A model generated the notes under the pieces. That model made no database searches. It saw nothing but the letters and a program-made list of their open reading frames with translations, and was not told where the DNA came from. Made by a program: the position numbers and the translations under genes. From positions 1 to 64,000 of the forward strand of contig JAIBDD010000005.1 of NCBI GenBank assembly GCA_024679565.1: a DNA stretch of 64,000 bases, written 5' to 3'. The stretch is from Bacteroidota bacterium. Its GTDB lineage: Bacteria > Bacteroidota > Bacteroidia > NS11-12g > UBA9320. Below, in pieces: positions 1 to 64,000 of this stretch; position 1 is the stretch's first letter; every line of letters starts with the position of its first letter.

Positions 1-150
1 AATACCTTCTTTCCGGCACAACTCGGCAATGGTGGTTTCCCCACGCATTCCTTCAATAATGATCCTAATCTTTTCTTCTGAACTGTAGACCTTTCTGGTC
101 TTTCTTTTTAACTCACTAATCAGTGAACTTGTACTTTTCTTTTTTACCAT
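1..150 (-). CDS. IS3-family transposase OrfA (partial)
   Basis: This is the N-terminal 50 residues of a helix-turn-helix transposase subunit, running off the left window edge. It starts MVKKKSTSSLISELKRKTRK and contains the IS3 OrfA signature YSSEEKIRIIIEG followed by TIAELCRKEGI, the first helices of the HTH that bind the element's terminal repeats. In IS3 elements OrfA is joined to the DDE-type OrfB by programmed -1 frameshifting; OrfB is not visible here. The start is the ATG at 148-150, with no credible alternative upstream before the element's end. Confidence 0.85.
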   Translation of the reverse strand, partial: MVKKKSTSSLISELKRKTRKVYSSEEKIRIIIEGMRGETTIAELCRKEGI

Positions 151-219
151 CTCTGGGTGATTTAAAGGGTTATAAATTTATTAAAACCTCTCTCTTAAAT
201 CTAATCCCTTATTAGTTCA
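1..219 (-). mobile_element. IS3-family insertion sequence, left part only
   Basis: The minus strand carries the first 50 codons of an IS3-type OrfA, preceded by about 69 non-coding bases that start TGAACTAATAAGGG at 219. A TG-starting end and a short leader before orfA are usual for IS3-family elements. The 219/220 boundary is inferred from where the neighbouring LytTR reading frame becomes recognisable. The rest of the element, including OrfB and the other end, lies left of the window, so the inverted repeat and target duplication cannot be checked. Confidence 0.7.
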
Positions 220-522
220 CTTTTAGCTGACGGTATACAGTTTGTTAACTTAAAACTTGAATCTATTGAGTGGATTGAAGCTCTTGGTGATTATGCAGGA
301 TTCCAAGTAAACGGTAAAAGGTATGTTGTGAAAAAAACATTAGCAGCAATTGAAGAAAAAATTGGCAACGATGCTTTTATTCGAGTGCACAGATCTTATA
401 TCGTTAATATAAATTGGATTCGTGATATAGATGATTCGTCTCTCGTAATTAATGGCAAACTGATTCCAATCAGCCGTAACAACCGTCAAACATTAATGAA
501 CAAACTGAACCTGTTGAAATAA
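220..522 (+). pseudogene. LytTR DNA-binding domain remnant, 5' end removed by the IS
   Basis: Translated from about 226, this frame reads as almost a whole LytTR domain: the start (DGIQFVNLKLESIEWIEALG), then YVVKKTLAAIEEKIG, then the hallmark FIRVHRSYIVN and a C-terminal PISRNNRQTL. LytTR domains normally form the C-terminal output part of response regulators that bind direct-repeat promoter sites. There is no receiver domain and no start codon upstream: the frame is closed by stops at 196 and 202 inside the IS3 end. A GTG at 328 would give only 64 residues lacking the first beta-strands. I read it as a regulator interrupted by the insertion; a functional fragment is unlikely. Confidence 0.75.
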
Positions 523-524
523 TG

Positions 525-1040
525 TCAACCCAAAGATTTGTTGTTTCGGTTTATCATTATCGTATAGACGATAAGAAATAGGGTTAGGATGGCGGTCATA
601 ACAAGCAAAGTTTCAGGTACCTTTTGAAGTATTTTTTCCCATCTACCGGTACTGTACGTAATGCTGTCATTTAGTGTCCATTCTTGACCTGGAATGTCCA
701 TACGTCGACCAATGAACGCTAACCCAAATCGCAACACTTCACGGCCGTAAAATACAAAACCACCCAAAATGGTTAAGCAAAAGATATGTCCCCAATTCCA
801 ATTGACATATCTAAATCGTTTGACCAGCTGTAACCCTATTAAAAACAAATTGCTCGAAACAGAGAATACTCCTACAAGAATAAAGAGTGGATGAAGCGTT
901 AGGTACGTGTCGTGCAACTCAATGGTAACGTCAACAAACAGACCGGAGGGTTTAATCATCCAGAGCGTTAGATACAAACTACCAGAAAGGAACAGGCCGA
1001 TTATAAGAAGCACTGCGCCAATTGAGTTCCTCTTTGGCAT
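525..1040 (-). CDS. Four-helix membrane protein with an HDTY motif
   Basis: This 171-residue protein has predicted membrane segments near residues 8-29, 48-70, 83-100 and 143-163 and no signal peptidase site. Residues 42-46 read LHDTY followed by an aromatic/His stretch, similar to the helix X region of heme-copper oxidase subunit I, but the protein is far too short for an oxidase and lacks the other heme and copper ligands. Its ATG overlaps the upstream protease stop as TAATG, so the two are probably translated together. It ends two bases from the LytTR remnant, tail to tail. Function unknown; the oxidase resemblance is only a motif-level observation. Confidence 0.6.
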   Translation of the reverse strand: MPKRNSIGAVLLIIGLFLSGSLYLTLWMIKPSGLFVDVTIELHDTYLTLHPLFILVGVFSVSSNLFLIGLQLVKRFRYVNWNWGHIFCLTILGGFVFYGREVLRFGLAFIGRRMDIPGQEWTLNDSITYSTGRWEKILQKVPETLLVMTAILTLFLIVYTIMINRNNKSLG

Positions 1041-2587
1041 TACCGTTTTTGAAGTTCAATGACCATAGCTACTGTTTTTTTGTCTTTAATCACAGCATCA
1101 AAATGAATAACATCACCGCTTTTAAATGCAACATTTGGCACGGCATATTGGCCGATTACTGCATTAAGTTTTTGATCATACGTTCCAGGAGCCGAATTCA
1201 TCGCTTGGTTTAATGCTTTAACATCGATGGGTACTTTGCTAATCACAACCGCCATGCGATCTCTGTTACCTAATTCATCTGCCATCAATGATTGCGTTCG
1301 AGGAAATAACCTTGTTCCGGTTATACCGCAATACGGGGAGTGTTTATCGGTATATGGGAAAAGGACATAACTACTTCCGTCAGTTTCTTCACCCAAAACA
1401 TACGTGTAACACTCAATGGAATTGGTAACCTCGATTTTAAATCGTGTTCCTTTTTGCACCGTTTGATTAGACCGAAAAACATTGTAGCCGACCTGCGTTA
1501 AAGCGATGTTTTTCATTGATTGGTTATCCACCAATCCAAAGTCTATGGAGAGTTTATTTGGGTCTTGGTTTTTTGCAATCCCCATTGGGTGCAAGCCATA
1601 AGCCTCCTTGGTGAAATATTCGAAGTCGCTATAGGTAATCCAACAAAAGCCTCGATCACCCCATCTCTCTCCCCAACTATTCATGATTTGTAGCGCACCA
1701 CCTTTTAGGTTGTCGTCGTAACCCATAACACACATTGCATGGCCACCAAAGCCTTGCATCCTTCTATCTGACGCAGTCGGTTTCCACATTTTACGACCTT
1801 GCATAGCATTCATAAAGCTACCGCCAACCAGCATGCCCACAACAACGGGTGCACCTTGGGCTATATTCTGTTTAATCGCAAGTATATCGGTTCCGCCTTC
1901 GTTTTTCCATAGTCGTTCAAAGCCACGTGTTCGATATTGTGAGGCTCTCGACATTTGTGTGTTTGAAGGTGTGCGGTCGCAATCGTATTCGTTGTATTTA
2001 AATTCATTAAATGGCAAAACGCCTCGCTTCTGCATGACTTCCATTGCGTCGTGTATGTAGGCACCTTGGCAGTTTGGTAATTTAATTTGATTGTACAGTG
2101 AAGACGGACTGAAGGCTACTTCCTTTGGTGATTTCCCTGTAGCAACACTCTGTTGAATCGTTCGTGCCGCATAAGAACTACTCCAACCAACGCACGACCC
2201 TTGTGCTCCCTGGTTTAGTCTTGGCGGGCAATATTTTTCTAGACTCACTCGGCTTGGAAGTTGGTTTTTATACCCGGCAACAAGTGGTTCGTAGATGTTA
2301 CTTTTATCGTACATCTCCTGACTCATGTTTAAACCAGTTGATAGTTCAGAATATTCTTCACTATCAGGGCTAACAACCGGTGAGCCACTTTTAAATATGT
2401 CTGTAAAGAAGTAGAGTCCGCCTACAATCAAAAGTAGAGGGATCAACACCTTAGGTTTTTTAACCAAGAATTTTAATAGCTGCGGAATAAAAAGCAGTAG
2501 GATTTTTGGTAACCCTCCTGACCTTCTTGAATTTGTATTTTGATTACGTTTCGGATTTTGTGGATCATCCACCATTCGAATGGGCAT
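1040..2587 (-). CDS. Membrane-anchored C1A (papain-like) cysteine protease with C-terminal DUF4384-like domain
   Basis: The 515-residue protein has a basic N-terminus and one or two membrane helices at about 28-65, then a papain-family domain. The catalytic elements are visible in order: Cys132 in QGAQGSCVGWSSSYAART, the His in GFGGHAMCVMGYDD and the Asn in QIMNSWGERWGDRGFCWI. No inhibitory propeptide is apparent between anchor and active site. Residues from about 375 to the end (KGTRFKIEV, YVLFPYTD, NRDRMAVVISK) resemble DUF4384-type modules found fused to caspase-like and papain-like proteases. It probably acts outside the inner membrane. It is co-transcribed with the HDTY membrane protein (TAATG overlap). 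Substrate unknown. Confidence 0.8.
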   Translation of the reverse strand: MPIRMVDDPQNPKRNQNTNSRRSGGLPKILLLFIPQLLKFLVKKPKVLIPLLLIVGGLYFFTDIFKSGSPVVSPDSEEYSELSTGLNMSQEMYDKSNIYEPLVAGYKNQLPSRVSLEKYCPPRLNQGAQGSCVGWSSSYAARTIQQSVATGKSPKEVAFSPSSLYNQIKLPNCQGAYIHDAMEVMQKRGVLPFNEFKYNEYDCDRTPSNTQMSRASQYRTRGFERLWKNEGGTDILAIKQNIAQGAPVVVGMLVGGSFMNAMQGRKMWKPTASDRRMQGFGGHAMCVMGYDDNLKGGALQIMNSWGERWGDRGFCWITYSDFEYFTKEAYGLHPMGIAKNQDPNKLSIDFGLVDNQSMKNIALTQVGYNVFRSNQTVQKGTRFKIEVTNSIECYTYVLGEETDGSSYVLFPYTDKHSPYCGITGTRLFPRTQSLMADELGNRDRMAVVISKVPIDVKALNQAMNSAPGTYDQKLNAVIGQYAVPNVAFKSGDVIHFDAVIKDKKTVAMVIELQKR

Positions 2588-2612
2588 GCGGCTTTTATTT
2601 TATGTTAAAAAA

Positions 2613-2620
2613 CAAAAGTA
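2613..2620 (-). promoter_or_regulatory. -7 promoter box for the papain-like protease gene
   Basis: TACTTTTG on the minus strand matches the Bacteroidota TAnnTTTG -7 element and lies 25 bases before the ATG, implying a leader of about 20 nt. No clear -33 element was identified. Confidence 0.5.
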
Positions 2621-2644
2621 TGAGAAAAATTGATTCAATAAAGC

Positions 2645-5137
2645 TTATTCCCAGACGTTCACCGACCCTTTGACCTTTTTTTGTTGTCCGTCGCACGAAC
2701 GATATCGTACCGTATAAATGTAGGTGTCGGCTTCCACTTTTTTGCCATTGTATATAGCGTCCCAAGATTGAACCCCAGATTCATCAGAATCAAAGATTTT
2801 TTCGCCCCATAAATTATATACCTTAACCGCGTATTCGGGTTGAGGGATTAAATCTTTAAATGGAAACAACTCATTTAGACCATCTCCGTTCGGGCTAAAC
2901 GCATTGGGTATATGGAGCACATTTGGGAGCGCATTGGGGTCCACATCAACCTGTGCAGTATCATATCCGCTACAGCCGAACGCATCAATGACTTTTAATA
3001 TGTAGTATCCTGAATCGGAAGCATCAACCGAAGGGCCATTATCGCCTGTGTTCCATTCATATATGGCATAATCATCAGGGACGCCATAGGTGATAAAACT
3101 GCGTAAACAAAGTGTAGTGTCAGGGCCAATATTAAACTGAGGGGAGTTGGATTTTGTTAAACGAATGGTGTCAGATTTGTCACAACCATTGGTATCTACC
3201 ACATAAACGAAAAAGGTGCCAGGATCGGTGGTATTAAAAGATGGACCTGTAGAACCATCATGCCATAAATAAGACACCATGTTGGCCGGGGCGTTAAACG
3301 TGCGATATAAATCATCACAGTAGTTTGAATCAGGACCCAGTTCAAGGTCTATCACCGGGTTTTCAATAAAGATGGTATCACTGGTAACACAGTGCTTATA
3401 GGTAACGCGAACCCAGTGTTCTCCGGGCGCAGTTATGACAACGTTTCGTGTTGTTGCGCCGTTGCTCCACAGGTAAGAAGCGCCTTCATAATCTCCAGGG
3501 TCAAATTCTTTTTGAAATTCGTTACAGGCGAAGAAATAATCTCCAATTTCAGGTTTGGCGATGGTAATTTTAGTTGAGTCTATAGCACGACAATGTTTGT
3601 TCGATACACGTACCCAATAGTTGCCTGGTTTGTCGACATATAACGTTCTGGACGTGTCGGAAAACCCGGTACTCCATCGGTATGTGATATCAGGACCAGA
3701 GATGCCGGCATCTAAGGTCAGGTCAACTTCTTCTTCTGTGCAGAACAAACTGTCTAAGGTGAGGTCCATTTCAACTGGATCCACAAAAAGACTTACCGAA
3801 TCACTTCCAGAGCAGGCTCCATAAAAAACCGTTGCGATATATTTTCCGGTGTCTTGAGCGCGAATTGATGTCGAGAACTGACCTGTATTCCAAGAAATCT
3901 TTGTTGCATCGAAAACACGAGGTGAAAGAAAGCGATCAACTTCTTCACAAAAGAACAAGTCTGGGCCTAGGTCCACTTGGATATTCGATTTGATACGAAC
4001 GATGAACTTGTATTCGTCTTCGCATACTTCGTTCCACGCCTTGAGGGTTACTAAATACTCACCATTGCCTGGATAAACCCATCGTGGGTTGGTCTCAGAA
4101 GAAGTGTCTTGGCTTGTAGTAGGATCGCCGAAAGTCCAGAAATAACGTGCGGCTTTTTGACTTTTATTCACAAAGTCTACGGTGTCTGTACAGGAATAAA
4201 CCAATGCAGATGAACCGGCGCTAATTTGGAAGTTACTAACCAAAGTGGTTTGACAGTTCCTAACGTTAAATTGGTAATCCCTCAATGTTTCTCCGATAAG
4301 TTCTCCGTCTCTATATTCCAAAACTTTAATGCCAATGACATACTGTCCTACTACGTTGGGCGTTAGGGTCAGCTCGCCTGTTAGTCTATTAATCTCCATT
4401 CTCGGGTCGCCAGTAACTTGATTAACGTTGTTGAATGAATTACCCCAAATCAGATTGTCAAACGGAGGGGGCTTAAAATTGCCTCCCAAACCTACATTAC
4501 CGTCAGGTCGAGGTTGGTCTCGTGTTGCTCCTTTAAACGGTGTGTAAAGTTCATAAACCAAAGAGTCACCATCCGCATCAGTTGCTGAATGGTCAAACTT
4601 CAACGGCGCATCCGTACACAAATAGTTTGGAGGAAGTTCTTTGAAAATGGGACTTGAATTCTTTGACACCAAATCTGTGCCAGGGATCTTGACCCAATAT
4701 GTAGCTCCTGTACTTTCTGGCGAAACTATATTGTTGATTGTGTTGTTGCGACAGCAACGTTGGAAGGCTAATATTAACCCGTCTTTCCCAGGATTTAAAG
4801 CTAATGTTTTGGTATAAACATACTCCGAAACGCAGACATCCCTGGGGGGGACAAGACATTTGTAAAACACCTCATCCAAATATTTAGGACCTGTGCGCGA
4901 AAATATTTCTGTTCGCACCCGCGTGTTGGTAGATGCGTTCCAGATGCTTACATATGCTGTGGCGTCACCAGCTATGGCCCTTGGATTGCCATTTTCACAA
5001 TCCATATAAAGCTTTAAGGTTACATCATATGTGCCGTTTGTATTTTGTTCGTAATAGAAATCACCACCAACAATATGGGTTGCACTTGCAGCTAAGCAAG
5101 TCAGATAAGTTATCGCGAAGAAGACTACTCGTTTCAA
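2645..5137 (-). CDS. Secreted PKD-repeat protein with type-B T9SS (gliding motility-type) C-terminal domain
   Basis: An 830-residue cell-surface protein. Signal peptide at about 1-18 (MKRVVFFAITYLTCLAASA) is followed by HIVGGDFYYE, a common N-terminus in Bacteroidota CHU_C proteins. A PKD-like domain lies near residues 305-385 (YFWTFGDP, NPRWVYPGNGEYLV). Five Ig-like repeats of about 65-70 residues follow, each with a CxxxxxxF-type start and a YxWxTG/YLWSNG core ending in a Cys. The last 90 residues (IPNAFSPNGDGLNELF, VKVYNLWGEKIF, W-DAIYNGK, YIYTVRY) are the type-B sorting domain that targets proteins through T9SS to the outer surface. Start codon is TTG: no upstream ATG exists in frame and this start gives the signal peptide. 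Likely adhesin or filament component. Confidence 0.9.
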   Translation of the reverse strand: MKRVVFFAITYLTCLAASATHIVGGDFYYEQNTNGTYDVTLKLYMDCENGNPRAIAGDATAYVSIWNASTNTRVRTEIFSRTGPKYLDEVFYKCLVPPRDVCVSEYVYTKTLALNPGKDGLILAFQRCCRNNTINNIVSPESTGATYWVKIPGTDLVSKNSSPIFKELPPNYLCTDAPLKFDHSATDADGDSLVYELYTPFKGATRDQPRPDGNVGLGGNFKPPPFDNLIWGNSFNNVNQVTGDPRMEINRLTGELTLTPNVVGQYVIGIKVLEYRDGELIGETLRDYQFNVRNCQTTLVSNFQISAGSSALVYSCTDTVDFVNKSQKAARYFWTFGDPTTSQDTSSETNPRWVYPGNGEYLVTLKAWNEVCEDEYKFIVRIKSNIQVDLGPDLFFCEEVDRFLSPRVFDATKISWNTGQFSTSIRAQDTGKYIATVFYGACSGSDSVSLFVDPVEMDLTLDSLFCTEEEVDLTLDAGISGPDITYRWSTGFSDTSRTLYVDKPGNYWVRVSNKHCRAIDSTKITIAKPEIGDYFFACNEFQKEFDPGDYEGASYLWSNGATTRNVVITAPGEHWVRVTYKHCVTSDTIFIENPVIDLELGPDSNYCDDLYRTFNAPANMVSYLWHDGSTGPSFNTTDPGTFFVYVVDTNGCDKSDTIRLTKSNSPQFNIGPDTTLCLRSFITYGVPDDYAIYEWNTGDNGPSVDASDSGYYILKVIDAFGCSGYDTAQVDVDPNALPNVLHIPNAFSPNGDGLNELFPFKDLIPQPEYAVKVYNLWGEKIFDSDESGVQSWDAIYNGKKVEADTYIYTVRYRSCDGQQKKVKGSVNVWE

Positions 5138-5256
5138 TGTAAAGCTATTCGTAAGACAATGATGTTCTCCCGTATTTTCCCAAAAATCGGGAATCTTTAG
5201 CGAACAAAAATTATATGTGTGTCATTATTTTGCTTATGACACATTTATAACATACG

Positions 5257-8200
5257 CTACCTGCCCATTGTTTGCTGGTATTGCTGTAAATATTTGTTGG
5301 CTTCGGCCTCATTCCCAGCTTTTAAGTACACTTGGTACATGCCATAATACGCTTGTGCAAAGTTTTTATTGGCCTGAATAGCTGCATTGAAGTAATTGCC
5401 AGCATTATTCAGGTCGTTAAGCTGGAGATAAGCGTTCCCAGCTTTAAAGAAAAACTGTGGGTTGTTGCCACCGTATTGAAGCGCCAGTTTATACATCTTA
5501 AGTGCTTGCTGCGTGTTTCCTCGGGCCATAGCCACATCACCTTGGCCGTCATATGCCGAGCTAAAGTTTGGTTTGTATTTAGCAGATGATTTGAAATGTC
5601 TATCAGCTGAGTCCAAGTTTGCAATTTTATTAATACCCGCTTTTTGCATTTGAACAGGTTGCAAGTAGGCGATTCCAATAAAATGATGACTGAAATAACT
5701 TTCAGGACAAATTTCTAAACTCTTCATGCACCAGTCGATTGCTTGTTCGTTTCTACCTTGAATAAGATGGGTGTACCCCAAAGTACGGTACGCTTCTTCT
5801 TCTAAGGGGTCATATTCAATATACTTCTCAAGAAGCTCTTCTGCCTCAGCGTATGCTCTAGTTTTTAACTTTTGATTCGCTAGATAGATGTTTTTGTTTT
5901 CACGCTTTACCACGGCACATACGGTCACGCCGTCCACCTTAATTTCGTGTACGGTTCCTTTTGGCGGGAAATACCCTTTGCGCAAAGCAGTTGGAGACAA
6001 TGTTCTATTCGTCCATATGGCATAGTCCCAATCGTCTTTGTTCCAATTCAATTCGCGACTCCATAGAATACTGGCTTTGCGTAACGAATCAACCATTACT
6101 TTCAATGGGTTGCGTTCAAGCACCAATACATCCACTTCAGATTTATGCTCAGCTTCGGTGATTATTTTTTCCTTTTTGTAGTGATTCAAACGATCTATTT
6201 CATCGTTTAATACTTCTAACTGCCGACTATATTCTCGCAGCTCTTCACCACCTTCTTGATATTTGTCGGAATAGTATTGGATACTAAACAACTCGTTGTT
6301 AGAGATGATTTTTGTTTTGCCTGCTGGCAACTCTTCATTCTCATGAATCCATTTAATGGCTTGTTTAGGTGTTTGACACCAATAATCTAGCTCGTAATTT
6401 CCATATGCGCCCTCTACGCCCCCAGCCAACTGATTGTAATACATATACTCATACGGATGATTTTGAATCACCCACATGCCTGTTACGCCAACAAGTATGA
6501 TTAAAACAACAGGTGTGGCAAGTTGAACGATCTTTTGCTTAATCTGCATAATGGTATCCCATCCGACTGCTGAAAGAACCACCACACTGGGTAATACAAA
6601 AAGGACGTGCCTCCACGAATTGTAGAGCGCAGATTCTTTATAAATGATGTATCCCAATGGGAATACTAAAGTGAAAACCACCATGGACAGCATGATCGCA
6701 TTGTAGTGTTTGCGTTGCCATTTAAACCCAATCACAAGCATGGCCAATCCGATAAGTACAAATAGTGGTAACGTGATGAGCATCATTTTCGGCGCGTAGT
6801 ACCATGGATAATCTTTCATGTAGTAGCGTGCACCTTCAAATATTTCATACACGTGTACCAAGCTAAATTTCTCGAAATTACTTAGCGCTTCTAGTGGATG
6901 TCCGAACGGGTCTTGCAGTGCCGCTGGCCAAAGAATAACACCAATAAAATAGGCTAAACCCATTACAAAAAAGCCATTCAAAATGTACTGTCTGAACTGT
7001 GCGCCAAGGTTTACTTCTTTTTGCTTTATAGCCCATAAATATCTCAGTCCGGCAAATAAAACGAGGTAGGCAAAAACAATAAGTCCCCCTGCCCGGATAC
7101 TAAACAATATGCCCATTGTTAGTCCAGTCATAACCAATGTTTTGGTTTTGACTCTCGGCAATTCTTGTACGAACCTGACGATGTAAAATATACTCGCGAT
7201 ATAAAATGCGAGAAAGGGTAAATCCTTTTGATTGTTGGCCGAATGGCCTAGAAACGCTGGTGTCACCAGCAAAATTATTAAGGCTATAACGCCGGTTCGC
7301 CAACTGCCTATTTTTCTGGCTAATAAGCCAGTAAACAGCAATCCAACAAGGGCAAACAAACTCAATACCAAGTGTCGGGTTTCGTACGTGTCAAACGGTG
7401 AAAGGTATTCTTCTACAAAGGCACACGTTAGATTTACAAAGGGGCCGTAATTGACTAAGTGGTCGTGTAGCTTTCTGCTTTCATCCAACGCGCGTGTATC
7501 TTCTCCGCCAGTCTGAAAATAGGAGATGACCTCCGTAAAATATTTTCTGTCTTCCGGTTCGTCCCAAGTAGTCCCAAAATCGAAACTAATCATTGGGAGT
7601 AAAACCAAACTAAACAAACACAAAGCGCTAAAGAGAAGTCTATAGGTACTTGAATTTCCCTGTTTAAGGTTACTTAAAGAAAATTCTTTTAACGGTGACG
7701 TTACAAACCACTTCCAGCGACTACCAATACTTGATAAAACGGATTTGGAATAAGAATGAGAGATGTCTTTGGCGGTTGTACTGGGTAGATTTGTGGATGA
7801 AGCCTCCATGCCGTTTAAAACAGCCCAATTGGCAAGCTTGTAACCACTATTGTCCAAAACGCCATCAGCATTTGTGAATAGATTACGGCTCACGATGTCT
7901 GTTTTATTTAGAATGACAATGCCGCTTTCAACACCATTTACTTCAACGATGCCCAACAGCTTCGACCAAAAATTCCCTAAGAGCTGAAGCAATGAACGTT
8001 TGTTTCTTCCTTGAGCAAAATCGGGCAGTAAAACGCTGCGTGGTGTTGGTTTTTTATGTCGTAAACTTTGAATTGCAGCTGGGAGTAACGAGATAGACGA
8101 CTCCGGACAAACAACAACCTCTGCACTGGGGCCTTCTTCGATGTTTTGCGAAACCTCATTATACGCTGTCGCGGCTTTGCCGGTCATTAACACAGACGCG

Positions 8201-8334
8201 TTGAATATTTTACTTTGAATCTCGTTAAGTGCTTCCGTTGCAGCAGTTTTTAAGGCTTCTGAATTTATTCCGGTAATTATTACCGAACAAGGTGCAGAAG
8301 GCGTTGAGATTTTCTTTTTTGATGATTTCGCCAT
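5257..8334 (-). CDS. Fusion: degenerate GT2-like region, GT39/PMT-type membrane glycosyltransferase, C-terminal TPR
   Basis: A 1025-residue protein in three parts. Residues 1-230 are soluble; stretches such as LLPAAIQSLRHK and SLLQLLGNFWSKLLG recall dolichol-phosphate mannose synthase-like GT2 enzymes, but I see no DxD. Residues 235-640 contain about ten membrane helices with DFGTTWDEPEDRKYF after helix 1, the acidic loop typical of protein O-mannosyltransferase/ArnT (GT-C) enzymes that use polyprenyl-phosphate sugars, and SANNQKDLPFLAFY later. Residues about 830-1025 are TPR repeats (RTLGYTHLIQGRNEQAI, AYDGQGDVAMARGNTQQAL). Probably transfers a lipid-linked sugar at the periplasmic face, the TPR perhaps holding an acceptor. 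Acceptor and sugar unknown. Confidence 0.75.
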   Translation of the reverse strand: MAKSSKKKISTPSAPCSVIITGINSEALKTAATEALNEIQSKIFNASVLMTGKAATAYNEVSQNIEEGPSAEVVVCPESSISLLPAAIQSLRHKKPTPRSVLLPDFAQGRNKRSLLQLLGNFWSKLLGIVEVNGVESGIVILNKTDIVSRNLFTNADGVLDNSGYKLANWAVLNGMEASSTNLPSTTAKDISHSYSKSVLSSIGSRWKWFVTSPLKEFSLSNLKQGNSSTYRLLFSALCLFSLVLLPMISFDFGTTWDEPEDRKYFTEVISYFQTGGEDTRALDESRKLHDHLVNYGPFVNLTCAFVEEYLSPFDTYETRHLVLSLFALVGLLFTGLLARKIGSWRTGVIALIILLVTPAFLGHSANNQKDLPFLAFYIASIFYIVRFVQELPRVKTKTLVMTGLTMGILFSIRAGGLIVFAYLVLFAGLRYLWAIKQKEVNLGAQFRQYILNGFFVMGLAYFIGVILWPAALQDPFGHPLEALSNFEKFSLVHVYEIFEGARYYMKDYPWYYAPKMMLITLPLFVLIGLAMLVIGFKWQRKHYNAIMLSMVVFTLVFPLGYIIYKESALYNSWRHVLFVLPSVVVLSAVGWDTIMQIKQKIVQLATPVVLIILVGVTGMWVIQNHPYEYMYYNQLAGGVEGAYGNYELDYWCQTPKQAIKWIHENEELPAGKTKIISNNELFSIQYYSDKYQEGGEELREYSRQLEVLNDEIDRLNHYKKEKIITEAEHKSEVDVLVLERNPLKVMVDSLRKASILWSRELNWNKDDWDYAIWTNRTLSPTALRKGYFPPKGTVHEIKVDGVTVCAVVKRENKNIYLANQKLKTRAYAEAEELLEKYIEYDPLEEEAYRTLGYTHLIQGRNEQAIDWCMKSLEICPESYFSHHFIGIAYLQPVQMQKAGINKIANLDSADRHFKSSAKYKPNFSSAYDGQGDVAMARGNTQQALKMYKLALQYGGNNPQFFFKAGNAYLQLNDLNNAGNYFNAAIQANKNFAQAYYGMYQVYLKAGNEAEANKYLQQYQQTMGR

Positions 8335-8424
8335 GATGAGGAGACCGCTTTATTAAAATGGAATCAAATCTATGAAAACCTATGAAGAAAAGGGAATTAA
8401 TTTGGGCAAATGCAATACCCAAAT

Positions 8425-9189
8425 TTAAAGTAGAAATCGAAGCAATACTTGGTGAAATAATTCTGGGCTGTCGGCATGAACCCAATGACCAGCATCCGGA
8501 ATTGTTTCGAATGTGGCATTTGGGAAAAGGTCTACTATGTCAACTTCGTCTTGCTCTGTGATGTAATTAGATTTTTCACCTCGTACAAAAAGTGTGTCGT
8601 TCGAGAAAGGCCAAGACAATGAAACACCCCCAATGATTGCATCGTAATTCGCATGAATTTGTGTCAGACCAATTTTCCAACGGTAGCCACCTTCTTTAAC
8701 TCGATCCAGGTTTTTAAGGATAAAGAGTCTAATGCCTTTGTCTTTAATCTTGACGGAAATTTTTTCTTCGGCTTCTGATCTTGAGGATAATTCAGATACG
8801 GGGAGCGTTAACATTGCCTCAAAGATCTCTGCGTGTCCAGGTTTATACTGTTTGGGAGCAATGTCTACAACACAAAGTTTGTCTACAATTTCTGGAAATA
8901 AATCAGCCAATTTCATAACGGCTTTGCCACCCATCGAGTGACCAATGAAATGCGCCGAAGATATTTCAAGGGTGTCCAGAAGAAGGTGTATGTCTTCACA
9001 TATCGCTTCGTACGACATGTCCTCATGATGAGGTGAGCCACCATGGTTTCGCACATCAATCGACAAGACTTGAAAATGTTCAGCTAGTTTTTTGGCCATA
9101 TTGTGCCAATTATCCAGCATGCCAAATAAGCCGTGAACAATTACAACGTGCTCTCCTGAGTCGCCGTATCGTTTGTAATTTAATTCCAA
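8425..9189 (-). CDS. Alpha/beta hydrolase (YbfF-type esterase)
   Basis: A 254-residue cytosolic hydrolase with the nucleophile elbow GHSMGG (Ser85), oxyanion region VIVHGLFGMLDNW near 17-29 and a catalytic His in DAGHWVHADSPE near the C-terminus. VLSIDVRNHGGSPH is characteristic of the YbfF/ABHD11-like esterase group, which cleaves short acyl esters or thioesters; the natural substrate is unknown. The start is TTG (MELNYKRYG), eleven bases after the stop of alanine dehydrogenase, so both probably share a transcript. No signal peptide. Confidence 0.85.
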   Translation of the reverse strand: MELNYKRYGDSGEHVVIVHGLFGMLDNWHNMAKKLAEHFQVLSIDVRNHGGSPHHEDMSYEAICEDIHLLLDTLEISSAHFIGHSMGGKAVMKLADLFPEIVDKLCVVDIAPKQYKPGHAEIFEAMLTLPVSELSSRSEAEEKISVKIKDKGIRLFILKNLDRVKEGGYRWKIGLTQIHANYDAIIGGVSLSWPFSNDTLFVRGEKSNYITEQDEVDIVDLFPNATFETIPDAGHWVHADSPELFHQVLLRFLL

Positions 9190-9200
9190 AAAGGTAACGA

Positions 9201-10316
9201 CTATTTCAGAAACTCGTCAACAGGAGTATAGTCAAGGTCAAATGCATCTGCAACACCTTTGTAACATACTTTGCCGTCTATTACATTTAGTCCTAGTTTG
9301 AGTTCGTTATTGTCTTTACAGGCTTGTTTCCAGCCTTTGTTGGCCAATTGAATGGCATACGGTAAAGTGGCGTTGGTAAGAGCCAATGTCGATGTGTAAG
9401 GCACAGCTCCTGGCATATTTGCAACGCAATAATGCATAACCTCGTCGATAACAAATGTTGGGTCTTCGTGCGTTGTTGGTTTACACGTTTCTATACAACC
9501 ACCTTGGTCAACAGCTACATCAACAAGTACCGTTCCTGGTCTCATTGTTTTTAACATGTCTCTTGTAATGAGGTGTGGAGCTTTAGCACCTGGGATTAAT
9601 ACAGCACCAATAATTAGGTCATGTGTTTGAATCATCTTCATGATGTTGTGCTCGTTTGACATCATCGTTCTTACGTTTGCTGGCATTACGTCATCCAGGT
9701 AGCGTAATCGAGGAAGACTTATATCCATGATGGTTACATCGGCACCTAGTCCTGCAGCCATTTTAGCCGCCTGAGTTCCAACAACACCACCACCAAGTAC
9801 AAGTACTTTTGCTGGCTGAACGCCTGGAACACCTCCTAAAAGAATGCCACGTCCACCCATTGGTTTTTCAAGATACTTGGCACCTTCTTGTGTTGCCATT
9901 CTACCAGCTACTTCACTCATAGGTACAAGCAATGGAAGACTTCTATCTGCGTCTTCAACAGTTTCGTAAGCTAAACAAATACTACCGCTATCAATCATAG
10001 CATGCGTTAACGGCTTATAACTTGCAAAGTGGAAATATGTGAAAACAAGTTGGTCTTTCTTAATTAACGAATATTCAGATTCGATAGGTTCTTTAACCTT
10101 CATAATCATTTCTGCAATAGCATAAGTATCCTCAATAGTTGGGAGGATGCTCGCGCCTGCTTCAATGTATTCTTCGTCAATAAACCCACTGCCATTTCCT
10201 GCTGTAGATTGAACATACACGGTGTGGTTTCTCTTCACCATTTCTCTAACACCAGCAGGTGTTAAGGCTACTCTGTTCTCGTTGTTTTTAATCTCTTTAG
10301 GTACTCCAATAATCAT
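9201..10316 (-). CDS. ald: Alanine dehydrogenase
   Basis: This 371-residue enzyme interconverts L-alanine and pyruvate plus ammonia with NAD (EC 1.4.1.1). Family residues are visible: Arg15 in IKNNENRVALTPAG, the substrate Lys in MIMKVKEPIESEY, the catalytic His in FTYFHFASYKPL, and the Rossmann motif VLVLGGGVVGTQAAKMAAGLG at about 170-190. The later Asp region VDVAVDQGGC and the loop NMPGAVPYTSTLALTNAT are typical of Ald rather than of PntA transhydrogenase. Length matches the family (about 370). Transcribed from its own promoter, followed by the esterase. Confidence 0.97.
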   Translation of the reverse strand: MIIGVPKEIKNNENRVALTPAGVREMVKRNHTVYVQSTAGNGSGFIDEEYIEAGASILPTIEDTYAIAEMIMKVKEPIESEYSLIKKDQLVFTYFHFASYKPLTHAMIDSGSICLAYETVEDADRSLPLLVPMSEVAGRMATQEGAKYLEKPMGGRGILLGGVPGVQPAKVLVLGGGVVGTQAAKMAAGLGADVTIMDISLPRLRYLDDVMPANVRTMMSNEHNIMKMIQTHDLIIGAVLIPGAKAPHLITRDMLKTMRPGTVLVDVAVDQGGCIETCKPTTHEDPTFVIDEVMHYCVANMPGAVPYTSTLALTNATLPYAIQLANKGWKQACKDNNELKLGLNVIDGKVCYKGVADAFDLDYTPVDEFLK

Positions 10317-10339
10317 TGCCTAGTTCTTTTAAAGGACGG

Positions 10340-10347
10340 CAAAGATA
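10340..10347 (-). promoter_or_regulatory. -7 promoter box for ald
   Basis: TATCTTTG on the minus strand, a perfect TAnnTTTG box, 24 bases before the ald ATG. Confidence 0.6.
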
Positions 10348-10466
10348 GTTTTAACCAATTGTTAAAAACAAGATGAAATTTCATCTCTTTTTTGAGTGGG
10401 ATTCGGTGCCTGTAAAATGTTTTCCCCAAATCGTATCTTGAAGTCTTTTTTTGTTACGGCAATAGT

Positions 10467-10474
10467 TAATTTTG
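10467..10474 (+). promoter_or_regulatory. -7 promoter box for purL
   Basis: TAATTTTG followed by CCCT, 22 bases before the purL ATG. The same twelve bases (TAATTTTGCCCT) occur before purQ at 28867, though there they abut the start codon. A PurR-type operator was not recognised. Confidence 0.6.
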
Positions 10475-10496
10475 CCCTGCAAAACAATCAGTAAAC

Positions 10497-12710
10497 ATGC
10501 AAGAAGTAACTGTAGACACAGCCGTTGAATTAGGCTTAAGAGCAGAAGAATTTGATCACATAAAAGAAATTTTGGGGCGTACTCCAAATTTTACTGAATT
10601 GAGCGTCTATTCTGTGATGTGGAGTGAACATTGTTCCTACAAAAATTCTATCACCTGGTTAAAAAAACTTCCTAAAGAAGGACCAATGATGTTGGCCGAA
10701 GCAGGAGAGGAAAATGCTGGATTGGTGGATATTGGAGAAGGTTTGGCGTGTTGTTTCAAAATAGAAAGTCACAACCATCCGTCAGCAATAGAACCGTACC
10801 AAGGTGCGGCAACTGGTGTAGGTGGAATTAACCGAGACATCTTTTCGATGGGTGCTCGTCCAATTGCACAGTTGAATTCACTTCGATTTGGTAACATCAA
10901 TACGGATCGTACTAAGTGGTTAACTAAAGGCGTAGTAAAAGGTATTGGCGATTACGGTAATTCATTTGGTATTCCTACGGTTGGTGGTGAAGTATACTTC
11001 GACGACTGCTACGAAACGAATATTTTGGTGAATGCAATGAGTGTTGGGATTGTTGAAGTAGGCAAAACGATGAGTGCGATTGCAGAAGGAAACGGCAACC
11101 CCGTGTATATATTCGGTTCATCTACCGGTAAAGACGGTATTGCTGGTGCAGCTTTTGCCAGTAAAGATATTGGCGAAGATGCTATGGATGATTTGCCAGC
11201 GGTTCAAGTAGGCGATCCTTTTTGGGAGAAGTTGATTCTTGAGGCGACTATGGAGTTGCTAGAAACAGATGCAATCGTTGGATTACAAGATATGGGGGCT
11301 GCAGGTATTACTTGTTCAACTTGCGAAATGAGTGCGAAGAGTGAAACAGGCATGACTATCGATTTAGATAAAGTTCCATTGCGCCAGCAAGACATGAAGG
11401 ATTGGGAAATCCTGTTAAGTGAGAGCCAAGAACGGATGCTTGCCATTATCAAAAAAGGGCACGAAAAAGAGGTTGAGGCGATATTAGAGAAGTGGGATTT
11501 GACCTTTGCTCAGATTGGAGAAGTCAATGAATCTGGAAGAATTAAATATGTTAAAAACGGAGAAGTAACCTGTGACGTTCCTGCAGAAAGTTTGGTATTA
11601 GGTGGGGGTGCTCCTGTTTACGAAAGAGAATGGGAAGAGCCAGCATATACAGAAAAAATAAAATCATTTTCTATAGATGATATCCCTGAGCCAAGTAATA
11701 TCCAAGAGATTGGAAAATTCTTGACAGGATTGCCAAACATTGCTTCTAAGCGATGGGTATATAAACAATACGACAGCATGGTTGGTACCGTAAATCAAAG
11801 TACCAATCAGTCAAGCGATGCGGCGATAGTTCAAATTAAAGGGACAGACAGATCATTAGCGCTTACAGTAGATTGTAATAGTAGATACGTTTATTCGGAT
11901 CCAGAAGTGGGGACTGCAATTGCAGTGAGTGAAGCAGCAAGAAATATTGTGTGTAGTGGGGGCAAGCCAAGTGCAGTAACGAACTGCTTAAATTTTGGGA
12001 ACCCGTACGACAAGGGTGTTTTCTGGCAGTTTAAAAATGCCATCTTAGGAATGAAGGCAGCCTGTTTAAAATTTGGAACACCTGTAACAGGAGGAAATGT
12101 TAGCTTTTACAACCAAAGTTCAGATGGAACAGCGGTGTATCCTACACCAACAATAGGAATGGTTGGTTTGGTTGATAAACCTGAGCACATTACTACGCTT
12201 GACTATAAAGAAGAAGGCGATGTTATTTTCCTTCTTGGTAAAGAAATCGTTGATATAGGGTCGTCCCAATATTTGGCGAAGTACCATAAGGTATCTCACT
12301 CACCTTGCCCATATTTCGACTTAGACGAAGAGTACTTGGTTCAAGCAACTGTAACAAAGGCTATCGAAAATGGTGTGGTAAAGAGTTGTCATGATATTTC
12401 TGAGGGTGGTTTGTTTATCGCTTTACTTGAGTCGTCAATGGCTTCTGGTTTAGGGGTTGATGTGCGCACAAAAATTGAAGAAAGAAAGGACGCTAATTTA
12501 TTTGGTGAAGCACAAAGTAGGGTTGTTGTTACTGTTGATGAGTCTCAAGCGAAAGGGTTTGAAGAATTTTTGAAAGGACAGGAACAACACTATAGAGTGT
12601 TGGGCACAGTGAGCGGCAATAGAATTTGTATCAATGACGAGGACTTCGGAAGTATTGAAGAGTTTAAAGATATTTACGATACATCGATTGAATCACAATT
12701 GATGGCATAA
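10497..12710 (+). CDS. purL: Phosphoribosylformylglycinamidine synthase subunit PurL (small type)
   Basis: A 737-residue FGAM synthase subunit (EC 6.3.5.3), fourth step of purine synthesis: FGAR + ATP + ammonia from glutamine. It has the N-terminal PurM-like signature [13 protein letters not shown] near residue 42, [21 protein letters not shown] near 88 and the second AIR-synthase-like half from about 430. The length is that of small PurL, which works in complex with PurQ (glutaminase) and PurS. PurQ is encoded 16 kb away at 28879; no purS is visible in this window. The 3' end runs into a strong terminator. Confidence 0.97.
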
Positions 12711-12724
12711 TTTATTTAAGCATT

Positions 12725-12758
12725 AAAAAAGCCTCAGTGATATCACTGAGGCTTTTTT
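12725..12758. terminator. Bidirectional intrinsic terminator between purL and tonB
   Basis: A perfect 22-base palindrome (731-752, half GCCTCAGTGAT) is flanked by six A on the left and six T on the right, so it can end both converging transcripts. Confidence 0.92.
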
Positions 12759-12776
12759 GTTTATTCTTTTTAGCTG

Positions 12777-13454
12777 CTAGTTAAAGCTAAGTCTTATCGG
12801 CTTTTGGAATGCCATACGTGCTGGTTTGTCACGTTGTAATGCAGGCTTCCATCTTGGCATCTTCTTAATTACAGAAATAGCTGCTTCTTCTACACCGTAA
12901 CCAATCTTTCTTGTAGAGGTAACATGAATGTTTGATAAGCTACCGTCTTTTTCAACAGTGAAGGATATAACGACAGTTCCATTTTCAGCTTCTTCGTATG
13001 CGATTTCAGGGATCTCCATATTTTCTTTTATGAACACATCCATTGCAGCCAATCCTCCAGGGAAGGTTGCTTTTTCTTGTACTTGGAACCATTTGAATAC
13101 CTCATCAGTATCTTCTGGACCATCGTCAAAATCAAGTTCTCCAAAGGCTTCGTCGTCACTTGTTTCGATGCTAATATCAGGGGTATCGTCAATTTTAACC
13201 TCGTCTTCTACAACTTCAATTACAGGGTCTTGTGGCTTTTCTGGTGGTGGTGGTTTTTCTTCTTGTTGTTGTGTCTGCTCTTGCTGTACCATGTCTTCAT
13301 CGTACACCTGGTCAAGGTCTTCCACTACGATTGGGTCATATTTTTTGTATTGCATTAAGCCATACGCAAACCCCAAAGAAATAGTCATACCAATTAAAAA
13401 GAAGAGACCTCTTTTATACTTGACGTCAATGTTCCTTAGTTTTTTAATTTCCAT
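12777..13454 (-). CDS. tonB: TonB-family energy transducer
   Basis: A 225-residue inner-membrane protein that couples proton motive force (through ExbBD) to TonB-dependent receptors. One membrane helix at about 16-34 (FFLIGMTISLGFAYGLM) is followed by a Gln/Pro/Glu-rich periplasmic linker (EEKPPPPEKPQDP) and a C-terminal TonB domain from about 130 (FPGGLAAMDVFIKENM, IPEIAYEEAENGTVVISFTV, MPRWKPALQRDKPA). The YPGG/FPGG start and the KMPRWKPA strand are typical of Bacteroidota TonB. No ExbB/ExbD genes are in the window. The receptor at 49373 is a possible client but is unlinked. Confidence 0.93.
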   Translation of the reverse strand: MEIKKLRNIDVKYKRGLFFLIGMTISLGFAYGLMQYKKYDPIVVEDLDQVYDEDMVQQEQTQQQEEKPPPPEKPQDPVIEVVEDEVKIDDTPDISIETSDDEAFGELDFDDGPEDTDEVFKWFQVQEKATFPGGLAAMDVFIKENMEIPEIAYEEAENGTVVISFTVEKDGSLSNIHVTSTRKIGYGVEEAAISVIKKMPRWKPALQRDKPARMAFQKPIRLSFN

Positions 13455-13476
13455 GTTTTACAAAGATTTAAAGTTC

Positions 13477-13484
13477 CAAATTTA
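13477..13484 (-). promoter_or_regulatory. -7 promoter box for tonB
   Basis: TAAATTTG on the minus strand, 22 bases before the tonB ATG. Confidence 0.5.
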
Positions 13485-13539
13485 TGAATTATCATGGATA
13501 TATATACCTGTTCAATAAAAGGTAAACGATAAAACGAGA

Positions 13540-13920
13540 TTATTTGATATATAATTTTTTAATCCAACCCGAAGTTACCACAAATAGTGCTAGTCCTAGT
13601 CCAACGCCAATAGAATTCGCAACCATATCGTTGTACTCGAAATGTCTGTCGAAAAGAGGTGTTGCTTGTAAAAGCTCCATAAGGATGCCGTAAATGATGC
13701 AAATTGCGATGGAGGGAATTAACCAACGTCTATAAGTATTTGACCAATGGTGTTTTTTCGCCAATTCAAAAAATAGGGTAAAAGAAAGCGACAAATACGC
13801 TAAAAGGTGGCCCCATTTATCTACCGCTCTGACTTTTATTTCAGGAAGTTTAGGGACAGATATTACGCTAAGGATTAATATTACAATCGCTAGAGCGAGT
13901 GTAAAGCGAAAAGCTTTCAA
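13540..13920 (-). CDS. VanZ-like membrane protein
   Basis: A 126-residue protein with four predicted helices (about 5-22, 35-52, 66-84, 97-116). The pattern VDKWGHLLAYLSLSF after helix 1 and IYGILMELLQ in helix 3, followed by RHFEYNDMVANSIGVGLG, is characteristic of the VanZ-like family, whose molecular role outside teicoplanin resistance is unknown. It begins two bases after gcvH stops, an arrangement seen in other Bacteroidota, so it is the distal gene of that transcript. Confidence 0.88.
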   Translation of the reverse strand: MKAFRFTLALAIVILILSVISVPKLPEIKVRAVDKWGHLLAYLSLSFTLFFELAKKHHWSNTYRRWLIPSIAICIIYGILMELLQATPLFDRHFEYNDMVANSIGVGLGLALFVVTSGWIKKLYIK

Positions 13921-13922
13921 GA

Positions 13923-14303
13923 CTATTGTCCGATAGCCGCTTTGTAAGCGTCTACGTCCATTAGTGCAGCAACGTCAGCAGTGTCGTTTACACGAACTTT
14001 AATCATCCAACCGTCGCCGTATGGGTCATTGTTCACACTTTCAGGAGCATCTTCCAAACCTGTGTTGATTTCAATAACTTCACCTGCTACTGGCATGTAT
14101 AGGTCAGAAACAGTCTTTACTGCTTCAACCGTTCCGAAAGTGTCTTCAGCGTCTAAAGTCTCACCTTCTGTTTCTATTTCAACAAAAACGACATCGCCTA
14201 GTTCACCTTGTGCAAAATCGGTAACTCCAATCGTAACGACGTCACCTTCTAACTTTACCCACTCGTGGTCTTTCGTATATTTTAAGTCTGCTGGTAAATT
14301 CAT
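13923..14303 (-). CDS. gcvH: Glycine cleavage system H protein
   Basis: This 126-residue lipoyl carrier shuttles the aminomethyl intermediate between the P, T and L proteins of glycine cleavage. The lipoylated lysine is Lys63 in GTVEAVKTVSDLYMP; the N-terminal KYTKDHEWVKLEGD and the C-terminal NNDPYGDGWMIKV are family hallmarks. Length is normal. The P and T proteins are not in the window, the usual situation in this phylum, where gcvH is separate. VanZ-like gene follows immediately. Confidence 0.97.
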   Translation of the reverse strand: MNLPADLKYTKDHEWVKLEGDVVTIGVTDFAQGELGDVVFVEIETEGETLDAEDTFGTVEAVKTVSDLYMPVAGEVIEINTGLEDAPESVNNDPYGDGWMIKVRVNDTADVAALMDVDAYKAAIGQ

Positions 14304-14369
14304 ATTATTTTTATTGCGAATTAATATTTTTCTGTTGGATTTTGATTGTTTCTTCTAATATTTTTAAGT

Positions 14370-15254
14370 CTAAGACGACTTTGCTGTTTCTGCTTTAACT
14401 CTTGGTTTTTTGTCGCAGATTAGCGAAAGGATGGTGTGTATCTGATCTTTAGCATTTTTACGTTCAACGATAAAATCGACAAATCCGTGTTCCTGAAGAA
14501 ACTCACTACGTTGGAAGCCTTTAGGTAAATCTTTGCCAATGGTTTCTTTAACAATTCTAGGCCCTGCAAAGCCGATTAAGGCATTGGGTTCTGCAATGTT
14601 AAAATCGCCTAACATGGCAAAAGAAGCGGTTACACCTCCCGTTGTTGGGTCTGTTAGATATGAGATAAAAGGAATACCGTCTTGATTAAGCAAAGCAAGT
14701 TTGGCACTTGTTTTTGCCATCTGCATCAGGCTAAAAGCTGCTTCCATCATCCGAGCGCCACCACTTTTTGAAATAATCATTAATGGAATTTTCTGCTCTC
14801 TAGCCGCATCAATTGCGCGACCTATTTTTTCTCCAACAACAGAGCCCATAGATCCACCAATAAAGCTGAAATCCATACAGGCAATCACCATTTTTAAACC
14901 ATTCACTTTGCCAACGCCCGTTCGCACGGCATCCTTAAGTTGGGTCTTTTTTTGTGCGGCTTCTATTCTGGTTGGGTAATCCTTTTTGTCGACAAACTTT
15001 AAAGGGTCTCCAGAGGTGATATTGACATCTAGTTCTTGAAACTTGCCGTTGTCGAAAAATATTTCAAAATATTCGTCAGAACCAATTCTTGTGTGATTAC
15101 CACAATCTTTACAAACCCACATTTCCATAGCAAAGTCTTTGCTTGCATGCGGAGTTTGGCACTCGGGACACTTAACCCACAAACCATCTGGTGTAGATTT
15201 TTTGTCTTGGGTTTTCGTTAAAATCCCGTCTTTTACGCGCTTAAACCAACTCAT
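14370..15254 (-). CDS. accD: Acetyl-CoA carboxylase carboxyltransferase subunit beta
   Basis: A 294-residue subunit that with AccA transfers the carboxyl group from biotin to acetyl-CoA to make malonyl-CoA. The N-terminal zinc ribbon is complete (Cys29, Cys32, Cys48, Cys51 in CPECQ and CKDCG). The crotonase-fold core carries the CoA-binding glycines in [17 protein letters not shown] and [22 protein letters not shown], and the [18 protein letters not shown] loop. The last dozen residues are a lysine-rich tail. It lies just downstream of class I aldolase, a pairing common in Bacteroidota; 46 bases separate them. Confidence 0.97.
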
Positions 15255-15300
15255 ATCAAATCAAATTTAAATAAATATCACGAAGTTTTCGTGACGAGGT

Positions 15301-16356
15301 TTACGCAATGGTAACCCCTTTATCCAAATAAACGTCTTGGATGTTGTTTAGAAGTTCAATACCCTCATTCATTGGGCGTTGGAATGCTTTACGGCCAGAG
15401 ATTAATCCACATCCACCAGCTCTTTTGTTGATGACTGCTGTTTTTACAGCATCAAACATATCGTTACTTCCAGATGCGCCACCTGAGTTAATAAGACCAG
15501 CACGGCCCATGTAGCAATTCGCTACCTGGTAACGACAAAGGTCGATAGGGTGATCCGAGCTTAACTCTGTATATACTTTATCGTGTGTTTTTCCAAAGCC
15601 AATTGCTTTGTATCCACCGTTGTTTTCAGGCAATTTCTGCTTGATAATATCTGCTTGAATGGTTACTCCTAAGTGGTTGGCTTGAGATGTAAGGTCAGTT
15701 GATACGTGATAATCAACACCATCTTTTTTGAAGCCTGAATTTCGTGTGTAGCACCATAAGATGGTTGCCATACCTAATTCATGTGCTCTTTCAAATGCTT
15801 CAGCAACTTCAATAATTTGTCTTTCTGAACCTTCCGAACCAAAATAAATGGTAGCACCTACTGCAGTAGCGCCTAAGTTCCAAGCCTCGTCAACGCTTCC
15901 AAACATGATTTGGTTGAACGTGTTTGGGTAGGTAAGCAACTCATTATGATTCAGCTTAACAATAAATGGAATTCTGTGTGCATATTTTCTTGACATACTT
16001 GCCAAAACGCCGAATGTTGAAGCTACACCATTACAACCACCTTCAATAGCAAGTTTGACGATGTTTTCTGGATCGAAATAAGCAGGATTAGGAGCAAAAC
16101 TAGCACCAGCTGAGTGTTCTATGCCTTGGTCAACTGGCAAGATAGACACGTAGCCTGATCCACCAAGACGACCACTATTCATCAATTGGTTGATGCTTCT
16201 TAATACTTGTGGGTTTCGGTTAGAAATTCCCCAAACTCGGTCAATATGATCAGGACCTGGTAAATGTAAACTTTCTTTTGAAATCGTTTTTGATTCATGA
16301 TTTAGTAAATACTCAGACTCACTTCCCAAAATTTGTTCGATAGCAGAATTACTCAT
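15301..16356 (-). CDS. fbaB: Class I fructose-bisphosphate aldolase (FbaB/DhnA type)
   Basis: A 351-residue Schiff-base aldolase (EC 4.1.2.13) for glycolysis and gluconeogenesis. Family stretches include [47 protein letters not shown] and [19 protein letters not shown]; the Schiff-base lysine is probably in this barrel's central strands ([16 protein letters not shown] region or the KLNHNE lysine). I chose the ATG at 16354-16356 ([10 protein letters not shown]). A longer reading from a TTG at 16395 is rejected because that codon lies inside the -7 promoter box. The gene precedes accD on the same strand. Confidence 0.93.
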
Positions 16357-16392
16357 GTTATATTGTCTTTGTTGCGTTCTTTTTAAGGTCGG

Positions 16393-16400
16393 CAAAATTA
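16393..16400 (-). promoter_or_regulatory. -7 promoter box for fbaB, fixes the start codon
   Basis: TAATTTTG on the minus strand. Transcription would begin near 16387, downstream of the TTG at 16395, which therefore cannot be the start. Confidence 0.6.
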
Positions 16401-16520
16401 GTTTTTTTTTAAAACATTTTGGTTAAGTAACACGCGGAATATCAAAGGCAGGGTGGAATAATATCAAATGGGGTTATTTTTGAAATGAATCTAAAATTTT
16501 AGTCTAAGCAAATTGAAAAG

Positions 16521-16940
16521 ATGGACATACGCGTTGAAAAAGTAGAAAGTGGGAAACAGTTTGACGCCATCTTCGCCATTCGTCAAACGGTGTTTGTGGA
16601 AGAGCAAGAGGTAGATCCAGTTTTGGAGTATGACGAGTTTGAAGAAATATCTGTCCATTTTGTGGCTAAGGTGAATGACGTATCCGTAGGAACCGCAAGA
16701 TGGAGAAGAACGCCTAACGGAATTAAATTAGAACGGTTTGCCGTACTAAAAGAAAATCGAAATCAAGGAATTGGAGCGGCAATTGTCGCGGCAGTGTTGG
16801 CCGATTTGCCAGATAAGGAGAACGTTTATCTGCATTCTCAAATCACGGCTTGTAATCTGTACAATCGTTTCGGATTCGTTCCTGAAGGGGAGCAATTTGA
16901 GGAAGCCGGCATCATGCACTATAAAATGGTTTTAAGATAA
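16521..16940 (+). CDS. GNAT-family N-acetyltransferase (ElaA/YjcF-like)
   Basis: A 139-residue single-domain acetyltransferase. The N-terminal AIRQTVFVEEQEVDP is typical of the ElaA-type GNATs, and the acetyl-CoA binding motif A is seen as LERFAVLKENRNQGIGAAIV with the R/QxxGxG/A pattern, followed by LHSQITACNLYNRFGFVPEG (motif B). The acyl acceptor cannot be told from sequence. It is the first gene of a plus-strand run and has no signal peptide. Confidence 0.88.
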   Translation: MDIRVEKVESGKQFDAIFAIRQTVFVEEQEVDPVLEYDEFEEISVHFVAKVNDVSVGTARWRRTPNGIKLERFAVLKENRNQGIGAAIVAAVLADLPDKENVYLHSQITACNLYNRFGFVPEGEQFEEAGIMHYKMVLR

Positions 16941-16987
16941 AGGGTGCACCTAATACTAAACTGAGAGCCCTTGGTGTTAAATACTTA

Positions 16988-17602
16988 ATGCCTTTTATAC
17001 GTCTACCACTATTAATAATACTCACAGGTTTATTGGGTTGTCAAACACCACACCATCCTAAAGTTGAAGAAGGGGAAAAGCTACAGGTGGAAAACCCTTA
17101 CAGCGTCAATACCCAAAAGCTAGAAGCAGCCAAGGCGTTTTGCAAACAAAATGGATTTAATGAAGGTGTCGCATTTTTTTCAGACATGAATTTGCGGTCT
17201 GGTAAAAAGCGATTTTTCATTGTAGATCTGTCTAAAGACAGTGTTGTTCACGCAGGACTGGTGGCCCATGGTCATTGTCGGAGCTATGCATCTCGAGTGC
17301 CAAGTTTTAGTAACGAAATCGGGAGCAACTGCACTTCGCTGGGTAAATATAAGGTAGGGTATAAGTATGATGGTAGTTTTGGTACTGCATATAAGTTGTA
17401 TGGATTAGAGCCGAGTAATTCAAATGCTTTTGATCGATTTGTTGTTTTACATGCACATTCTTGCGTGCCCAACTCCGAAACGGTTGTAGGCATCTGCAGA
17501 AGTGAAGGCTGCCCAACGGTATCCCCAGAATTTCTTGAAGTAGTAAGTGAATATATCGATGAAACTAGTCAACCCATTTTGTTATGGATGTATAATGGTT
17601 AA
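16988..17602 (+). CDS. L,D-transpeptidase-like lipoprotein (YkuD_2 family)
   Basis: A 204-residue protein with a lipoprotein signal ending LTGLLGC (Cys18). The mature part matches the murein L,D-transpeptidase catalytic family YkuD_2: FFIVDLSKDSVVHAGLVAHGHC, SLGKYKVGYKYDGSFG, VVLHAHSCVP and the catalytic-Cys loop CRSEGCPTVSPEF. Such proteins are thought to crosslink or trim peptidoglycan, but the YkuD_2 subgroup is little studied. The catalytic His (VLHAHS) and Cys (EGCPT) are both present. Located outside the inner membrane. Confidence 0.85.
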   Translation: MPFIRLPLLIILTGLLGCQTPHHPKVEEGEKLQVENPYSVNTQKLEAAKAFCKQNGFNEGVAFFSDMNLRSGKKRFFIVDLSKDSVVHAGLVAHGHCRSYASRVPSFSNEIGSNCTSLGKYKVGYKYDGSFGTAYKLYGLEPSNSNAFDRFVVLHAHSCVPNSETVVGICRSEGCPTVSPEFLEVVSEYIDETSQPILLWMYNG

Positions 17603-17671
17603 CATTTTGTCAAAACTTTAATCACCTTATTTGTTATAAAAGATAAACCGGCTTTTACAGGTTTTCCGATT

Positions 17672-17679
17672 TACATTTG
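17672..17679 (+). promoter_or_regulatory. -7 box directly before metH N-half (leaderless type)
   Basis: TACATTTG is followed by only CGAC before the ATG at 17684. With the usual -7 geometry transcription starts at or next to the A of the start codon. Confidence 0.55.
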
Positions 17680-17683
17680 CGAC

Positions 17684-18703
17684 ATGACATCTAAGCAAGA
17701 GTTTTTTCAACTATTTCAATCACGGATTCATATCCTAGATGGAGCAATGGGTACGATGATACAGGGTCATAAACTGACTGAGGACGACTATCGTGGGCAT
17801 CGTTTCGCAAACTATGATCATGCGATTAAAGGGAACAACGATTTACTGAATCTCACGAAACCAGAAATTATTCAGGGCATTCATGAACAGTTTCTTGCTG
17901 CTGGTGCGGACATAATCGAAACAAATACGTTCAACGCAAATCGGGTGTCGATGGCCGATTACCACATGGAAGATTTGTCTTATGAGATGAATAAGGTTGG
18001 TGCTGAGATTGCTCGAAAAGCGGCTGATAAGTTTTCGAAACAAACACCAAACAAACCTAGATACGTTGCTGGTTCGCTAGGGCCTACAACAAAACTGGCT
18101 TCAATGTCGCCGGATGTGTCTAATCCAGGATTTCGCGCAATCACCTTTGACGACTTACATAAAGCGTTTAAAGAACAAGCAGAAGGGCTTTTGGATGGTG
18201 GTGCAGATTTATTGTTAATCGAAACAATTACGGATACGTTAAACTGTAAAGCTGCGATATATGCGATTTTAGAAATTGGAGATGAACGCGGTATTGATAT
18301 ACCGATTATGATTTCCGGTACAATCACAGATAATAGTGGGCGAACATTAAGCGGACAAACCGTAGAGGCTTTCTGGAATTCAGTTGCACATGCAGACCCT
18401 GTGAGTGTAGGTCTGAATTGCGCATTGGGAGCCGAGTTGATGAGACCTTTCTTGAAAAATTTAAGTGACGTAGCCACCTGTGCTGTCAGTTCTCACCCAA
18501 ATGCCGGACTACCCAACGAGATGGGCGAGTATGACGAAAGTCCTGAATATATGGCAACGGTCGTAGGAGAATTTGCCGAAAGTGGTTTGGTGAACATCGT
18601 AGGAGGGTGCTGTGGTACAACGCCTGATCATATAGAAGCAATCGCTACTGAAGCGACAAAATTTGAACCTAGGCGCCTGCAAGAAGCGCTGGTAAATGAA
18701 TAA
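17684..18703 (+). CDS. Homocysteine S-methyltransferase module of methionine synthase (split MetH)
   Basis: A 339-residue protein equal to the N-terminal homocysteine-binding domain of cobalamin-dependent methionine synthase. It starts with [15 protein letters not shown] and has the three zinc-binding cysteines in VGLNCALG and VGGCCGTTP. In many Bacteroidota MetH is encoded as two genes, this module and a second one carrying the folate, cobalamin and activation domains. The second gene is absent downstream (bshA follows after nine bases), so it must lie elsewhere or this copy works with another methyl donor. Confidence 0.93.
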
Positions 18704-18712
18704 AATTATTAG

Positions 18713-19855
18713 ATGAATATTGGTATCATTTGTTACCCAACTTATGGGGGAAGCGGAGTTGTAGCAACGGAATTAGGAAAATCAATGGGGGCAAAAGGGC
18801 ACAAGGTCCATTTTATCAGTTACGATCAACCCGCCCGTTTAGATTTTTTTGCTGAAAATCTATACTATCATGAGGTAAACGTGTCTGAATATCCATTATT
18901 CAAATACCCTCCGTATGAGATTGCTTTGTCAAGCAAGATTGTGGAAATTGTTAAATCTGCAAATCTGGATATTTTGCATGTTCACTATGCAATTCCTCAC
19001 GCGGCCGCAGCCGTGATGGCAAAATACGTTTTGCGAGAAGAAGGTGTTCAAATACCAATAATTACAACACTCCACGGAACAGATATAACATTGGTTGGTA
19101 AGGATGCAACATACGGACCAGTTATTCATTATTCGTTAAACCAATCTGAAGGTGTTACCGCCGTTTCTGAAAGCTTAAAAACGGATACAAAAGACATATT
19201 CCAATTTGAGAAAGAGATTCGAGTAATTCCAAATTTTGTTGATTTTGCGAGATTTCAACGTCAACCCAAAGAGCATTTTAAGTTAGCAATTGCACCAAAC
19301 AAAGAGCGAATTGTCATACACACTTCTAATTTTAGAAAGGTAAAGCGTGTTGATGATGTAATGAGCGTTTTTCGCTTAATACAACAACAATTGCCGGCTC
19401 GTTTATTGATGGTGGGTGATGGGCCTGAGCGAGTGCGATTGGAACGTGAGTGTCGAAACTCTAACATGTGTGATAAAATTACCTTTTTAGGAAAACAAGA
19501 TGCCGTAGAAGAAATATTGTCGGTAGGCGACCTCTTCTTAATGCCATCAGAAACCGAAAGTTTTGGATTGGCAGCTTTAGAAGCGATGGCCTGTCAAGTG
19601 CCTGTGATATCAAGTAACACTGGTGGATTACCAGAAGTGAATGTTAACGGAGTTACTGGCTTTACTTGTGATGTTGGAGATGTTGAGGCAATGGCTCAAA
19701 GAGGAATTGAAGTATTGCAGTCTGACGAAGTGTTGCAGAAGTTTAAAGAAAACGCCGTTAATCACGCCAAAACGTATGACATTCATTCTGTTTGTCCTAT
19801 CTACGAAGCGTACTACGAAGAAGTAATTGAAAAGCATTTGCAGAGTGTAGTTTAG
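18713..19855 (+). CDS. bshA: N-acetyl-alpha-D-glucosaminyl L-malate synthase (bacillithiol synthesis)
   Basis: A 380-residue retaining GT4 glycosyltransferase joining UDP-GlcNAc to L-malate, first step of bacillithiol synthesis. BshA signatures are MNIGIICYPTYGGSGVVATELG, HVHYAIPHAAAA, TTLHGTDITLVGKD and the GT4 donor-site motif ETESFGLAALEAMAC with VPVISSNTGGLPEV. Length is normal for BshA (about 380). It follows the metH module by nine bases; bshB and bshC are not in the window. Cytosolic. Confidence 0.97.
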   Translation: MNIGIICYPTYGGSGVVATELGKSMGAKGHKVHFISYDQPARLDFFAENLYYHEVNVSEYPLFKYPPYEIALSSKIVEIVKSANLDILHVHYAIPHAAAAVMAKYVLREEGVQIPIITTLHGTDITLVGKDATYGPVIHYSLNQSEGVTAVSESLKTDTKDIFQFEKEIRVIPNFVDFARFQRQPKEHFKLAIAPNKERIVIHTSNFRKVKRVDDVMSVFRLIQQQLPARLLMVGDGPERVRLERECRNSNMCDKITFLGKQDAVEEILSVGDLFLMPSETESFGLAALEAMACQVPVISSNTGGLPEVNVNGVTGFTCDVGDVEAMAQRGIEVLQSDEVLQKFKENAVNHAKTYDIHSVCPIYEAYYEEVIEKHLQSVV

Positions 19856-19856
19856 C

Positions 19857-19864
19857 TATTTTTG
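19857..19864 (+). promoter_or_regulatory. -7 box directly before the DUF4271 gene (leaderless type)
   Basis: TATTTTTG overlaps the end of bshA by its neighbourhood only and is followed by CGCC and the ATG at 19869, the same four-base spacing as at 17684 and 28879. Confidence 0.55.
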
Positions 19865-19868
19865 CGCC

Positions 19869-20711
19869 ATGCACAAGTGGAACAATCGATATACATTTTT
19901 GGTATGGTTCTTTGTGTGTGGATTATTTCAAGCCCCCATAACGTATAGTCAGTCTGTGGATAGCATAAGCGGGATTGATGTAGCGCATGAAAAGGTTAAA
20001 GATAGCAGTCAAACGCTCGACTATTTGGATGTAGTCCCACCAGTATTTGAGCAACGTCAAAAGGTGGAATATCCATGGATATTTATTCTGGCGGTAATCG
20101 TACTATTATGCATCGGTCTGATTAGAGCCGTGGCGCTGAAACAACATACGTTGTCGCTTCGCACTGCTTTTTCCAATATCTCCAACCAGTTTGAACAAAT
20201 AGACAAAGAAGCGGTAATAAATCCAATTGTGATATTGCAAGTGCTTGTCAGTGCCATAATTATTGCACTAGGACTTTTTGTAATCGAACCCTTCGTTCTC
20301 CCAATAAATATTGAAGGAGGGTTTACCTATTTCCTAATTCTATTCCTTACTATCTGTCTCATCTATACGGTAAAGTATTGCGTTCATTTTTTGGTGGGTT
20401 TGGTTCTGCAGTCAGACGATCTTGCTAGATTGATGGTGATTGGTTTGTCGAGTATGTTGTATGCTTTTACACTACTTATCTTTCCGATTATCGTAGTTTG
20501 GTACTATGTTCCAGTTGAGTCTATAAAGTCGATAATTGCCATGTTGTTATTAGTAATGTCGGCGGTTTTTATTGTCTGGCGATTAATCAAATGTGCTACA
20601 ATTTATTATCGGTACTTTCCATTCGCTAAAATTTATATAATTATCTATCTTTGCGCCCTTGAGATAACACCCATTTTGGTTATTGGTAAATTAATCAGTT
20701 TAGGTGTTTAG
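19869..20711 (+). CDS. DUF4271 membrane protein
   Basis: A 280-residue protein with an N-terminal helix (about 8-28), a short extracytoplasmic region, and six further helices (about 73-90, 115-140, 150-170, 185-215, 220-240, 258-278). Its position just before uroporphyrinogen-III synthase and its topology match DUF4271, a Bacteroidota family with that conserved neighbourhood. Its function is unknown; the gene order suggests a link to heme or cell-envelope biology but this is inference. hemD begins 12 bases later. Confidence 0.8.
   Translation: MHKWNNRYTFLVWFFVCGLFQAPITYSQSVDSISGIDVAHEKVKDSSQTLDYLDVVPPVFEQRQKVEYPWIFILAVIVLLCIGLIRAVALKQHTLSLRTAFSNISNQFEQIDKEAVINPIVILQVLVSAIIIALGLFVIEPFVLPINIEGGFTYFLILFLTICLIYTVKYCVHFLVGLVLQSDDLARLMVIGLSSMLYAFTLLIFPIIVVWYYVPVESIKSIIAMLLLVMSAVFIVWRLIKCATIYYRYFPFAKIYIIIYLCALEITPILVIGKLISLGV
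20646..20653 (+). promoter_or_regulatory. Possible internal promoter for hemD
   Basis: TATCTTTG followed by CGCCC lies inside the last codons of the DUF4271 gene and would start a transcript about 65 nt before hemD. Confidence 0.35.
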
Positions 20712-20723
20712 GAGTTAAGAATC

Positions 20724-21461
20724 TTGAAAGTGAAAAGTATTTTAGTATCCCAACCAGATCCTGGGGATAAGAAGACCGCATATCATGCTTTGGCTGAGAA
20801 GTATAAGCTGAAACTTGATTTTAGACCTTTTATCCAAGTGGAGTCAGTGCCTGCAAAGGAACTGCGTAAAAAGCGTTTGAACATTCTTGATCACACTGCC
20901 ATTATATTGACGTCTCGTAGCGCAGTAGATAATTTCTTTAGATGTGTCGATGAGCTTAAAGTTGAAGTGCCAAATACGATGAAGTATTTCTGCGTCAATG
21001 AAGGGATTTCTTTATACACACAGAAGTATACGGTTTTACGAAAGCGTAAAATGTTTTTCGGTAAAGGGAGAGAGCCAGAATTTTTAAAGCTGGTTAAGTC
21101 TCATCCAAAAGAAAATTATTTATTCGTTTGTTCGGATATTCGTAAACCATCGATTCCAACATTTTTAACAGAAAATGAGATTAACTTCACTGAGGCGATT
21201 ATGTATCGAACAGTGAATGCGGACCTGAGCGATCTAGAGAATGTGTTTTATGATGTAATCGCGTTTTTTAGTCCGGCAGACATCAAGTCTTTGTACGACA
21301 ATTTCCCAGACTTTGAGCAAAATGATACACGTATTGCGGGTTGGGGAGCGTCAACAAACAAGGCCATTTTAGCGGCTAAACTCACCAATAATATTCCAGC
21401 GCCAACACCTGATTCACCTTCCATGACGGCGGCTATCGAGGCTTACATTAAGTCTCTTTAA
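20724..21461 (+). CDS. hemD: Uroporphyrinogen-III synthase
   Basis: A 245-residue HemD-type enzyme (EC 4.2.1.75) cyclising hydroxymethylbilane to uroporphyrinogen III for heme. HemD proteins are poorly conserved; supporting features are ILVSQPDPGDK at the start, ILTSRSAVDNFF near residue 55, YLFVCSDIRKPSIPTFL near 135 and DVIAFFSPADIKSLYDNF followed by RIAGWGASTNKAIL, the usual two-domain pattern. Start is TTG (with GGAG eleven bases upstream); a GTG at 20730 is an alternative. The DUF4271-hemD pair is conserved in the phylum. The end overlaps the convergent methyltransferase by four bases. Confidence 0.9.
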   Translation: MKVKSILVSQPDPGDKKTAYHALAEKYKLKLDFRPFIQVESVPAKELRKKRLNILDHTAIILTSRSAVDNFFRCVDELKVEVPNTMKYFCVNEGISLYTQKYTVLRKRKMFFGKGREPEFLKLVKSHPKENYLFVCSDIRKPSIPTFLTENEINFTEAIMYRTVNADLSDLENVFYDVIAFFSPADIKSLYDNFPDFEQNDTRIAGWGASTNKAILAAKLTNNIPAPTPDSPSMTAAIEAYIKSL

Positions 21462-22672
21462 ATTCGTTCAGTTAACAAACACAAAGATTTGCCTTTGTCG
21501 TCGGTAGTAAAATGAAGGAATAGATTTCCTCCTTCTTTTATTTTTAGTTTGTTTCTAATTGTCCGAACGTCATCAAAATAGTGTCGTTGAGCAATGTCAA
21601 TAGCTTTTATCCCACGCTTCTTTAGCAACTTTTTGACGTCTTTAATTGAAGCGTCTATTTGTTCAATAATTTTAAATTGTCGTCCATCAAAATTTTCAAT
21701 CTGTTGGCTATTGATGTAGTAAAACCCAAGTGGTTTAATTGGTGACAAGCCCATTTCTTTGCAGTAAGAATGCGATAGTCCCGATTTTATAAGGGGTTTA
21801 GAGGGCTCTAGAAGAATAGATTCATGCTTGCTTGGAGACGGTTTTGGAGTGATCGATTCTCCACTATACCGCCATACTTGAGACTTGGTTATATGAATTG
21901 AAACGTGTTTTGTTGTTTCGATAACGTCATTGGTCAGGTGGATAAGCACCTCTTTCACTTCATTTCTATATCCAATCACATAGATAGAATGTATGTTTTG
22001 AAATGTACGATGAAGTACGGTAAGATCCACCATCGGACTTAACTTAATGACTAAACAATTTGTGTGCTTGAGCCATTTCGAATGTCCTTCTACAATATTT
22101 GGGGAGTAAGATTCGAAATCCCCTAAAATGCGCGTGTCTTCAGGTCGGCGATCCGGGTCTAAATATATCATGTCATAGGATTCTTCATATTTGAAAGATT
22201 CCAAATCGGTATGGACGAAGCGGATATTGTCTACCTGTAATTTTTGTTGATTATATGTCGCAAATTGGTGTGTTTCTAAGTCATGCTCTAATGCAAAGAC
22301 CTGTTCAAATGACTTTGCAAAATATGTTGCGTCAACTCCTAGTCCTGAAGTTAAGTCAAGTAAATTCTTGCCACCAAATAAGGAAGATTTGAAATTTGCC
22401 AATTCCCAATGTGAACTTTGGGCATAGCTTTTAGAATTAAATGCACAACGATTTATAACCCAATCTGGTAATTTGTGTTGTGCTTTCTGGTACAAATGTA
22501 AGATTTGGGTAAGTTTGGGTAAATCGAAATTGACCTTTCCTGAATAAGTAAGTGCCAGATTTTCAGGTCGTTCGTTTTTGTGTTTGTTTAAAAATAGTTG
22601 TGCCTCAGGGGTTTCAAGTAACTCAATTATTTCATTACTTTGCACTATATCATGTTGTGAATCGTTAATCAT
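21458..22672 (-). CDS. Class I SAM-dependent methyltransferase with THUMP-like domain
   Basis: About 404 residues. The central Rossmann methyltransferase has the SAM motif LLDLTSGLGVDATYFAK, an acidic second strand VFALEHDLETH and an LDPDRRP catalytic-type loop. The C-terminal part (about 320-404: GFYYINSQQIENFDGRQFKIIE, LKKRGIKAIDIAQRHY) fits the THUMP-like domain of this Bacteroidota family, suggesting RNA as the substrate. The N-terminal 90 residues are helical. I prefer the ATG at 22672 (MINDSQ); an ATG seven codons upstream is also possible. Exact target unknown. Confidence 0.82.
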   Translation of the reverse strand: MINDSQHDIVQSNEIIELLETPEAQLFLNKHKNERPENLALTYSGKVNFDLPKLTQILHLYQKAQHKLPDWVINRCAFNSKSYAQSSHWELANFKSSLFGGKNLLDLTSGLGVDATYFAKSFEQVFALEHDLETHQFATYNQQKLQVDNIRFVHTDLESFKYEESYDMIYLDPDRRPEDTRILGDFESYSPNIVEGHSKWLKHTNCLVIKLSPMVDLTVLHRTFQNIHSIYVIGYRNEVKEVLIHLTNDVIETTKHVSIHITKSQVWRYSGESITPKPSPSKHESILLEPSKPLIKSGLSHSYCKEMGLSPIKPLGFYYINSQQIENFDGRQFKIIEQIDASIKDVKKLLKKRGIKAIDIAQRHYFDDVRTIRNKLKIKEGGNLFLHFTTDDKGKSLCLLTERI

Positions 22673-22708
22673 TATATATATAAAGGCGTTCACTAAAATA
22701 GGGATAAT

Positions 22709-22846
22709 ATGAAAAAGGCATTAAGTATCGTTTGTGTAGTATTGTTGATGATTGGTTTGCTTTCTTCTTGTGGCTCGCGCCGTGGGGACAAAGGTTGCCC
22801 AAATAACTTTGGACAGTTAGAGCAAAACCATCACCAAAGCAATTAA
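22709..22846 (+). CDS. Tiny lipoprotein (45 aa)
   Basis: A short gene starting MKKALSIVCVVLLMIGLLSS with a lipobox LLSSC (Cys21) and a mature tail of only 25 residues ending HHQSN. The tail is hydrophilic and has one more Cys. Divergent from the methyltransferase gene, it fills the gap before osmC. Small lipoproteins like this are common in Bacteroidota but usually left unannotated; no function can be assigned. Confidence 0.6.
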   Translation: MKKALSIVCVVLLMIGLLSSCGSRRGDKGCPNNFGQLEQNHHQSN

Positions 22847-22848
22847 GA

Positions 22849-23259
22849 TTATTCCGAATAATTAAAGGTAACCATTTGTTTTATTGAGGGGTGCAAGCTG
22901 TTTGCCACTGGGCAAGTCAATGCAATGTGTTCCATTATTTCTTTCTGGTCTATGGTCCATTTGTGGTCTATTTCAACCTGAACATGTAATTCAGATATTC
23001 TTCTTGGCCCTGACGCCATAATTTTGGTGACAGAACATTCAACATTTTCAAAAGGGATGTGCCTATCTCTTGCCGCAATTCCCATGACGGTTAACATGCA
23101 ACTGCCAAGTGAGGTAGCTGCCAAATCAGTTGGAGAGAAAAGGGCTCCGTTGCCTTGGTTGTCTATTGGTGCATCTGTAGAGATTTGATTGTTGGATTGA
23201 AGATGTATCGCGGTAGTGCGCAAACTACCCTCATATTTTATTCTTGAAGTTGCCGACAT
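22849..23259 (-). CDS. OsmC/Ohr-family peroxiredoxin
   Basis: A 136-residue OsmC-fold protein that reduces organic hydroperoxides with two cysteines. They are seen in TSLGSCMLTVMGIAARDR (first) and HIALTCPVANSLHPSI (second). The N-terminus RIKYEGSLRTTAIH and the motif ALFSPTDLAATSLG are usual for the OsmC (YhfA-like) subgroup. Cytosolic. It converges on the tiny lipoprotein gene with two bases between stops. Confidence 0.92.
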   Translation of the reverse strand: MSATSRIKYEGSLRTTAIHLQSNNQISTDAPIDNQGNGALFSPTDLAATSLGSCMLTVMGIAARDRHIPFENVECSVTKIMASGPRRISELHVQVEIDHKWTIDQKEIMEHIALTCPVANSLHPSIKQMVTFNYSE

Positions 23260-23314
23260 AAATGGTATTGTGTAACTTTTTTCAAAGTTGTATCTTTACG
23301 CTTAAGAATCGACA

Positions 23315-24055
23315 TTGTTTAAACGATATTTACATAAACTGCTTCTTGGAGTACTGGTAATTTGCAGCACTATTTCCATTGCACAAACTCAAGCCTCAGA
23401 TCATTGGCAAAAGTCCTATGGGATTGGCGTTAAGGTTAAGAGTAATGGAATTGGTTTAGCGTACCAGCAACAATTCCACAAATCTCAGCATTTGAGCCGT
23501 TTTGTCTATGCTGATTTTGGTTCATTTAAACATACCAACGAGTCAAAAATTGTCAACCATAAAGCTGAGAACAAAATGCCATTCGTGTATGGCAAATTAT
23601 TTCATACCGCCAGATGCAGAGCCTTATATGGAGTTTCTATGAGGTTAATTCAACCGCGCAAATACAATCATGTTGCTGTGGATATTCAGGGGTCGGGTGG
23701 TATAGCAATAGGTATACAGCGACCTGTCTACCTGAGAATTGAAACCATCGAAAATGATCAGAAGACTGTAAAAAATGTAAAATATTCTCGTCAAAATGTG
23801 GCCGATGCGGAGCCGATTATTGGATATTCAAAGAATGGTGAAGGATGGAAAGAGCTTGAATATCGGCCCGGTGCTTCGAGTTTAATCAATGTATCCTTTA
23901 CATGGAATGAGTTTACGCAAGTCTCTAAACGCGTGAATATCGGCGCTAGCATGGATTATTACCCCGGCGGATTGCCCATAATGGCATTTGGTCAAAACCC
24001 TAAACTTAATGCAACGTTTTTTGTTGGGTTTATGTGGGTCATCAATCAGGGCTAA
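23315..24055 (+). CDS. Exported beta-barrel-like protein, unknown function
   Basis: A 246-residue protein with a signal peptide at about 1-23 (LLLGVLVICSTISIAQ). The mature part alternates polar and hydrophobic residues (GVKVKSNGIGLAYQQQF, GGIAIGIQRPVYLRI) and ends in an aromatic strand NATFFVGFMWVINQG, consistent with a small outer-membrane barrel. Start codon is TTG at 23315; a near -7 box TATCTTTA lies upstream. I recognise no named family. Confidence 0.65.
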   Translation: MFKRYLHKLLLGVLVICSTISIAQTQASDHWQKSYGIGVKVKSNGIGLAYQQQFHKSQHLSRFVYADFGSFKHTNESKIVNHKAENKMPFVYGKLFHTARCRALYGVSMRLIQPRKYNHVAVDIQGSGGIAIGIQRPVYLRIETIENDQKTVKNVKYSRQNVADAEPIIGYSKNGEGWKELEYRPGASSLINVSFTWNEFTQVSKRVNIGASMDYYPGGLPIMAFGQNPKLNATFFVGFMWVINQG

Positions 24056-24165
24056 TTTCCGTTGCTCAAATTGTATGTTCCCATGGTGAATTATGTCTTG
24101 GTTTAAAGGAGAATCCTGATAAATTTGCATTGAATAGATTTAGAAAAAAGCATTGAATACGTAAT

Positions 24166-26889
24166 ATGAAGAAGAATATCTACTATAGTGTCGCAGCTGT
24201 TGCTGTTGTTGTAATCGCAGGATCACTAACAACTGTGTCGCTCGACGATCAGACAGTGTATCAACCACGTGAATTAAGTCAGTCAAATACTGAGACTTTT
24301 ATGGGGGCGCAAGAGTATATGAATAGCCTTAGAGCTAATCAATATACTGGTGTTGTAGATCCTAAAGATGTTGCACAAGCGAAGGCAGAATTAGCTGATT
24401 TCCGAAAAACTCATGGAAAAGCGAGCTACCCATTATCATGGTCGTTTGCGGGCCCTGACAACCGAGGTGGGCGAACAAGAGCACTTCTTATCGACAGAAA
24501 CGACAATAACGTATTGTATGCTGGAGGTGTAATGGGTGGCGTGTTTAAGTCAATAAACAAAGGCGCTTCTTGGTACCCAGTTAATGACCATTTTGAAGAT
24601 ATGTCGGTTTCTAGTATTTGTCAAACTCCTGACGGAACGATCTATTTCGGTACTGGTGAGTCATTCACTGGTGGAGGAGGGCAGGAAGCCTTTACTCCTG
24701 GATTTAGAGGTGGAGGAATATACAAGAGTACAGATGACGGAGTGACTTTCGAGAAAATAGCACCTACCGGAGGATTTGCATATGTAAATAAGGTGGTGTC
24801 CCATCCAACAAAAAATGTTGTATTTGCTTCAACCAATACAGGGTTGCGTGTGTCAACAGAAGGAAACGACGAACAATGGACGTTGGTGTTAGGTGGTAAC
24901 GCTCGAGATTTTGTCATTGATAAAAATGGTAATGCCTTGGCCTATACCAATACGGTATATAGATCTGAAGACCCAACGACGAATGGAAGTTACAGCGCTG
25001 TCTCAGGCCTTCCTTTGGGAGGTGTTAATCGAATCGCACTTGGTGTTTCTGAATCTGACCCTAATTACTCTTATGTGGTTATTGTTGGTACAGTAACGTT
25101 TAATGGACCAATTGGACGTGTAACTGCAGGTTCTGGTTTGGTAGGAGTGTATCAGTCGAAAGACAATGGTAAAAACTTTAACAGAATCATTGGTAATGCA
25201 AGTTCATTTTTTGCTCCATGGTGTGTTCCAACTTTATCTACTGGCCCTAGCTCAATTCATTCACAGGGTTACTATGACTTATGTATCGGTGTTCACCCAA
25301 CGCAAAAAGAGAGAATCTTTATGGGTGGAATTCAATTTGCAGAATGGACACCTGAAACAGGAGCCAGAATCGTTGGTAATAACTTTGACAGTAAAGCGAA
25401 CCCATTTGGTATTCATGCAGATAAGCATTTTATCACATTTGACACCAAGTCAAACCCAATGATTATGTATGTGACTTCTGACGGAGGAGTAAGCAAAACT
25501 ACTAATGCAGATATGACCAATTATACGACGTTGTATAACGGCTATGGTACTACTCAGTTTTATGGAGTTGCAGGAGGTATTAACGGTACGGTGATTGGTG
25601 GAACACAAGACAACAATTCTATGGTAATTGATGGTAAAGGAAATACGCCACAAGCCGCAGAAGATATCATTGGTGGTGACGGATTTCAGTGTGAGATTTC
25701 AAGAATTAACCCTGATATCGTTTTTGCTGAAAGTCAAAATGGAGGGATGATTCGATCATTAAATGCTGGAGGTTCTCCTTCAAGAATTTGGGACAGCAGA
25801 CTGGCAGGAAGCGGTGAGGCAGCTTCTTTGAATACGGATGGTACGATAAGACAAGCGAATAATATTTTTAATACACCTATGCAGCTTTGGGAAGACTTGA
25901 GTGATTCTACGAATCGATTGTTCTTTGCAATGGATAATGCAGTATGGATGGCAAACGGAGCGGTACTTTCACCTAACCCTCAATGGTTTAAATTGGCAGC
26001 AACTTCATTTAGACCTCATGCGATGAAGATTTCTCCAGATGGTGCTTCATTATATGTATCTAGTACAAATTCTGGGACATTGAGCAGAATAGACGGAATA
26101 CAAGCTGCAGTTTGGGATACGGCGATGTTATCTGGAGCAACAATTTCTGACAGTCTAAGCATCAGAAATATTAACTCAAACCTGCCAAGTGGGCGTTCAG
26201 TGACTGATATTGAAGTAGATTATAACAATCCAAACCGTGTAATCGTAACTTTAGGAAATTATGGTAACTCTAGCCATGTTTATATTACAGAGAATGCTTT
26301 AGATGATGCACCAACATGGAGAAGTATCCAAGGAGCATTGCCTAATTTCCCTGTGTATGATGCAGAAATTAGCGTATCTAATCCGGCACATATAATCTTA
26401 GGTACTGAGTTTGGTATATACTATGCGCAAAATGGAAATGCAACTACTCCAACTTGGACATTCAACAAAGACAGTATGCCAACTGTTCCTGTATTTCAAA
26501 TCCGACAAGTGGAAGAGAAAGTTTGGCAAAGCGGAAAAAGAACCGGTGCTGTTTTAGTTGCTGGTACTCATGGACGTGGAATTTGGAGATCGTCAAGTAT
26601 GTTGACAAGTGTTAAGAATGTAACAAGTACAAGTAACGTAAAACTTCGTGCATACCCGAATCCATCGTCGAACAAAATATCGATCGACATGCCAATCAAC
26701 GGGAATGATGAACTAACGGTTAAGGTGTATAATTATCAAGGACAGTTAATGCAGTCACGTGTTGTCAATGTAAATGGTTTGCAACAAACGATAGACATGG
26801 ATGTTAATCAGTTGTCAGCGGGTAATTACATTATTCAAGTAACAGGCGAAAAACATAACGGTGCAACAAAGTTTGTAAAAATTGACTAA
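24166..26889 (+). CDS. Secreted beta-propeller (sortilin/VPS10-like) with type-A T9SS sorting domain
   Basis: A 907-residue exported protein. After an N-terminal signal (about 1-27) and a short pro-like region, residues about 85-800 form an Asp-box beta-propeller: FKSINKGASWYPV, IYKSTDDGVTFEKI, YQSKDNGKNFNRI and others follow the SxDxGxTW pattern of sortilin and BNR-type propellers. A conserved WSFAGPDNRGGRTRALL opens the propeller. The last 75 residues (LRAYPNPSSNKISID, VKVYNYQGQL, LSAGNYIIQVTG, KFVKID) are the type-A T9SS C-terminal domain. Likely on the cell surface or released; binding partner or enzyme activity unknown. A terminator follows. Confidence 0.9.
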   Translation: MKKNIYYSVAAVAVVVIAGSLTTVSLDDQTVYQPRELSQSNTETFMGAQEYMNSLRANQYTGVVDPKDVAQAKAELADFRKTHGKASYPLSWSFAGPDNRGGRTRALLIDRNDNNVLYAGGVMGGVFKSINKGASWYPVNDHFEDMSVSSICQTPDGTIYFGTGESFTGGGGQEAFTPGFRGGGIYKSTDDGVTFEKIAPTGGFAYVNKVVSHPTKNVVFASTNTGLRVSTEGNDEQWTLVLGGNARDFVIDKNGNALAYTNTVYRSEDPTTNGSYSAVSGLPLGGVNRIALGVSESDPNYSYVVIVGTVTFNGPIGRVTAGSGLVGVYQSKDNGKNFNRIIGNASSFFAPWCVPTLSTGPSSIHSQGYYDLCIGVHPTQKERIFMGGIQFAEWTPETGARIVGNNFDSKANPFGIHADKHFITFDTKSNPMIMYVTSDGGVSKTTNADMTNYTTLYNGYGTTQFYGVAGGINGTVIGGTQDNNSMVIDGKGNTPQAAEDIIGGDGFQCEISRINPDIVFAESQNGGMIRSLNAGGSPSRIWDSRLAGSGEAASLNTDGTIRQANNIFNTPMQLWEDLSDSTNRLFFAMDNAVWMANGAVLSPNPQWFKLAATSFRPHAMKISPDGASLYVSSTNSGTLSRIDGIQAAVWDTAMLSGATISDSLSIRNINSNLPSGRSVTDIEVDYNNPNRVIVTLGNYGNSSHVYITENALDDAPTWRSIQGALPNFPVYDAEISVSNPAHIILGTEFGIYYAQNGNATTPTWTFNKDSMPTVPVFQIRQVEEKVWQSGKRTGAVLVAGTHGRGIWRSSSMLTSVKNVTSTSNVKLRAYPNPSSNKISIDMPINGNDELTVKVYNYQGQLMQSRVVNVNGLQQTIDMDVNQLSAGNYIIQVTGEKHNGATKFVKID

Positions 26890-26915
26890 GCCCGTTAATT
26901 CAAAAATTATAAATG

Positions 26916-26943
26916 AAACCCAGGTTAATAGCCTGGGTTTTTT
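26916..26943 (+). terminator. Intrinsic terminator after the T9SS propeller gene
   Basis: A nine-base-pair stem AAACCCAGG/CCTGGGTTT with a seven-base loop and a run of six T. Confidence 0.88.
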
Positions 26944-27595
26944 GTTTTGGTTAAAATGGGTCGGTTCTTTTATATGGCCAATTACGGTAGTTAAGCACCA
27001 GTCTGAAGAAGAGTACTTAGAGCTGGTTCTATTCCGAGGGAGTCGTCTTTTAAATAGCCGTAATGCCAACTACTCTAACGGTAACCTCCAAACAGCATAC
27101 AGAAACCTGTTCGCAGAAGTGGATTTGAATTTGTCTCAACGGAAACGAGTCCTAATTCTTGGGTTTGGTTTTGGGGGCGTGGCTGAATTGATTACGCAAT
27201 CAAACCCTTATGCACACATTACTGGAGTTGAGTCCAACACAACTGTATTAACGTGGTATAAGGCATATTGTAAGCAATTACACAATGTGAAACTGGTGTT
27301 GCAGGATGCTAAGGAATTTATGTCTGGAGATGACCAGAGATATGATTTAATTGTGTATGACATTTATAACGACATGGAAGTGCCAAAATTTTTCCAGTCA
27401 AGTGAGTTCATTCATCAGCTTGGTAGTCGGCTTGCTACATCTGGTGCTGTAATTTTTAACAAGGTGGTGCAAAATCGGGAACATAAAAACGAGTTTAACG
27501 CGATCTTTCTTGAAATGTCAAACGTTTTTTTAAACGTACAAGTAAATGAGCAGTTTGGGTTAAATCGATTTGTAGTCGCCAAAAATAGGACATAA
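26942..27595 (+). CDS. Spermidine synthase-like methyltransferase-fold protein
   Basis: A protein of about 217 residues with the Rossmann motif RVLILGFGFGGVAELI, acidic strand 2 ITGVESN, NVKLVLQDAKEFM and YDLIVYDIYNDMEVP, the layout of spermidine synthase-type proteins, with LNSRNANYSNGNLQTAYR replacing the usual gate-strand sequence. The key aspartates of true spermidine synthases are only partly kept, so polyamine activity is uncertain. The open frame extends back to a TTG at 26882, but that would run through the terminator of the previous gene; the TTG at 26942 directly after the hairpin is preferred. Confidence 0.72.
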   Translation: MFWLKWVGSFIWPITVVKHQSEEEYLELVLFRGSRLLNSRNANYSNGNLQTAYRNLFAEVDLNLSQRKRVLILGFGFGGVAELITQSNPYAHITGVESNTTVLTWYKAYCKQLHNVKLVLQDAKEFMSGDDQRYDLIVYDIYNDMEVPKFFQSSEFIHQLGSRLATSGAVIFNKVVQNREHKNEFNAIFLEMSNVFLNVQVNEQFGLNRFVVAKNRT

Positions 27596-27649
27596 TGGCG
27601 CCTTATTTGACCATTGCGCCAAAAAGTAAGACATAGTGTCACTTATTTT
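27577..27649 (+). repeat. Two imperfect direct repeats upstream of hsp20 (possible activator sites)
   Basis: Copies at 27577-27608 and 27617-27649 both start CGCCAAAAA and contain GACATARTGKC (27589-27599 and 27630-27640, a partial dyad; the second, GACATAGTGTC, is symmetric) then a TTATTT. They are 40 bases apart. The first overlaps the 3' end of the preceding gene. Position and spacing upstream of a sigma-54-like promoter suggest binding sites for an NtrC-type activator. Confidence 0.55.
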
Positions 27650-27663
27650 AATGAATTTTCAAT

Positions 27664-27679
27664 TGGTACAGTGGTTGAA
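27664..27679 (+). promoter_or_regulatory. Putative sigma-54 (-24/-12) promoter of hsp20
   Basis: TTGGTACAGTGGTTGA matches the TGGCAC-N5-TTGC consensus at most positions with exact spacing (GG at 665-666, GA in place of GC at 677-678). Transcription would start near 27690, about 20 nt before the ATG. No TAnnTTTG box is seen. Confidence 0.5.
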
Positions 27680-27708
27680 CTGGGGAGAATAAATAAAACA
27701 TTAGAAAA

Positions 27709-28149
27709 ATGACACTTACAAAATTCAAACCTCGAACTTCTTTATTTAGCAACAATTTTTATCCATCAGCATTTGATAACATATTTTCAGATTTAATGCG
27801 CGACACCAATCGACCGTTGGAAGGATTTGTTACCCCTAGTGCTGAGGTAATAGAAAGCGACAAAGACTTTAAAATAAATTTGATGTTCGCTGGATTTGAC
27901 AAGAAAGACATAAAGATTGATATGCAGGAGAACGAATTAACCGTGACTGCTGAAAAAGTTGAAAAGAACACAGAAGAAAACGAAAAGTACCACCTAAGTG
28001 AGTTTAGAAGTGGTAAGTACAAAAGAAGTTTTCACCTTCCTGAAAACGTTAGTGCAGATAAAATTGAAGCTGAGCTGAAAAACGGAATATTGGGGTTGGT
28101 GATACCTAAAAAAGCAAAAGCCAAATTAAAAGCGATTTCCATAAAGTAA
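27709..28149 (+). CDS. hsp20: Hsp20/alpha-crystallin small heat-shock protein
   Basis: A 146-residue ATP-independent holdase that binds unfolding proteins in the cytosol. The alpha-crystallin domain spans about 40-140: PSAEVIESDKDFKINLMFAG, ITVTAEK-type strand (ENELTVTAEKVE), FRSGKYKRSFHLPENVSADKIEAEL and the signature ELKNGILGLVIPK. The C-terminal tail carries KAKAKLKAISIK, matching the usual I/V-x-I/V tail (ISI). It has a dedicated promoter region with direct repeats and its own terminator, so it is monocistronic. Confidence 0.96.
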   Translation: MTLTKFKPRTSLFSNNFYPSAFDNIFSDLMRDTNRPLEGFVTPSAEVIESDKDFKINLMFAGFDKKDIKIDMQENELTVTAEKVEKNTEENEKYHLSEFRSGKYKRSFHLPENVSADKIEAELKNGILGLVIPKKAKAKLKAISIK

Positions 28150-28167
28150 ATTGAGTGTATTTCATTT

Positions 28168-28197
28168 AAAACCCAGTTGAACAGCCTGGGTTTTTTT
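28168..28197 (+). terminator. Intrinsic terminator after hsp20
   Basis: A nine-base-pair stem AAAACCCAG/CTGGGTTTT, nine-base loop, followed by T residues to 28197. Confidence 0.88.
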
Positions 28198-28219
28198 ATG
28201 TTTTCTTTACCTTCGGAAA

Positions 28220-28846
28220 GTGAAAAAGCGAATTTACGAGTTGTTGAATAGGGGCGAAGATGATACGCTAGATTACAAACAAAGTATTACGAGTGCAGCA
28301 AAAATTGCTAAAACGATGGCTGCATTTGCTAATCACAAAGGAGGAGTATTACTTGTTGGGGTGAAAGACAACCGAAAGGTGTCTGGAGTAAAAAGTGACG
28401 AAGAGTATTATATGCTTGATTTGGCGGCCCGGTTTTACTGTAAACCAGAGGTTACTCTAGATATCAAACAACACACTATAGAGGGGAAGGAAATTCTTGA
28501 ATGCATTGTTTTGCCTGGCGCCGAAAAACCTTATTACGCTAAGGATGAAAATGGGAAGTGGTGGGCATATGTTCGAGTAAAGGATAATACACTTCTAGCG
28601 AGCAAAATTGTATTGGATGTGTTGAAAAGAAATGCATCAAGTCAAGGAACACTAATCAACTACTCTAGTAAAGAAAAAGCGTTGTTGGAATATTTGTCTG
28701 AAAATGATCGAATAACCCTAAAAGAGTACAAACACATGATCAACATCAGCACGCGAAGAGCCACAAAAATTATCGTAAATATGATTAGCGCAGGCCTAGT
28801 GAGGTCACACACAACAGAAAAAACCGAATATTATACACTTGTGTAG
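28220..28846 (+). CDS. AlbA_2 (Schlafen-type) domain protein with C-terminal winged helix
   Basis: A 208-residue protein. Residues about 5-125 form the AlbA_2 putative nucleic-acid/ATP-binding domain: EDDTLDYKQSITSAAKIAKTMAAFANHKGGVLLVGVKDNRKVSGV is its hallmark region, and KPYYAKDENGKWWAYVRVKDNTLLAS its end. Residues about 150-205 look like a winged helix (KALLEYLSENDRITLKEYKHMI, STRRATKIIVNMISAGLV). Likely a DNA-binding regulator, although no target is known. Start is GTG at 28220 after the hsp20 terminator. Confidence 0.85.
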   Translation: MKKRIYELLNRGEDDTLDYKQSITSAAKIAKTMAAFANHKGGVLLVGVKDNRKVSGVKSDEEYYMLDLAARFYCKPEVTLDIKQHTIEGKEILECIVLPGAEKPYYAKDENGKWWAYVRVKDNTLLASKIVLDVLKRNASSQGTLINYSSKEKALLEYLSENDRITLKEYKHMINISTRRATKIIVNMISAGLVRSHTTEKTEYYTLV

Positions 28847-28866
28847 GTTCGGTATTGGTTGAATTG

Positions 28867-28874
28867 TAATTTTG
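28867..28874 (+). promoter_or_regulatory. -7 box directly before purQ (leaderless type)
   Basis: TAATTTTG then CCCT then ATG at 28879. The twelve bases before the ATG include the same TAATTTTGCCCT found at purL. Confidence 0.6.
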
Positions 28875-28878
28875 CCCT

Positions 28879-29565
28879 ATGAAATTTGGAGTTGTAGTAT
28901 TTCCTGGATCAAATTGCGATCATGACCTCATTCACGTTTTAGAAGAAATTAGTGGTCAGCCTGTAGAGCAATTGTGGCATAAAAACACCGACCTAAAGGG
29001 ATGTGAGTTTATTTTCATTCCGGGTGGATTTTCGTTTGGAGATTATTTACGAAGTGGAGCAATAGCAAAATTAAGCCCTATTATGGCTGCTGTTGTGGCG
29101 CATGCGAACAAAGGAGGATATGTAATGGGAATCTGCAATGGATTTCAAATTTTATGTGAGTCGGGCTTGTTAGAAGGGGCCTTGTTGAGAAATGAAAATC
29201 AACTATTTGTTTGCGAGAATGTGCACCTAAAGACGGCTACGTCCAACAGCTTAATTACCTCAAGTTTGTCGAAAGATAGTGTTGTGAAAATACCTATCGC
29301 GCACGCTGAAGGTAGGTACTATACGGATGACGAAACAGTTGGTCAATTAATTGAGAATGATCAAATACTGTTTTATTATAGCGACGAAAATGGAACAGTA
29401 GATAAGTCTACAAATCCGAATGGTTCTGTTCATAATATTGCTGGAATAACAAATAGTACCAGAAATGTTTTCGGTATGATGCCTCATCCAGAAAGAGCGG
29501 CAAGCGAAAAGTTATTCAATACGCACGGGCGAGCAATGTTTGAAAGCATTCTGGCCACAGTCTAG
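28879..29565 (+). CDS. purQ: Phosphoribosylformylglycinamidine synthase subunit PurQ
   Basis: A 228-residue class I glutamine amidotransferase that supplies ammonia to PurL. The nucleophile Cys is in YVMGICNGFQILCESG (near residue 86), the N-terminal FGVVVFPGSNCDHD and FIPGGFSFGDYLRSGAIA are PurQ-specific, and the catalytic His/Glu lie in GMMPHPERAA. Length is that of a stand-alone PurQ. It is unlinked to purL (16 kb) but has a matching promoter core. PurS is not seen. Confidence 0.97.
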   Translation: MKFGVVVFPGSNCDHDLIHVLEEISGQPVEQLWHKNTDLKGCEFIFIPGGFSFGDYLRSGAIAKLSPIMAAVVAHANKGGYVMGICNGFQILCESGLLEGALLRNENQLFVCENVHLKTATSNSLITSSLSKDSVVKIPIAHAEGRYYTDDETVGQLIENDQILFYYSDENGTVDKSTNPNGSVHNIAGITNSTRNVFGMMPHPERAASEKLFNTHGRAMFESILATV

Positions 29566-29680
29566 TTAATATTTTCTTTATCAAGTAGTTGCTGTGTCTG
29601 TATTAGTGTACAGTGTGGGAAGGTAAACCTGCTTTTTCGGCCTTTATTCCCCAAATTTGTTGCATCAAATAAACGTTAAG

Positions 29681-30187
29681 ATGCAGCTAGAGTTAGGAAT
29701 GTTTCGGACAACAAAAGGGTTTCGTACCAATCATAAGTCCACAGAATTGGTATGTGAAAATTGTAATGCAGCTTTCTTAGCGAATCGGAAAAATGCCCGT
29801 TTTTGCAGTTCTAGTTGTCGATCTCAATTTTGGTTAAACAAGAATGAGAAGAAAGTGATTACGTTGGCTGTTCCTGCCGATATAGATGACGATTACTTAG
29901 AAGAGGTGAAGGCTATGTTGCTTAACTATAAGAAGGGAGATACCCTTCAAACCATTGGCCGTCCTTCTGCAAAAACGGAACCCGTACAAAAAGAGGTTGT
30001 TTCGCTAATGCGAAAAGAAACCATGGTTTTCGACCAAATTGGTGAGTTACGCACTTATTTACGTGAGCAAGGTTTTGAAGACTATAAAGTGCCTAAAATT
30101 GATAACGGCATCTATTATGATGAAGGTCTATCTATCAAAAAAGTAGAAGAAGGTTGGGAGACCTTAATCTCCAAACGAGTAAGTTAA
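29681..30187 (+). CDS. Small zinc-ribbon protein, unknown function
   Basis: About 168 residues. Residues about 22-46 carry CENCNAAF-(12)-CSSSCRSQFW, a four-cysteine FCS/MYM-like treble-clef zinc site often found in recombination-associated or DNA-binding proteins. The rest is charged and predicted helical (DDDYLEEVKAMLLNYKKG, QIGELRTYLREQGFEDYK). An ATG at 29681 is preferred to a TTG at 29657 because no other evidence supports the longer form. It overlaps none but its stop abuts the PaaE-like gene stop. Confidence 0.6.
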   Translation: MQLELGMFRTTKGFRTNHKSTELVCENCNAAFLANRKNARFCSSSCRSQFWLNKNEKKVITLAVPADIDDDYLEEVKAMLLNYKKGDTLQTIGRPSAKTEPVQKEVVSLMRKETMVFDQIGELRTYLREQGFEDYKVPKIDNGIYYDEGLSIKKVEEGWETLISKRVS

Positions 30188-31267
30188 TTATTCGTAAGTT
30201 AACTCAACATTGTTGCTAGTCGGGTGGGCTTGACAAGTCAAAACAAAACCATCTTCGATTTCGGCATCACTTAATCCCTCTCGTTCATCCATACGAACTT
30301 TCCCACTTAATACTTTTGCTCTGCAAGTAGTGCAAACGCCAACGGTACATGAGTATGGTGGATCCAAACCAGCATCCTGAGCGGCTTCTAATATTGTTTT
30401 GTCAGGTGAAACGGTGATGGTTTGTTCGTCGCCATACACATCGATTTTTACCTGCTTGTCGCCTCCTTCGTCAACAACATCTACATCTTCTCCAGCATCA
30501 GACTTGTCGTCTTTTGTAACAGCTGTAAAGTATTCTAAATGTATATGATTGGGTGCTACATGAATGTTGTCTAGTGTTGATTCGACCAATTGCATCAAGC
30601 CGGTTGGGCCACAAATAAAGTAGTCTGCCTTCCCCGGGGTATTGTCGGTCAGTTTGTTAACCAACTGAGTAACTTTCATACTATTTAACATGCCAGACAG
30701 CCCGTTCCATTCGGTTCCAGGGTTGTCTAATATATGAACGACATTAAATCGATCAGAGTGCGTCTGTGTTAGTTGGTTAATGGCATCCTTAAATATGATA
30801 CTGTTTTCATCTCTGTTGGCATATACCAATGACACACGGCTATTAGGTTCTTGACCCAATACAGTTTTAGCAATAGAAATTAAAGGGGTTATACCACTTC
30901 CACCTCCAAATAATACATAATGATTCGCTCTTGAAGCATCAGGAACAACCATGAAATTTCCCATAGGAGGCATAGCCTCTATGAGTTGACCTTCTTGCAA
31001 TTCGGAGTTCAGAAATGTACTCATTCTACCTTCTTCAACTTGCTTAACCGCAACGGTAGGCATTTCGTCCTCATACGGACTGCTGCAAACAGAATAAGAA
31101 CGTCTTACGTCTTCTCCATTTATCATTGAGTGCAAGGTAAGATATTGACCAGCTTTGTAACCGAACATCCCCTTAAGTGGTGGAGGAACTAGTAAACGTA
31201 TGCTTACCGCGTCGGGAGTTTCTCTGGTAATTTTGTCGACTTTGAGCTTGTAAAATCCGTTAGGCAT
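30188..31267 (-). CDS. Ferredoxin-NADP reductase/ferredoxin fusion (PaaE-like)
   Basis: A 359-residue oxidoreductase. FAD domain at about 1-105 with RRSYSVCSSPYEDE (RxYS motif), NAD(P) domain at about 110-240 (GGGSGITPLISIAKTVL, YFICGPTGLM), and a C-terminal plant-type [2Fe-2S] domain from about 270 with the four cysteines in CTVGVCTTCRAKV and LTCQAHPTS. The order matches PaaE of the phenylacetyl-CoA epoxidase and related electron donors. No paaABCD genes are nearby, so it probably feeds another oxygenase. Cytosolic. Confidence 0.9.
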   Translation of the reverse strand: MPNGFYKLKVDKITRETPDAVSIRLLVPPPLKGMFGYKAGQYLTLHSMINGEDVRRSYSVCSSPYEDEMPTVAVKQVEEGRMSTFLNSELQEGQLIEAMPPMGNFMVVPDASRANHYVLFGGGSGITPLISIAKTVLGQEPNSRVSLVYANRDENSIIFKDAINQLTQTHSDRFNVVHILDNPGTEWNGLSGMLNSMKVTQLVNKLTDNTPGKADYFICGPTGLMQLVESTLDNIHVAPNHIHLEYFTAVTKDDKSDAGEDVDVVDEGGDKQVKIDVYGDEQTITVSPDKTILEAAQDAGLDPPYSCTVGVCTTCRAKVLSGKVRMDEREGLSDAEIEDGFVLTCQAHPTSNNVELTYE

Positions 31268-31276
31268 AATGAGCTA

Positions 31277-32284
31277 TTAAACAGTTGTTTCTTTTTGAAT
31301 TAGATTGTTTGCAGTAATGTATTCTGCAATTTGTACAGCATTTGTTGCAGCACCTTTACGCAAATTGTCAGCTACAATCCACAGGTTAACGGTGTTTTCG
31401 GCACTATCATCTTTGCGAATTCGGCCAACAAATACATCATTTTTACCTTTAGCCATTAGGGGCATAGGGTACTGGTTATTTTTAACGTCATTTTGAATGA
31501 CAACACCGTCCATTTCAGAAATGGTTTGGATTAATTCATCTAAAACAAACGGCTTCTTTAATTGAGCGTTTACCGATTCTGAATGTCCACCATCAACAGG
31601 AACACGAACAGCAGTGGCTGTTATGCGTAAGCTTTGGTCACCAAGTATTTTTTTGGTTTCATTCACCATTTTCATCTCCTCTTTGGTGTATCCACTCTCA
31701 AGGAAATCGTCGCAATGCGGGATGCAGTTTTTGTCAATGGGATGTGGGTATGCCTTGTCATCAACGTTACCTGTGCGTTCTCCGTTTAATTGGTTAACCG
31801 CTTTATATCCAGTGCCAGATACAGATTGATACGTGCTTATGATTAATCTATCTATGCCATATTTGTCATGGAGAGGTTTCAAAGCCATTGCAAGCTGTAT
31901 GGTACTGCAATTTGGATTGGCAATAATTCTATCGTTTGGTGTTAAATCTGATGCGTTAATCTCAGGAACAACCAAAGGCGTGTTTTCATCCATCCGCCAA
32001 GCCGATGAATTGTCGATTACATAGGTGCCGTTAGAAGCAAATTTTGGGGCCCATTCTAGTGAAACATGTCCACCTGCAGAAAACAATGCGATGTCTGGTT
32101 TTACCTGTAAGGCATCCGCTAAACCGATACAAGCATAAGATTTGCCTTTAAACTCGACTTGTTTACCTATTGACTTTGCACTCGCTACAGGAACAAAAGA
32201 CGTGATGGGTAATGTACTTTCTTCAAGTACGCGAATCATTTCAGAACCAACCATTCCGGTTGCTCCGACTAAGGCTACTTTCAT
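31277..32284 (-). CDS. asd: Aspartate-semialdehyde dehydrogenase
   Basis: A 335-residue enzyme (EC 1.2.1.11) reducing aspartyl phosphate to the semialdehyde for lysine, methionine, threonine and diaminopimelate. The NADP motif VGATGMVGSEMI is at the N-terminus, the nucleophile Cys in IANPNCSTIQ near residue 127, and the catalytic His in VDGGHSESVNAQ. SGTGYKAVNQL and the C-terminal VDNLRKGAATNAVQIAE are family features. Nine bases after it lies the PaaE-like gene on the same strand. Confidence 0.96.
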   Translation of the reverse strand: MKVALVGATGMVGSEMIRVLEESTLPITSFVPVASAKSIGKQVEFKGKSYACIGLADALQVKPDIALFSAGGHVSLEWAPKFASNGTYVIDNSSAWRMDENTPLVVPEINASDLTPNDRIIANPNCSTIQLAMALKPLHDKYGIDRLIISTYQSVSGTGYKAVNQLNGERTGNVDDKAYPHPIDKNCIPHCDDFLESGYTKEEMKMVNETKKILGDQSLRITATAVRVPVDGGHSESVNAQLKKPFVLDELIQTISEMDGVVIQNDVKNNQYPMPLMAKGKNDVFVGRIRKDDSAENTVNLWIVADNLRKGAATNAVQIAEYITANNLIQKETTV

Positions 32285-32336
32285 GTTTAAAATTTTTGCA
32301 AAGGAAATCGAAAATTTTCTAAAAACGTTAAGTTTC

Positions 32337-33197
32337 CTACACGTTTACGATTTCATGTTTGTGCGACCAAGAGCAAGTCTTTCCAACAGCCTTTGCGACT
32401 TTAGCAAAATCGGGCATCATGTCGCCAAGTTGTTCGAGATAGAGCGATTGTGGGCCATCGGATAATGCCTTTTTAGGGTCGTTATGAACTTCAATCATTA
32501 GGCCATCAGCTCCAGCTGCAATAGATGCTAAACTTGCAGGCTTTATCAAGTCTCTATTGCCTGTCGCCTGACTAGGGTCAGAAATAACAGGTAAGTGAGA
32601 AAGTTGTTTAGCTAAAGCAATCCCTGCAATGTCAAGTGTGTTCCTGTTACTCGTGTCGAAGGTTCTAATCCCGCGTTCACAAAGTATGACGTTCTCGTTT
32701 CCACCTAATAAAATGTACTCTGCAGCCAATAACCATTCCTCCATAGTGGCATCCATGCCACGCTTAAGCATTATGGGTTTGTCTGTTTTACCAATTTCCT
32801 TTAGGAAGTGGTAATTTTTCATATTACGTGATCCGATCTGTATGATATCTGTGTAAGGATACACCGTGTCAAGTAAACTTAGGTCCATTACTTCTGTAAT
32901 AATACCTAAGTCGTATGTGTTAGAAACTTGTTTTAGAAGTGATAAGCCGGTTTCTTTAAGACCTTGAAAACTATAGGGTGAAGTTCGAGGTTTAAACGCG
33001 CCACCTCTGATAAACTTTATGCCAAGTTTACTAGTGTAGGAAGCAATTGTCTCGATTTGCTCTTCTGACTCTACGGCACAAGGGCCGGCAATAAGAAACA
33101 AATCATCACCACCAATTTTACACCCTTTTACATCGATAATGGTTTTTTTATTTTTCCATTGTCGACTTACTAATTTGTATTTAGGTATATCAGTCAA
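32337..33197 (-). CDS. aroF: 3-deoxy-7-phosphoheptulonate (DAHP) synthase, type I beta
   Basis: A 286-residue first enzyme of the shikimate pathway (EC 2.5.1.54), condensing phosphoenolpyruvate with erythrose 4-phosphate. FLIAGPCAVESEEQIETIA, FIRGGAFKPRTSPYSFQG, IQIGSRNMKNYHFLKEIG, PIMLKRGMDATMEEWL and VISDPSQATGNRD are classic for the DAHP/KDO8P synthase fold of the beta subfamily. There is no N-terminal or C-terminal regulatory ACT or chorismate mutase domain, only about 30 extra N-terminal residues, so feedback control must be external or absent. Confidence 0.93.
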   Translation of the reverse strand: MTDIPKYKLVSRQWKNKKTIIDVKGCKIGGDDLFLIAGPCAVESEEQIETIASYTSKLGIKFIRGGAFKPRTSPYSFQGLKETGLSLLKQVSNTYDLGIITEVMDLSLLDTVYPYTDIIQIGSRNMKNYHFLKEIGKTDKPIMLKRGMDATMEEWLLAAEYILLGGNENVILCERGIRTFDTSNRNTLDIAGIALAKQLSHLPVISDPSQATGNRDLIKPASLASIAAGADGLMIEVHNDPKKALSDGPQSLYLEQLGDMMPDFAKVAKAVGKTCSWSHKHEIVNV

Positions 33198-33235
33198 CGC
33201 TCTTTTCTTTGTGCAAATAAAACACCAAGATTTAA

Positions 33236-34618
33236 TTAAAGTTTGGTGTAGGTTACTTTTAACTGGATATTTTTCGTAGAACCGCTATTGTCGGTATCTA
33301 GGATAACTCTACTTGGCGTCATTGGATTATCTGAAGGTATAATCAAATAGAAGCCCCTGTTGTTGTCTTCTCCACTATTTAGGTAGTTGTCTAGCAGTAA
33401 CTGAAGATGACGTGTTACACCGAAACTATAGGTTTCGTCCGTGGCATTATATCCTCCTCCGTAACTTGTAAATCCAACCCAAGATTGTGATCGTGGAAAT
33501 AAAACATCCACTAAGTCTTGGATAAAAGCATTTGACCCATCTTCTTCAGAGGGCTGGAGCAACAACATTCTTGAGGGTGCTGCATATGCATCGGATGCAG
33601 AGTTTGCCTTTACGTTGAAAATCAATTTGGCTTCATTAATTACAATCCCTTCTCCATCATCAACAAGCTTGAGTAAATCTGATATCTCAATACGTGTTTT
33701 ACAACCGGCCATACTCTGTACGTACGTTTCTGTATAGTGCGTTCCAGGGTTGTCGAACTGAGCCGTAATAGAGGCGTTTGGGTTGCTTAAGGTATAGGTT
33801 GAAATGTTTTGAGATTCTGGGTTGATCTCAAACTCTTTTCTTAACCCTCCGTTGTAGTAAAGGATTAGTTTTGATTCGTCTGAATATTTGTCTATTGCAA
33901 TTATTGCACCGTCGTCAGTACCCAAGTTTGCAGGGTTTGGGATAAGGGCAATGCCATTCAGGTAATTAAGAAATACTTCGTTGCTTCCAAACTGTCCGTT
34001 GGTGAAAAAATCTTCTCCAAAGGAATTGTTTAATGGAATTCTTAAGGTGTTGGTTTGGTATTTTAGATTTCCGTCTTCCTCAAACCATGCTGTATCAGTT
34101 GCATTGATTGTACCAGACCAAGATCCAATTTGATTTCCAAGTGCAGGACTGTAATTAGAATAATACTTGTTGTCTTTTTCAATAATCTCGTCCATTCGAT
34201 ATAAGTCAATATCTAATGTGGAGTTGTCGTGACCATAGGATGCAACATTCAAGTCTCGAGCTAACGAAAGCACTACAGAATCTATAGTGGGGTTCGTTCC
34301 AAAATCAACGTTGATTTCGCGAAGTAAAACTTGCGTAAACAAATTGGCGACGCTTGTACCAAAAGCACCGTCGTTTATTCCTCCAAGCAAATTGGACGTT
34401 AAAGAATCAATTTTAAGAGAATCTTCACGAACCGTATATGTCTTTATATCGAAAGAATCGACGACAAGACTTCCATGCTGATTTCCTTTGGGTATAAAGT
34501 CTACCCCGATTTCATCAGTTGCTTTCTTACAGGAGAAAAAGGATACGGAAAGAGTGGTTACTAATAAGGCTGCCCTTTGGACAGCCTTATTGTTAATTTT
34601 GAGACAATATCGTGTCAT
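33236..34618 (-). CDS. DUF4270 lipoprotein
   Basis: A 460-residue protein with a lipoprotein signal ending SVSFFSC (Cys30). The next residues KKATDEIGVDFIPKGNQ and TSNLLGGINDGAFGTSVANLF are the DUF4270 signature; the remaining strands (LRIPLNNSFGEDFF, RIEISDLLKLVDDGEGIVINEAKL, FYLIIPSDNPMTPSRVILD) match the family through to the end. It is expected at the outer membrane; function unknown. It starts 26 bases inside the upstream GT5 gene, so translation is coupled. The GT5-DUF4270 pair next to panC is conserved in Bacteroidota. Confidence 0.92.
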   Translation of the reverse strand: MTRYCLKINNKAVQRAALLVTTLSVSFFSCKKATDEIGVDFIPKGNQHGSLVVDSFDIKTYTVREDSLKIDSLTSNLLGGINDGAFGTSVANLFTQVLLREINVDFGTNPTIDSVVLSLARDLNVASYGHDNSTLDIDLYRMDEIIEKDNKYYSNYSPALGNQIGSWSGTINATDTAWFEEDGNLKYQTNTLRIPLNNSFGEDFFTNGQFGSNEVFLNYLNGIALIPNPANLGTDDGAIIAIDKYSDESKLILYYNGGLRKEFEINPESQNISTYTLSNPNASITAQFDNPGTHYTETYVQSMAGCKTRIEISDLLKLVDDGEGIVINEAKLIFNVKANSASDAYAAPSRMLLLQPSEEDGSNAFIQDLVDVLFPRSQSWVGFTSYGGGYNATDETYSFGVTRHLQLLLDNYLNSGEDNNRGFYLIIPSDNPMTPSRVILDTDNSGSTKNIQLKVTYTKL

Positions 34619-35411
34619 AGAATTCGGTGTACTCTTCAGCGATATTATCGCCTCTGTGTTCTAAAACCGGTTTCGTTTTATCATTTTGTAAGTGATCCAT
34701 TACCTCAGGAGATAATGACTCTTGGCATTTAACAACGGCATCAGCATGCGTAATTGCTCCAATATACATACTGGTACAATCGGCATTGGCAAATGGTTTC
34801 ATTTCGTCATCTTGGATGTGATTTAAACTTGCTTTTCTTGAGAAGTCTTCTCCAAGTGATGCCTGAAATTCGTTGTCGAATACGCTGTAAACTATTTTAG
34901 CATTTTCAAAAACAGGTTCGTCTTTGTAGATTGTTTTTAGGTAAAGTGGAATCAAAGAAGTCATCCAACCGTGGCAATGAATGATGTCTGGGTACCAACC
35001 TAATTTCTTAACAGTCTCTAACGCACCTTTACAGAAGAAAATCGTTCTTTCGTCATTGTCAGCAAAGAATTCATGTTCTTCATCACCATACACGCTCTTG
35101 CGATGGAAGTAGTCTTCGTTGTCTAAAAAGTATACCTGCATCTTTGTGTTAGGTATAGAAGCAACCTTTATAGTAAGTGGGTTGTCGTTATCGTCAATGG
35201 TGATGTTCATTCCAGAAAGACGTACTACCTCATGTAAACGGTTTCTTCTTTCATTAATAACACCAAATCGGGGAACCAGAATTCTTACTTCATTGTCTTG
35301 CTCTTGAACGGCTTGTGGCAACATTCTAGCAATGTCAGACAATGCGTTACTTTCTAAAAAAGGACTCATTTCTGAAGAAATGAATAAAACTTTTTTTCTG
35401 TTGTTTTCCAT
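34593..35411 (-). CDS. GT5 (glycogen synthase) N-terminal-domain protein
   Basis: A 272-residue protein with only the N-terminal Rossmann domain of GT5 glycogen/starch synthases: VLFISSEMSPFLESNALSDI (the KxGGL motif is altered to ESNAL), RFGVINERR, DIIHCHGWMTSLIPLYLK and DAVVKCQESLSPEVM. A full GlgA has about 480 residues and a second domain with the ADP-glucose site, which is absent. It is therefore unlikely to be an independent glycogen synthase and may be regulatory. Such short forms recur in Bacteroidota beside DUF4270. Divergent from panC. Confidence 0.85.
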   Translation of the reverse strand: MENNRKKVLFISSEMSPFLESNALSDIARMLPQAVQEQDNEVRILVPRFGVINERRNRLHEVVRLSGMNITIDDNDNPLTIKVASIPNTKMQVYFLDNEDYFHRKSVYGDEEHEFFADNDERTIFFCKGALETVKKLGWYPDIIHCHGWMTSLIPLYLKTIYKDEPVFENAKIVYSVFDNEFQASLGEDFSRKASLNHIQDDEMKPFANADCTSMYIGAITHADAVVKCQESLSPEVMDHLQNDKTKPVLEHRGDNIAEEYTEFYDTILSQN

Positions 35412-35512
35412 AAATAAACTGTGTTTTTACTATAATGCGAGTGCAAAGATACCCCCTATAATTGGCAAATTTGCGTCTTCTTCTACTTGTATCTTAAGTA
35501 TTTTTTTAGTAT

Positions 35513-36367
35513 ATGTTTATATTCAAATCGCCTGATTTACTGCACGCAAGGATATCAAATCGTAAAAAAGAAGGACAAACAATTGGCTTTGTTCCGACAA
35601 TGGGTGCATTGCATCAAGGACACTTATCTCTAATAGAACGTGCCAAGGCAGAAAATGATACAGTAGTCTGTAGCATTTTCGTCAATCCAAAACAATTTGA
35701 CGATAAACTGGATTTGGTGAACTACCCAAATCCAATTCAAAAAGACATTGCGATGCTTCAATCTTTGGGTGTCGACATTATGTTTAATCCAGAAGCAGAT
35801 CAGATGTATGGAGAGGATTACGACAACACCGATCTCGATTTACAAGGTTTAGATTTGATTCATGAAGGTAAGCAACGTCCTGGCCATTTTCAGGGAGTAG
35901 CAAAGGTGGTTAGGCGCTTCTTTGAAATCGTTGAGCCTAACAAGGCATATTTTGGGCAAAAAGATTTTCAGCAGTCCGTTGTGGTAGGACACTTAATTAA
36001 GCTTTTCGATATGCAAACGGAATTAGTCGTTTGTTCTATCGTACGAGAACCGCATGGTTTAGCCATGAGTAGTCGTAATGAGCGTCTGTCTGACGTAAAA
36101 CGGCTCAAAGCAGCATTTATATACAAATCACTTTTAAAGTTCAAGGAGCGCTGTTTTTTTAAGCCTCTACCTGAAGCAATCGAAACGACGCTTAAATATT
36201 TGCATTCGATTGATGATGCCACAGTTGAATACTTCGTTTGTGTGGATGGAGAAACAATGCAACAAGTGAATGACTTGTCTGAGTCTAAGTACGTGGCTGT
36301 TGTTACCGTGGTGCGTTACGACAATGTTAGACTATTAGATAACATGGTGCTCAAAGATGAACGGTAG
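35513..36367 (+). CDS. panC: Pantothenate synthetase
   Basis: A 284-residue enzyme (EC 6.3.2.1) that ligates pantoate and beta-alanine with ATP. The nucleotidyltransferase HIGH-like motif is GALHQGHLSLIERA near residue 32, KQFDDKLDLVNYP binds pantoate, GKQRPGHFQGVAKVV and FGQKDFQQ are conserved, and the KMSKS-like site is AMSSRNERL. Length is normal. It is divergent from the GT5 gene. panD is not adjacent. Confidence 0.96.
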   Translation: MFIFKSPDLLHARISNRKKEGQTIGFVPTMGALHQGHLSLIERAKAENDTVVCSIFVNPKQFDDKLDLVNYPNPIQKDIAMLQSLGVDIMFNPEADQMYGEDYDNTDLDLQGLDLIHEGKQRPGHFQGVAKVVRRFFEIVEPNKAYFGQKDFQQSVVVGHLIKLFDMQTELVVCSIVREPHGLAMSSRNERLSDVKRLKAAFIYKSLLKFKERCFFKPLPEAIETTLKYLHSIDDATVEYFVCVDGETMQQVNDLSESKYVAVVTVVRYDNVRLLDNMVLKDER

Positions 36368-36368
36368 C

Positions 36369-37465
36369 TCACATAGATAGTTGAAAAGACAATCGGTCAA
36401 ATTCTTTCCCATTGAGAATTACAGACACGAAATGCATGCCAGGATGGTAGACACGCGTAGTTATGGGTTTGAAATGATGCTCCTTGGTAATCGTGATCGA
36501 GCTGTCTGTGGTTGTTCGCTCACTAACCTTAAAAACCTTTTTGCTATGGCTTCCATTCTGTTTTAGCAAATAGATAGCAAATTCAATTCTTACACTTCGG
36601 GATGCTTTTTGTCCATTCAAGATGTCAAATGAAAAACGGAGGCGCTCACCCATTTGTATATCAGGATTTGCAACAGAAAAATTACTTACGTCAAGTTTAT
36701 TTGCATCTAATCCAAACAAACTCAGAACCTCGAGATGACCCTGCTTTAGCAGTGTCCGTACTCCGTGTTTAACAAGCGCATTAAGGTTTTCGGTTTTCCC
36801 ATGCCATTTTTTTGCTAATGACTTAGCAACTGATGGGTTGTCTTTGCATATATCGTAAGATGATTTGCAACACTTCGTCTTACAACTTCGTCGTTGTCAT
36901 CTTTTAGGTTTTCGAGGATAGGAATACCCGGGGAAGGGTCGGACTTTAGTTGAGGGAGTGCCATGGCCCACGGAAGTCTTGGTCGAGAACCTTCGCTCGC
37001 CAATCTCCTAATTTTAGAATCCTTATGAGAAGACCATTCTAGCATTTTGGCAATGGCTTTGTTGGGGTACTTAATTATGAAAGGGCGAACGGCAAATTCG
37101 GCACTTGTAAATGAAGTAATTTTTGCAAGCGTTTCCATAGACGTATTAAAGTCGTTTAGGCCATAGGTAGCCACAAAGTCAGGAAGGAACATGTATTCGA
37201 AGTTCTCGCCGATTCCCAATTGCTTTAATGCCTCTGTCACCTGCACAAGTTGATTGCATGCAATTGGGAAGTCTTTATCGAGTACATCGTGCAACACTTT
37301 GGTTACATGATACATCCGCTGTTTTAATTCAAATTCCTTAAACTCATCCGTTAAAATTTGGGTAAATAAATGCGATGTGTCAACCTTGGGAGTTACTTCA
37401 TGCAAAGCAGTTTCGAATGTTTTAAAGAAGGAGAGATTGTAACGGTCTTTTAAAGCAGTGCTCAT
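36369..37465 (-). pseudogene. alkC-like DNA alkylation glycosylase, split by a one-base deletion
   Basis: Two reading frames join into one gene of about 365 codons. The 5' part (36815-37465, 216 codons) is HEAT-like and contains FEYMFLPDFVATYGLN, AVRPFIIKYPNKAIAKMLEW and KIRRLASEGSRPRLPWA, typical of AlkC/COG4335 glycosylases that excise 3-methyladenine. It turns to nonsense after VANHL at about 36858. In the next frame reading continues DICKDNPSVAKSLAKKWHGK through to 36369, including the C-terminal Ig-like domain that AlkC proteins carry (about 110 residues, FGLDANKLDVSNFSV onward). Adding one base near 36854-36858 restores the whole. Either a real lesion or a sequence error. Confidence 0.85.
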
Positions 37466-37481
37466 AAAATTTATACGATTG

Positions 37482-37994
37482 TTAGCTCTTTGCGTCCACC
37501 CACTTGGGTTCGAGATTTGGCATATATGATTTTAAGGCGTGCATGAATTCATCAGGTTGTTGTGTTCCGATAACGAATTTTTGATTGCTGGTTAAAACAA
37601 TTTGTATACCTATACGACCAGAAACATTGTAAACGATACCATGTTTTTTACTGTATCTAAATCCCCATCCACCCAGAAAGCCATAGTCTATGACCTTAGC
37701 CGAAGAAATTTGACTCCACAGGATTTGCTTTTTAAAGAATGGGACGTACTGCATCGAAATGCCATCCCAACCGACATCAGTTTTTAGGTAGATGCTTAAA
37801 AATAGGATAACAACTAGAACCATAAATCCAGCAAAAAACAATAATAAGCCGTCAGAAGCGGGATTATTGCCAAACGGTTTGTCTAAAATGATTTGTTGGT
37901 AGACACTAATAATAGGAAGCAGCAAGAATAAAAGCGCGATCGCAATCATCCACCACTTTCGATATCGTTGAATCTCCTTAAAAGTTTCTCCCAT
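37482..37994 (-). CDS. Two-helix membrane protein with PH/YcxB-like domain
   Basis: A 170-residue protein with membrane segments at about 14-34 (WWMIAIALLFLLLPIISVY) and 47-67 (GLLLFFAGFMVLVVILF), followed by a beta-rich cytosolic region (GISMQYVPFFKKQILWSQISSAKV, WGFRYSKKHGIVYNVSG, FVIGTQQPDEFMHAL). The strand pattern with the WSQI step resembles bacterial PH-type (bPH/YcxB-like) domains. It lies between two disrupted alkylation glycosylase genes, its stop 16 bases upstream of the alkC-like start; the frame is intact. Function unknown. Confidence 0.65.
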   Translation of the reverse strand: MGETFKEIQRYRKWWMIAIALLFLLLPIISVYQQIILDKPFGNNPASDGLLLFFAGFMVLVVILFLSIYLKTDVGWDGISMQYVPFFKKQILWSQISSAKVIDYGFLGGWGFRYSKKHGIVYNVSGRIGIQIVLTSNQKFVIGTQQPDEFMHALKSYMPNLEPKWVDAKS

Positions 37995-38031
37995 AATTTT
38001 ATTCGTGTTTCAACCTAAATGTCAAAAACAG

Positions 38032-38780
38032 TCACATTTCTGAAGAACGGTTACCTCGTTTTTGTTTAGGTCTATATATGGATCGTGGGTAGTCGGATCG
38101 CCTCATAGAGTCGTCTGTTAATTCCCTTAGGGCGTTATTGGCAATCCATTTGGCCGTTTTGTTTTGCATTTGCAATAACGCATGTGCAGTGTCTATGGCA
38201 CGATAGTTTAAGTCCAAGTTTCTTTTGCCCATATTTCTCAATGCCCAATTTACGGATTTACGCACATAAATTCTGTTATCCCACGACTTACGTACCACTG
38301 CATCAAAAAATGGTTCAAAAACATCATTGTCGGCTTTTTTGTCGGCCATGCATATTGCAGCCATTGTAGCGAAGCCCGCTCTTTTTTCAAATTCTGCTTC
38401 TCGATGCGACCATTCAATCGACTTTTCGACTGCAAACGGACTTCGCGCAAAGAGTTTCATTGAAAAGGAATCACAGGCTTCCCAGGTCTGAAATGAAGTG
38501 ACAAATTGCTCCATTAATACAGGAGTTAGATTCTTTGGATTGAAATTTTGCTAGCCAATATTTGAGCGTCGTAATTCCCTGTTTCAAACAGTGCTATCGC
38601 AAGTGCATCGTTTTTCCCTATTTCTTTAGCGATCGCATTGATATCTTTTTGAAATACGCCAAACGTGTTTTTGGGTGCAACACCAAACTTGATACGTTTT
38701 GTTTCAATTGTTTCTTGACTGCCTAACTCACGAAGCGTTTCAAGTACCTCTTTTACGACAATTTCTTCTTTATTATTCAA
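38032..38780 (-). pseudogene. alkD-like DNA alkylation repair gene, split by a one-base deletion
   Basis: The 5' part (38526-38780, 84 codons: VAPKNTFGVFQKDINAIAKEIG, YDAQILASKISI) and the 3' part (38032-38514: TSFQTWEACDSFSMKLFA, WSHREAEFEKRAGFATMA, YVRKSVNWALRNMGKRN) together give the AlkD/COG4912 HEAT-repeat glycosylase of about 249 residues. At 38537-38538 the minus strand reads ATCCAAAG where ATCCCAAAG would continue the frame as ISIPKNLTPVLMEQF. One missing C thus explains the break. Its start overlaps the HTTM gene stop by eight bases. As with alkC, a real mutation or a homopolymer error. Confidence 0.85.
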
Positions 38781-40101
38781 TGTTGTTTATCTGTTTCCAA
38801 TTACAAGGGTTAATCCAATCTTCGTGCCCCCAAACATGCCAAGGCGCTTTAGCCATGTCAACATTTGGGTCAATGAGTTGCCTAAACGGCCTGTTGTTCA
38901 AACTTACCCAAGCATTGACATAGATTTCTATATCCTGCCCATAAAGTTTTTTTAAATATTGGCAGTATTGCCAAATCATATCAGGATGCGTTGCGAGCGC
39001 TCTATATTGACCTACGGTCAAATGATCTTTGGCATCATGTGCAATGGGTTGGCCCTTCTTTAAAATGTTAAAACCAATATTGCCGTATTTAATGCGCAAC
39101 ATCATCCTCCAACTCAAACGATGTCCTTCTTCGGTGTAAAACACATTGCCAGGAATGGCAAAATGCCTAAGTGGTAACATAACTTGAATTAGCATGAATA
39201 AACAAAACAAAACGGATACTATGTGCTTATGTTGACTCGTGTAGGTTGTCTTTTGGATGGCATCAGAGTACGTCTTGATTCTAAACAATTTTGTAACAGT
39301 TGCTGGAGGGAAAAATAAAACAGACGCCCCTATCATCATGTAGGGGAAGGTGCCAATTTGGAATGTTACCGAATTGAAAATGTGGAAAGCAATAGAGGTG
39401 ATAAATGCAAGCTTCCGAGTGGGTTTGTAAAGTAAGGCCGGGATTACAAATAAATCGTAAAGAATTCCTCCCCAAGCCACAAATAGGGGCGTGAGCTCCC
39501 AACGATAAATAGCGCCTAAAACCGGCATGTCTTTTTTTGAGGAAAACATGAGTTCGGAGACTCGACCCGACATCCAATCGGGATACCATTTTGCAACGCT
39601 AGCGTACGTGTAAACGATTAGAAACAAGAATAGGAACTGCCATTTGAAGATGGCTGGAAGGTACTGTAACCGTTTTGTCCTGCCCTGCTTTGCGTCCATA
39701 CTTAGATTGGCATTTGCAGGAGTAAAAGTCATCAGAATACACAACAAAAGCATCAAGTTGTGATGGTTGTTGTAACTTGTTTTATGCATAAAATACAATC
39801 CTGCCCAGCCCAATGTAAAAAGTGGCATCACGATGCGATAATGCCAGCCTAATGTGATGGCTATGGCAAGTAATCCCATTAACCCAAAGTATACAAACAT
39901 GCCAATCCCATCTATTGGTTGTAACCAATCAAATCCGATAAAATTAAACGTGATGTGGGGAGGGCCAGTAAAAACCTCTTTTGTCCAGCCAACTAGGTTT
40001 GAACCAAAACATTCGAACACCAAAACCAAGCCGAACAAAATACGCCAAACTGTAATTTGGACATGGTCGATAGGTTTAAAAAGACTGCTCTGAATTTGCA
40101 T
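38773..40101 (-). CDS. HTTM-domain membrane protein (vitamin K-dependent gamma-carboxylase-like)
   Basis: A 442-residue protein with about seven membrane helices in the first 310 residues. The start PIDHVQITVWRILFGLVLVFEC, LGWHYRIVMPLFTLGW, MHKTSYNNHHNLMLLLCILMTFTPANANLS and WQFLFLFLIVYTYASVAKWYPDW are typical of the HTTM family, related to vitamin K-dependent gamma-glutamyl carboxylase. The C-terminal 130 residues are soluble (GHRLSWRMMLRIKYGN, RALATHPDMIWQYCQYLKKLYG, YVNAWVSLNNRPFRQLIDP). Bacterial members have no proven reaction. It heads the minus-strand cluster of alkylation-repair genes. Confidence 0.9.
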   Translation of the reverse strand: MQIQSSLFKPIDHVQITVWRILFGLVLVFECFGSNLVGWTKEVFTGPPHITFNFIGFDWLQPIDGIGMFVYFGLMGLLAIAITLGWHYRIVMPLFTLGWAGLYFMHKTSYNNHHNLMLLLCILMTFTPANANLSMDAKQGRTKRLQYLPAIFKWQFLFLFLIVYTYASVAKWYPDWMSGRVSELMFSSKKDMPVLGAIYRWELTPLFVAWGGILYDLFVIPALLYKPTRKLAFITSIAFHIFNSVTFQIGTFPYMMIGASVLFFPPATVTKLFRIKTYSDAIQKTTYTSQHKHIVSVLFCLFMLIQVMLPLRHFAIPGNVFYTEEGHRLSWRMMLRIKYGNIGFNILKKGQPIAHDAKDHLTVGQYRALATHPDMIWQYCQYLKKLYGQDIEIYVNAWVSLNNRPFRQLIDPNVDMAKAPWHVWGHEDWINPCNWKQINNIE

Positions 40102-40162
40102 GGTATGCGGTCAAAGATATCAAAATCCGAAGTCAGATTGTATTGAATTTGCGATGTACGTA

Positions 40163-40170
40163 TATATTTG
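40163..40170 (+). promoter_or_regulatory. -7 box before PPK2, fixes the start codon
   Basis: TATATTTG contains the TTG at 40168, so the longer reading is impossible; six bases then lead to the ATG at 40177. Confidence 0.55.
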
Positions 40171-40176
40171 TCTGAT

Positions 40177-41067
40177 ATGGAATCTTTATTTGACCCAGCA
40201 AAAATTATTGTCAGTAATGGGAGTAATTTTTCACTCAGCGACTACCAAACAGATTATACAGGAAGTTTAAAAAAGAAGAAAGACGGTTTAAAGATTCTGG
40301 AAGCAAACAGAGATAAGTTGCACGATTTGCAACGGATGATGTACGCGAATGATTCACATTCAGTTTTGCTCATTTTTCAAGCGATGGATGCGGCAGGAAA
40401 AGACAGCACAATTAGAAAGGTATTTGCAAATAATTTCCCGCAAGCAAGCCGTGTGAATAGTTTTAAAGCACCTTCAAAAAAAGAGTTAGATCACGATTAT
40501 CTGTGGCGTTCGGCCAAAGTATTGCCTGAGCGAGGAACATTTGGCATTTTTAATCGTTCCTATTATGAGGAAGTGCTTGTAACCAGGGTGCATCCACAAT
40601 ATATAATTGGGCAACGCATTCCTGGAATTGATGACGTGTCAAAAATTGACGAACAGTTTTGGGACAAACGGTTGAAAGCGATAAGTGACCATGAATCACA
40701 TTTAGCTGAAAATGGGACGGTCATTTTAAAATTCTTTCTCAATGTGTCGAAAGAAGAGCAAAAAAGGCGGTTTTTGCGACGCATCGAACTGCAAGAAAAG
40801 AATTGGAAATTCAATATCGGAGATTTAAAAGAGCGCGCAAGATGGGACGATTATATGGCCGCGTATCAAAGTGCTATTGAGAAAACATCAAAGAGTTATG
40901 CTCCTTGGCATATTATTCCAGCCGATAACAAGTGGTTTATGCAAACAGTGGTTAGTGAAATTGTTGTAAATGCTTTGGAAGGTTTGAATTTGAGTTACCC
41001 TACAGTTAGCGAAAGTGATCAAGCCGACTTAGAAAAAGGGCTGAATTTGCTGAAAGCAGAGACGTAG
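40177..41067 (+). CDS. ppk2: Polyphosphate kinase 2 family protein
   Basis: A protein of about 296 residues that transfers phosphate between polyphosphate and nucleotides. The Walker A motif is in FQAMDAAGKDSTIRKVF, the lid and Walker B region is in PERGTFGIFNRSYYEEVLVTRVHP, and KFFLNVSKEEQKRRFLRRI follows. These are standard PPK2 features (the PPK2 class that phosphorylates AMP or ADP cannot be decided here). Cytosolic, single gene with its own promoter. Start chosen at ATG 40177 because the TTG upstream lies in the -7 box. Confidence 0.93.
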   Translation: MESLFDPAKIIVSNGSNFSLSDYQTDYTGSLKKKKDGLKILEANRDKLHDLQRMMYANDSHSVLLIFQAMDAAGKDSTIRKVFANNFPQASRVNSFKAPSKKELDHDYLWRSAKVLPERGTFGIFNRSYYEEVLVTRVHPQYIIGQRIPGIDDVSKIDEQFWDKRLKAISDHESHLAENGTVILKFFLNVSKEEQKRRFLRRIELQEKNWKFNIGDLKERARWDDYMAAYQSAIEKTSKSYAPWHIIPADNKWFMQTVVSEIVVNALEGLNLSYPTVSESDQADLEKGLNLLKAET

Positions 41068-41160
41068 TTCCTTGTTGAATTGTAAGTTTTTTGTAATTTA
41101 GTCGACCTTGTTTAAAATCACGGTTTTATACAAACGGCTAAGTAGTTAAAAACATTCAAC

Positions 41161-44100
41161 ATGAGACAGACAATTACCCTTTTAGTTTTTGCATTTTTAA
41201 TTCAAATAGGAACTGCACAAGCACAGTGCGTAAATAAATTTCCTTATACCTATGACTTCGAAAATTTTGATAGTCTTCAAATCGACGCAAGTTGTGACGC
41301 CACTATCAAAGGTGATTCAGCAAATGGTTGGTTCCAAGATTCGACAGATGGAGGTGAATGGAGAGCTGATACCGCTGGAACTGGCTCCTTTGGGACGGGC
41401 CCAGGTAGTGATGACAACACCAATGGTGTTGGGGTAGGTAAAGACTATTCTCCTGGGACAACAGGTGGGGTCTATTTATACATGGAGGCAAGTTCTGCAA
41501 CCGGATGTCCCGGCAATGCAATCAACCTTATCAGTCCTTGTTTTGATCTTTCGGGTACGTCATACTATCAATTAGAGTTTGCCTATAATATGCATGGTAC
41601 AGAAGGTATGGGGCAGTTATTTGTCGACGTGTTCCACAACAATGTTTGGGAACAAGATGTATGGAGTCTTAAAGGGGATCAAGGTGAAGGTTGGAAAATA
41701 GCCAAAGTTAATTTAGCAAAATACAAAGGAAGCTCGGTGCGGTTACGCATTAGAGGCATAATGGGAAGAACGTTTGTGGCAGATATGGCTATTGATGCAA
41801 TAACAGTTAAAGCGATTTCAGCCGTAGATTATGATGGAGAAATTGTAGGAGCGCGGGCACACAGGAACAATGGGTACGGGTATATTCCTAAGCTGCAGGC
41901 TGACTCTATTCTTTACGATGTTTTTATAAGAAATAATGGTTTGAAAAAAATTACCGGAGTGAAGCTGGTGGTTGAATTGACCAATTCGAAAGATACATTC
42001 AGCTATGGTGACCTTGAAGCATTTGCCTCTGACTCGTTACAAAGAATTGTGGCACAATTGCCGGTAAAGAGTGACCAAGATATCAGCACGATAACTTTGC
42101 TGTTAAACGAAACAGATGGCAATACCGCTAATAATTCAATTAAAGTCCAGAACTATCATAACGACTCCATGTTTAGTCGCGATAATGGCACTTGGTATGG
42201 AGGGGTTGGCTCTAATGCGGGTGCGGTTGAAATCGGGAATTTGTATGAGTTACAAAAAGACGATACCCTTACATCAGTCTCGTTTTTTATTAATGGTGGT
42301 ATCGCTGGAGATTCTGTAGAGGTAAATTTATATAATGTTACATCAAGTAAACCGAGCGGATTAATCGTTAGCTCAGGAACAATTGTGTTAGACGGCTTTG
42401 TTAGATGGTATACCGTTAAGGTTGGTTGTGATAGAGAATTGAAAGCCGGTGAATACTTTGTTTCAGTGCGTCAGTTGGTAAGTGGTTCAAACATGGGACT
42501 TGGCTACACACGTGACTTCTATGAGCGAAACAAGTGCTTGTATTCTGGTGCTGGTTGGCCCGAGATGTTGTTGTTTGATGGTGAGTCAGTTTTGGTTCGC
42601 ATGAATTTTGGAGAAGTTAAGAAGGCTGCTATTGCTATAGATTTGAATGATACCATTTGTCAGAGAAAAGATTATATAGTCACTGCTAGTGGTGCAGCAT
42701 CTTATGTGTGGGAACCATTTGGGATTGTTCAAAGTAAAACGGGCAACATCGTTAAAGTAAAAGCAGACAAAGACTTCCGATTGAAAGTTACCGGTACAGA
42801 TGTATGTGGTAAGGTAGCAGTCATTGATCAGGATATTAAGGTGATTAAAACACCAGATATCACAGTTAGCGCCGACACGACCGTATGCGAATTTCAAAGC
42901 GTACTTCTTAAGGCAAATACAAATGCCAATTATAAATGGATAGGTGGACCTACAAATCAAAACTATGGAGTTAACCCATCTAAAACAACCACATATGTGG
43001 TAGAAGCAGATACATTTTTTGGGTGTAAAAGCTCACGCAACGTCACAGTAAATGTGAGCAAACCTGTACCTAGCGTAACGCCTGATACAACGATTTGCCA
43101 AGCCCAGTCTTTAGCACTAACGGCATCTGGGGGAACATCATACCAATGGACGTCGGGTCCAAACACAGCAACGTATAATGTTAACCCTAATGCGGATACC
43201 AAATACATCGTTAAAGTGACGGATAGTTATAATTGCTCGGCTTATGATACGGTTCAAGTAACAACGATTCCAGGACCACCGTTATACACATCAGGAGATA
43301 CGTCAATATGTTTTGGTAACCGTGTATTGATTAAAGCCTTTGGGGCGGATTCTTATGAATGGATAGGAGGCCCTAAAACGGCTGAGTACACAGCGTTACC
43401 GTTATCGTCAAAAAGCTTTTTGGTTAAGGGATTTGCCGGAAATGGATGCTACCTAATTGATACCGTAAATGTATTTGTTGCGAAGATTCCTAAAGTAACT
43501 GTAAGAGCGGATACGACAATCTGTGAAGGGGTAACACTCGACATAACAGCCAACACTGCAGACGATGTTGATTTTGCATGGCGGTCAGGTGAAACAACCC
43601 AAAAGATTAGTGTTAGCCCTAAGGTGACCACAGAATATAAAGTTGTGGCTACAAATTCTACAGGGTGTTATGCGGAAGATTCAACCTTAATAACCGTAGA
43701 GCCGTTGCCTATAATTGACTTTAGTATGTCTCAAAGCCATAAGACGATTACCTTGCTGAATAATAGTCTGCACGGTGATTCATATTCTTGGAACTTTGGT
43801 GACGGAGACAGTAGCAAAGAAAAAAGTGCAACACATAAGTATCGAGTGCACGGCGATTACGTGTTGACATACAAAGTGACTAACAAATGTGGTTCTAAAG
43901 ACACTTCTTATACCGTGGTAGTCGAAAACTTGGGAGTTGAAGACATGCTGGACAGCAAAGTATTTGTGTACCCTAATCCTGCTACTAAGAATCTGACAAT
44001 TGAATTTGCAACGCCAATAGGCAACTCAGTAGTAGCCAAATTGTTTACGATTGAAGGTGGTGAAGTGAAAACTTGGTTGCTTGAAGGTAACAGCGGTAGC

Positions 44101-44199
44101 AAAAATCACATTGAGCTTCAGGGTATTGCTAAAGGCACTTATCTGCTGCATATAAACACTCCAGATGGTTTGATTACAAAGAGAATAGTAAAATTATAA
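41161..44199 (+). CDS. Secreted MAM/Ig-repeat/PKD adhesin-like protein with type-A T9SS domain
   Basis: A 1012-residue cell-surface protein. Signal peptide about 1-21 (ending GTAQA). A MAM-like domain covers about 30-215 (GGVYLYMEASSATGCPG, LISPCFDLSGTSYYQLEFAYNM). Residues about 220-480 are beta-rich with YDVFIRNNGLKKITGV. Five Ig-like repeats follow (about 490-850), each with DTTIC or DTSIC and a YxWxxGP or FAWRSG core, then a PKD domain (YSWNFGDGDSSKEKSATHKY). The final 75 residues (VFVYPNPATKNLTIEF, IAKGTYLLHINT, KRIVKL) are the type-A T9SS sorting domain. Probable adhesin. A terminator follows. Confidence 0.92.
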   Translation: MRQTITLLVFAFLIQIGTAQAQCVNKFPYTYDFENFDSLQIDASCDATIKGDSANGWFQDSTDGGEWRADTAGTGSFGTGPGSDDNTNGVGVGKDYSPGTTGGVYLYMEASSATGCPGNAINLISPCFDLSGTSYYQLEFAYNMHGTEGMGQLFVDVFHNNVWEQDVWSLKGDQGEGWKIAKVNLAKYKGSSVRLRIRGIMGRTFVADMAIDAITVKAISAVDYDGEIVGARAHRNNGYGYIPKLQADSILYDVFIRNNGLKKITGVKLVVELTNSKDTFSYGDLEAFASDSLQRIVAQLPVKSDQDISTITLLLNETDGNTANNSIKVQNYHNDSMFSRDNGTWYGGVGSNAGAVEIGNLYELQKDDTLTSVSFFINGGIAGDSVEVNLYNVTSSKPSGLIVSSGTIVLDGFVRWYTVKVGCDRELKAGEYFVSVRQLVSGSNMGLGYTRDFYERNKCLYSGAGWPEMLLFDGESVLVRMNFGEVKKAAIAIDLNDTICQRKDYIVTASGAASYVWEPFGIVQSKTGNIVKVKADKDFRLKVTGTDVCGKVAVIDQDIKVIKTPDITVSADTTVCEFQSVLLKANTNANYKWIGGPTNQNYGVNPSKTTTYVVEADTFFGCKSSRNVTVNVSKPVPSVTPDTTICQAQSLALTASGGTSYQWTSGPNTATYNVNPNADTKYIVKVTDSYNCSAYDTVQVTTIPGPPLYTSGDTSICFGNRVLIKAFGADSYEWIGGPKTAEYTALPLSSKSFLVKGFAGNGCYLIDTVNVFVAKIPKVTVRADTTICEGVTLDITANTADDVDFAWRSGETTQKISVSPKVTTEYKVVATNSTGCYAEDSTLITVEPLPIIDFSMSQSHKTITLLNNSLHGDSYSWNFGDGDSSKEKSATHKYRVHGDYVLTYKVTNKCGSKDTSYTVVVENLGVEDMLDSKVFVYPNPATKNLTIEFATPIGNSVVAKLFTIEGGEVKTWLLEGNSGSKNHIELQGIAKGTYLLHINTPDGLITKRIVKL

Positions 44200-44206
44200 T
44201 TGACTT

Positions 44207-44238
44207 ATAGGCGCACCAAGAGTGCGCCTATATTTTTG
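44207..44238 (+). terminator. Intrinsic terminator after the adhesin-like gene
   Basis: Ten-base-pair stem ATAGGCGCAC/GTGCGCCTAT, loop CAAGA, then ATTTTTG. Confidence 0.88.
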
Positions 44239-44267
44239 AAACTGTAAAATTATATTTTCAGAAATAA

Positions 44268-44280
44268 TTGAAAGTTTAAA
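44268..44280 (+). promoter_or_regulatory. Candidate GbsR operator at its own promoter
   Basis: TTGAAAGTTTAAA is a near dyad (TTGAAA-S-TTTMAA) about ten bases upstream of the -7-like box TACTTTTA (44290-44297), so bound protein would block RNA polymerase. The same dyad recurs at 44807. Confidence 0.5.
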
Positions 44281-44301
44281 ATATTGTATTACTTTTATCC
44301 T

Positions 44302-44796
44302 GTGAAATTAGAAGAAGCACAACAAAAATTTATTCAAGGATGGGGCCAACTTGGTGCAAGTTGGGGGATTAACCGAACGATGGCTCAGATTCAAGCGGTG
44401 CTTTTACTTTCGCCAAAGCCTTTGTGTACGGATGAAATTATGGAGAAACTTCAAATTTCACGAGGTAATGCCAATATGAATATTAGAGAGCTTGTAGCAT
44501 GGGGCGTAGCCTATAAGAGTTTCATTAAAGGAGACCGAAAGGAATACTATTATTCAGAAAAGGATATGTGGGAGTTGGCTAAGAAAGTGTCTAGGGAGCG
44601 GAAAAAACGGGAACTTGAACCGTTGGTCAAAATATTAGGAGAACTACAGACGATAGAAGGAAACAACAAGGAAGTGAAGGAGATGAACAAAGTTGTGAAA
44701 TCAGCAGGTCTGATGGCCAAACGCGCTGAAAGTATACTTGATCTGGTTATGAAACTGGAGGAAAAAGTATTCTTTAAATGGTTTAGAAGGAAGTAA
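44302..44796 (+). CDS. GbsR/MarR-family transcriptional regulator
   Basis: A protein of about 164 residues with a winged helix-turn-helix: FIQGWGQLGASWGINRTMAQIQAVLLLSPKPLCTDEIMEKLQISRGNANMNIRELVAWG is the GbsR pattern, ending in the wing GDRKEYYYSEKDMW. The C-terminal part is helical (dimerisation). Best start is GTG at 44302, four bases after the -7-like box; a TTG at 44284 is an alternative. The dyads before it and before the next operon suggest autorepression and control of the membrane genes downstream. The signal it senses is unknown. Confidence 0.85.
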   Translation: MKLEEAQQKFIQGWGQLGASWGINRTMAQIQAVLLLSPKPLCTDEIMEKLQISRGNANMNIRELVAWGVAYKSFIKGDRKEYYYSEKDMWELAKKVSRERKKRELEPLVKILGELQTIEGNNKEVKEMNKVVKSAGLMAKRAESILDLVMKLEEKVFFKWFRRK

Positions 44797-44806
44797 AAAA
44801 TTTTGA

Positions 44807-44819
44807 TTGAAACTTTCAA
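44807..44819 (+). promoter_or_regulatory. Candidate GbsR operator before the membrane-protein operon
   Basis: TTGAAACTTTCAA is a perfect odd-length dyad in the 56-base gap after gbsR; another TTGAAAA half-site lies at about 44826. Confidence 0.55.
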
Positions 44820-44852
44820 AGAAAATTGAAAATATAATAAATACAGGATACA

Positions 44853-45218
44853 ATGAATACCAATATTCTTACATATTCGATGTACTTAATGGTCACGTTT
44901 TATATTACGGTGGTTGTTGGGTATAAATTTTACAAGAATGGGATTCATTTAATCCTGAACCTATTCAAGCCCAATATAGAAGGAGCCCATGCAATCAATA
45001 AACTTTTGCTTGTTGGATACTATTTGGTAAACCTAGGTTACTTGGCAATTTCCATTAAAGGCTGGCCTGTAATCCAATCTCATAACGAAATGATAAGAAT
45101 CCTTTTTCAGCAAACAGGAATCATATTGTTAGCCCTCGCAGTACTTCACTATAACAACTTGTTTTGGTTGTACTACCTCTCAAAAAGAAAAGACTTTATA
45201 AAATTTTTAACACATTAA
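44853..45218 (+). CDS. Small membrane protein, operon gene 1 (paralogue of next gene)
   Basis: A 121-residue protein with about three or four helices (about 8-27, 47-66, 81-105), no signal peptide. It aligns with the following protein along its length: VTFYITVVVGYKFYKNG / VFLTFIVARIFFKNS, and GAHAINKLLLVGYYLVNLGYLA / IAHSTNTLFELGFYLLSLGFAL. No named family is recognised. Gap to next gene is 12 bases, so they are co-transcribed. Confidence 0.75.
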   Translation: MNTNILTYSMYLMVTFYITVVVGYKFYKNGIHLILNLFKPNIEGAHAINKLLLVGYYLVNLGYLAISIKGWPVIQSHNEMIRILFQQTGIILLALAVLHYNNLFWLYYLSKRKDFIKFLTH

Positions 45219-45230
45219 TAATTATCAATT

Positions 45231-45650
45231 ATGGAAAATTTAATTGTACGTGCCTACATCGTTTACTTGCCTGTTGCGGTGTTCTTAACCTTCATTGTAG
45301 CCAGAATCTTTTTTAAGAATTCACGCATTTTTATGTCTGACATTTTTAAAGGTCGAATGGATATTGCACACAGTACCAACACGCTGTTTGAATTGGGTTT
45401 CTATCTATTAAGCTTAGGCTTTGCCTTGTCGATTATGGAAATCACAAGATCTACCATTAACCACCAACAGTTCTATGAAATTTTAAGTGAGAAGGTAGGT
45501 GTCTTGAGTGTATTCCTCGGGATAATGGTCTTCTTTAATTTGTATATGTTGTTTCGCGGGAAGAAGAAAACTTCAGAAAATCAGAGACTTAGAGAACGAC
45601 TTCAGAATCAAGCTAACAAGACCCAAGCTTTAGGCATTCAAATAAAATAA
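45231..45650 (+). CDS. Small membrane protein, operon gene 2
   Basis: A 139-residue paralogue of the preceding protein with the same helix layout (about 10-28, 46-68, 83-112) and a charged, helical cytosolic tail (KKKTSENQRLRERLQNQANKT) that the first lacks. The tail could form a coiled coil. Function unknown; the tandem duplication suggests a hetero-oligomeric membrane complex under GbsR control. Confidence 0.75.
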   Translation: MENLIVRAYIVYLPVAVFLTFIVARIFFKNSRIFMSDIFKGRMDIAHSTNTLFELGFYLLSLGFALSIMEITRSTINHQQFYEILSEKVGVLSVFLGIMVFFNLYMLFRGKKKTSENQRLRERLQNQANKTQALGIQIK

Positions 45651-45662
45651 TTAATTCAAATC

Positions 45663-45683
45663 GCGGCGGGATAATCCCGCCGC
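45663..45683 (+). other. GC-rich hairpin inside the operon
   Basis: A nine-base-pair stem GCGGCGGGA/TCCCGCCGC with loop TAA in an AT-rich gap. No T-run follows, so it is not a standard terminator; it could shield or process the transcript. Confidence 0.6.
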
Positions 45684-45697
45684 TAAATATAAAACCT

Positions 45698-46081
45698 ATG
45701 AAATTCCTATTACAAACCAACGTCGTTATGCAGGCTTTATGGATTTTAGCACTCCTGTGCGCCATTGTCGAGCCGATATATATTCTTTACATCGCTTTTT
45801 TTATGGGAATCAACCACATGGTTTTTTCACTCATCCTGTTAATAGCAAAAGGACGAAAATCTCATCTGTTACAACACCTTATCTGGAGTTCAGTGTACCT
45901 AACCTTATTCATTACATATGTTTCTGTAGGGCGATCTATGACTAACGTGGAGTTGTCTGAAGATTTATTTCAGATTCTAGCTTCAGTCCCACCTATTCTA
46001 TTGGCCTTATCTTATTGGTATGTCAGCTTTGTAAAGTTAAACCCGTTCAAAAAAACTGAACACAATGTATTTGATATATGA
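45698..46081 (+). CDS. Small four-helix membrane protein, operon gene 3
   Basis: A 127-residue hydrophobic protein with helices at about 4-25, 26-48, 56-76 and 90-110, ending LNPFKKTEHNVFDI. It is not an obvious paralogue of the two preceding proteins. Its stop overlaps the start of the epimerase as ATGA, so the two are translationally coupled. Unknown function. Confidence 0.7.
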   Translation: MKFLLQTNVVMQALWILALLCAIVEPIYILYIAFFMGINHMVFSLILLIAKGRKSHLLQHLIWSSVYLTLFITYVSVGRSMTNVELSEDLFQILASVPPILLALSYWYVSFVKLNPFKKTEHNVFDI

Positions 46082-46998
46082 AAGTTGTTATTGCCGGAGG
46101 AACAGGGTTTATAGGACAATATCTAACCCACAGGTACCGCACTGACGGGCATGAGGTATTTATAGTATCACGCCAAACAGGTTTGCATAAAGGGGTGCAG
46201 GTGGTAAGTTGGGCCAATGAAAAGCAGCTATTGGAAATTCTCTCCAACGCCGATCTCCTAATCAATATGGCTGGAAAATCTGTCGATTGTAGATACAATG
46301 AAAAAAATAAGCGTGCCATACTCGCCTCACGAATTGATACAACACGTAAGTTGAGTCAGCTGGTGAAAAAGATGCCACTTCCACCTAAAGTTTGGATCAA
46401 TAGCAGTACGGCAACAATTTATCGAGACGCAAGGGATAGGCCAATGACTGAGACTAGTGGGGATATTGGAGAAGGGTTTTCAGTGGATGTAGCCGAGCAG
46501 TGGGAGGATACTTTTTTTAAAGAAAGTACGTCAAATACGAGGAAAGTTGCTCTACGCACTGCTATTGTATTGGGCGAAGGGGGAGGCGCCTACGAACATT
46601 TCAAAATATTAGCCAAAATTGGATTTGGTGGACCACAAGGTTCAGGCAGTCAAATGATGAGTTTTGTACATGTGGAGGATGTATATGGCGCTATAGAGTT
46701 TATACGTCAATCAGATTCCGACAAGGAAGTTTTTAACGTATCAGCACCAAACCCCGTCACGAACAGGGCATTTATGAAAACCTTACGTGAGATGTTAGGG
46801 GTGAGGGTTGGAGTTCGCATATATTCATGGATGCTCGCCATTGGCGCGTTTGTTTTAAGAACGGAAACAGAGTTGTTGTTGAAAAGTCGATGGGTCATTC
46901 CAGAAAGGTTAAATAGTCGAGGTTTTGATTTCAAATACCAAACGATTCAGGAAACACTTTCTGGGATAATGTCAGGCAAGCAAAACACAGTGAACTGA
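46078..46998 (+). CDS. NAD(P)-dependent epimerase of the TIGR01777 (SulA/DUF1731-type) family
   Basis: A 306-residue SDR protein. The NAD(P) motif is MKVVIAGGTGFIGQYL; ADLLINMAGKSVDCRYNEKNK, LASRIDTTRKL and WINSSTATIYRD are hallmarks of the TIGR01777 family, and the C-terminal GVRIYSWMLAIGAFVLRTETELLLKSR corresponds to the DUF1731 segment. No substrate is known for the family. It ends the GbsR-controlled operon; similar operons with epimerases occur in flavobacteria. Confidence 0.9.
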   Translation: MKVVIAGGTGFIGQYLTHRYRTDGHEVFIVSRQTGLHKGVQVVSWANEKQLLEILSNADLLINMAGKSVDCRYNEKNKRAILASRIDTTRKLSQLVKKMPLPPKVWINSSTATIYRDARDRPMTETSGDIGEGFSVDVAEQWEDTFFKESTSNTRKVALRTAIVLGEGGGAYEHFKILAKIGFGGPQGSGSQMMSFVHVEDVYGAIEFIRQSDSDKEVFNVSAPNPVTNRAFMKTLREMLGVRVGVRIYSWMLAIGAFVLRTETELLLKSRWVIPERLNSRGFDFKYQTIQETLSGIMSGKQNTVN

Positions 46999-46999
46999 T

Positions 47000-47007
47000 T
47001 ATATTTG
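47000..47007 (+). promoter_or_regulatory. -7 box before the 69-residue protein and histidine kinase
   Basis: TATATTTG ends ten bases before the ATG at 47018, implying a leader of about five nt. Confidence 0.5.
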
Positions 47008-47017
47008 TCTGCTTATA

Positions 47018-47227
47018 ATGGACAACAATTCAATTACTTATCGGGGAGAACGGTTAGAATGGCCAGCGGTCTATCTAAAGATGTTTTCTCCAATGATGAT
47101 TGTTGTTTTATTGACCATTGGAGTTGATGCGTGGGTAGAATATTCCTCAGGCGGGTTATCCCCTTTTTTCTATAAGGACCTTGTGACGATTGGCATCATT
47201 GCATTCGCTTACGTTCTGTTTTGTTGA
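47018..47227 (+). CDS. 69-residue membrane protein overlapping the histidine kinase start
   Basis: A short protein with helices at about 24-42 and 53-69 (DLVTIGIIAFAYVLFC). Its TGA at 47225-47227 overlaps the TTG at 47221 of the kinase, so it may be a separate, coupled protein, or the first part of a longer kinase split by a frameshift. The promoter box before it supports translation from this ATG. No family recognised. Confidence 0.55.
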   Translation: MDNNSITYRGERLEWPAVYLKMFSPMMIVVLLTIGVDAWVEYSSGGLSPFFYKDLVTIGIIAFAYVLFC

Positions 47228-48309
47228 AAAAGATACATAAAACCATCGCGATAAATATCGCCGTCTATACCATCGTGGTTGGTATAATGGCATTGTTGCC
47301 GCTTAGGTTAAACATTGTTGACTTTCATTTTGAAACCTATTTTTTGAAGGTTGAAATTGTACTGGTCATACTAACCTATGCCATTGGTATCTTGTTGAAT
47401 CCAAGGCATATTTTGTACCTCCTCATTTTAAACTTAGTTTTTATTGCTTTCTGCATTTATGGGATGCACGGTAGTTACCCGATTTCTAAATTTATATTTT
47501 ACATCATGCTCATGACTTGCACCAGTTTGTTAGGGTATAAGTTAAACCGGATATTTTTTGATTTGAACCATCAAGTAACTGCGGCCAATGCACTTATCCA
47601 AACTCAAAACGAAAACTTAAAGCGTGCAAATGCGGCAAAAGATCAACTTTTTGAGATTCTTGGTCATGATTTGAAAGCGCCGTTCTTCCATTTATCAGCA
47701 CTTTTAACCCTCTTCGATCACACTGATGATCAAGAAAAAAAATCGGAGTATAAACAAATGATGAAAAGTGCCATTCAGGATGGTGATCAACTTGTTGCCA
47801 GTATTCTAGATTGGGTTGATGTGCAGAGCACCTATATGAATTTCGACCTTCATGAAGGAAGTGTGAAGGAAATAGTTGAGGAAACGATACAAGGAGAACA
47901 GATTAACGCCAGGTTAAAAGAGATTAAAGTCTTGTCAGACATAGATCAGGACTTACGGATGCAAATGGATCGCAAGATGATGGGTACAATAATGAGAAAT
48001 CTCATGTGCAATGCGATAAAGTATTCAGAGCGTAATAGTACGATTCAGATTGCCGGTAAAATGGATCAAGGTGATGTTGTGATACAAGTGATTGACCAGG
48101 GTATTGGGATGAGTGATGAAATCAAAAACGAACTTTTTATGTATGGTAAAATTCCGACACGTTTAGGGACAGAACAAGAGTCTGGTAGTGGTTTTGGATT
48201 AAATATTTGTAAGAAGATGGTTGAAAACCAAGATGGAACCATGGACATCCAAAGTGCAACCGATCAAGGAACGACGGTAACCATGCGATTCCCAGGTATA
48301 ATTGGATAA
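47221..48309 (+). CDS. Membrane sensor histidine kinase
   Basis: A 362-residue protein. About five helices span residues 8-115, with no large periplasmic domain, followed by a coiled linker (ANALIQTQNENLKRANAAKDQ). The H-box is FEILGHDLKAPFFHLSAL (His about 148), dimerisation helix 2 follows, then the ATPase domain with the N box IMRNLMCNAIKYS, G1 DQGIGM and G2 GSGFGLNICKKM. No response regulator is adjacent; the LytTR fragment at 220 is not a credible partner. Start is TTG. Confidence 0.88.
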   Translation: MLKKIHKTIAINIAVYTIVVGIMALLPLRLNIVDFHFETYFLKVEIVLVILTYAIGILLNPRHILYLLILNLVFIAFCIYGMHGSYPISKFIFYIMLMTCTSLLGYKLNRIFFDLNHQVTAANALIQTQNENLKRANAAKDQLFEILGHDLKAPFFHLSALLTLFDHTDDQEKKSEYKQMMKSAIQDGDQLVASILDWVDVQSTYMNFDLHEGSVKEIVEETIQGEQINARLKEIKVLSDIDQDLRMQMDRKMMGTIMRNLMCNAIKYSERNSTIQIAGKMDQGDVVIQVIDQGIGMSDEIKNELFMYGKIPTRLGTEQESGSGFGLNICKKMVENQDGTMDIQSATDQGTTVTMRFPGIIG

Positions 48310-48365
48310 CTTCCGTACAGTAATTCTAAATTTCCAGTTTCAATGTGTTTTATTTGACCATTGAA

Positions 48366-49376
48366 ATGCGCAATTTTTGGAAAAAATATCGAAAAAATAA
48401 ACTCGCGGTTGTTGGCTTGTGGTTTATTGGGGTCTGCTTTATCGTGTCTATAGGGGGCTATGTTTTTACCCCGGATAAGTCGACGGCGTGCAATGAGATG
48501 CAAATCGAAAATGATCTAAAAAAACCAAGCTACAAGGCTTGGTATTTGAAAGATTCCGTACAGCATACCTCTACGCTTTCAGAACTCTTATGGAAAGGCC
48601 GAAAACCAGCAAACCATTTGTTCTTGTACGACAACAATGGAGATACGTCTACTGTAAATATGCTGGTTGCACAACCATTGCTCAATAAGTCTGACATCAT
48701 CTCCAAACGCTTTCGCCTTGGAACCGATGTGTTTGGCAGGGATGTGCTCAGTCGCATAATCCTTGGAACTAGAATCTCCTTGTCGGTTGGTTTAATATCG
48801 GTTTTAATCTCACTTTTTTTGGGTATTTCACTTGGACTTGCTGCAGGATACTTTCGTGGATGGGTAGACGCCGTGGTAATGTGGTTGATTAATGTGATAT
48901 GGTCGTTACCCACTTTGCTGCTCGTTATCGCTATAACGTTTGCCTTGGGCAAAGGCTTTTGGCAAATATTCATTGCTGTAGGGTTAACTATGTGGGTAGA
49001 GCTCGCAAGAATCATTAGAGGCCAAGTTTTTAGTTTAAGAGAAGCAGAGTACATACAGGCCGCTAAGATGCTCGGTTTCTCAAACATACGAATCATGTTT
49101 CGCCACATACTGCCTAATTGTATTGGGCCAATTGTGGTAATCTGTGCAGCCAATTTTGCATCGGCTATTTTATTGGAAGCCGGTCTTAGTTATTTGGGCT
49201 TAGGTGTTCAACCACCGTTTCCGAGTTGGGGTCAAATGCTCAGCGAGAATGCAGATTATATTGCATTAGGGGCACCTCATTTGGCACTTGCGCCTGGCAT
49301 AGCCATTATGTTGCTCGTAATGTCTTTTAACTTTGTTGGGAATGGATTGCGCGATGCACTTGACGTGCAGCTTTAA
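48366..49376 (+). CDS. ABC transporter permease (OppC/DppC type)
   Basis: About 336 residues. N-terminal OppC-type region (MRNFWKKYRKNKLAVVGLWFI), a soluble segment to about 100, then FRLGTDVFGRDVLSRIILGTRISLSVG, the conserved permease start, and five further helices. The cytosolic EAA loop is YIQAAKMLGFSNIRIMFRHILPN, matching peptide/nickel transporters. The second permease, ATPases and binding protein are not in the window, so it is an orphan here. The ATG at 48366 is preferred to one at 48345. It ends convergently with the TonB receptor. Confidence 0.88.
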   Translation: MRNFWKKYRKNKLAVVGLWFIGVCFIVSIGGYVFTPDKSTACNEMQIENDLKKPSYKAWYLKDSVQHTSTLSELLWKGRKPANHLFLYDNNGDTSTVNMLVAQPLLNKSDIISKRFRLGTDVFGRDVLSRIILGTRISLSVGLISVLISLFLGISLGLAAGYFRGWVDAVVMWLINVIWSLPTLLLVIAITFALGKGFWQIFIAVGLTMWVELARIIRGQVFSLREAEYIQAAKMLGFSNIRIMFRHILPNCIGPIVVICAANFASAILLEAGLSYLGLGVQPPFPSWGQMLSENADYIALGAPHLALAPGIAIMLLVMSFNFVGNGLRDALDVQL

Positions 49377-52201
49377 AATCGAAAACGCGCTCCAAATAGA
49401 ATCTGACGTGGCGCCAAATAACGCGCTGGGTTTGTAGGTGGTTCACCCGACTCTAAAGGACCAACATATCGAGGGTCTCTCCAATCGTTAGGCACATCAT
49501 CCCCATTCTCATACGCATTACCGGTAATTGGGTTTATGAGTTGAGGATTCTTGTTATTAAACACGTTTCTTACCTCGAAACTCAAGGTAATTCCGTTCAT
49601 GTTTTTTTCGCTCACACGAATGGTACGATTCACTTTTAAATCAGTGTTGTACCATGGTTTGGCTCTAGACTGAAGGTATTTGTCTGGGAGTTGGCGGTAC
49701 AAAGGCCGCCCTAGGTCGTTATAACCCTCTAACACTTGTGGCGTATACCTATAACCAGATTGATAATTACTAGAAACGAAGAATTGACTATTTTTAAACC
49801 AAGTAGGCAAACGTTTCAAAGACGTGTCATACGTTAAGGCGATGCCTATCGTCGTATTCCACGGTCGATCCCAAGCTAAATACTGCTCTGTGCTTAACGG
49901 AACCTCTCCGGTTTGTTCAATTTGTAAACTTGACTCTCGTGCAGAGTTTGACTTTCCACGTGCTACTTGGTACGAAACATTCCAAAAAACACGCATAAAC
50001 TCTTTAACACGATAGGTCGTTGAAAATTCGGCGCCAACAATCTTTGCGTAGTCTTGATTGATGTACATAACTTTTGTTACGGGTCTTCCTGTTTGGTCCT
50101 TTACAATTACACGTCGACTTACTATGTAGTCAAATCTGTTGTTGTTGTATGCCGATAAGGTCACCCCAAAATCTTTAGTCACTTGTGTTTTATAGCCAAG
50201 CTCGTACGATACATTCACCTCAGGATTTAAGTCTGGATTTCCAACGTTTGACAAGAATGAACGATCTTGATAGGTTGGGTCTAATCCAGCATATAGAAAC
50301 CTTGGATGAGGCAAACGCATAGAATGCGAGTAATTAAAATACAATGAGTTGTTGCTCGTTACTGGAAAACTTACATTCACCTTAGGAAGCAATCTCACCT
50401 TATACCGCATCCCAAACAAACCAAAGGTGTTGTCCATGTAATCTGTTCTGATCTGATCAATAACAGGAGCAGAGGCACTATTTACAGCATCGTCTGCAAA
50501 CTTACCAGGTGCCCAATAGTTTAAACGTAATCCCAAGTTTGCAACAATTCCTTTATACGTGATTTTGTCGATGGCATATAGCCCGCCATTATTTGGTTTT
50601 ACTTCCCAAATATCATTACTAGATCCTATCGAGATTGATGCCGTATAGGTGGTGTCGTCAATTTGAATTGGTGCCCCAACCCAAGGTCGAGAAACATCTA
50701 CCCATTGATAATGATTAAATTTTTGTTCCCAACCGAAAATGAACTGATTCATTTTGTTTTTAGGGTAATACCGCAAATTCGCCTTCAAGGTAATTTCCTT
50801 AGCAAAGTGGTCGTGCCATGTGCCAGATATTCCTCCATTATTGATTAACCCTGGTCCAGGTAAAACAAACTGGATGTTTGAGGTTGGGTTAAACACTTCT
50901 ACTGGATCAGTTACAATAGAATACTCATCGTACAATTGGTCAACTGTTTCACTTCTAAATGGCCTTCCATTTGCGTCGGCTCTTAGATTGGTAAACAGTC
51001 GTCCTATAGTGGCACGTAAGATTAATTTCTCACTGATACTGTGCTTTAAGTTTAAAGCCGTAAGGTTTGCGGCATGGGTATACGTCGTTGCATTGTCTAG
51101 GTTAAGGCTTCGGTCGTACTGAAAACCAGGCCTTAAAATTGCATCAAACCCAACGATTTGTAAGGTCCTTGTATTTTGATTAACCGATAAACTGTGCTGA
51201 TTAGAAAGTGTGATTTTAGTTCCACGCTTTAGCTGATAAGCGATCTTAATTGTGTTGGTAAACTGATTCTCTTGTCGTGGCGCCCATATTGAGTCGTTGG
51301 TGTAAAGAGAACTATGCAATTGATTTGCAGTCGCACCAAAATAGGTGTCGCTATGGCGCATGGTGAAATTCGTGAAATACGTGACTTTTTTCTTTGTTCC
51401 AGGAACAGAGCCAGCAATATTCAAGTCAGCAATATCAGATTTCCATTGAGCGGCACCATTGTAAACGCCCATATGGTCACTTTGCCAACTTCCTGCTATT
51501 TGAAACTTGTCTCCACCTTCTTTAATCGTAGTTGATATTACACCAGCCGATCCATCGCCATATTCGGCACCCGAACCACCTGTGGTAAGTTCCATTTCCC
51601 CAATAGAGCCACTTGCCACTTCAACGCCAAATCCAGTACCTGCCAAGGGGTCTTGAGCTGTCACATTGTCGACCAAATAAAGTGTTTCGTAAACACGCGC
51701 TCCTCTAATTTGCAAACCATCGGCGGTTTTAGAAACCCCAGCCTGCATTGCGACTACTTCTTGCACATCACGCACATTCATATCGGCAATGTCCTTTTGT
51801 GTTACTTTAACTTTAGTGTCTGCTTCATCTAGGTCAACTATGCGTCTATTGCCTACAATGGTGACAGTTTTAAAGGTGTTTTTTTGAGATTCTAGTTTAA
51901 TGTCTAGTTTAGTAGTTTTTCCGGCCTCTACTCGAATACCTGTAAATACCTTTTCGACATATCCAACATACTGCACTTTTACACTGTAGTCACCAGGTTT
52001 TATATCTGTAACCAAATAGCTACCATTGCCTGTAGATGTGGCGCCGTAATAGGTGCCAATCAAGTAAATGGTCGCTGCTTGAAGTCCATCGCCGGTCACC
52101 TCATCTGTCACCGTTCCTTTGATATAGCCAATTTGCGCCTGACTGGCTGTGAAGCACATAAGACATAAAACAGAAAGTATGATGTGATGCAGTCTTACCA
52201 A
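49373..52201 (-). CDS. TonB-dependent outer-membrane receptor with N-terminal carboxypeptidase-like domain
   Basis: A 942-residue receptor. Signal peptide about 1-22; carboxypeptidase-regulatory-like domain about 23-105 (YIKGTVTDEVTGDGLQAATI, YSVKVQYVGYVEKVF); TonB box/plug about 120-260 (DVQEVVAMQAGVSKTADGLQIRGAR, GGSGAEYGDGSAGVISTTIKEG); barrel to the C-terminal strand ending PRQILFGARFRF. A final Phe is usual for barrel proteins. No SusD partner is present; the gene is the last of a four-gene operon with secreted proteins. Substrate unknown, not obviously siderophore or B12. Confidence 0.93.
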   Translation of the reverse strand: MVRLHHIILSVLCLMCFTASQAQIGYIKGTVTDEVTGDGLQAATIYLIGTYYGATSTGNGSYLVTDIKPGDYSVKVQYVGYVEKVFTGIRVEAGKTTKLDIKLESQKNTFKTVTIVGNRRIVDLDEADTKVKVTQKDIADMNVRDVQEVVAMQAGVSKTADGLQIRGARVYETLYLVDNVTAQDPLAGTGFGVEVASGSIGEMELTTGGSGAEYGDGSAGVISTTIKEGGDKFQIAGSWQSDHMGVYNGAAQWKSDIADLNIAGSVPGTKKKVTYFTNFTMRHSDTYFGATANQLHSSLYTNDSIWAPRQENQFTNTIKIAYQLKRGTKITLSNQHSLSVNQNTRTLQIVGFDAILRPGFQYDRSLNLDNATTYTHAANLTALNLKHSISEKLILRATIGRLFTNLRADANGRPFRSETVDQLYDEYSIVTDPVEVFNPTSNIQFVLPGPGLINNGGISGTWHDHFAKEITLKANLRYYPKNKMNQFIFGWEQKFNHYQWVDVSRPWVGAPIQIDDTTYTASISIGSSNDIWEVKPNNGGLYAIDKITYKGIVANLGLRLNYWAPGKFADDAVNSASAPVIDQIRTDYMDNTFGLFGMRYKVRLLPKVNVSFPVTSNNSLYFNYSHSMRLPHPRFLYAGLDPTYQDRSFLSNVGNPDLNPEVNVSYELGYKTQVTKDFGVTLSAYNNNRFDYIVSRRVIVKDQTGRPVTKVMYINQDYAKIVGAEFSTTYRVKEFMRVFWNVSYQVARGKSNSARESSLQIEQTGEVPLSTEQYLAWDRPWNTTIGIALTYDTSLKRLPTWFKNSQFFVSSNYQSGYRYTPQVLEGYNDLGRPLYRQLPDKYLQSRAKPWYNTDLKVNRTIRVSEKNMNGITLSFEVRNVFNNKNPQLINPITGNAYENGDDVPNDWRDPRYVGPLESGEPPTNPARYLAPRQILFGARFRF

Positions 52202-53658
52202 TTGAATTCCGAATTAAGTACTTTGTCAAATATTTTATTAAGCGCAACAGGGTCTTTGTCAAACCGATATAGTTCGACACTAAAAAAGACTTGATTGGTG
52301 TTTCCGTTTTGTTTTCGAATGGCACCAACAATGTTGGGTCCTTCCCAAGCCCCAAATGTTGATATTTGAGCAGTATAGATTGCTTCGCCATCTATGCTTG
52401 GTAAAAAAGGATCTAAGCCTAAAATCAAGTTTTTGGGTTGTATGTTGGGCCAGTCCGAGTTTGAACCGATTAGGCTAGAATCATTGCTGACTACCGCTTG
52501 ACCACTTCTTGTACTTAAACTGTCAATCGGGATTGCTCCACGCAATTCGGAAGGTACAAAACCGGCAGGAAAACTAGTTATCACAAAAGACTTCCCTCCT
52601 GTATTGGTATAGTTTTGAAGCACTGGTGACGCAAACTCTAAAAGCAAACCTGATTGCCCAGTAATTGGGTTGCTAAATAAGCTTTGATCACAGTTAAAAA
52701 CTAGTTTGTCGTACAACGACGTTAACAACGAAAAAGTAGGGTTCCAAAACTTTGGTTGATATTGACCGTTGTCAAGCGCAAAATCTATTGCATCGATTCC
52801 ACCAACATAATTATCGCCAACTAATTTTTGATATTCAACATTAACTTCTGGTGGCTGCCCGCTTATCAACAGAAGGTCTGATGTCTGTTTCTTTACATAG
52901 ATATTATCGGAAGTGTCGACCGTACTTTCAGAACCTGCAAAGTCTATCACTTTTAAGTAAAACGTGTTGTTGCCATCGTTGTTTAAACCATCAATGGTAA
53001 CACCAGGGTTGGCAATATCAGTATTGTAAAACACGTCACCATCAACTACACCAGATTGCTTGGTGTCTTGTGGCCGTATACTTAACATAAACTTACTGCG
53101 GTCTATCTCCGTCCATGCGCCATTATTTGCTTTAATCAGCGCTTTGGTAACGGTGTTGTCTCCATCTGGGTCGCTAAAGCGCCATCGAAACGTAACCACG
53201 CTAAAGGCCGTATCACTTGGAAACGACTCTTCAATAATTGACACTGATGGGGCTGAATTTCTTAGCGGGATTGATAAGAATGCCGGTGTTGGGTCAACAT
53301 TTCCATCATTGTCTGTTGATCGAATATAAAATGGGATGTCGGTTGTGTCTTCGCCTTGATCGATTGGGAATTTGAACAGGCTATCCCGAGATTCTGTATA
53401 ATGCCAATTGACATTATCGATAGAATATTCATAAGAAGTGACATGACCATCTTTATCAGTGCCAAACCAAGTTAGGTATACGCTTGAATTCAACCTGTTT
53501 TCACCTGTAAGCTCTATTTTTTCAATAGATATATGTGTATCAGGAGGTTGATTTTGGATAATCTGATCCTCTTTGCAACCAGAAATAGTTGAAATTATAA
53601 AGACAGTCGCGCAAAAGAGCACGACCGTCATAAAGATGTTTTGTCGATGCGTAATCAA
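52195..53658 (-). CDS. Surface lipoprotein with FN3/Ig-like repeats, operon gene 3
   Basis: A 487-residue protein with a lipoprotein signal ending TISGC (about Cys27). Residues 40-130 and 130-235 each look like Ig/FN3-type modules (SSVYLTWFGTDKDGHVTSYEYSIDNVNW and FRWRFSDPDGDNTVTKALIKANN). The rest (about 240-487) includes a GIDAIDFALDNGQYQPKFW-type segment without a known match. The start is TTG, two bases after the stop of the upstream T9SS gene; its stop overlaps the receptor start by seven bases. Its position suggests it serves the receptor, as SusD-like lipoproteins do, but it is not a SusD homologue by eye. Confidence 0.75.
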   Translation of the reverse strand: MITHRQNIFMTVVLFCATVFIISTISGCKEDQIIQNQPPDTHISIEKIELTGENRLNSSVYLTWFGTDKDGHVTSYEYSIDNVNWHYTESRDSLFKFPIDQGEDTTDIPFYIRSTDNDGNVDPTPAFLSIPLRNSAPSVSIIEESFPSDTAFSVVTFRWRFSDPDGDNTVTKALIKANNGAWTEIDRSKFMLSIRPQDTKQSGVVDGDVFYNTDIANPGVTIDGLNNDGNNTFYLKVIDFAGSESTVDTSDNIYVKKQTSDLLLISGQPPEVNVEYQKLVGDNYVGGIDAIDFALDNGQYQPKFWNPTFSLLTSLYDKLVFNCDQSLFSNPITGQSGLLLEFASPVLQNYTNTGGKSFVITSFPAGFVPSELRGAIPIDSLSTRSGQAVVSNDSSLIGSNSDWPNIQPKNLILGLDPFLPSIDGEAIYTAQISTFGAWEGPNIVGAIRKQNGNTNQVFFSVELYRFDKDPVALNKIFDKVLNSEFNW

Positions 53659-53660
53659 CG

Positions 53661-55898
53661 TTATTTTTTAACCAAACGGAAACTGCCTAAAGACACGCCA
53701 TCGTTTGTGCAATGAATGATATACATACCAGACGATAAGTTAGCTACAGAGACAGAATCAAACGGACGGACAGATTGGGTCAATACCACTTTGCCTTTTA
53801 AGTCTGTAACGTTTATTTGGATGTTTTGTAGTGTTTTGTCGAGTACGTCAACGGAAACAAAATCTTGAGCAGGATTCGGGTAGAATTTAATTCCTTTAAG
53901 GGCAACAGCATCTTTAACAGAAACAATTTCTGGGTAATCTGTTTTTGGCAATGCTACGCTTGACCCTATAAAGTCATCGTTGTTTCTTGGGATTAGATTG
54001 TAGTTACCAAATCCATAATATAATATGCCAACAATCGTGTCGAACGACATACCTTGAGTTGCTTCGATTGGAGCAACATTCATACTTCCGTCTCTATCTT
54101 TAAGAGCCGTGTCAGATACGATAGAAACCCATAAACTACTGCTATTTGTTGCGTTTTGAATACCTGTTTGAACACGTCTTGAATTACCGTATGAGGCATT
54201 TTGATCAGTTGAAACTTGAAACTCACCAAAATTGTTTAGGCGTGGATTTGAAACAAACACTTTGCCACCAGCTGGATTCACTAAACCGACTAACATGCTT
54301 TCATAGGCTTCGGCATTTTTGCTAAAATAGAATGCACTATCTGAAGGATCTAGGGTTGCAACAGGCACTGATATTACCTCACCAGTTTTTACCACGTTAG
54401 TAACATTCAGTACGGTGTATCCAAAGCTTTCAGCTACTGTTCCTGTAACCGTAACCTCTTGGCCTCTAAATAATTTGATTAGGTCTGAATTTCCTTGACA
54501 TTTTATACCAGCCCACATGGTTGCATTAGGGTCTTGAATATAAATTTGTTCTAGGTCATACGCTTTAGCACTAGCAGTGACAACTCCTGTTACAGTTACT
54601 TCTTGATTTTCAAATGGAGAAGCGTCGTTAGCAACATTCAAAACACGCTGAATATCAGAAATGGTTAAGCCACCATTACGTACCGTGTAAAAAATGAAAT
54701 CTGGATTGTTTGGTGAGTTTGCCGAAAATGGCATATAGCTTTCTTGCCCAATGTCGTCAGTGGCAAACAGGTAATAACGTACAATACTGTTTTCCGGTCT
54801 ACCAGGAATTTCAGCCTCATAAGTGTCAGTGGTTCCCATTTTCAAGGTCATCACTACTTCAGTAAACTTGTCGTACGTATCAGTTAAGTTGTTAGAGTAA
54901 TAAAACTTTGCAGAAGCAACACTGCCATCAAAGTCAATAATCTTTGCTGAAATCATCACTTTTTCGTCTGCCTTTGGTACCAAAGGTGTTCTAACCACAG
55001 TTGAAATATTCGGAGGTGTTTTTCCTATTTTATAGTCGCCTGGTCGTGTAGGATTTATTTCATATCCACGTCCTGTTCCACCTGAACAACCATTTTCGGA
55101 ATGCATGATGATTCCACGTATGTGATCAAATTTTGTCCCAACTACAGGTAGTTCAAACTTTCCTTGTTTTTCAGGAGCACTAGATCTAGTTGTGGTGTAA
55201 GACGTCGTTTTTTGAGCAAAGAATCGGTCAGAAACGTTGATTACGTTTCCGTTTCCATCAGCAACGTCAAAACTTACGCGGTTACCACTAAACGTTTGCG
55301 TTGCGGTAACGGTAACATTTTTTAACTCTACATAAGAGTCTTCGTATTCTTCACCTGAAGCGATGTTGTTGGTTCGTGTATTGTCGTTTAAATCTCCCAG
55401 GTCAACACTAATAGGTGTTGGCTTAGATTGGTTGCCTAATACGTTAATAGAAGAGTTATTGAGAAGAGCCAACTGTGTTTCTCCTTGGTATCTACCTACA
55501 ATGCCAGTTAGTTCTACAACCATACCTGCATATAAATTGTAAATGTCTGTTACAGGAAGTGAATTTCCTCCAGCATCACGGTATACACCCATCACTTGTA
55601 GGCCATGGAAATCTCCACCAGCGCCATTGTTTTGTGTGTCGAGCACATGTACAAAAGGACGGAAACCACCTTGTACTGAACTAGAAGGCACGTCAATTAA
55701 GTTGGCGTCTTGTGTAACTACGGCAACCACTGTTACGGTGTCACCAAAATAGCTCGAAGAGTCGTTACAGGCAGCTAATTTTGCACTTGAAACTTCCTGA
55801 AGTTGTTTTACAGTGATTTTAGGAAACTGCGCATTTACAGCAATAGCAGCAGTCGTCAATGCGAGGACGAGAACAGATTTTAAGAATTGCATTTTCAT
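53661..55898 (-). CDS. Secreted OB-fold-like protein with type-A T9SS domain, operon gene 2
   Basis: A 745-residue protein. Signal peptide about 1-23. Three OB-like stretches occur: about 25-160 (GDTVTVVAVVTQ, GFRPFVHVLDTQNNG, YAGMVVELTGIVGRY), a domain near 180-290, and about 430-530 (NQEVTVTGVVTAS, EQIYIQDPNATMWAGI, FRGQEVTVTGTV). The middle (about 305-410) looks Ig/FN3-like (YFATDDIGQESYMPFSAN type). The last 75 residues (GIKFYPNPAQDFVSVDV, VANLSSGMYIIHCTN, GSFRLVKK) are a type-A T9SS domain. Possibly binds a ligand or nucleic acid at the surface; no catalytic motif seen. Confidence 0.85.
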   Translation of the reverse strand: MKMQFLKSVLVLALTTAAIAVNAQFPKITVKQLQEVSSAKLAACNDSSSYFGDTVTVVAVVTQDANLIDVPSSSVQGGFRPFVHVLDTQNNGAGGDFHGLQVMGVYRDAGGNSLPVTDIYNLYAGMVVELTGIVGRYQGETQLALLNNSSINVLGNQSKPTPISVDLGDLNDNTRTNNIASGEEYEDSYVELKNVTVTATQTFSGNRVSFDVADGNGNVINVSDRFFAQKTTSYTTTRSSAPEKQGKFELPVVGTKFDHIRGIIMHSENGCSGGTGRGYEINPTRPGDYKIGKTPPNISTVVRTPLVPKADEKVMISAKIIDFDGSVASAKFYYSNNLTDTYDKFTEVVMTLKMGTTDTYEAEIPGRPENSIVRYYLFATDDIGQESYMPFSANSPNNPDFIFYTVRNGGLTISDIQRVLNVANDASPFENQEVTVTGVVTASAKAYDLEQIYIQDPNATMWAGIKCQGNSDLIKLFRGQEVTVTGTVAESFGYTVLNVTNVVKTGEVISVPVATLDPSDSAFYFSKNAEAYESMLVGLVNPAGGKVFVSNPRLNNFGEFQVSTDQNASYGNSRRVQTGIQNATNSSSLWVSIVSDTALKDRDGSMNVAPIEATQGMSFDTIVGILYYGFGNYNLIPRNNDDFIGSSVALPKTDYPEIVSVKDAVALKGIKFYPNPAQDFVSVDVLDKTLQNIQINVTDLKGKVVLTQSVRPFDSVSVANLSSGMYIIHCTNDGVSLGSFRLVKK

Positions 55899-55914
55899 AT
55901 TTTTTTATTTTTTG

Positions 55915-58041
55915 TCATTTTAATACAGCAAACTTTCCTTTAAAGGTGTCGCCGGTGTCATTATCCTTTAAAGTGAAGATATATATTCCTCTTGCGATTA
56001 TTTGCGATTCGCTGGAGAGTAAATCCCAAGCATGTTCGCCTCCACTAAATACATTTTTATCGGTGTTTTCGGCACCGAATGTTGCGTACCAGCGGATGTC
56101 TTCTCCAACATAATTGTCGTCATGTTCGATTTGGTCAATAAAGTCGCCAGCAACCGTAAAGATGCGTATGGTACAATTTTTAGGGAGATTTGCGAAATAT
56201 AGCTTTCTGCTTTGTTCCTGGAAATTGCTTTGCCCCTCCCATGCAGCACCTGCGTAATAGGGATTTGGATATACAAAAGGAGCGTCAACCACTAAATTCT
56301 TATTGACAGGTTTGCCAGCAAAAGCACGATAATTATTGCTTAACAAGCTACTTTCCAAAGATTCCAAATTACTGTTTTCGTTTCCTTTGTCATAGGCAGA
56401 AACAGATATGGCATATTGCCATCCATTTTGGATATTGTTTAGTGTGTATTTGTATGCGTAAACCGTTGGATCATTTTCAAATTGCTTTGGTTCTGACAGT
56501 TTAATGGAGGAGAAGCCAGTCTCAAAAAACAAACCATTGCCTTTTATATCCCAGTCACCAATCTTCTTTAAATCGGTTGCAAGACTTGGCACCTTTGTTA
56601 CATCAAAGCCTAGCTGAGTCATGTAAATTCGATACCCTTCAAAATCCTTTTCAAGGGTTATTGGGTCAACGCTTTCTTCCGAATTGTCGGCCCAGTATAT
56701 ATCAATACTGTTTTGGTTGGTAACGATTTTAGTCTTTGGAATATTCGGCGGAGCCGGCAGAATAAAACGTGTTATTTCGCCATCATTATTGGCGTCCTCG
56801 TCTGTATCTAAAACACCATTAAAGTTTTTGTCTTCTCCATTATAAGCTACTTGCGCCCAATCCGCATTATCTCTGATTATCGTTTGCTGATAATTGCTAT
56901 TAGTGCCATTCGGTTCTCCGTCTTCCAGTTTTTTTGCCAGTACAAAAGCGTAAGCAACTTTTATAGTTTCACCGGGTCCCATGCTGCGAAAAGGACCAAC
57001 GGATAGAAGGTCAGCTCTGTTACCTGCATCGTTCAATTGCTCTTTAAAAGATTTTGCACCACAGTTCCCATTTTGAGTAGAATTTTGATCCCAGCACTGA
57101 TGATGATTAAGTCCTGCAGTTAACTTTCTATATCGCGCTTGCTCGGAGTTTGGCAAAAAGAAGACGGGATTTGTGGTATTGTTAAATTCCCAGGCATTGT
57201 AATGGGCTTTAAAACCGGGGTCGAGGGAGGGATGTTTAAATCCATTTTTGTCTTCTGCCCCTAAAAATTTCTGACCCACATAACTTTCTGTGAAACCAAC
57301 ATCGCCACTATGGTCATAACAATAGGCCATGTTAAAGGTGTCTATAAAACCGTTACCACCTTTGTTGTAAAATGCCGCACCACCACTTCCGGCTGGGGTA
57401 ACGTTTGTGTTGCGTACAACGGTATTTGTCCAAAGGCCAAAGTATACACTATCAATAACGCTACTGCTGGTGTTGGTAACCTCGAAGTTCAGAATAACAA
57501 AGAAGTCGCTGAATGCGTAGTTCCAGTTAAAGGTCTCCATGGTTACACCTAATTTTAACGGTTGGGTGTGGTTGTTAATCGGAATGTTTGTCCCTGGAAC
57601 CAAAAGGTTAGAGTCAGAGAAATGAGCCACATAATCTTGATGCGAAACTGCGTCTGGTGTAAAAAACGGACTGTCGAATAAACTTGAGCGCTGTTCGAGG
57701 GTGCTGCCTACTTCGGCGGTAAACTCAAATCCTCCTCGACCAGTGGCATAACCACTTGGCGCGTCATAAGCTGAAGTTGATACAGCAACAAGAGAACCAT
57801 CTACTAATCCGCCGACCCAAATGCCACCTTCAAACAAGTGTTCGATACCTGAACCTGCTGGAAACTCACAACTTTGATTGCCACTGCCATCTCTGTATCC
57901 GCGAAATGCATTGCCAAAGGTGCCAACATTACTAACGTTTAGCCGAACATTACTTGCGGTGGTAACCTTTTCTGAGAAAGAGCTTTGGGCTCCTACTGAA
58001 AGGTAGGCGATAAGACCGATTATTAGTGTTTGATAACGCAT
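55915..58041 (-). CDS. Secreted protein with FlgD/FN3-like C-terminal region, operon gene 1
   Basis: About 708 residues with a signal peptide (MRYQTLIIGLIAYLSVGAQ). Near residue 415 a Ca-binding-like acidic stretch EDKNFNGVLDTDEDANNDGE appears, followed by an FN3-like region about 445-600 and a C-terminal FlgD/T9SS-like domain (LYFANLPKNCTIRIFTVAGDFIDQIEHD, ARGIYIFTLKDNDTGDTFKGKFAVLK). The start is the ATG at 58041; a reading from the TTG at 58056 is rejected because that codon lies in the promoter box. It heads the operon. Confidence 0.8.
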   Translation of the reverse strand: MRYQTLIIGLIAYLSVGAQSSFSEKVTTASNVRLNVSNVGTFGNAFRGYRDGSGNQSCEFPAGSGIEHLFEGGIWVGGLVDGSLVAVSTSAYDAPSGYATGRGGFEFTAEVGSTLEQRSSLFDSPFFTPDAVSHQDYVAHFSDSNLLVPGTNIPINNHTQPLKLGVTMETFNWNYAFSDFFVILNFEVTNTSSSVIDSVYFGLWTNTVVRNTNVTPAGSGGAAFYNKGGNGFIDTFNMAYCYDHSGDVGFTESYVGQKFLGAEDKNGFKHPSLDPGFKAHYNAWEFNNTTNPVFFLPNSEQARYRKLTAGLNHHQCWDQNSTQNGNCGAKSFKEQLNDAGNRADLLSVGPFRSMGPGETIKVAYAFVLAKKLEDGEPNGTNSNYQQTIIRDNADWAQVAYNGEDKNFNGVLDTDEDANNDGEITRFILPAPPNIPKTKIVTNQNSIDIYWADNSEESVDPITLEKDFEGYRIYMTQLGFDVTKVPSLATDLKKIGDWDIKGNGLFFETGFSSIKLSEPKQFENDPTVYAYKYTLNNIQNGWQYAISVSAYDKGNENSNLESLESSLLSNNYRAFAGKPVNKNLVVDAPFVYPNPYYAGAAWEGQSNFQEQSRKLYFANLPKNCTIRIFTVAGDFIDQIEHDDNYVGEDIRWYATFGAENTDKNVFSGGEHAWDLLSSESQIIARGIYIFTLKDNDTGDTFKGKFAVLK

Positions 58042-58053
58042 GTACGACGGATG

Positions 58054-58061
58054 CAAAAATA
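58054..58061 (-). promoter_or_regulatory. -7 box for the four-gene T9SS/TonB operon
   Basis: TATTTTTG on the minus strand, 12 bases before the ATG at 58041 and covering the rejected TTG. Confidence 0.55.
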
Positions 58062-58149
58062 TATCTTTACACCTAAGAAAAACAGGAATCTTGCGCGGGT
58101 ATTGTCAACTTTTTTCACTCAGTTAACCGTTGGGTAACCGAATCTCGTA

Positions 58150-58518
58150 TTAATCGGTTGTAATCTCTTGAATATCACCGTCTGCCCACAAATCTTCGAG
58201 GGCATAAAACGAACGCATATCACCTTTGAAAACATGAATGACAACATTCACATAGTCAACCAAAACCCATTCGCCAACCGAATAACCTTCCTTGCCGAAA
58301 GGGTTTTCTCCAGTTGCTTTCTTTATTTCATGAATAACACTTTCGGCAATTGCAGACACCTGACGGTCACTTTCTCCGTGGCAAATCAACATTACGTCGG
58401 TCACAGCAGACGTCAAATTGCGTAAATCGATTTTTACAATGTTGTGTGCTTTTTTTTCCAACATACCGTGAATCGCAATGTCAGCTAGTTTGTCAACGGC
58501 GGGATTTTTTTTCGGCAT
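58150..58518 (-). CDS. rsfS: Ribosome silencing factor
   Basis: A 122-residue RsfS/YbeB protein that binds uL14 on the 50S subunit and blocks joining to 30S under starvation. The signature is visible: KIDLRNLTSAVTDVMLICHGESDRQVSAIAESVI, NPFGKEGYSVGEWVLVDYVNVVIHVFKGDMRSFYALEDLWAD. Length is normal. It is divergent from birA, as in many Bacteroidota, but the ftsH gene that commonly follows rsfS is missing here. Confidence 0.96.
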   Translation of the reverse strand: MPKKNPAVDKLADIAIHGMLEKKAHNIVKIDLRNLTSAVTDVMLICHGESDRQVSAIAESVIHEIKKATGENPFGKEGYSVGEWVLVDYVNVVIHVFKGDMRSFYALEDLWADGDIQEITTD

Positions 58519-58560
58519 AAATGAGTTATTGCGTATTTTGGCGGCAAAAGTCGGGAAAAT

Positions 58561-59313
58561 TTGTTGAACCTAAACCCCCAATCGCTCTTTGTTGGACAAT
58601 CTGTAATTTTTGTTCAAGAAGTTGATTCTACTAATACGTATCTCAAGTCTATTGTAAAGCGTGGAAATGTAGCTGAGGGTGCAGTAGTGGTAACCGACTA
58701 TCAATCCAGTGGTAAAGGGCAACGCGGCAACGGCTGGCAAAGTAATGCACGGCTAAATGGACTGTTTAGCTGTTTGTTACAACCCAAACACTTGCGACCA
58801 GATCAGCTGAGTACCATGTCTTTTCTCATAAGCCTTGCTGTTCGAGCAACAGTGCAGAAATATGCGCCTGATAAAGACGTTACGGTCAAATGGCCAAATG
58901 ACATTATGGTCGACGATAAAAAAGTAGCAGGTATATTGATTGAAAATAGTTTGGGCCAACCCATAGCTTCGATTGTTGGCATTGGGTTGAATATTAATCA
59001 ACAACATTTTGACCAATTACCACATGCAACTTCCTTACTACTGGAAACGGGTAACAAATATGATGTCGCCCAAATAGTATCAGAATGTCTGACTTTTGTA
59101 GAGAAATACTACCTATTGACAAAACGTGCAGGTGGAGTGAAACAATTATGGAATTTGTACGTATCTCAACTGTACAAACATGATGATACGGTAATGTTAA
59201 ACGGAGAGGCATATAAAGTAATGGGAGTTAAAGAAACTGGAGAGCTGATTGTTAGCAACAACGATGGAGAAAGATTCCTGCAGCATAAAGAAGTAGATAT
59301 ACAATGGAACTAG
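58561..59313 (+). CDS. birA: Biotin--[acetyl-CoA carboxylase] ligase
   Basis: A 250-residue ligase (EC 6.3.4.15) that attaches biotin to the carboxyl carrier protein of acetyl-CoA carboxylase. EVDSTNTYLKS, SSGKGQRGNGWQSN (biotinyl-AMP loop), VKWPNDIMVDDKKVAGILIE and IVGIGLNINQ are class-defining. There is no N-terminal DNA-binding domain, so it is a group I enzyme and not a repressor. Start is TTG at 58561. It overlaps coaX by ten bases. It may modify the biotin carrier working with AccD at 14370. Confidence 0.96.
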   Translation: MLNLNPQSLFVGQSVIFVQEVDSTNTYLKSIVKRGNVAEGAVVVTDYQSSGKGQRGNGWQSNARLNGLFSCLLQPKHLRPDQLSTMSFLISLAVRATVQKYAPDKDVTVKWPNDIMVDDKKVAGILIENSLGQPIASIVGIGLNINQQHFDQLPHATSLLLETGNKYDVAQIVSECLTFVEKYYLLTKRAGGVKQLWNLYVSQLYKHDDTVMLNGEAYKVMGVKETGELIVSNNDGERFLQHKEVDIQWN

Positions 59314-60032
59314 TTATAGATATCGGGAATACCCGAGTTAAAGCTGCACTGTTTATTAACAATGGCATTCATAAAGTATTCACCTATAAAGAGGCTGGTG
59401 ACGACTTGTATAATGATGTTAAGCGCTTCAAGATTAGAGCAATAATTGTTAGTTCCGTCAGAAAGTTAACATCCGAGGATGTTGATCTATGGGAGTCATT
59501 AGCGCCAGCCATTTGGCTAGATCACAATACTCCTTTACCTTTAATTAATGATTATCATACTCCTGAGACGCTAGGTCGAGATAGAATTGCAGCTGTAGTA
59601 GGTGGTAGATTCCTATTTCCTAAAGGACCAGTTTTATGCATAGACGCAGGTACGTGCATTACATATGATGTGCTCACCGAAACCAACGTTTATCTCGGAG
59701 GAAATATCAGTCCAGGCATCCATTTAAGGTATCGCGCCATGGATGAATTTACAGATGCCTTGCCTTTAGTTACAGAACTGGAGGTCGACGCCCTCTTTGG
59801 TAAATCAACAAATGATAGTATGTCAACTGGCGTGATCACTGGGATGAGTGCAGAAATAGATGGGATGATAATACGTTATGAAGAGGCGTTTCCAGGTATT
59901 CAAACAGTCATTTGTGGAGGGGACGCAAGGTATTTTGTGAATAATGTTAAAAAGAAGATATTCGCGAACCGAAATTTAGTGCTGTTGGGCCTGCATAAAA
60001 TCTTATTATTTAATGAAAGAAGTCTTACATAA
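59304..60032 (+). CDS. coaX: Type III pantothenate kinase
   Basis: A 242-residue kinase (EC 2.7.1.33) that phosphorylates pantothenate in coenzyme A synthesis; it is not inhibited by CoA. The ASKHA-type phosphate motifs are DIGNTRVKAAL at the start and CIDAGTCITYDVL near residue 110, with TPETLGRDRIAAVVGG, LGGNISPGIHLRYRAM and STGVITGM. Translated with overlap from birA and into the barrel gene. It complements panC at 35513 in the same pathway, unlinked. Confidence 0.96.
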   Translation: MELVIDIGNTRVKAALFINNGIHKVFTYKEAGDDLYNDVKRFKIRAIIVSSVRKLTSEDVDLWESLAPAIWLDHNTPLPLINDYHTPETLGRDRIAAVVGGRFLFPKGPVLCIDAGTCITYDVLTETNVYLGGNISPGIHLRYRAMDEFTDALPLVTELEVDALFGKSTNDSMSTGVITGMSAEIDGMIIRYEEAFPGIQTVICGGDARYFVNNVKKKIFANRNLVLLGLHKILLFNERSLT

Positions 60033-61335
60033 ACTGCTCGTTGTTGCGGTTATATTTATTGGATGTAAGCACTTTGCTTATACTCAAAATTCACCTTACA
60101 CTTTAGGTAGTTTGGGATTGATGCAATCGTCTGGATTTACTCAACACGATTTGATGGGTGGTTTGGCTGGAAGCATAAGAAACAAAGGCGATTTTTCACT
60201 TGTGAATCCAGCGTCGTTATCGGCATTACAAGAAACAAGCTTGCAAACGGGCAGTTTTGTCAGTTTGATCGAGCAGAAATCAGCCACAAAACGGAAAACG
60301 GATAGCCATGGTGATTTTGGTCAATTTGCACTTGGGTTGCCCATATCGGTTAAGAACCACATCGGTTTTGCCGCGGGTTTAAATAGAATGACTTCTATGG
60401 ATTATACCATACCCAATACAACAACAGAAAATGGAGAGGACGTGTTAAACATTTTTGCAGGTCAAGGAGGTGTAAATAGATTTCAAACCGCTGTTGGTTT
60501 TCAAATAGCAAAAGGATTGTCACTTGGTCTAGAGTCGAGTTTTATCTTTGGGAATACGGAAGAAATCGTTGACAAGCAGTTTCCAACAAACCGAAGCATT
60601 TTTAGCACGAGAAACACAAAAACGAATTATTATTCTGGTGTAAGATATACTGGAGGCGTTCAGTATACTAGACAATTTGGTAAGTCCAAACAATTCACCT
60701 TAGGGGCTTTTGGAACGCCTAGTTCCACAATGACCATGAGTCGTGACGAATTGGTCCAAACGTATAATTATCAAGGTAATTTTTACATTGATACGATTTC
60801 CAATAGAAAGGATGCTCAATTTTCGCAAGAGCTTCCAATGGAGTTAGGACTTTCATTAAGTGTTGGGAAACAAGACGTTTGGAGTTTAGGCGTTGAATAT
60901 ACTTCTGCTCAATGGGCCGACCTAACGCCACGAGCAGGTGATAATGCGTACTTTAATCAAGAGGCTGTAATTATAGGCGGGTATTGGCAGGCAAAGGCTG
61001 AAATGAATAGCCAACATGCATCAAAAACTGAAAGATTTAAGGATTATCTGAAAACTTCTCGCGTGTATTATGGTTTTAGAATGCAGAACCTTTATACCGG
61101 CGTAGTGAGCAACCAGGTAAAGGAATCTACTTTTAGTTTAGGAATTGGATTGCCACTGTCTCGACAATATACCTTGGAAGGGATTAAATACGTGATGGTG
61201 TCTAGAATTAACATTGGGGTGGATTATACCATTAGAGGCAATACCGATCTTGGAATGATTCAGGAAAACATATTTGGCATCAAATTTGGATTAACGTTAT
61301 CAGATAAGTGGTTTATCCAGAGAAAATATAAATAA
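60013..61335 (+). CDS. Outer-membrane barrel protein (OmpP1/FadL-like)
   Basis: A 440-residue exported protein. Signal peptide about 1-24 (ending AYTQ). NSPYTLGSLGLMQSSGF and GGLAGSIRNKGDFSLVNPASLSALQ near the mature start, with alternating strands such as QFALGLPISVKNHIGFAAGL and TFSLGIGLPLSRQYTLEG, match the FadL/OmpP1-type barrel that follows coaX in Bacteroidota. It overlaps coaX by 20 bases. It may import hydrophobic compounds or act as an assembly factor; not known. Confidence 0.85.
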   Translation: MKEVLHKLLVVAVIFIGCKHFAYTQNSPYTLGSLGLMQSSGFTQHDLMGGLAGSIRNKGDFSLVNPASLSALQETSLQTGSFVSLIEQKSATKRKTDSHGDFGQFALGLPISVKNHIGFAAGLNRMTSMDYTIPNTTTENGEDVLNIFAGQGGVNRFQTAVGFQIAKGLSLGLESSFIFGNTEEIVDKQFPTNRSIFSTRNTKTNYYSGVRYTGGVQYTRQFGKSKQFTLGAFGTPSSTMTMSRDELVQTYNYQGNFYIDTISNRKDAQFSQELPMELGLSLSVGKQDVWSLGVEYTSAQWADLTPRAGDNAYFNQEAVIIGGYWQAKAEMNSQHASKTERFKDYLKTSRVYYGFRMQNLYTGVVSNQVKESTFSLGIGLPLSRQYTLEGIKYVMVSRINIGVDYTIRGNTDLGMIQENIFGIKFGLTLSDKWFIQRKYK

Positions 61336-61360
61336 GTATAAAAGTAAAAAATAGAAAGCG

Positions 61361-62707
61361 ATGAAAATGACAGCAATAAAAAATATAATTCTTGCAACCG
61401 TAATGTCTTTCACTGCGACCTTTGCACTTGGTCAAGAAAATTGGGACGGACACAAATACGGAACTGATACTGTAAAAGCGCAAAAAAGTGAAGCGATGTT
61501 TAATCAATACTTCAAAGCGCGTGACTACCAGTCTGTTTATCCGTATTGGGAGTATCTTTTTAATAATGCTCCTGTGGTTAGTAAACGTATTACCTTCAAC
61601 GGAGCATTTATTGCAAAAAAATACTTGATCCATTTAAGCAAAACCGATTCTGCAGCTTACGAGCAGCGAAAAGACGGCTTAATTGATACGATACTTTTGG
61701 CTTACGACATGCGTATTAAATATTGGGGCCAAAGAGACATCGTGTTAGCGAAAAAGGCAGCAGATATGTTTAGCCTTCGTCCAATGTTAAGAGACTCTGC
61801 TCTTGGTATGTTTAACGAAAGTGTTAAAAACCTAGGATACAAAACAGAGTATAAAACACCTTTATACTATTTGAAGTCGGCAATCACTGAGAATAAAAGA
61901 GATAAATACAGCGCAGACAGTTTGCTAGATTTATATTTTGAGTTACAGGATATAATTGACTACAACTTAAAAATTGAAGGGAAAGCTCAAAAAAAATGGG
62001 TTGCGTGTGATACGTTAGTCGCTAAAATGATGCGACCATATTTTACCTGCGAAAAACTTGAAGAATTTTTTAAGCCTAAAACTGATACCTCTGCCACAGA
62101 CATTGCGCTGCTAAAGAAAGTAACAAACTTGCTTGATATTGCTAAATGTAATAATTCAGCGTATGCGTTAGATATAGCAGTGAAGGTATATAAGTTAGAA
62201 CCAAGTTCAGACGCGGCAATCAGTATCGCTAAAACATATAAAGGCATTGGCAACGGACCAGAAGCGTTGAAGTGGTATAACAAAGGCATCGATGGTGTAA
62301 TGGATACGACTAAAAAGGCTGATATCTACCAAACCATGGCAAGTCTTGAATATGCAGCTGGAAATGTTTCTAAGGCTACTAGCTATGCTAAAAAGGTGTT
62401 AGCGATTAATCCAAACAATGGAGCGGCTCATCTTATTATTGCAAGTGGTTATGCCAAAAGTAAAGATGCGTGCAAGTCTGACGGCATTGATGGGAAAAGT
62501 GTTTACTGGGCAGCTGTCGACAGAGCTGTTAAGGCCAAGTCTGTTGATCCAAGCGTAGCGGAGCAAGCAAATAAATTCATCAATGTGTATTCGGCATACT
62601 TTATAAAAGGCGAACAAGCATTCTTTAAGAATTTCCCTGTTCAAGAAGGCGGTACATATACCGTTCCTTGTTTAGGAGTTTCAACCATAGTTAGGTTTAA
62701 TAAATAA
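61361..62707 (+). CDS. Exported TPR protein
   Basis: A 448-residue protein with a signal peptide about 1-25 (ending ALGQ). TPR-like helices run through the C-terminal half: AISIAKTYKGIGNGPEALKWYNKGI, YQTMASLEYAAGNVSKATSYAKKVLAINPNN and AHLIIASGYAKSKDAC. The N-terminal half is helical with HKYGTDTVKAQKSEAMFNQYFKARDY. It sits between the barrel gene and lptC, a conserved Bacteroidota order. Probably periplasmic; partner unknown. Confidence 0.82.
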   Translation: MKMTAIKNIILATVMSFTATFALGQENWDGHKYGTDTVKAQKSEAMFNQYFKARDYQSVYPYWEYLFNNAPVVSKRITFNGAFIAKKYLIHLSKTDSAAYEQRKDGLIDTILLAYDMRIKYWGQRDIVLAKKAADMFSLRPMLRDSALGMFNESVKNLGYKTEYKTPLYYLKSAITENKRDKYSADSLLDLYFELQDIIDYNLKIEGKAQKKWVACDTLVAKMMRPYFTCEKLEEFFKPKTDTSATDIALLKKVTNLLDIAKCNNSAYALDIAVKVYKLEPSSDAAISIAKTYKGIGNGPEALKWYNKGIDGVMDTTKKADIYQTMASLEYAAGNVSKATSYAKKVLAINPNNGAAHLIIASGYAKSKDACKSDGIDGKSVYWAAVDRAVKAKSVDPSVAEQANKFINVYSAYFIKGEQAFFKNFPVQEGGTYTVPCLGVSTIVRFNK

Positions 62708-62713
62708 ACCACT

Positions 62714-63301
62714 ATGATTCGAAACCGGCAATACAAATTGTTATATACAGTTATGATTGCTGGTTTTTTTGTGGGTTGTCGTCAAGCCGATAAATCGAAT
62801 ATTGAAAAATATCTGCAAGAGTCAGAAGATTTGAGCGTTGAAAAGGTTGAGGATGTGTTAATCAGGTATACAGATTCTGCAGAAACCAAAGCAACAATTC
62901 TAGCGCCCCTCATGATAAGGTATCCGAATAAAGACGAGCCTTATACAGAAATGCCTAAAGGCTTATTCGCTACTTTTTATGATGCCAACGGCAAGGTTGA
63001 TAGTAAGCTTTCGGCAGCATACGGCATTAATTACGAAGACAAAAAACTGATTAAACTCACGGATAGTGTTCGTGTGGTAAATGTTAAAGGGGAAGAACTA
63101 AAAAGTGAGGAGCTTTATTGGGATCAAACCGGTAAAAAGATCTATACCAATAAGTTCGTTCGCATCGTGCGTAATGGGGAAACGTTGCGCGGTGATGGTT
63201 TCGAAAGTAACGAGTCCTTTACAAAATATCGTATCTTACGTCCTGCAGGACCTGTAAGTGTTCAAGACAACCTACTAGAAAGCAATGAAGAAGTTCAATA
63301 G
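62714..63301 (+). CDS. lptC: LptC-family lipopolysaccharide export lipoprotein
   Basis: A 195-residue protein with a lipoprotein signal ending IAGFFVGC (Cys22). The mature part has the LptC/LptA jelly-roll pattern: MPKGLFATFYDANGKVDSKLSAAYGINYEDKKLIKLTDSVRV, ELYWDQTGKKIYTNKFVRI, GDGFESNESFTKY. LptC takes lipopolysaccharide from LptBFG and passes it to LptA. Bacteroidota LptC is commonly a lipoprotein, not a membrane-helix protein. LptBFG and LptA are not in the window. Confidence 0.9.
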   Translation: MIRNRQYKLLYTVMIAGFFVGCRQADKSNIEKYLQESEDLSVEKVEDVLIRYTDSAETKATILAPLMIRYPNKDEPYTEMPKGLFATFYDANGKVDSKLSAAYGINYEDKKLIKLTDSVRVVNVKGEELKSEELYWDQTGKKIYTNKFVRIVRNGETLRGDGFESNESFTKYRILRPAGPVSVQDNLLESNEEVQ

Positions 63302-63473
63302 ATTTGTCCAAATTATTTGGTTAGGCGTAGCTGCAGTAGCAGCATGGGAAGCCTATTTGAGTTATTACAATACCAAGGCGTTCAATCAAAGGTTTTTCCT
63401 AATGGCTTTTGTTTTTGTTGCGGCTATTGCCATGTACAGCATTCGCAAGCGGCAAGGGAAGAGCATGAAGTAA
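63285..63473 (+). CDS. 62-residue membrane protein after lptC
   Basis: A small protein with two helices (about 8-25, 36-52) overlapping the lptC stop by 17 bases, so it is co-transcribed. Basic C-terminus IRKRQGKSMK. No family recognised; possibly an accessory of envelope assembly by position only. Confidence 0.6.
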   Translation: MKKFNRFVQIIWLGVAAVAAWEAYLSYYNTKAFNQRFFLMAFVFVAAIAMYSIRKRQGKSMK

Positions 63474-63481
63474 GTGTATGC

Positions 63482-63679
63482 TTAAGAAGTAGGAATACGC
63501 ACCAATTTATACCCTCTATAGTATAAGTAGGTTACACTTGGAATGAATAAAAGTGCCAAGGCACTCATTCCTGTCATCAACATAATCGATGCGCCTTTCC
63601 AGTGCATGAATTCAAATAACAGACCTAATAAGGTCAAGGTAATGCCAAACGATCCTGATAAAAATGTGATGAGTTTCAT
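63482..63679 (-). CDS. 65-residue GldL-like membrane protein
   Basis: A short protein with two helices (about 6-23, 30-49) and the loop FEFMHWKGASIML, recalling the FKxxHWPGA region between the two helices of GldL, a T9SS/gliding motor protein. It lacks GldL's cytosolic tail. Similar truncated proteins are common in the phylum with no known role. Convergent with the 62-residue protein, eight bases apart. Confidence 0.55.
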   Translation of the reverse strand: MKLITFLSGSFGITLTLLGLLFEFMHWKGASIMLMTGMSALALLFIPSVTYLYYRGYKLVRIPTS

Positions 63680-63756
63680 GTGTTACTTATTTAGAGGTAA
63701 ACGGATAATACCGCTATTAAGTATTTTGAAACACAGGTTCAAGTTTTCAGTTGATT

Positions 63757-64000
63757 CTACAAACGTCGATCATCGGCGGCAATCGATATATCATTAATAC
63801 TGGCGAAACGTTTAGCCATTAGGCCATTTTCATCAAATTCCCAATTTTCATTGCCATACGCCCGAAACCACTGACCATCTGGGTTGTGGAATTCATATTC
63901 AAACCGAACAGCGATTCGGTTGTCGCCATGTGCCCAATATGTTTTTTTTAATTTGTAATCCAGTTCTCTGGACCATTTATAAGTTAGGAAGCGAACAATT
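63757..64000 (-). CDS. DUF1348 (NTF2-like) protein, partial
   Basis: The C-terminal 80 residues of an NTF2-fold protein, continuing off the right edge. [41 protein letters not shown] and [21 protein letters not shown] are the DUF1348 signature; it ends DDRRL. The family is small, cytosolic and of unknown activity. The missing N-terminal half lies outside the window. Confidence 0.85.

Follow-up and report, generated by a model that had tools for sequence, protein, structure and literature searches.

A predicted sigma-54 promoter with paired activator sites upstream of hsp20 in a Bacteroidota genome, and a candidate orphan activator shared with dnaK and groESL

Chaperone gene control in Bacteroidota is poorly described. 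Sigma-54 has been implicated, and no activator is assigned in the searchable papers. The transcription start-site map of Flavobacterium psychrophilum (2021) has sigma-54 starts (motif SM4) at groESL, lon, dnaK, grpE-dnaJ, htpG and clpB, and leaves the sigma-54 activators unassigned (PMC9723704). A 2025 prediction of the Bacteroidota sigma-54 regulon includes chaperone genes, the small heat-shock group COG0071 among them (PMC12316311). The initial annotation of the locus described here suggested that a small heat-shock gene under sigma-54 and an enhancer-binding protein (EBP) would be an unusual stress circuit. The sigma-54 reading is supported, but the arrangement is less unusual than supposed: sigma-54 control of chaperones has already been published for this phylum in the two sources above (PMC9723704; PMC12316311), which makes hsp20 under sigma-54 one more instance of an established pattern.

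The hsp20 locus

The window, i.e. the whole stretch of DNA analyzed, is 64,000 nt long and belongs to contig C34. The genome has a size of 2.65 Mb, and its closest named relatives are metagenome bins of uncultured Bacteroidia and Bacteroidetes. hsp20 (positions 27709–28149, plus strand) encodes a predicted 146 aa small heat-shock protein. The product is a true member of the HSP20 family (PF00011, E-value = 5e-23) and its gene is the only HSP20 gene found in the genome. A spermine-synthase-like methyltransferase gene at 26882–27595 lies directly 5′ of hsp20, and the same neighbor is present 5′ of hsp20 in most relatives that carry the same hsp20 lineage. At the 3′ end a likely intrinsic terminator is located at 28169–28198 (plus strand), where the hairpin ACCCAG...CTGGGT is followed by a T run; the fold z-score of the hairpin is only −1.9. 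Past it, on the same strand, is an open reading frame for a Schlafen/AlbA_2 domain protein (PF04326) at 28220–28846.

The sequence TTGGTAC-N5-TTGAA (TTGGTACAGTGGTTGAA) at 27663–27679 on the plus strand is a predicted sigma-54 promoter, with the −24 element at 27663–27669 and the −12 element at 27675–27679. The promoter and its −24/−12 spacing are present as the initial annotation had described them. At the −12 element the G is followed by A, as opposed to the consensus C (GA, not GC). The hsp20 transcript would be expected to start near position 27690.

Upstream of the promoter is an imperfect direct repeat, with copy 1 at 27581–27608 and copy 2 at 27622–27649 (both plus strand). Two repeats of about 33 nt, 40 nt apart, had been proposed; the two repeats are there, but each copy is 28 nt long, the copies are 71% identical and their spacing is 41 nt. 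The GACATARTGKC core reported for them is found in both and proves to be one case of the palindrome TGNCA-N3-TGNCA. Each copy holds one predicted activator site. The distal site, GACATAATGGC, is at 27589–27599 (plus strand), where it overlaps the stop codon and end of the methyltransferase gene, and it is kept in relatives. The proximal site, GACATAGTGTC, is at 27630–27640 (plus strand), 41 nt from the distal site, and its center is 30 nt before the GG of the −24 element.

GNCANNNTGNC occurs 11 times in the window where 11.5 occurrences are expected, i.e. there is no excess, and the other matches checked in the window (4337, 51476 and 51660) are all intragenic. The initial annotation had recommended a genome search for further TTGGYAC-N5-TTG promoters with the repeat; TTGGYAC-N5-TTGM has nine matches in the genome against six for the reversed control. 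Genome counts of the annotated core or promoter exceed those of reversed controls slightly or not at all and do not define a regulon by themselves, and many of the other promoter matches in the genome fall within genes. One perfect match, TGGCACACGCATTGCAA (G000:C9:45852-45868, minus strand), is apparently intergenic and lies about 240 nt before a methylmalonyl-CoA-mutase-like gene. Counts within the window or the genome by themselves leave the motifs at chance level, and the case rests on comparison with relatives.

Conservation and helical phasing of the upstream sites

Upstream regions were inspected for 19 hsp20 hits in the order, and 16 of them were counted. The other three (L086, L088 and L092) were set aside only after inspection; they are without the methyltransferase neighbor and without the motif, and look like other, more distant hsp20 lineages. 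The core G.CA-N3-TG.C is found in all 16 upstream regions, with 30 sites in total, and spacers of 0–2 and 4–8 nt in place of 3 nt give only 0–2 sites each in the same regions. The sites are paired at a distance of 40–42 nt in 12 of the 16 genomes and the exact sigma-54 gap is present in 13 of 16, all of these being counts from relatives that are not independent of each other. The repeats are therefore kept in related genomes, a point that the initial annotation had put forward for checking. The center of the proximal site is 30–31 nt from the GG of the −24 element in eight genomes; in four others the distance is 20 nt, and these two positions are one helical turn apart.

The same combination is found at two further chaperone loci. 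Each of the 13 genomes compared for dnaK has a sigma-54 promoter 30–50 nt ahead of this gene, with the gap exact in every case. TTGGCAY with a weaker −12 element is present before groES in 14 of 14 genomes, and the groES −12 element is without TTG in most of them. The −24 match is at a fixed position for dnaK (13/13) and for groES (14/14). The palindrome TGNCA-N3-TGNCA, with one mismatch at most, is found upstream of both genes in all of these genomes, where the background is about 0.1 per 250 nt. The match is poorer at dnaK, where the half-site often reads TGACT or TGACG. Preference for the 3-nt spacer is clear for hsp20 and for the EBP operon described below, and weaker for dnaK and groES.

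The distances between site and promoter at hsp20, dnaK and groES fall near 20, 30, 41, 51, 61, 72 and 81 nt. This corresponds to a periodicity of about 10.2 nt (Rayleigh, n = 52, R = 0.67). When near-equal distances are collapsed, which leaves 26, a fit this good is not reached by any of 20,000 random sets. At groES in other families of the class, 10 of 11 distances lie within 1.5 nt of the series; this tolerance was chosen after the distances had been seen and close relatives are not independent, and the phasing figures should be read as indicative. Judged from the sequences compared, the motifs in relatives are conserved, fixed in spacing and helically phased to a degree far beyond chance.

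Two other loci of the source genome may be mentioned. The upstream region of clpB displays no clear sigma-54 promoter, although the F. psychrophilum clpB has one. A clpC-like gene (L166, upstream of 1885, G000:C41) has the sequence TGGAATTATATTTG, with sigma-54-like spacing, shortly before its start, and is without a good TGNCA-N3-TGNCA site upstream.

The orphan enhancer-binding protein

The genome has a single rpoN, whose product displays the AID, CBD and DBD domains, so that the sigma factor looked for by the initial annotation is present. There are four full sigma-54 activators, three with receiver-like N-termini and a fourth without. The annotation had also called for an NtrC-type regulator. 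Activators with the sigma-54 interaction domain do exist, but the best candidate is an orphan that has no receiver domain. Separately, a response-regulator EBP (G000:C41:21033-21533) is interrupted by an in-frame TAG, which represents either a broken gene or an assembly error.

The orphan EBP (G000:C6:64578-65828) is a 417 aa protein that consists of AAA+, lid and Fis HTH domains only (PF00158, E-value = 3e-66; PF02954, E-value = 6e-13). The GAFTGA loop is invariant. No receiver or other N-terminal sensor domain was found in the protein, the AAA+ domain beginning directly, and a long linker carries a conserved SERDIFYKVLFDM...DLKK block. An orthologue is present in 14 of the 15 genomes of the order that were tested, and in a sample of the phylum 37 of 46 genomes have a close match, including all those sampled from the class. 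Several genomes have only the orphan EBP and one other EBP. The recognition helix is nearly invariant across orthologues, as would be expected if the site had remained unchanged.

The gene is part of the cluster miaB-EBP-lptE-TPR-secG-groES-groEL. At the promoter of the miaB-EBP operon, TGACA-CAT-TGTCA lies a short distance ahead of TATCTTTG, a match to the sigma-A −7 box TAnnTTTG (box from PMC9723704). The site overlaps the sigma-A (housekeeping) promoter of the operon. It is present there in all 12 genomes compared from the order (eight exact) and is exact in 8 of 10 further genomes of the class. Its position is before miaB, or before the EBP gene itself where that gene stands alone. Autoregulation is commonly indicated by a site that remains with a regulator gene when gene order changes, and this one stays with the EBP gene when the cluster breaks up.

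These observations bear on which protein binds the sites. A response-regulator EBP of the NtrC type might bind at the sigma-54 promoters of hsp20, dnaK and groESL, the orphan EBP being near groES by coincidence. Such an EBP occurs in all of the genomes tested as well, and presence alone does not decide between the two. However, the response-regulator EBPs of the source genome have recognition helices that differ from that of the orphan EBP, the orphan adjoins groESL in several families, and the site is found at the orphan's operon promoter across the class and stays with the EBP gene where this is separated from miaB. Binding by a response regulator is accordingly considered unlikely. It is more doubtful still that the palindrome binds a repressor or other factor at a sigma-A promoter, with the −24/−12 match incidental. 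The overlap at the EBP operon, where binding would probably be repressive, speaks in its favor, but the sites keep in phase with the −24 element at three different genes, the −24/−12 spacing is conserved, and the groESL and dnaK promoters of F. psychrophilum are of the sigma-54 type (PMC9723704). That the promoter and repeats are a functionless chance resemblance, as their chance-level frequency within the window alone might suggest, can be dismissed, since it is contradicted by the sequence, pair spacing and phasing kept in diverged genomes.

Proposed regulation and comparison with known systems

The orphan EBP probably activates hsp20, dnaK and groESL through sigma-54 at TGNCA-N3-TGNCA sites and controls its own gene. 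The proposal is built on what can be read in the sequences themselves, i.e. the sites and promoters, the way in which these are phased and conserved, rpoN and the EBP gene. RNA polymerase with sigma-54 would transcribe hsp20 from the −24/−12 promoter. The EBP would bind the two hsp20 sites on one face of the DNA and reach the polymerase from close by, and the promoter would then be opened by ATP hydrolysis, which is the general mode of action of EBPs. The same protein would drive dnaK and groESL, whose sigma-54 promoters also carry the site, and we infer that the genes respond to heat or misfolded protein. At its own operon the EBP would bind the one site and block the polymerase at the sigma-A promoter. 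The overlap of site and promoter suggests that the effect there is probably repression. hsp20 looks like one member of a Bacteroidota sigma-54 chaperone regulon.

A wider proposal is tentative. The orphan EBP could possibly be the master heat-shock activator of the class Bacteroidia. Having no sensor domain, it would be restrained by its own negative loop and by the very chaperones whose genes it switches on, and sigma-54 with a single titrated EBP would fill the role that sigma-32 or HrcA has elsewhere. Titration by chaperones is a guess, and the restraint would act perhaps at the conserved linker block.

Because the site is shared, is helically phased and also occurs at the promoter of the activator itself, the question of chaperone control narrows to one named gene and one DNA sequence. 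In addition, the rigid, short and phased enhancer geometry, which evolution has kept in steps of whole helical turns, offers a natural experiment on the access of sigma-54 activators to the polymerase.

The closest described system is that of F. psychrophilum, which likewise has sigma-54 −24/−12 promoters at chaperone genes including groESL and dnaK. It differs in that the table, in its quoted part, does not list hsp20 and the quoted text describes no upstream operator (PMC9723704). The 2025 prediction differs in the use of a promoter matrix only, and its chaperone passage mentions neither activator nor operator (PMC12316311). In the searchable literature, the scope of which leaves out most subscription journals and preprints, no account was found of the operator, of its phasing or of an assignment to one orphan EBP, and a paper on the sigma-54 regulome of Desulfovibrio vulgaris was found to give no heat-shock targets.

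Escherichia coli ibpB is a small heat-shock gene that has both sigma-54 and sigma-32 promoters. This case differs in that it belongs to another phylum and has sigma-32 as the main control, and ibpB is not known to share an operator with hsp20.

The CIRCE/HrcA system resembles the present one in having a palindromic operator at groESL and dnaK. It differs in that the CIRCE-type operator TTAGCACTC-N9-GAGTGCTAA is absent from the sequences upstream of groES and dnaK in the source genome and is seen in other members of the phylum. A reading of the palindrome as a CIRCE-type operator was accordingly rejected. Among the groES genes of distant members, L220, L221 and L226 display CIRCE in place of a sigma-54 promoter, and L222, L224, L225, L227 and L228 display sigma-54-like promoters. 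Judged by these upstream regions, the split is a switch of chaperone control within the phylum.

EBPs of the PspF type consist of AAA+ and HTH domains without an N-terminal sensor, serve a stress regulon and have their own gene controlled from a housekeeping promoter. The orphan EBP resembles them in domain make-up, in its proposed stress regulon and in the proposed control of its own gene from such a promoter. It differs from them in its regulon, in its site and in the long linker that carries the SERDIFYKVLFDM...DLKK block.
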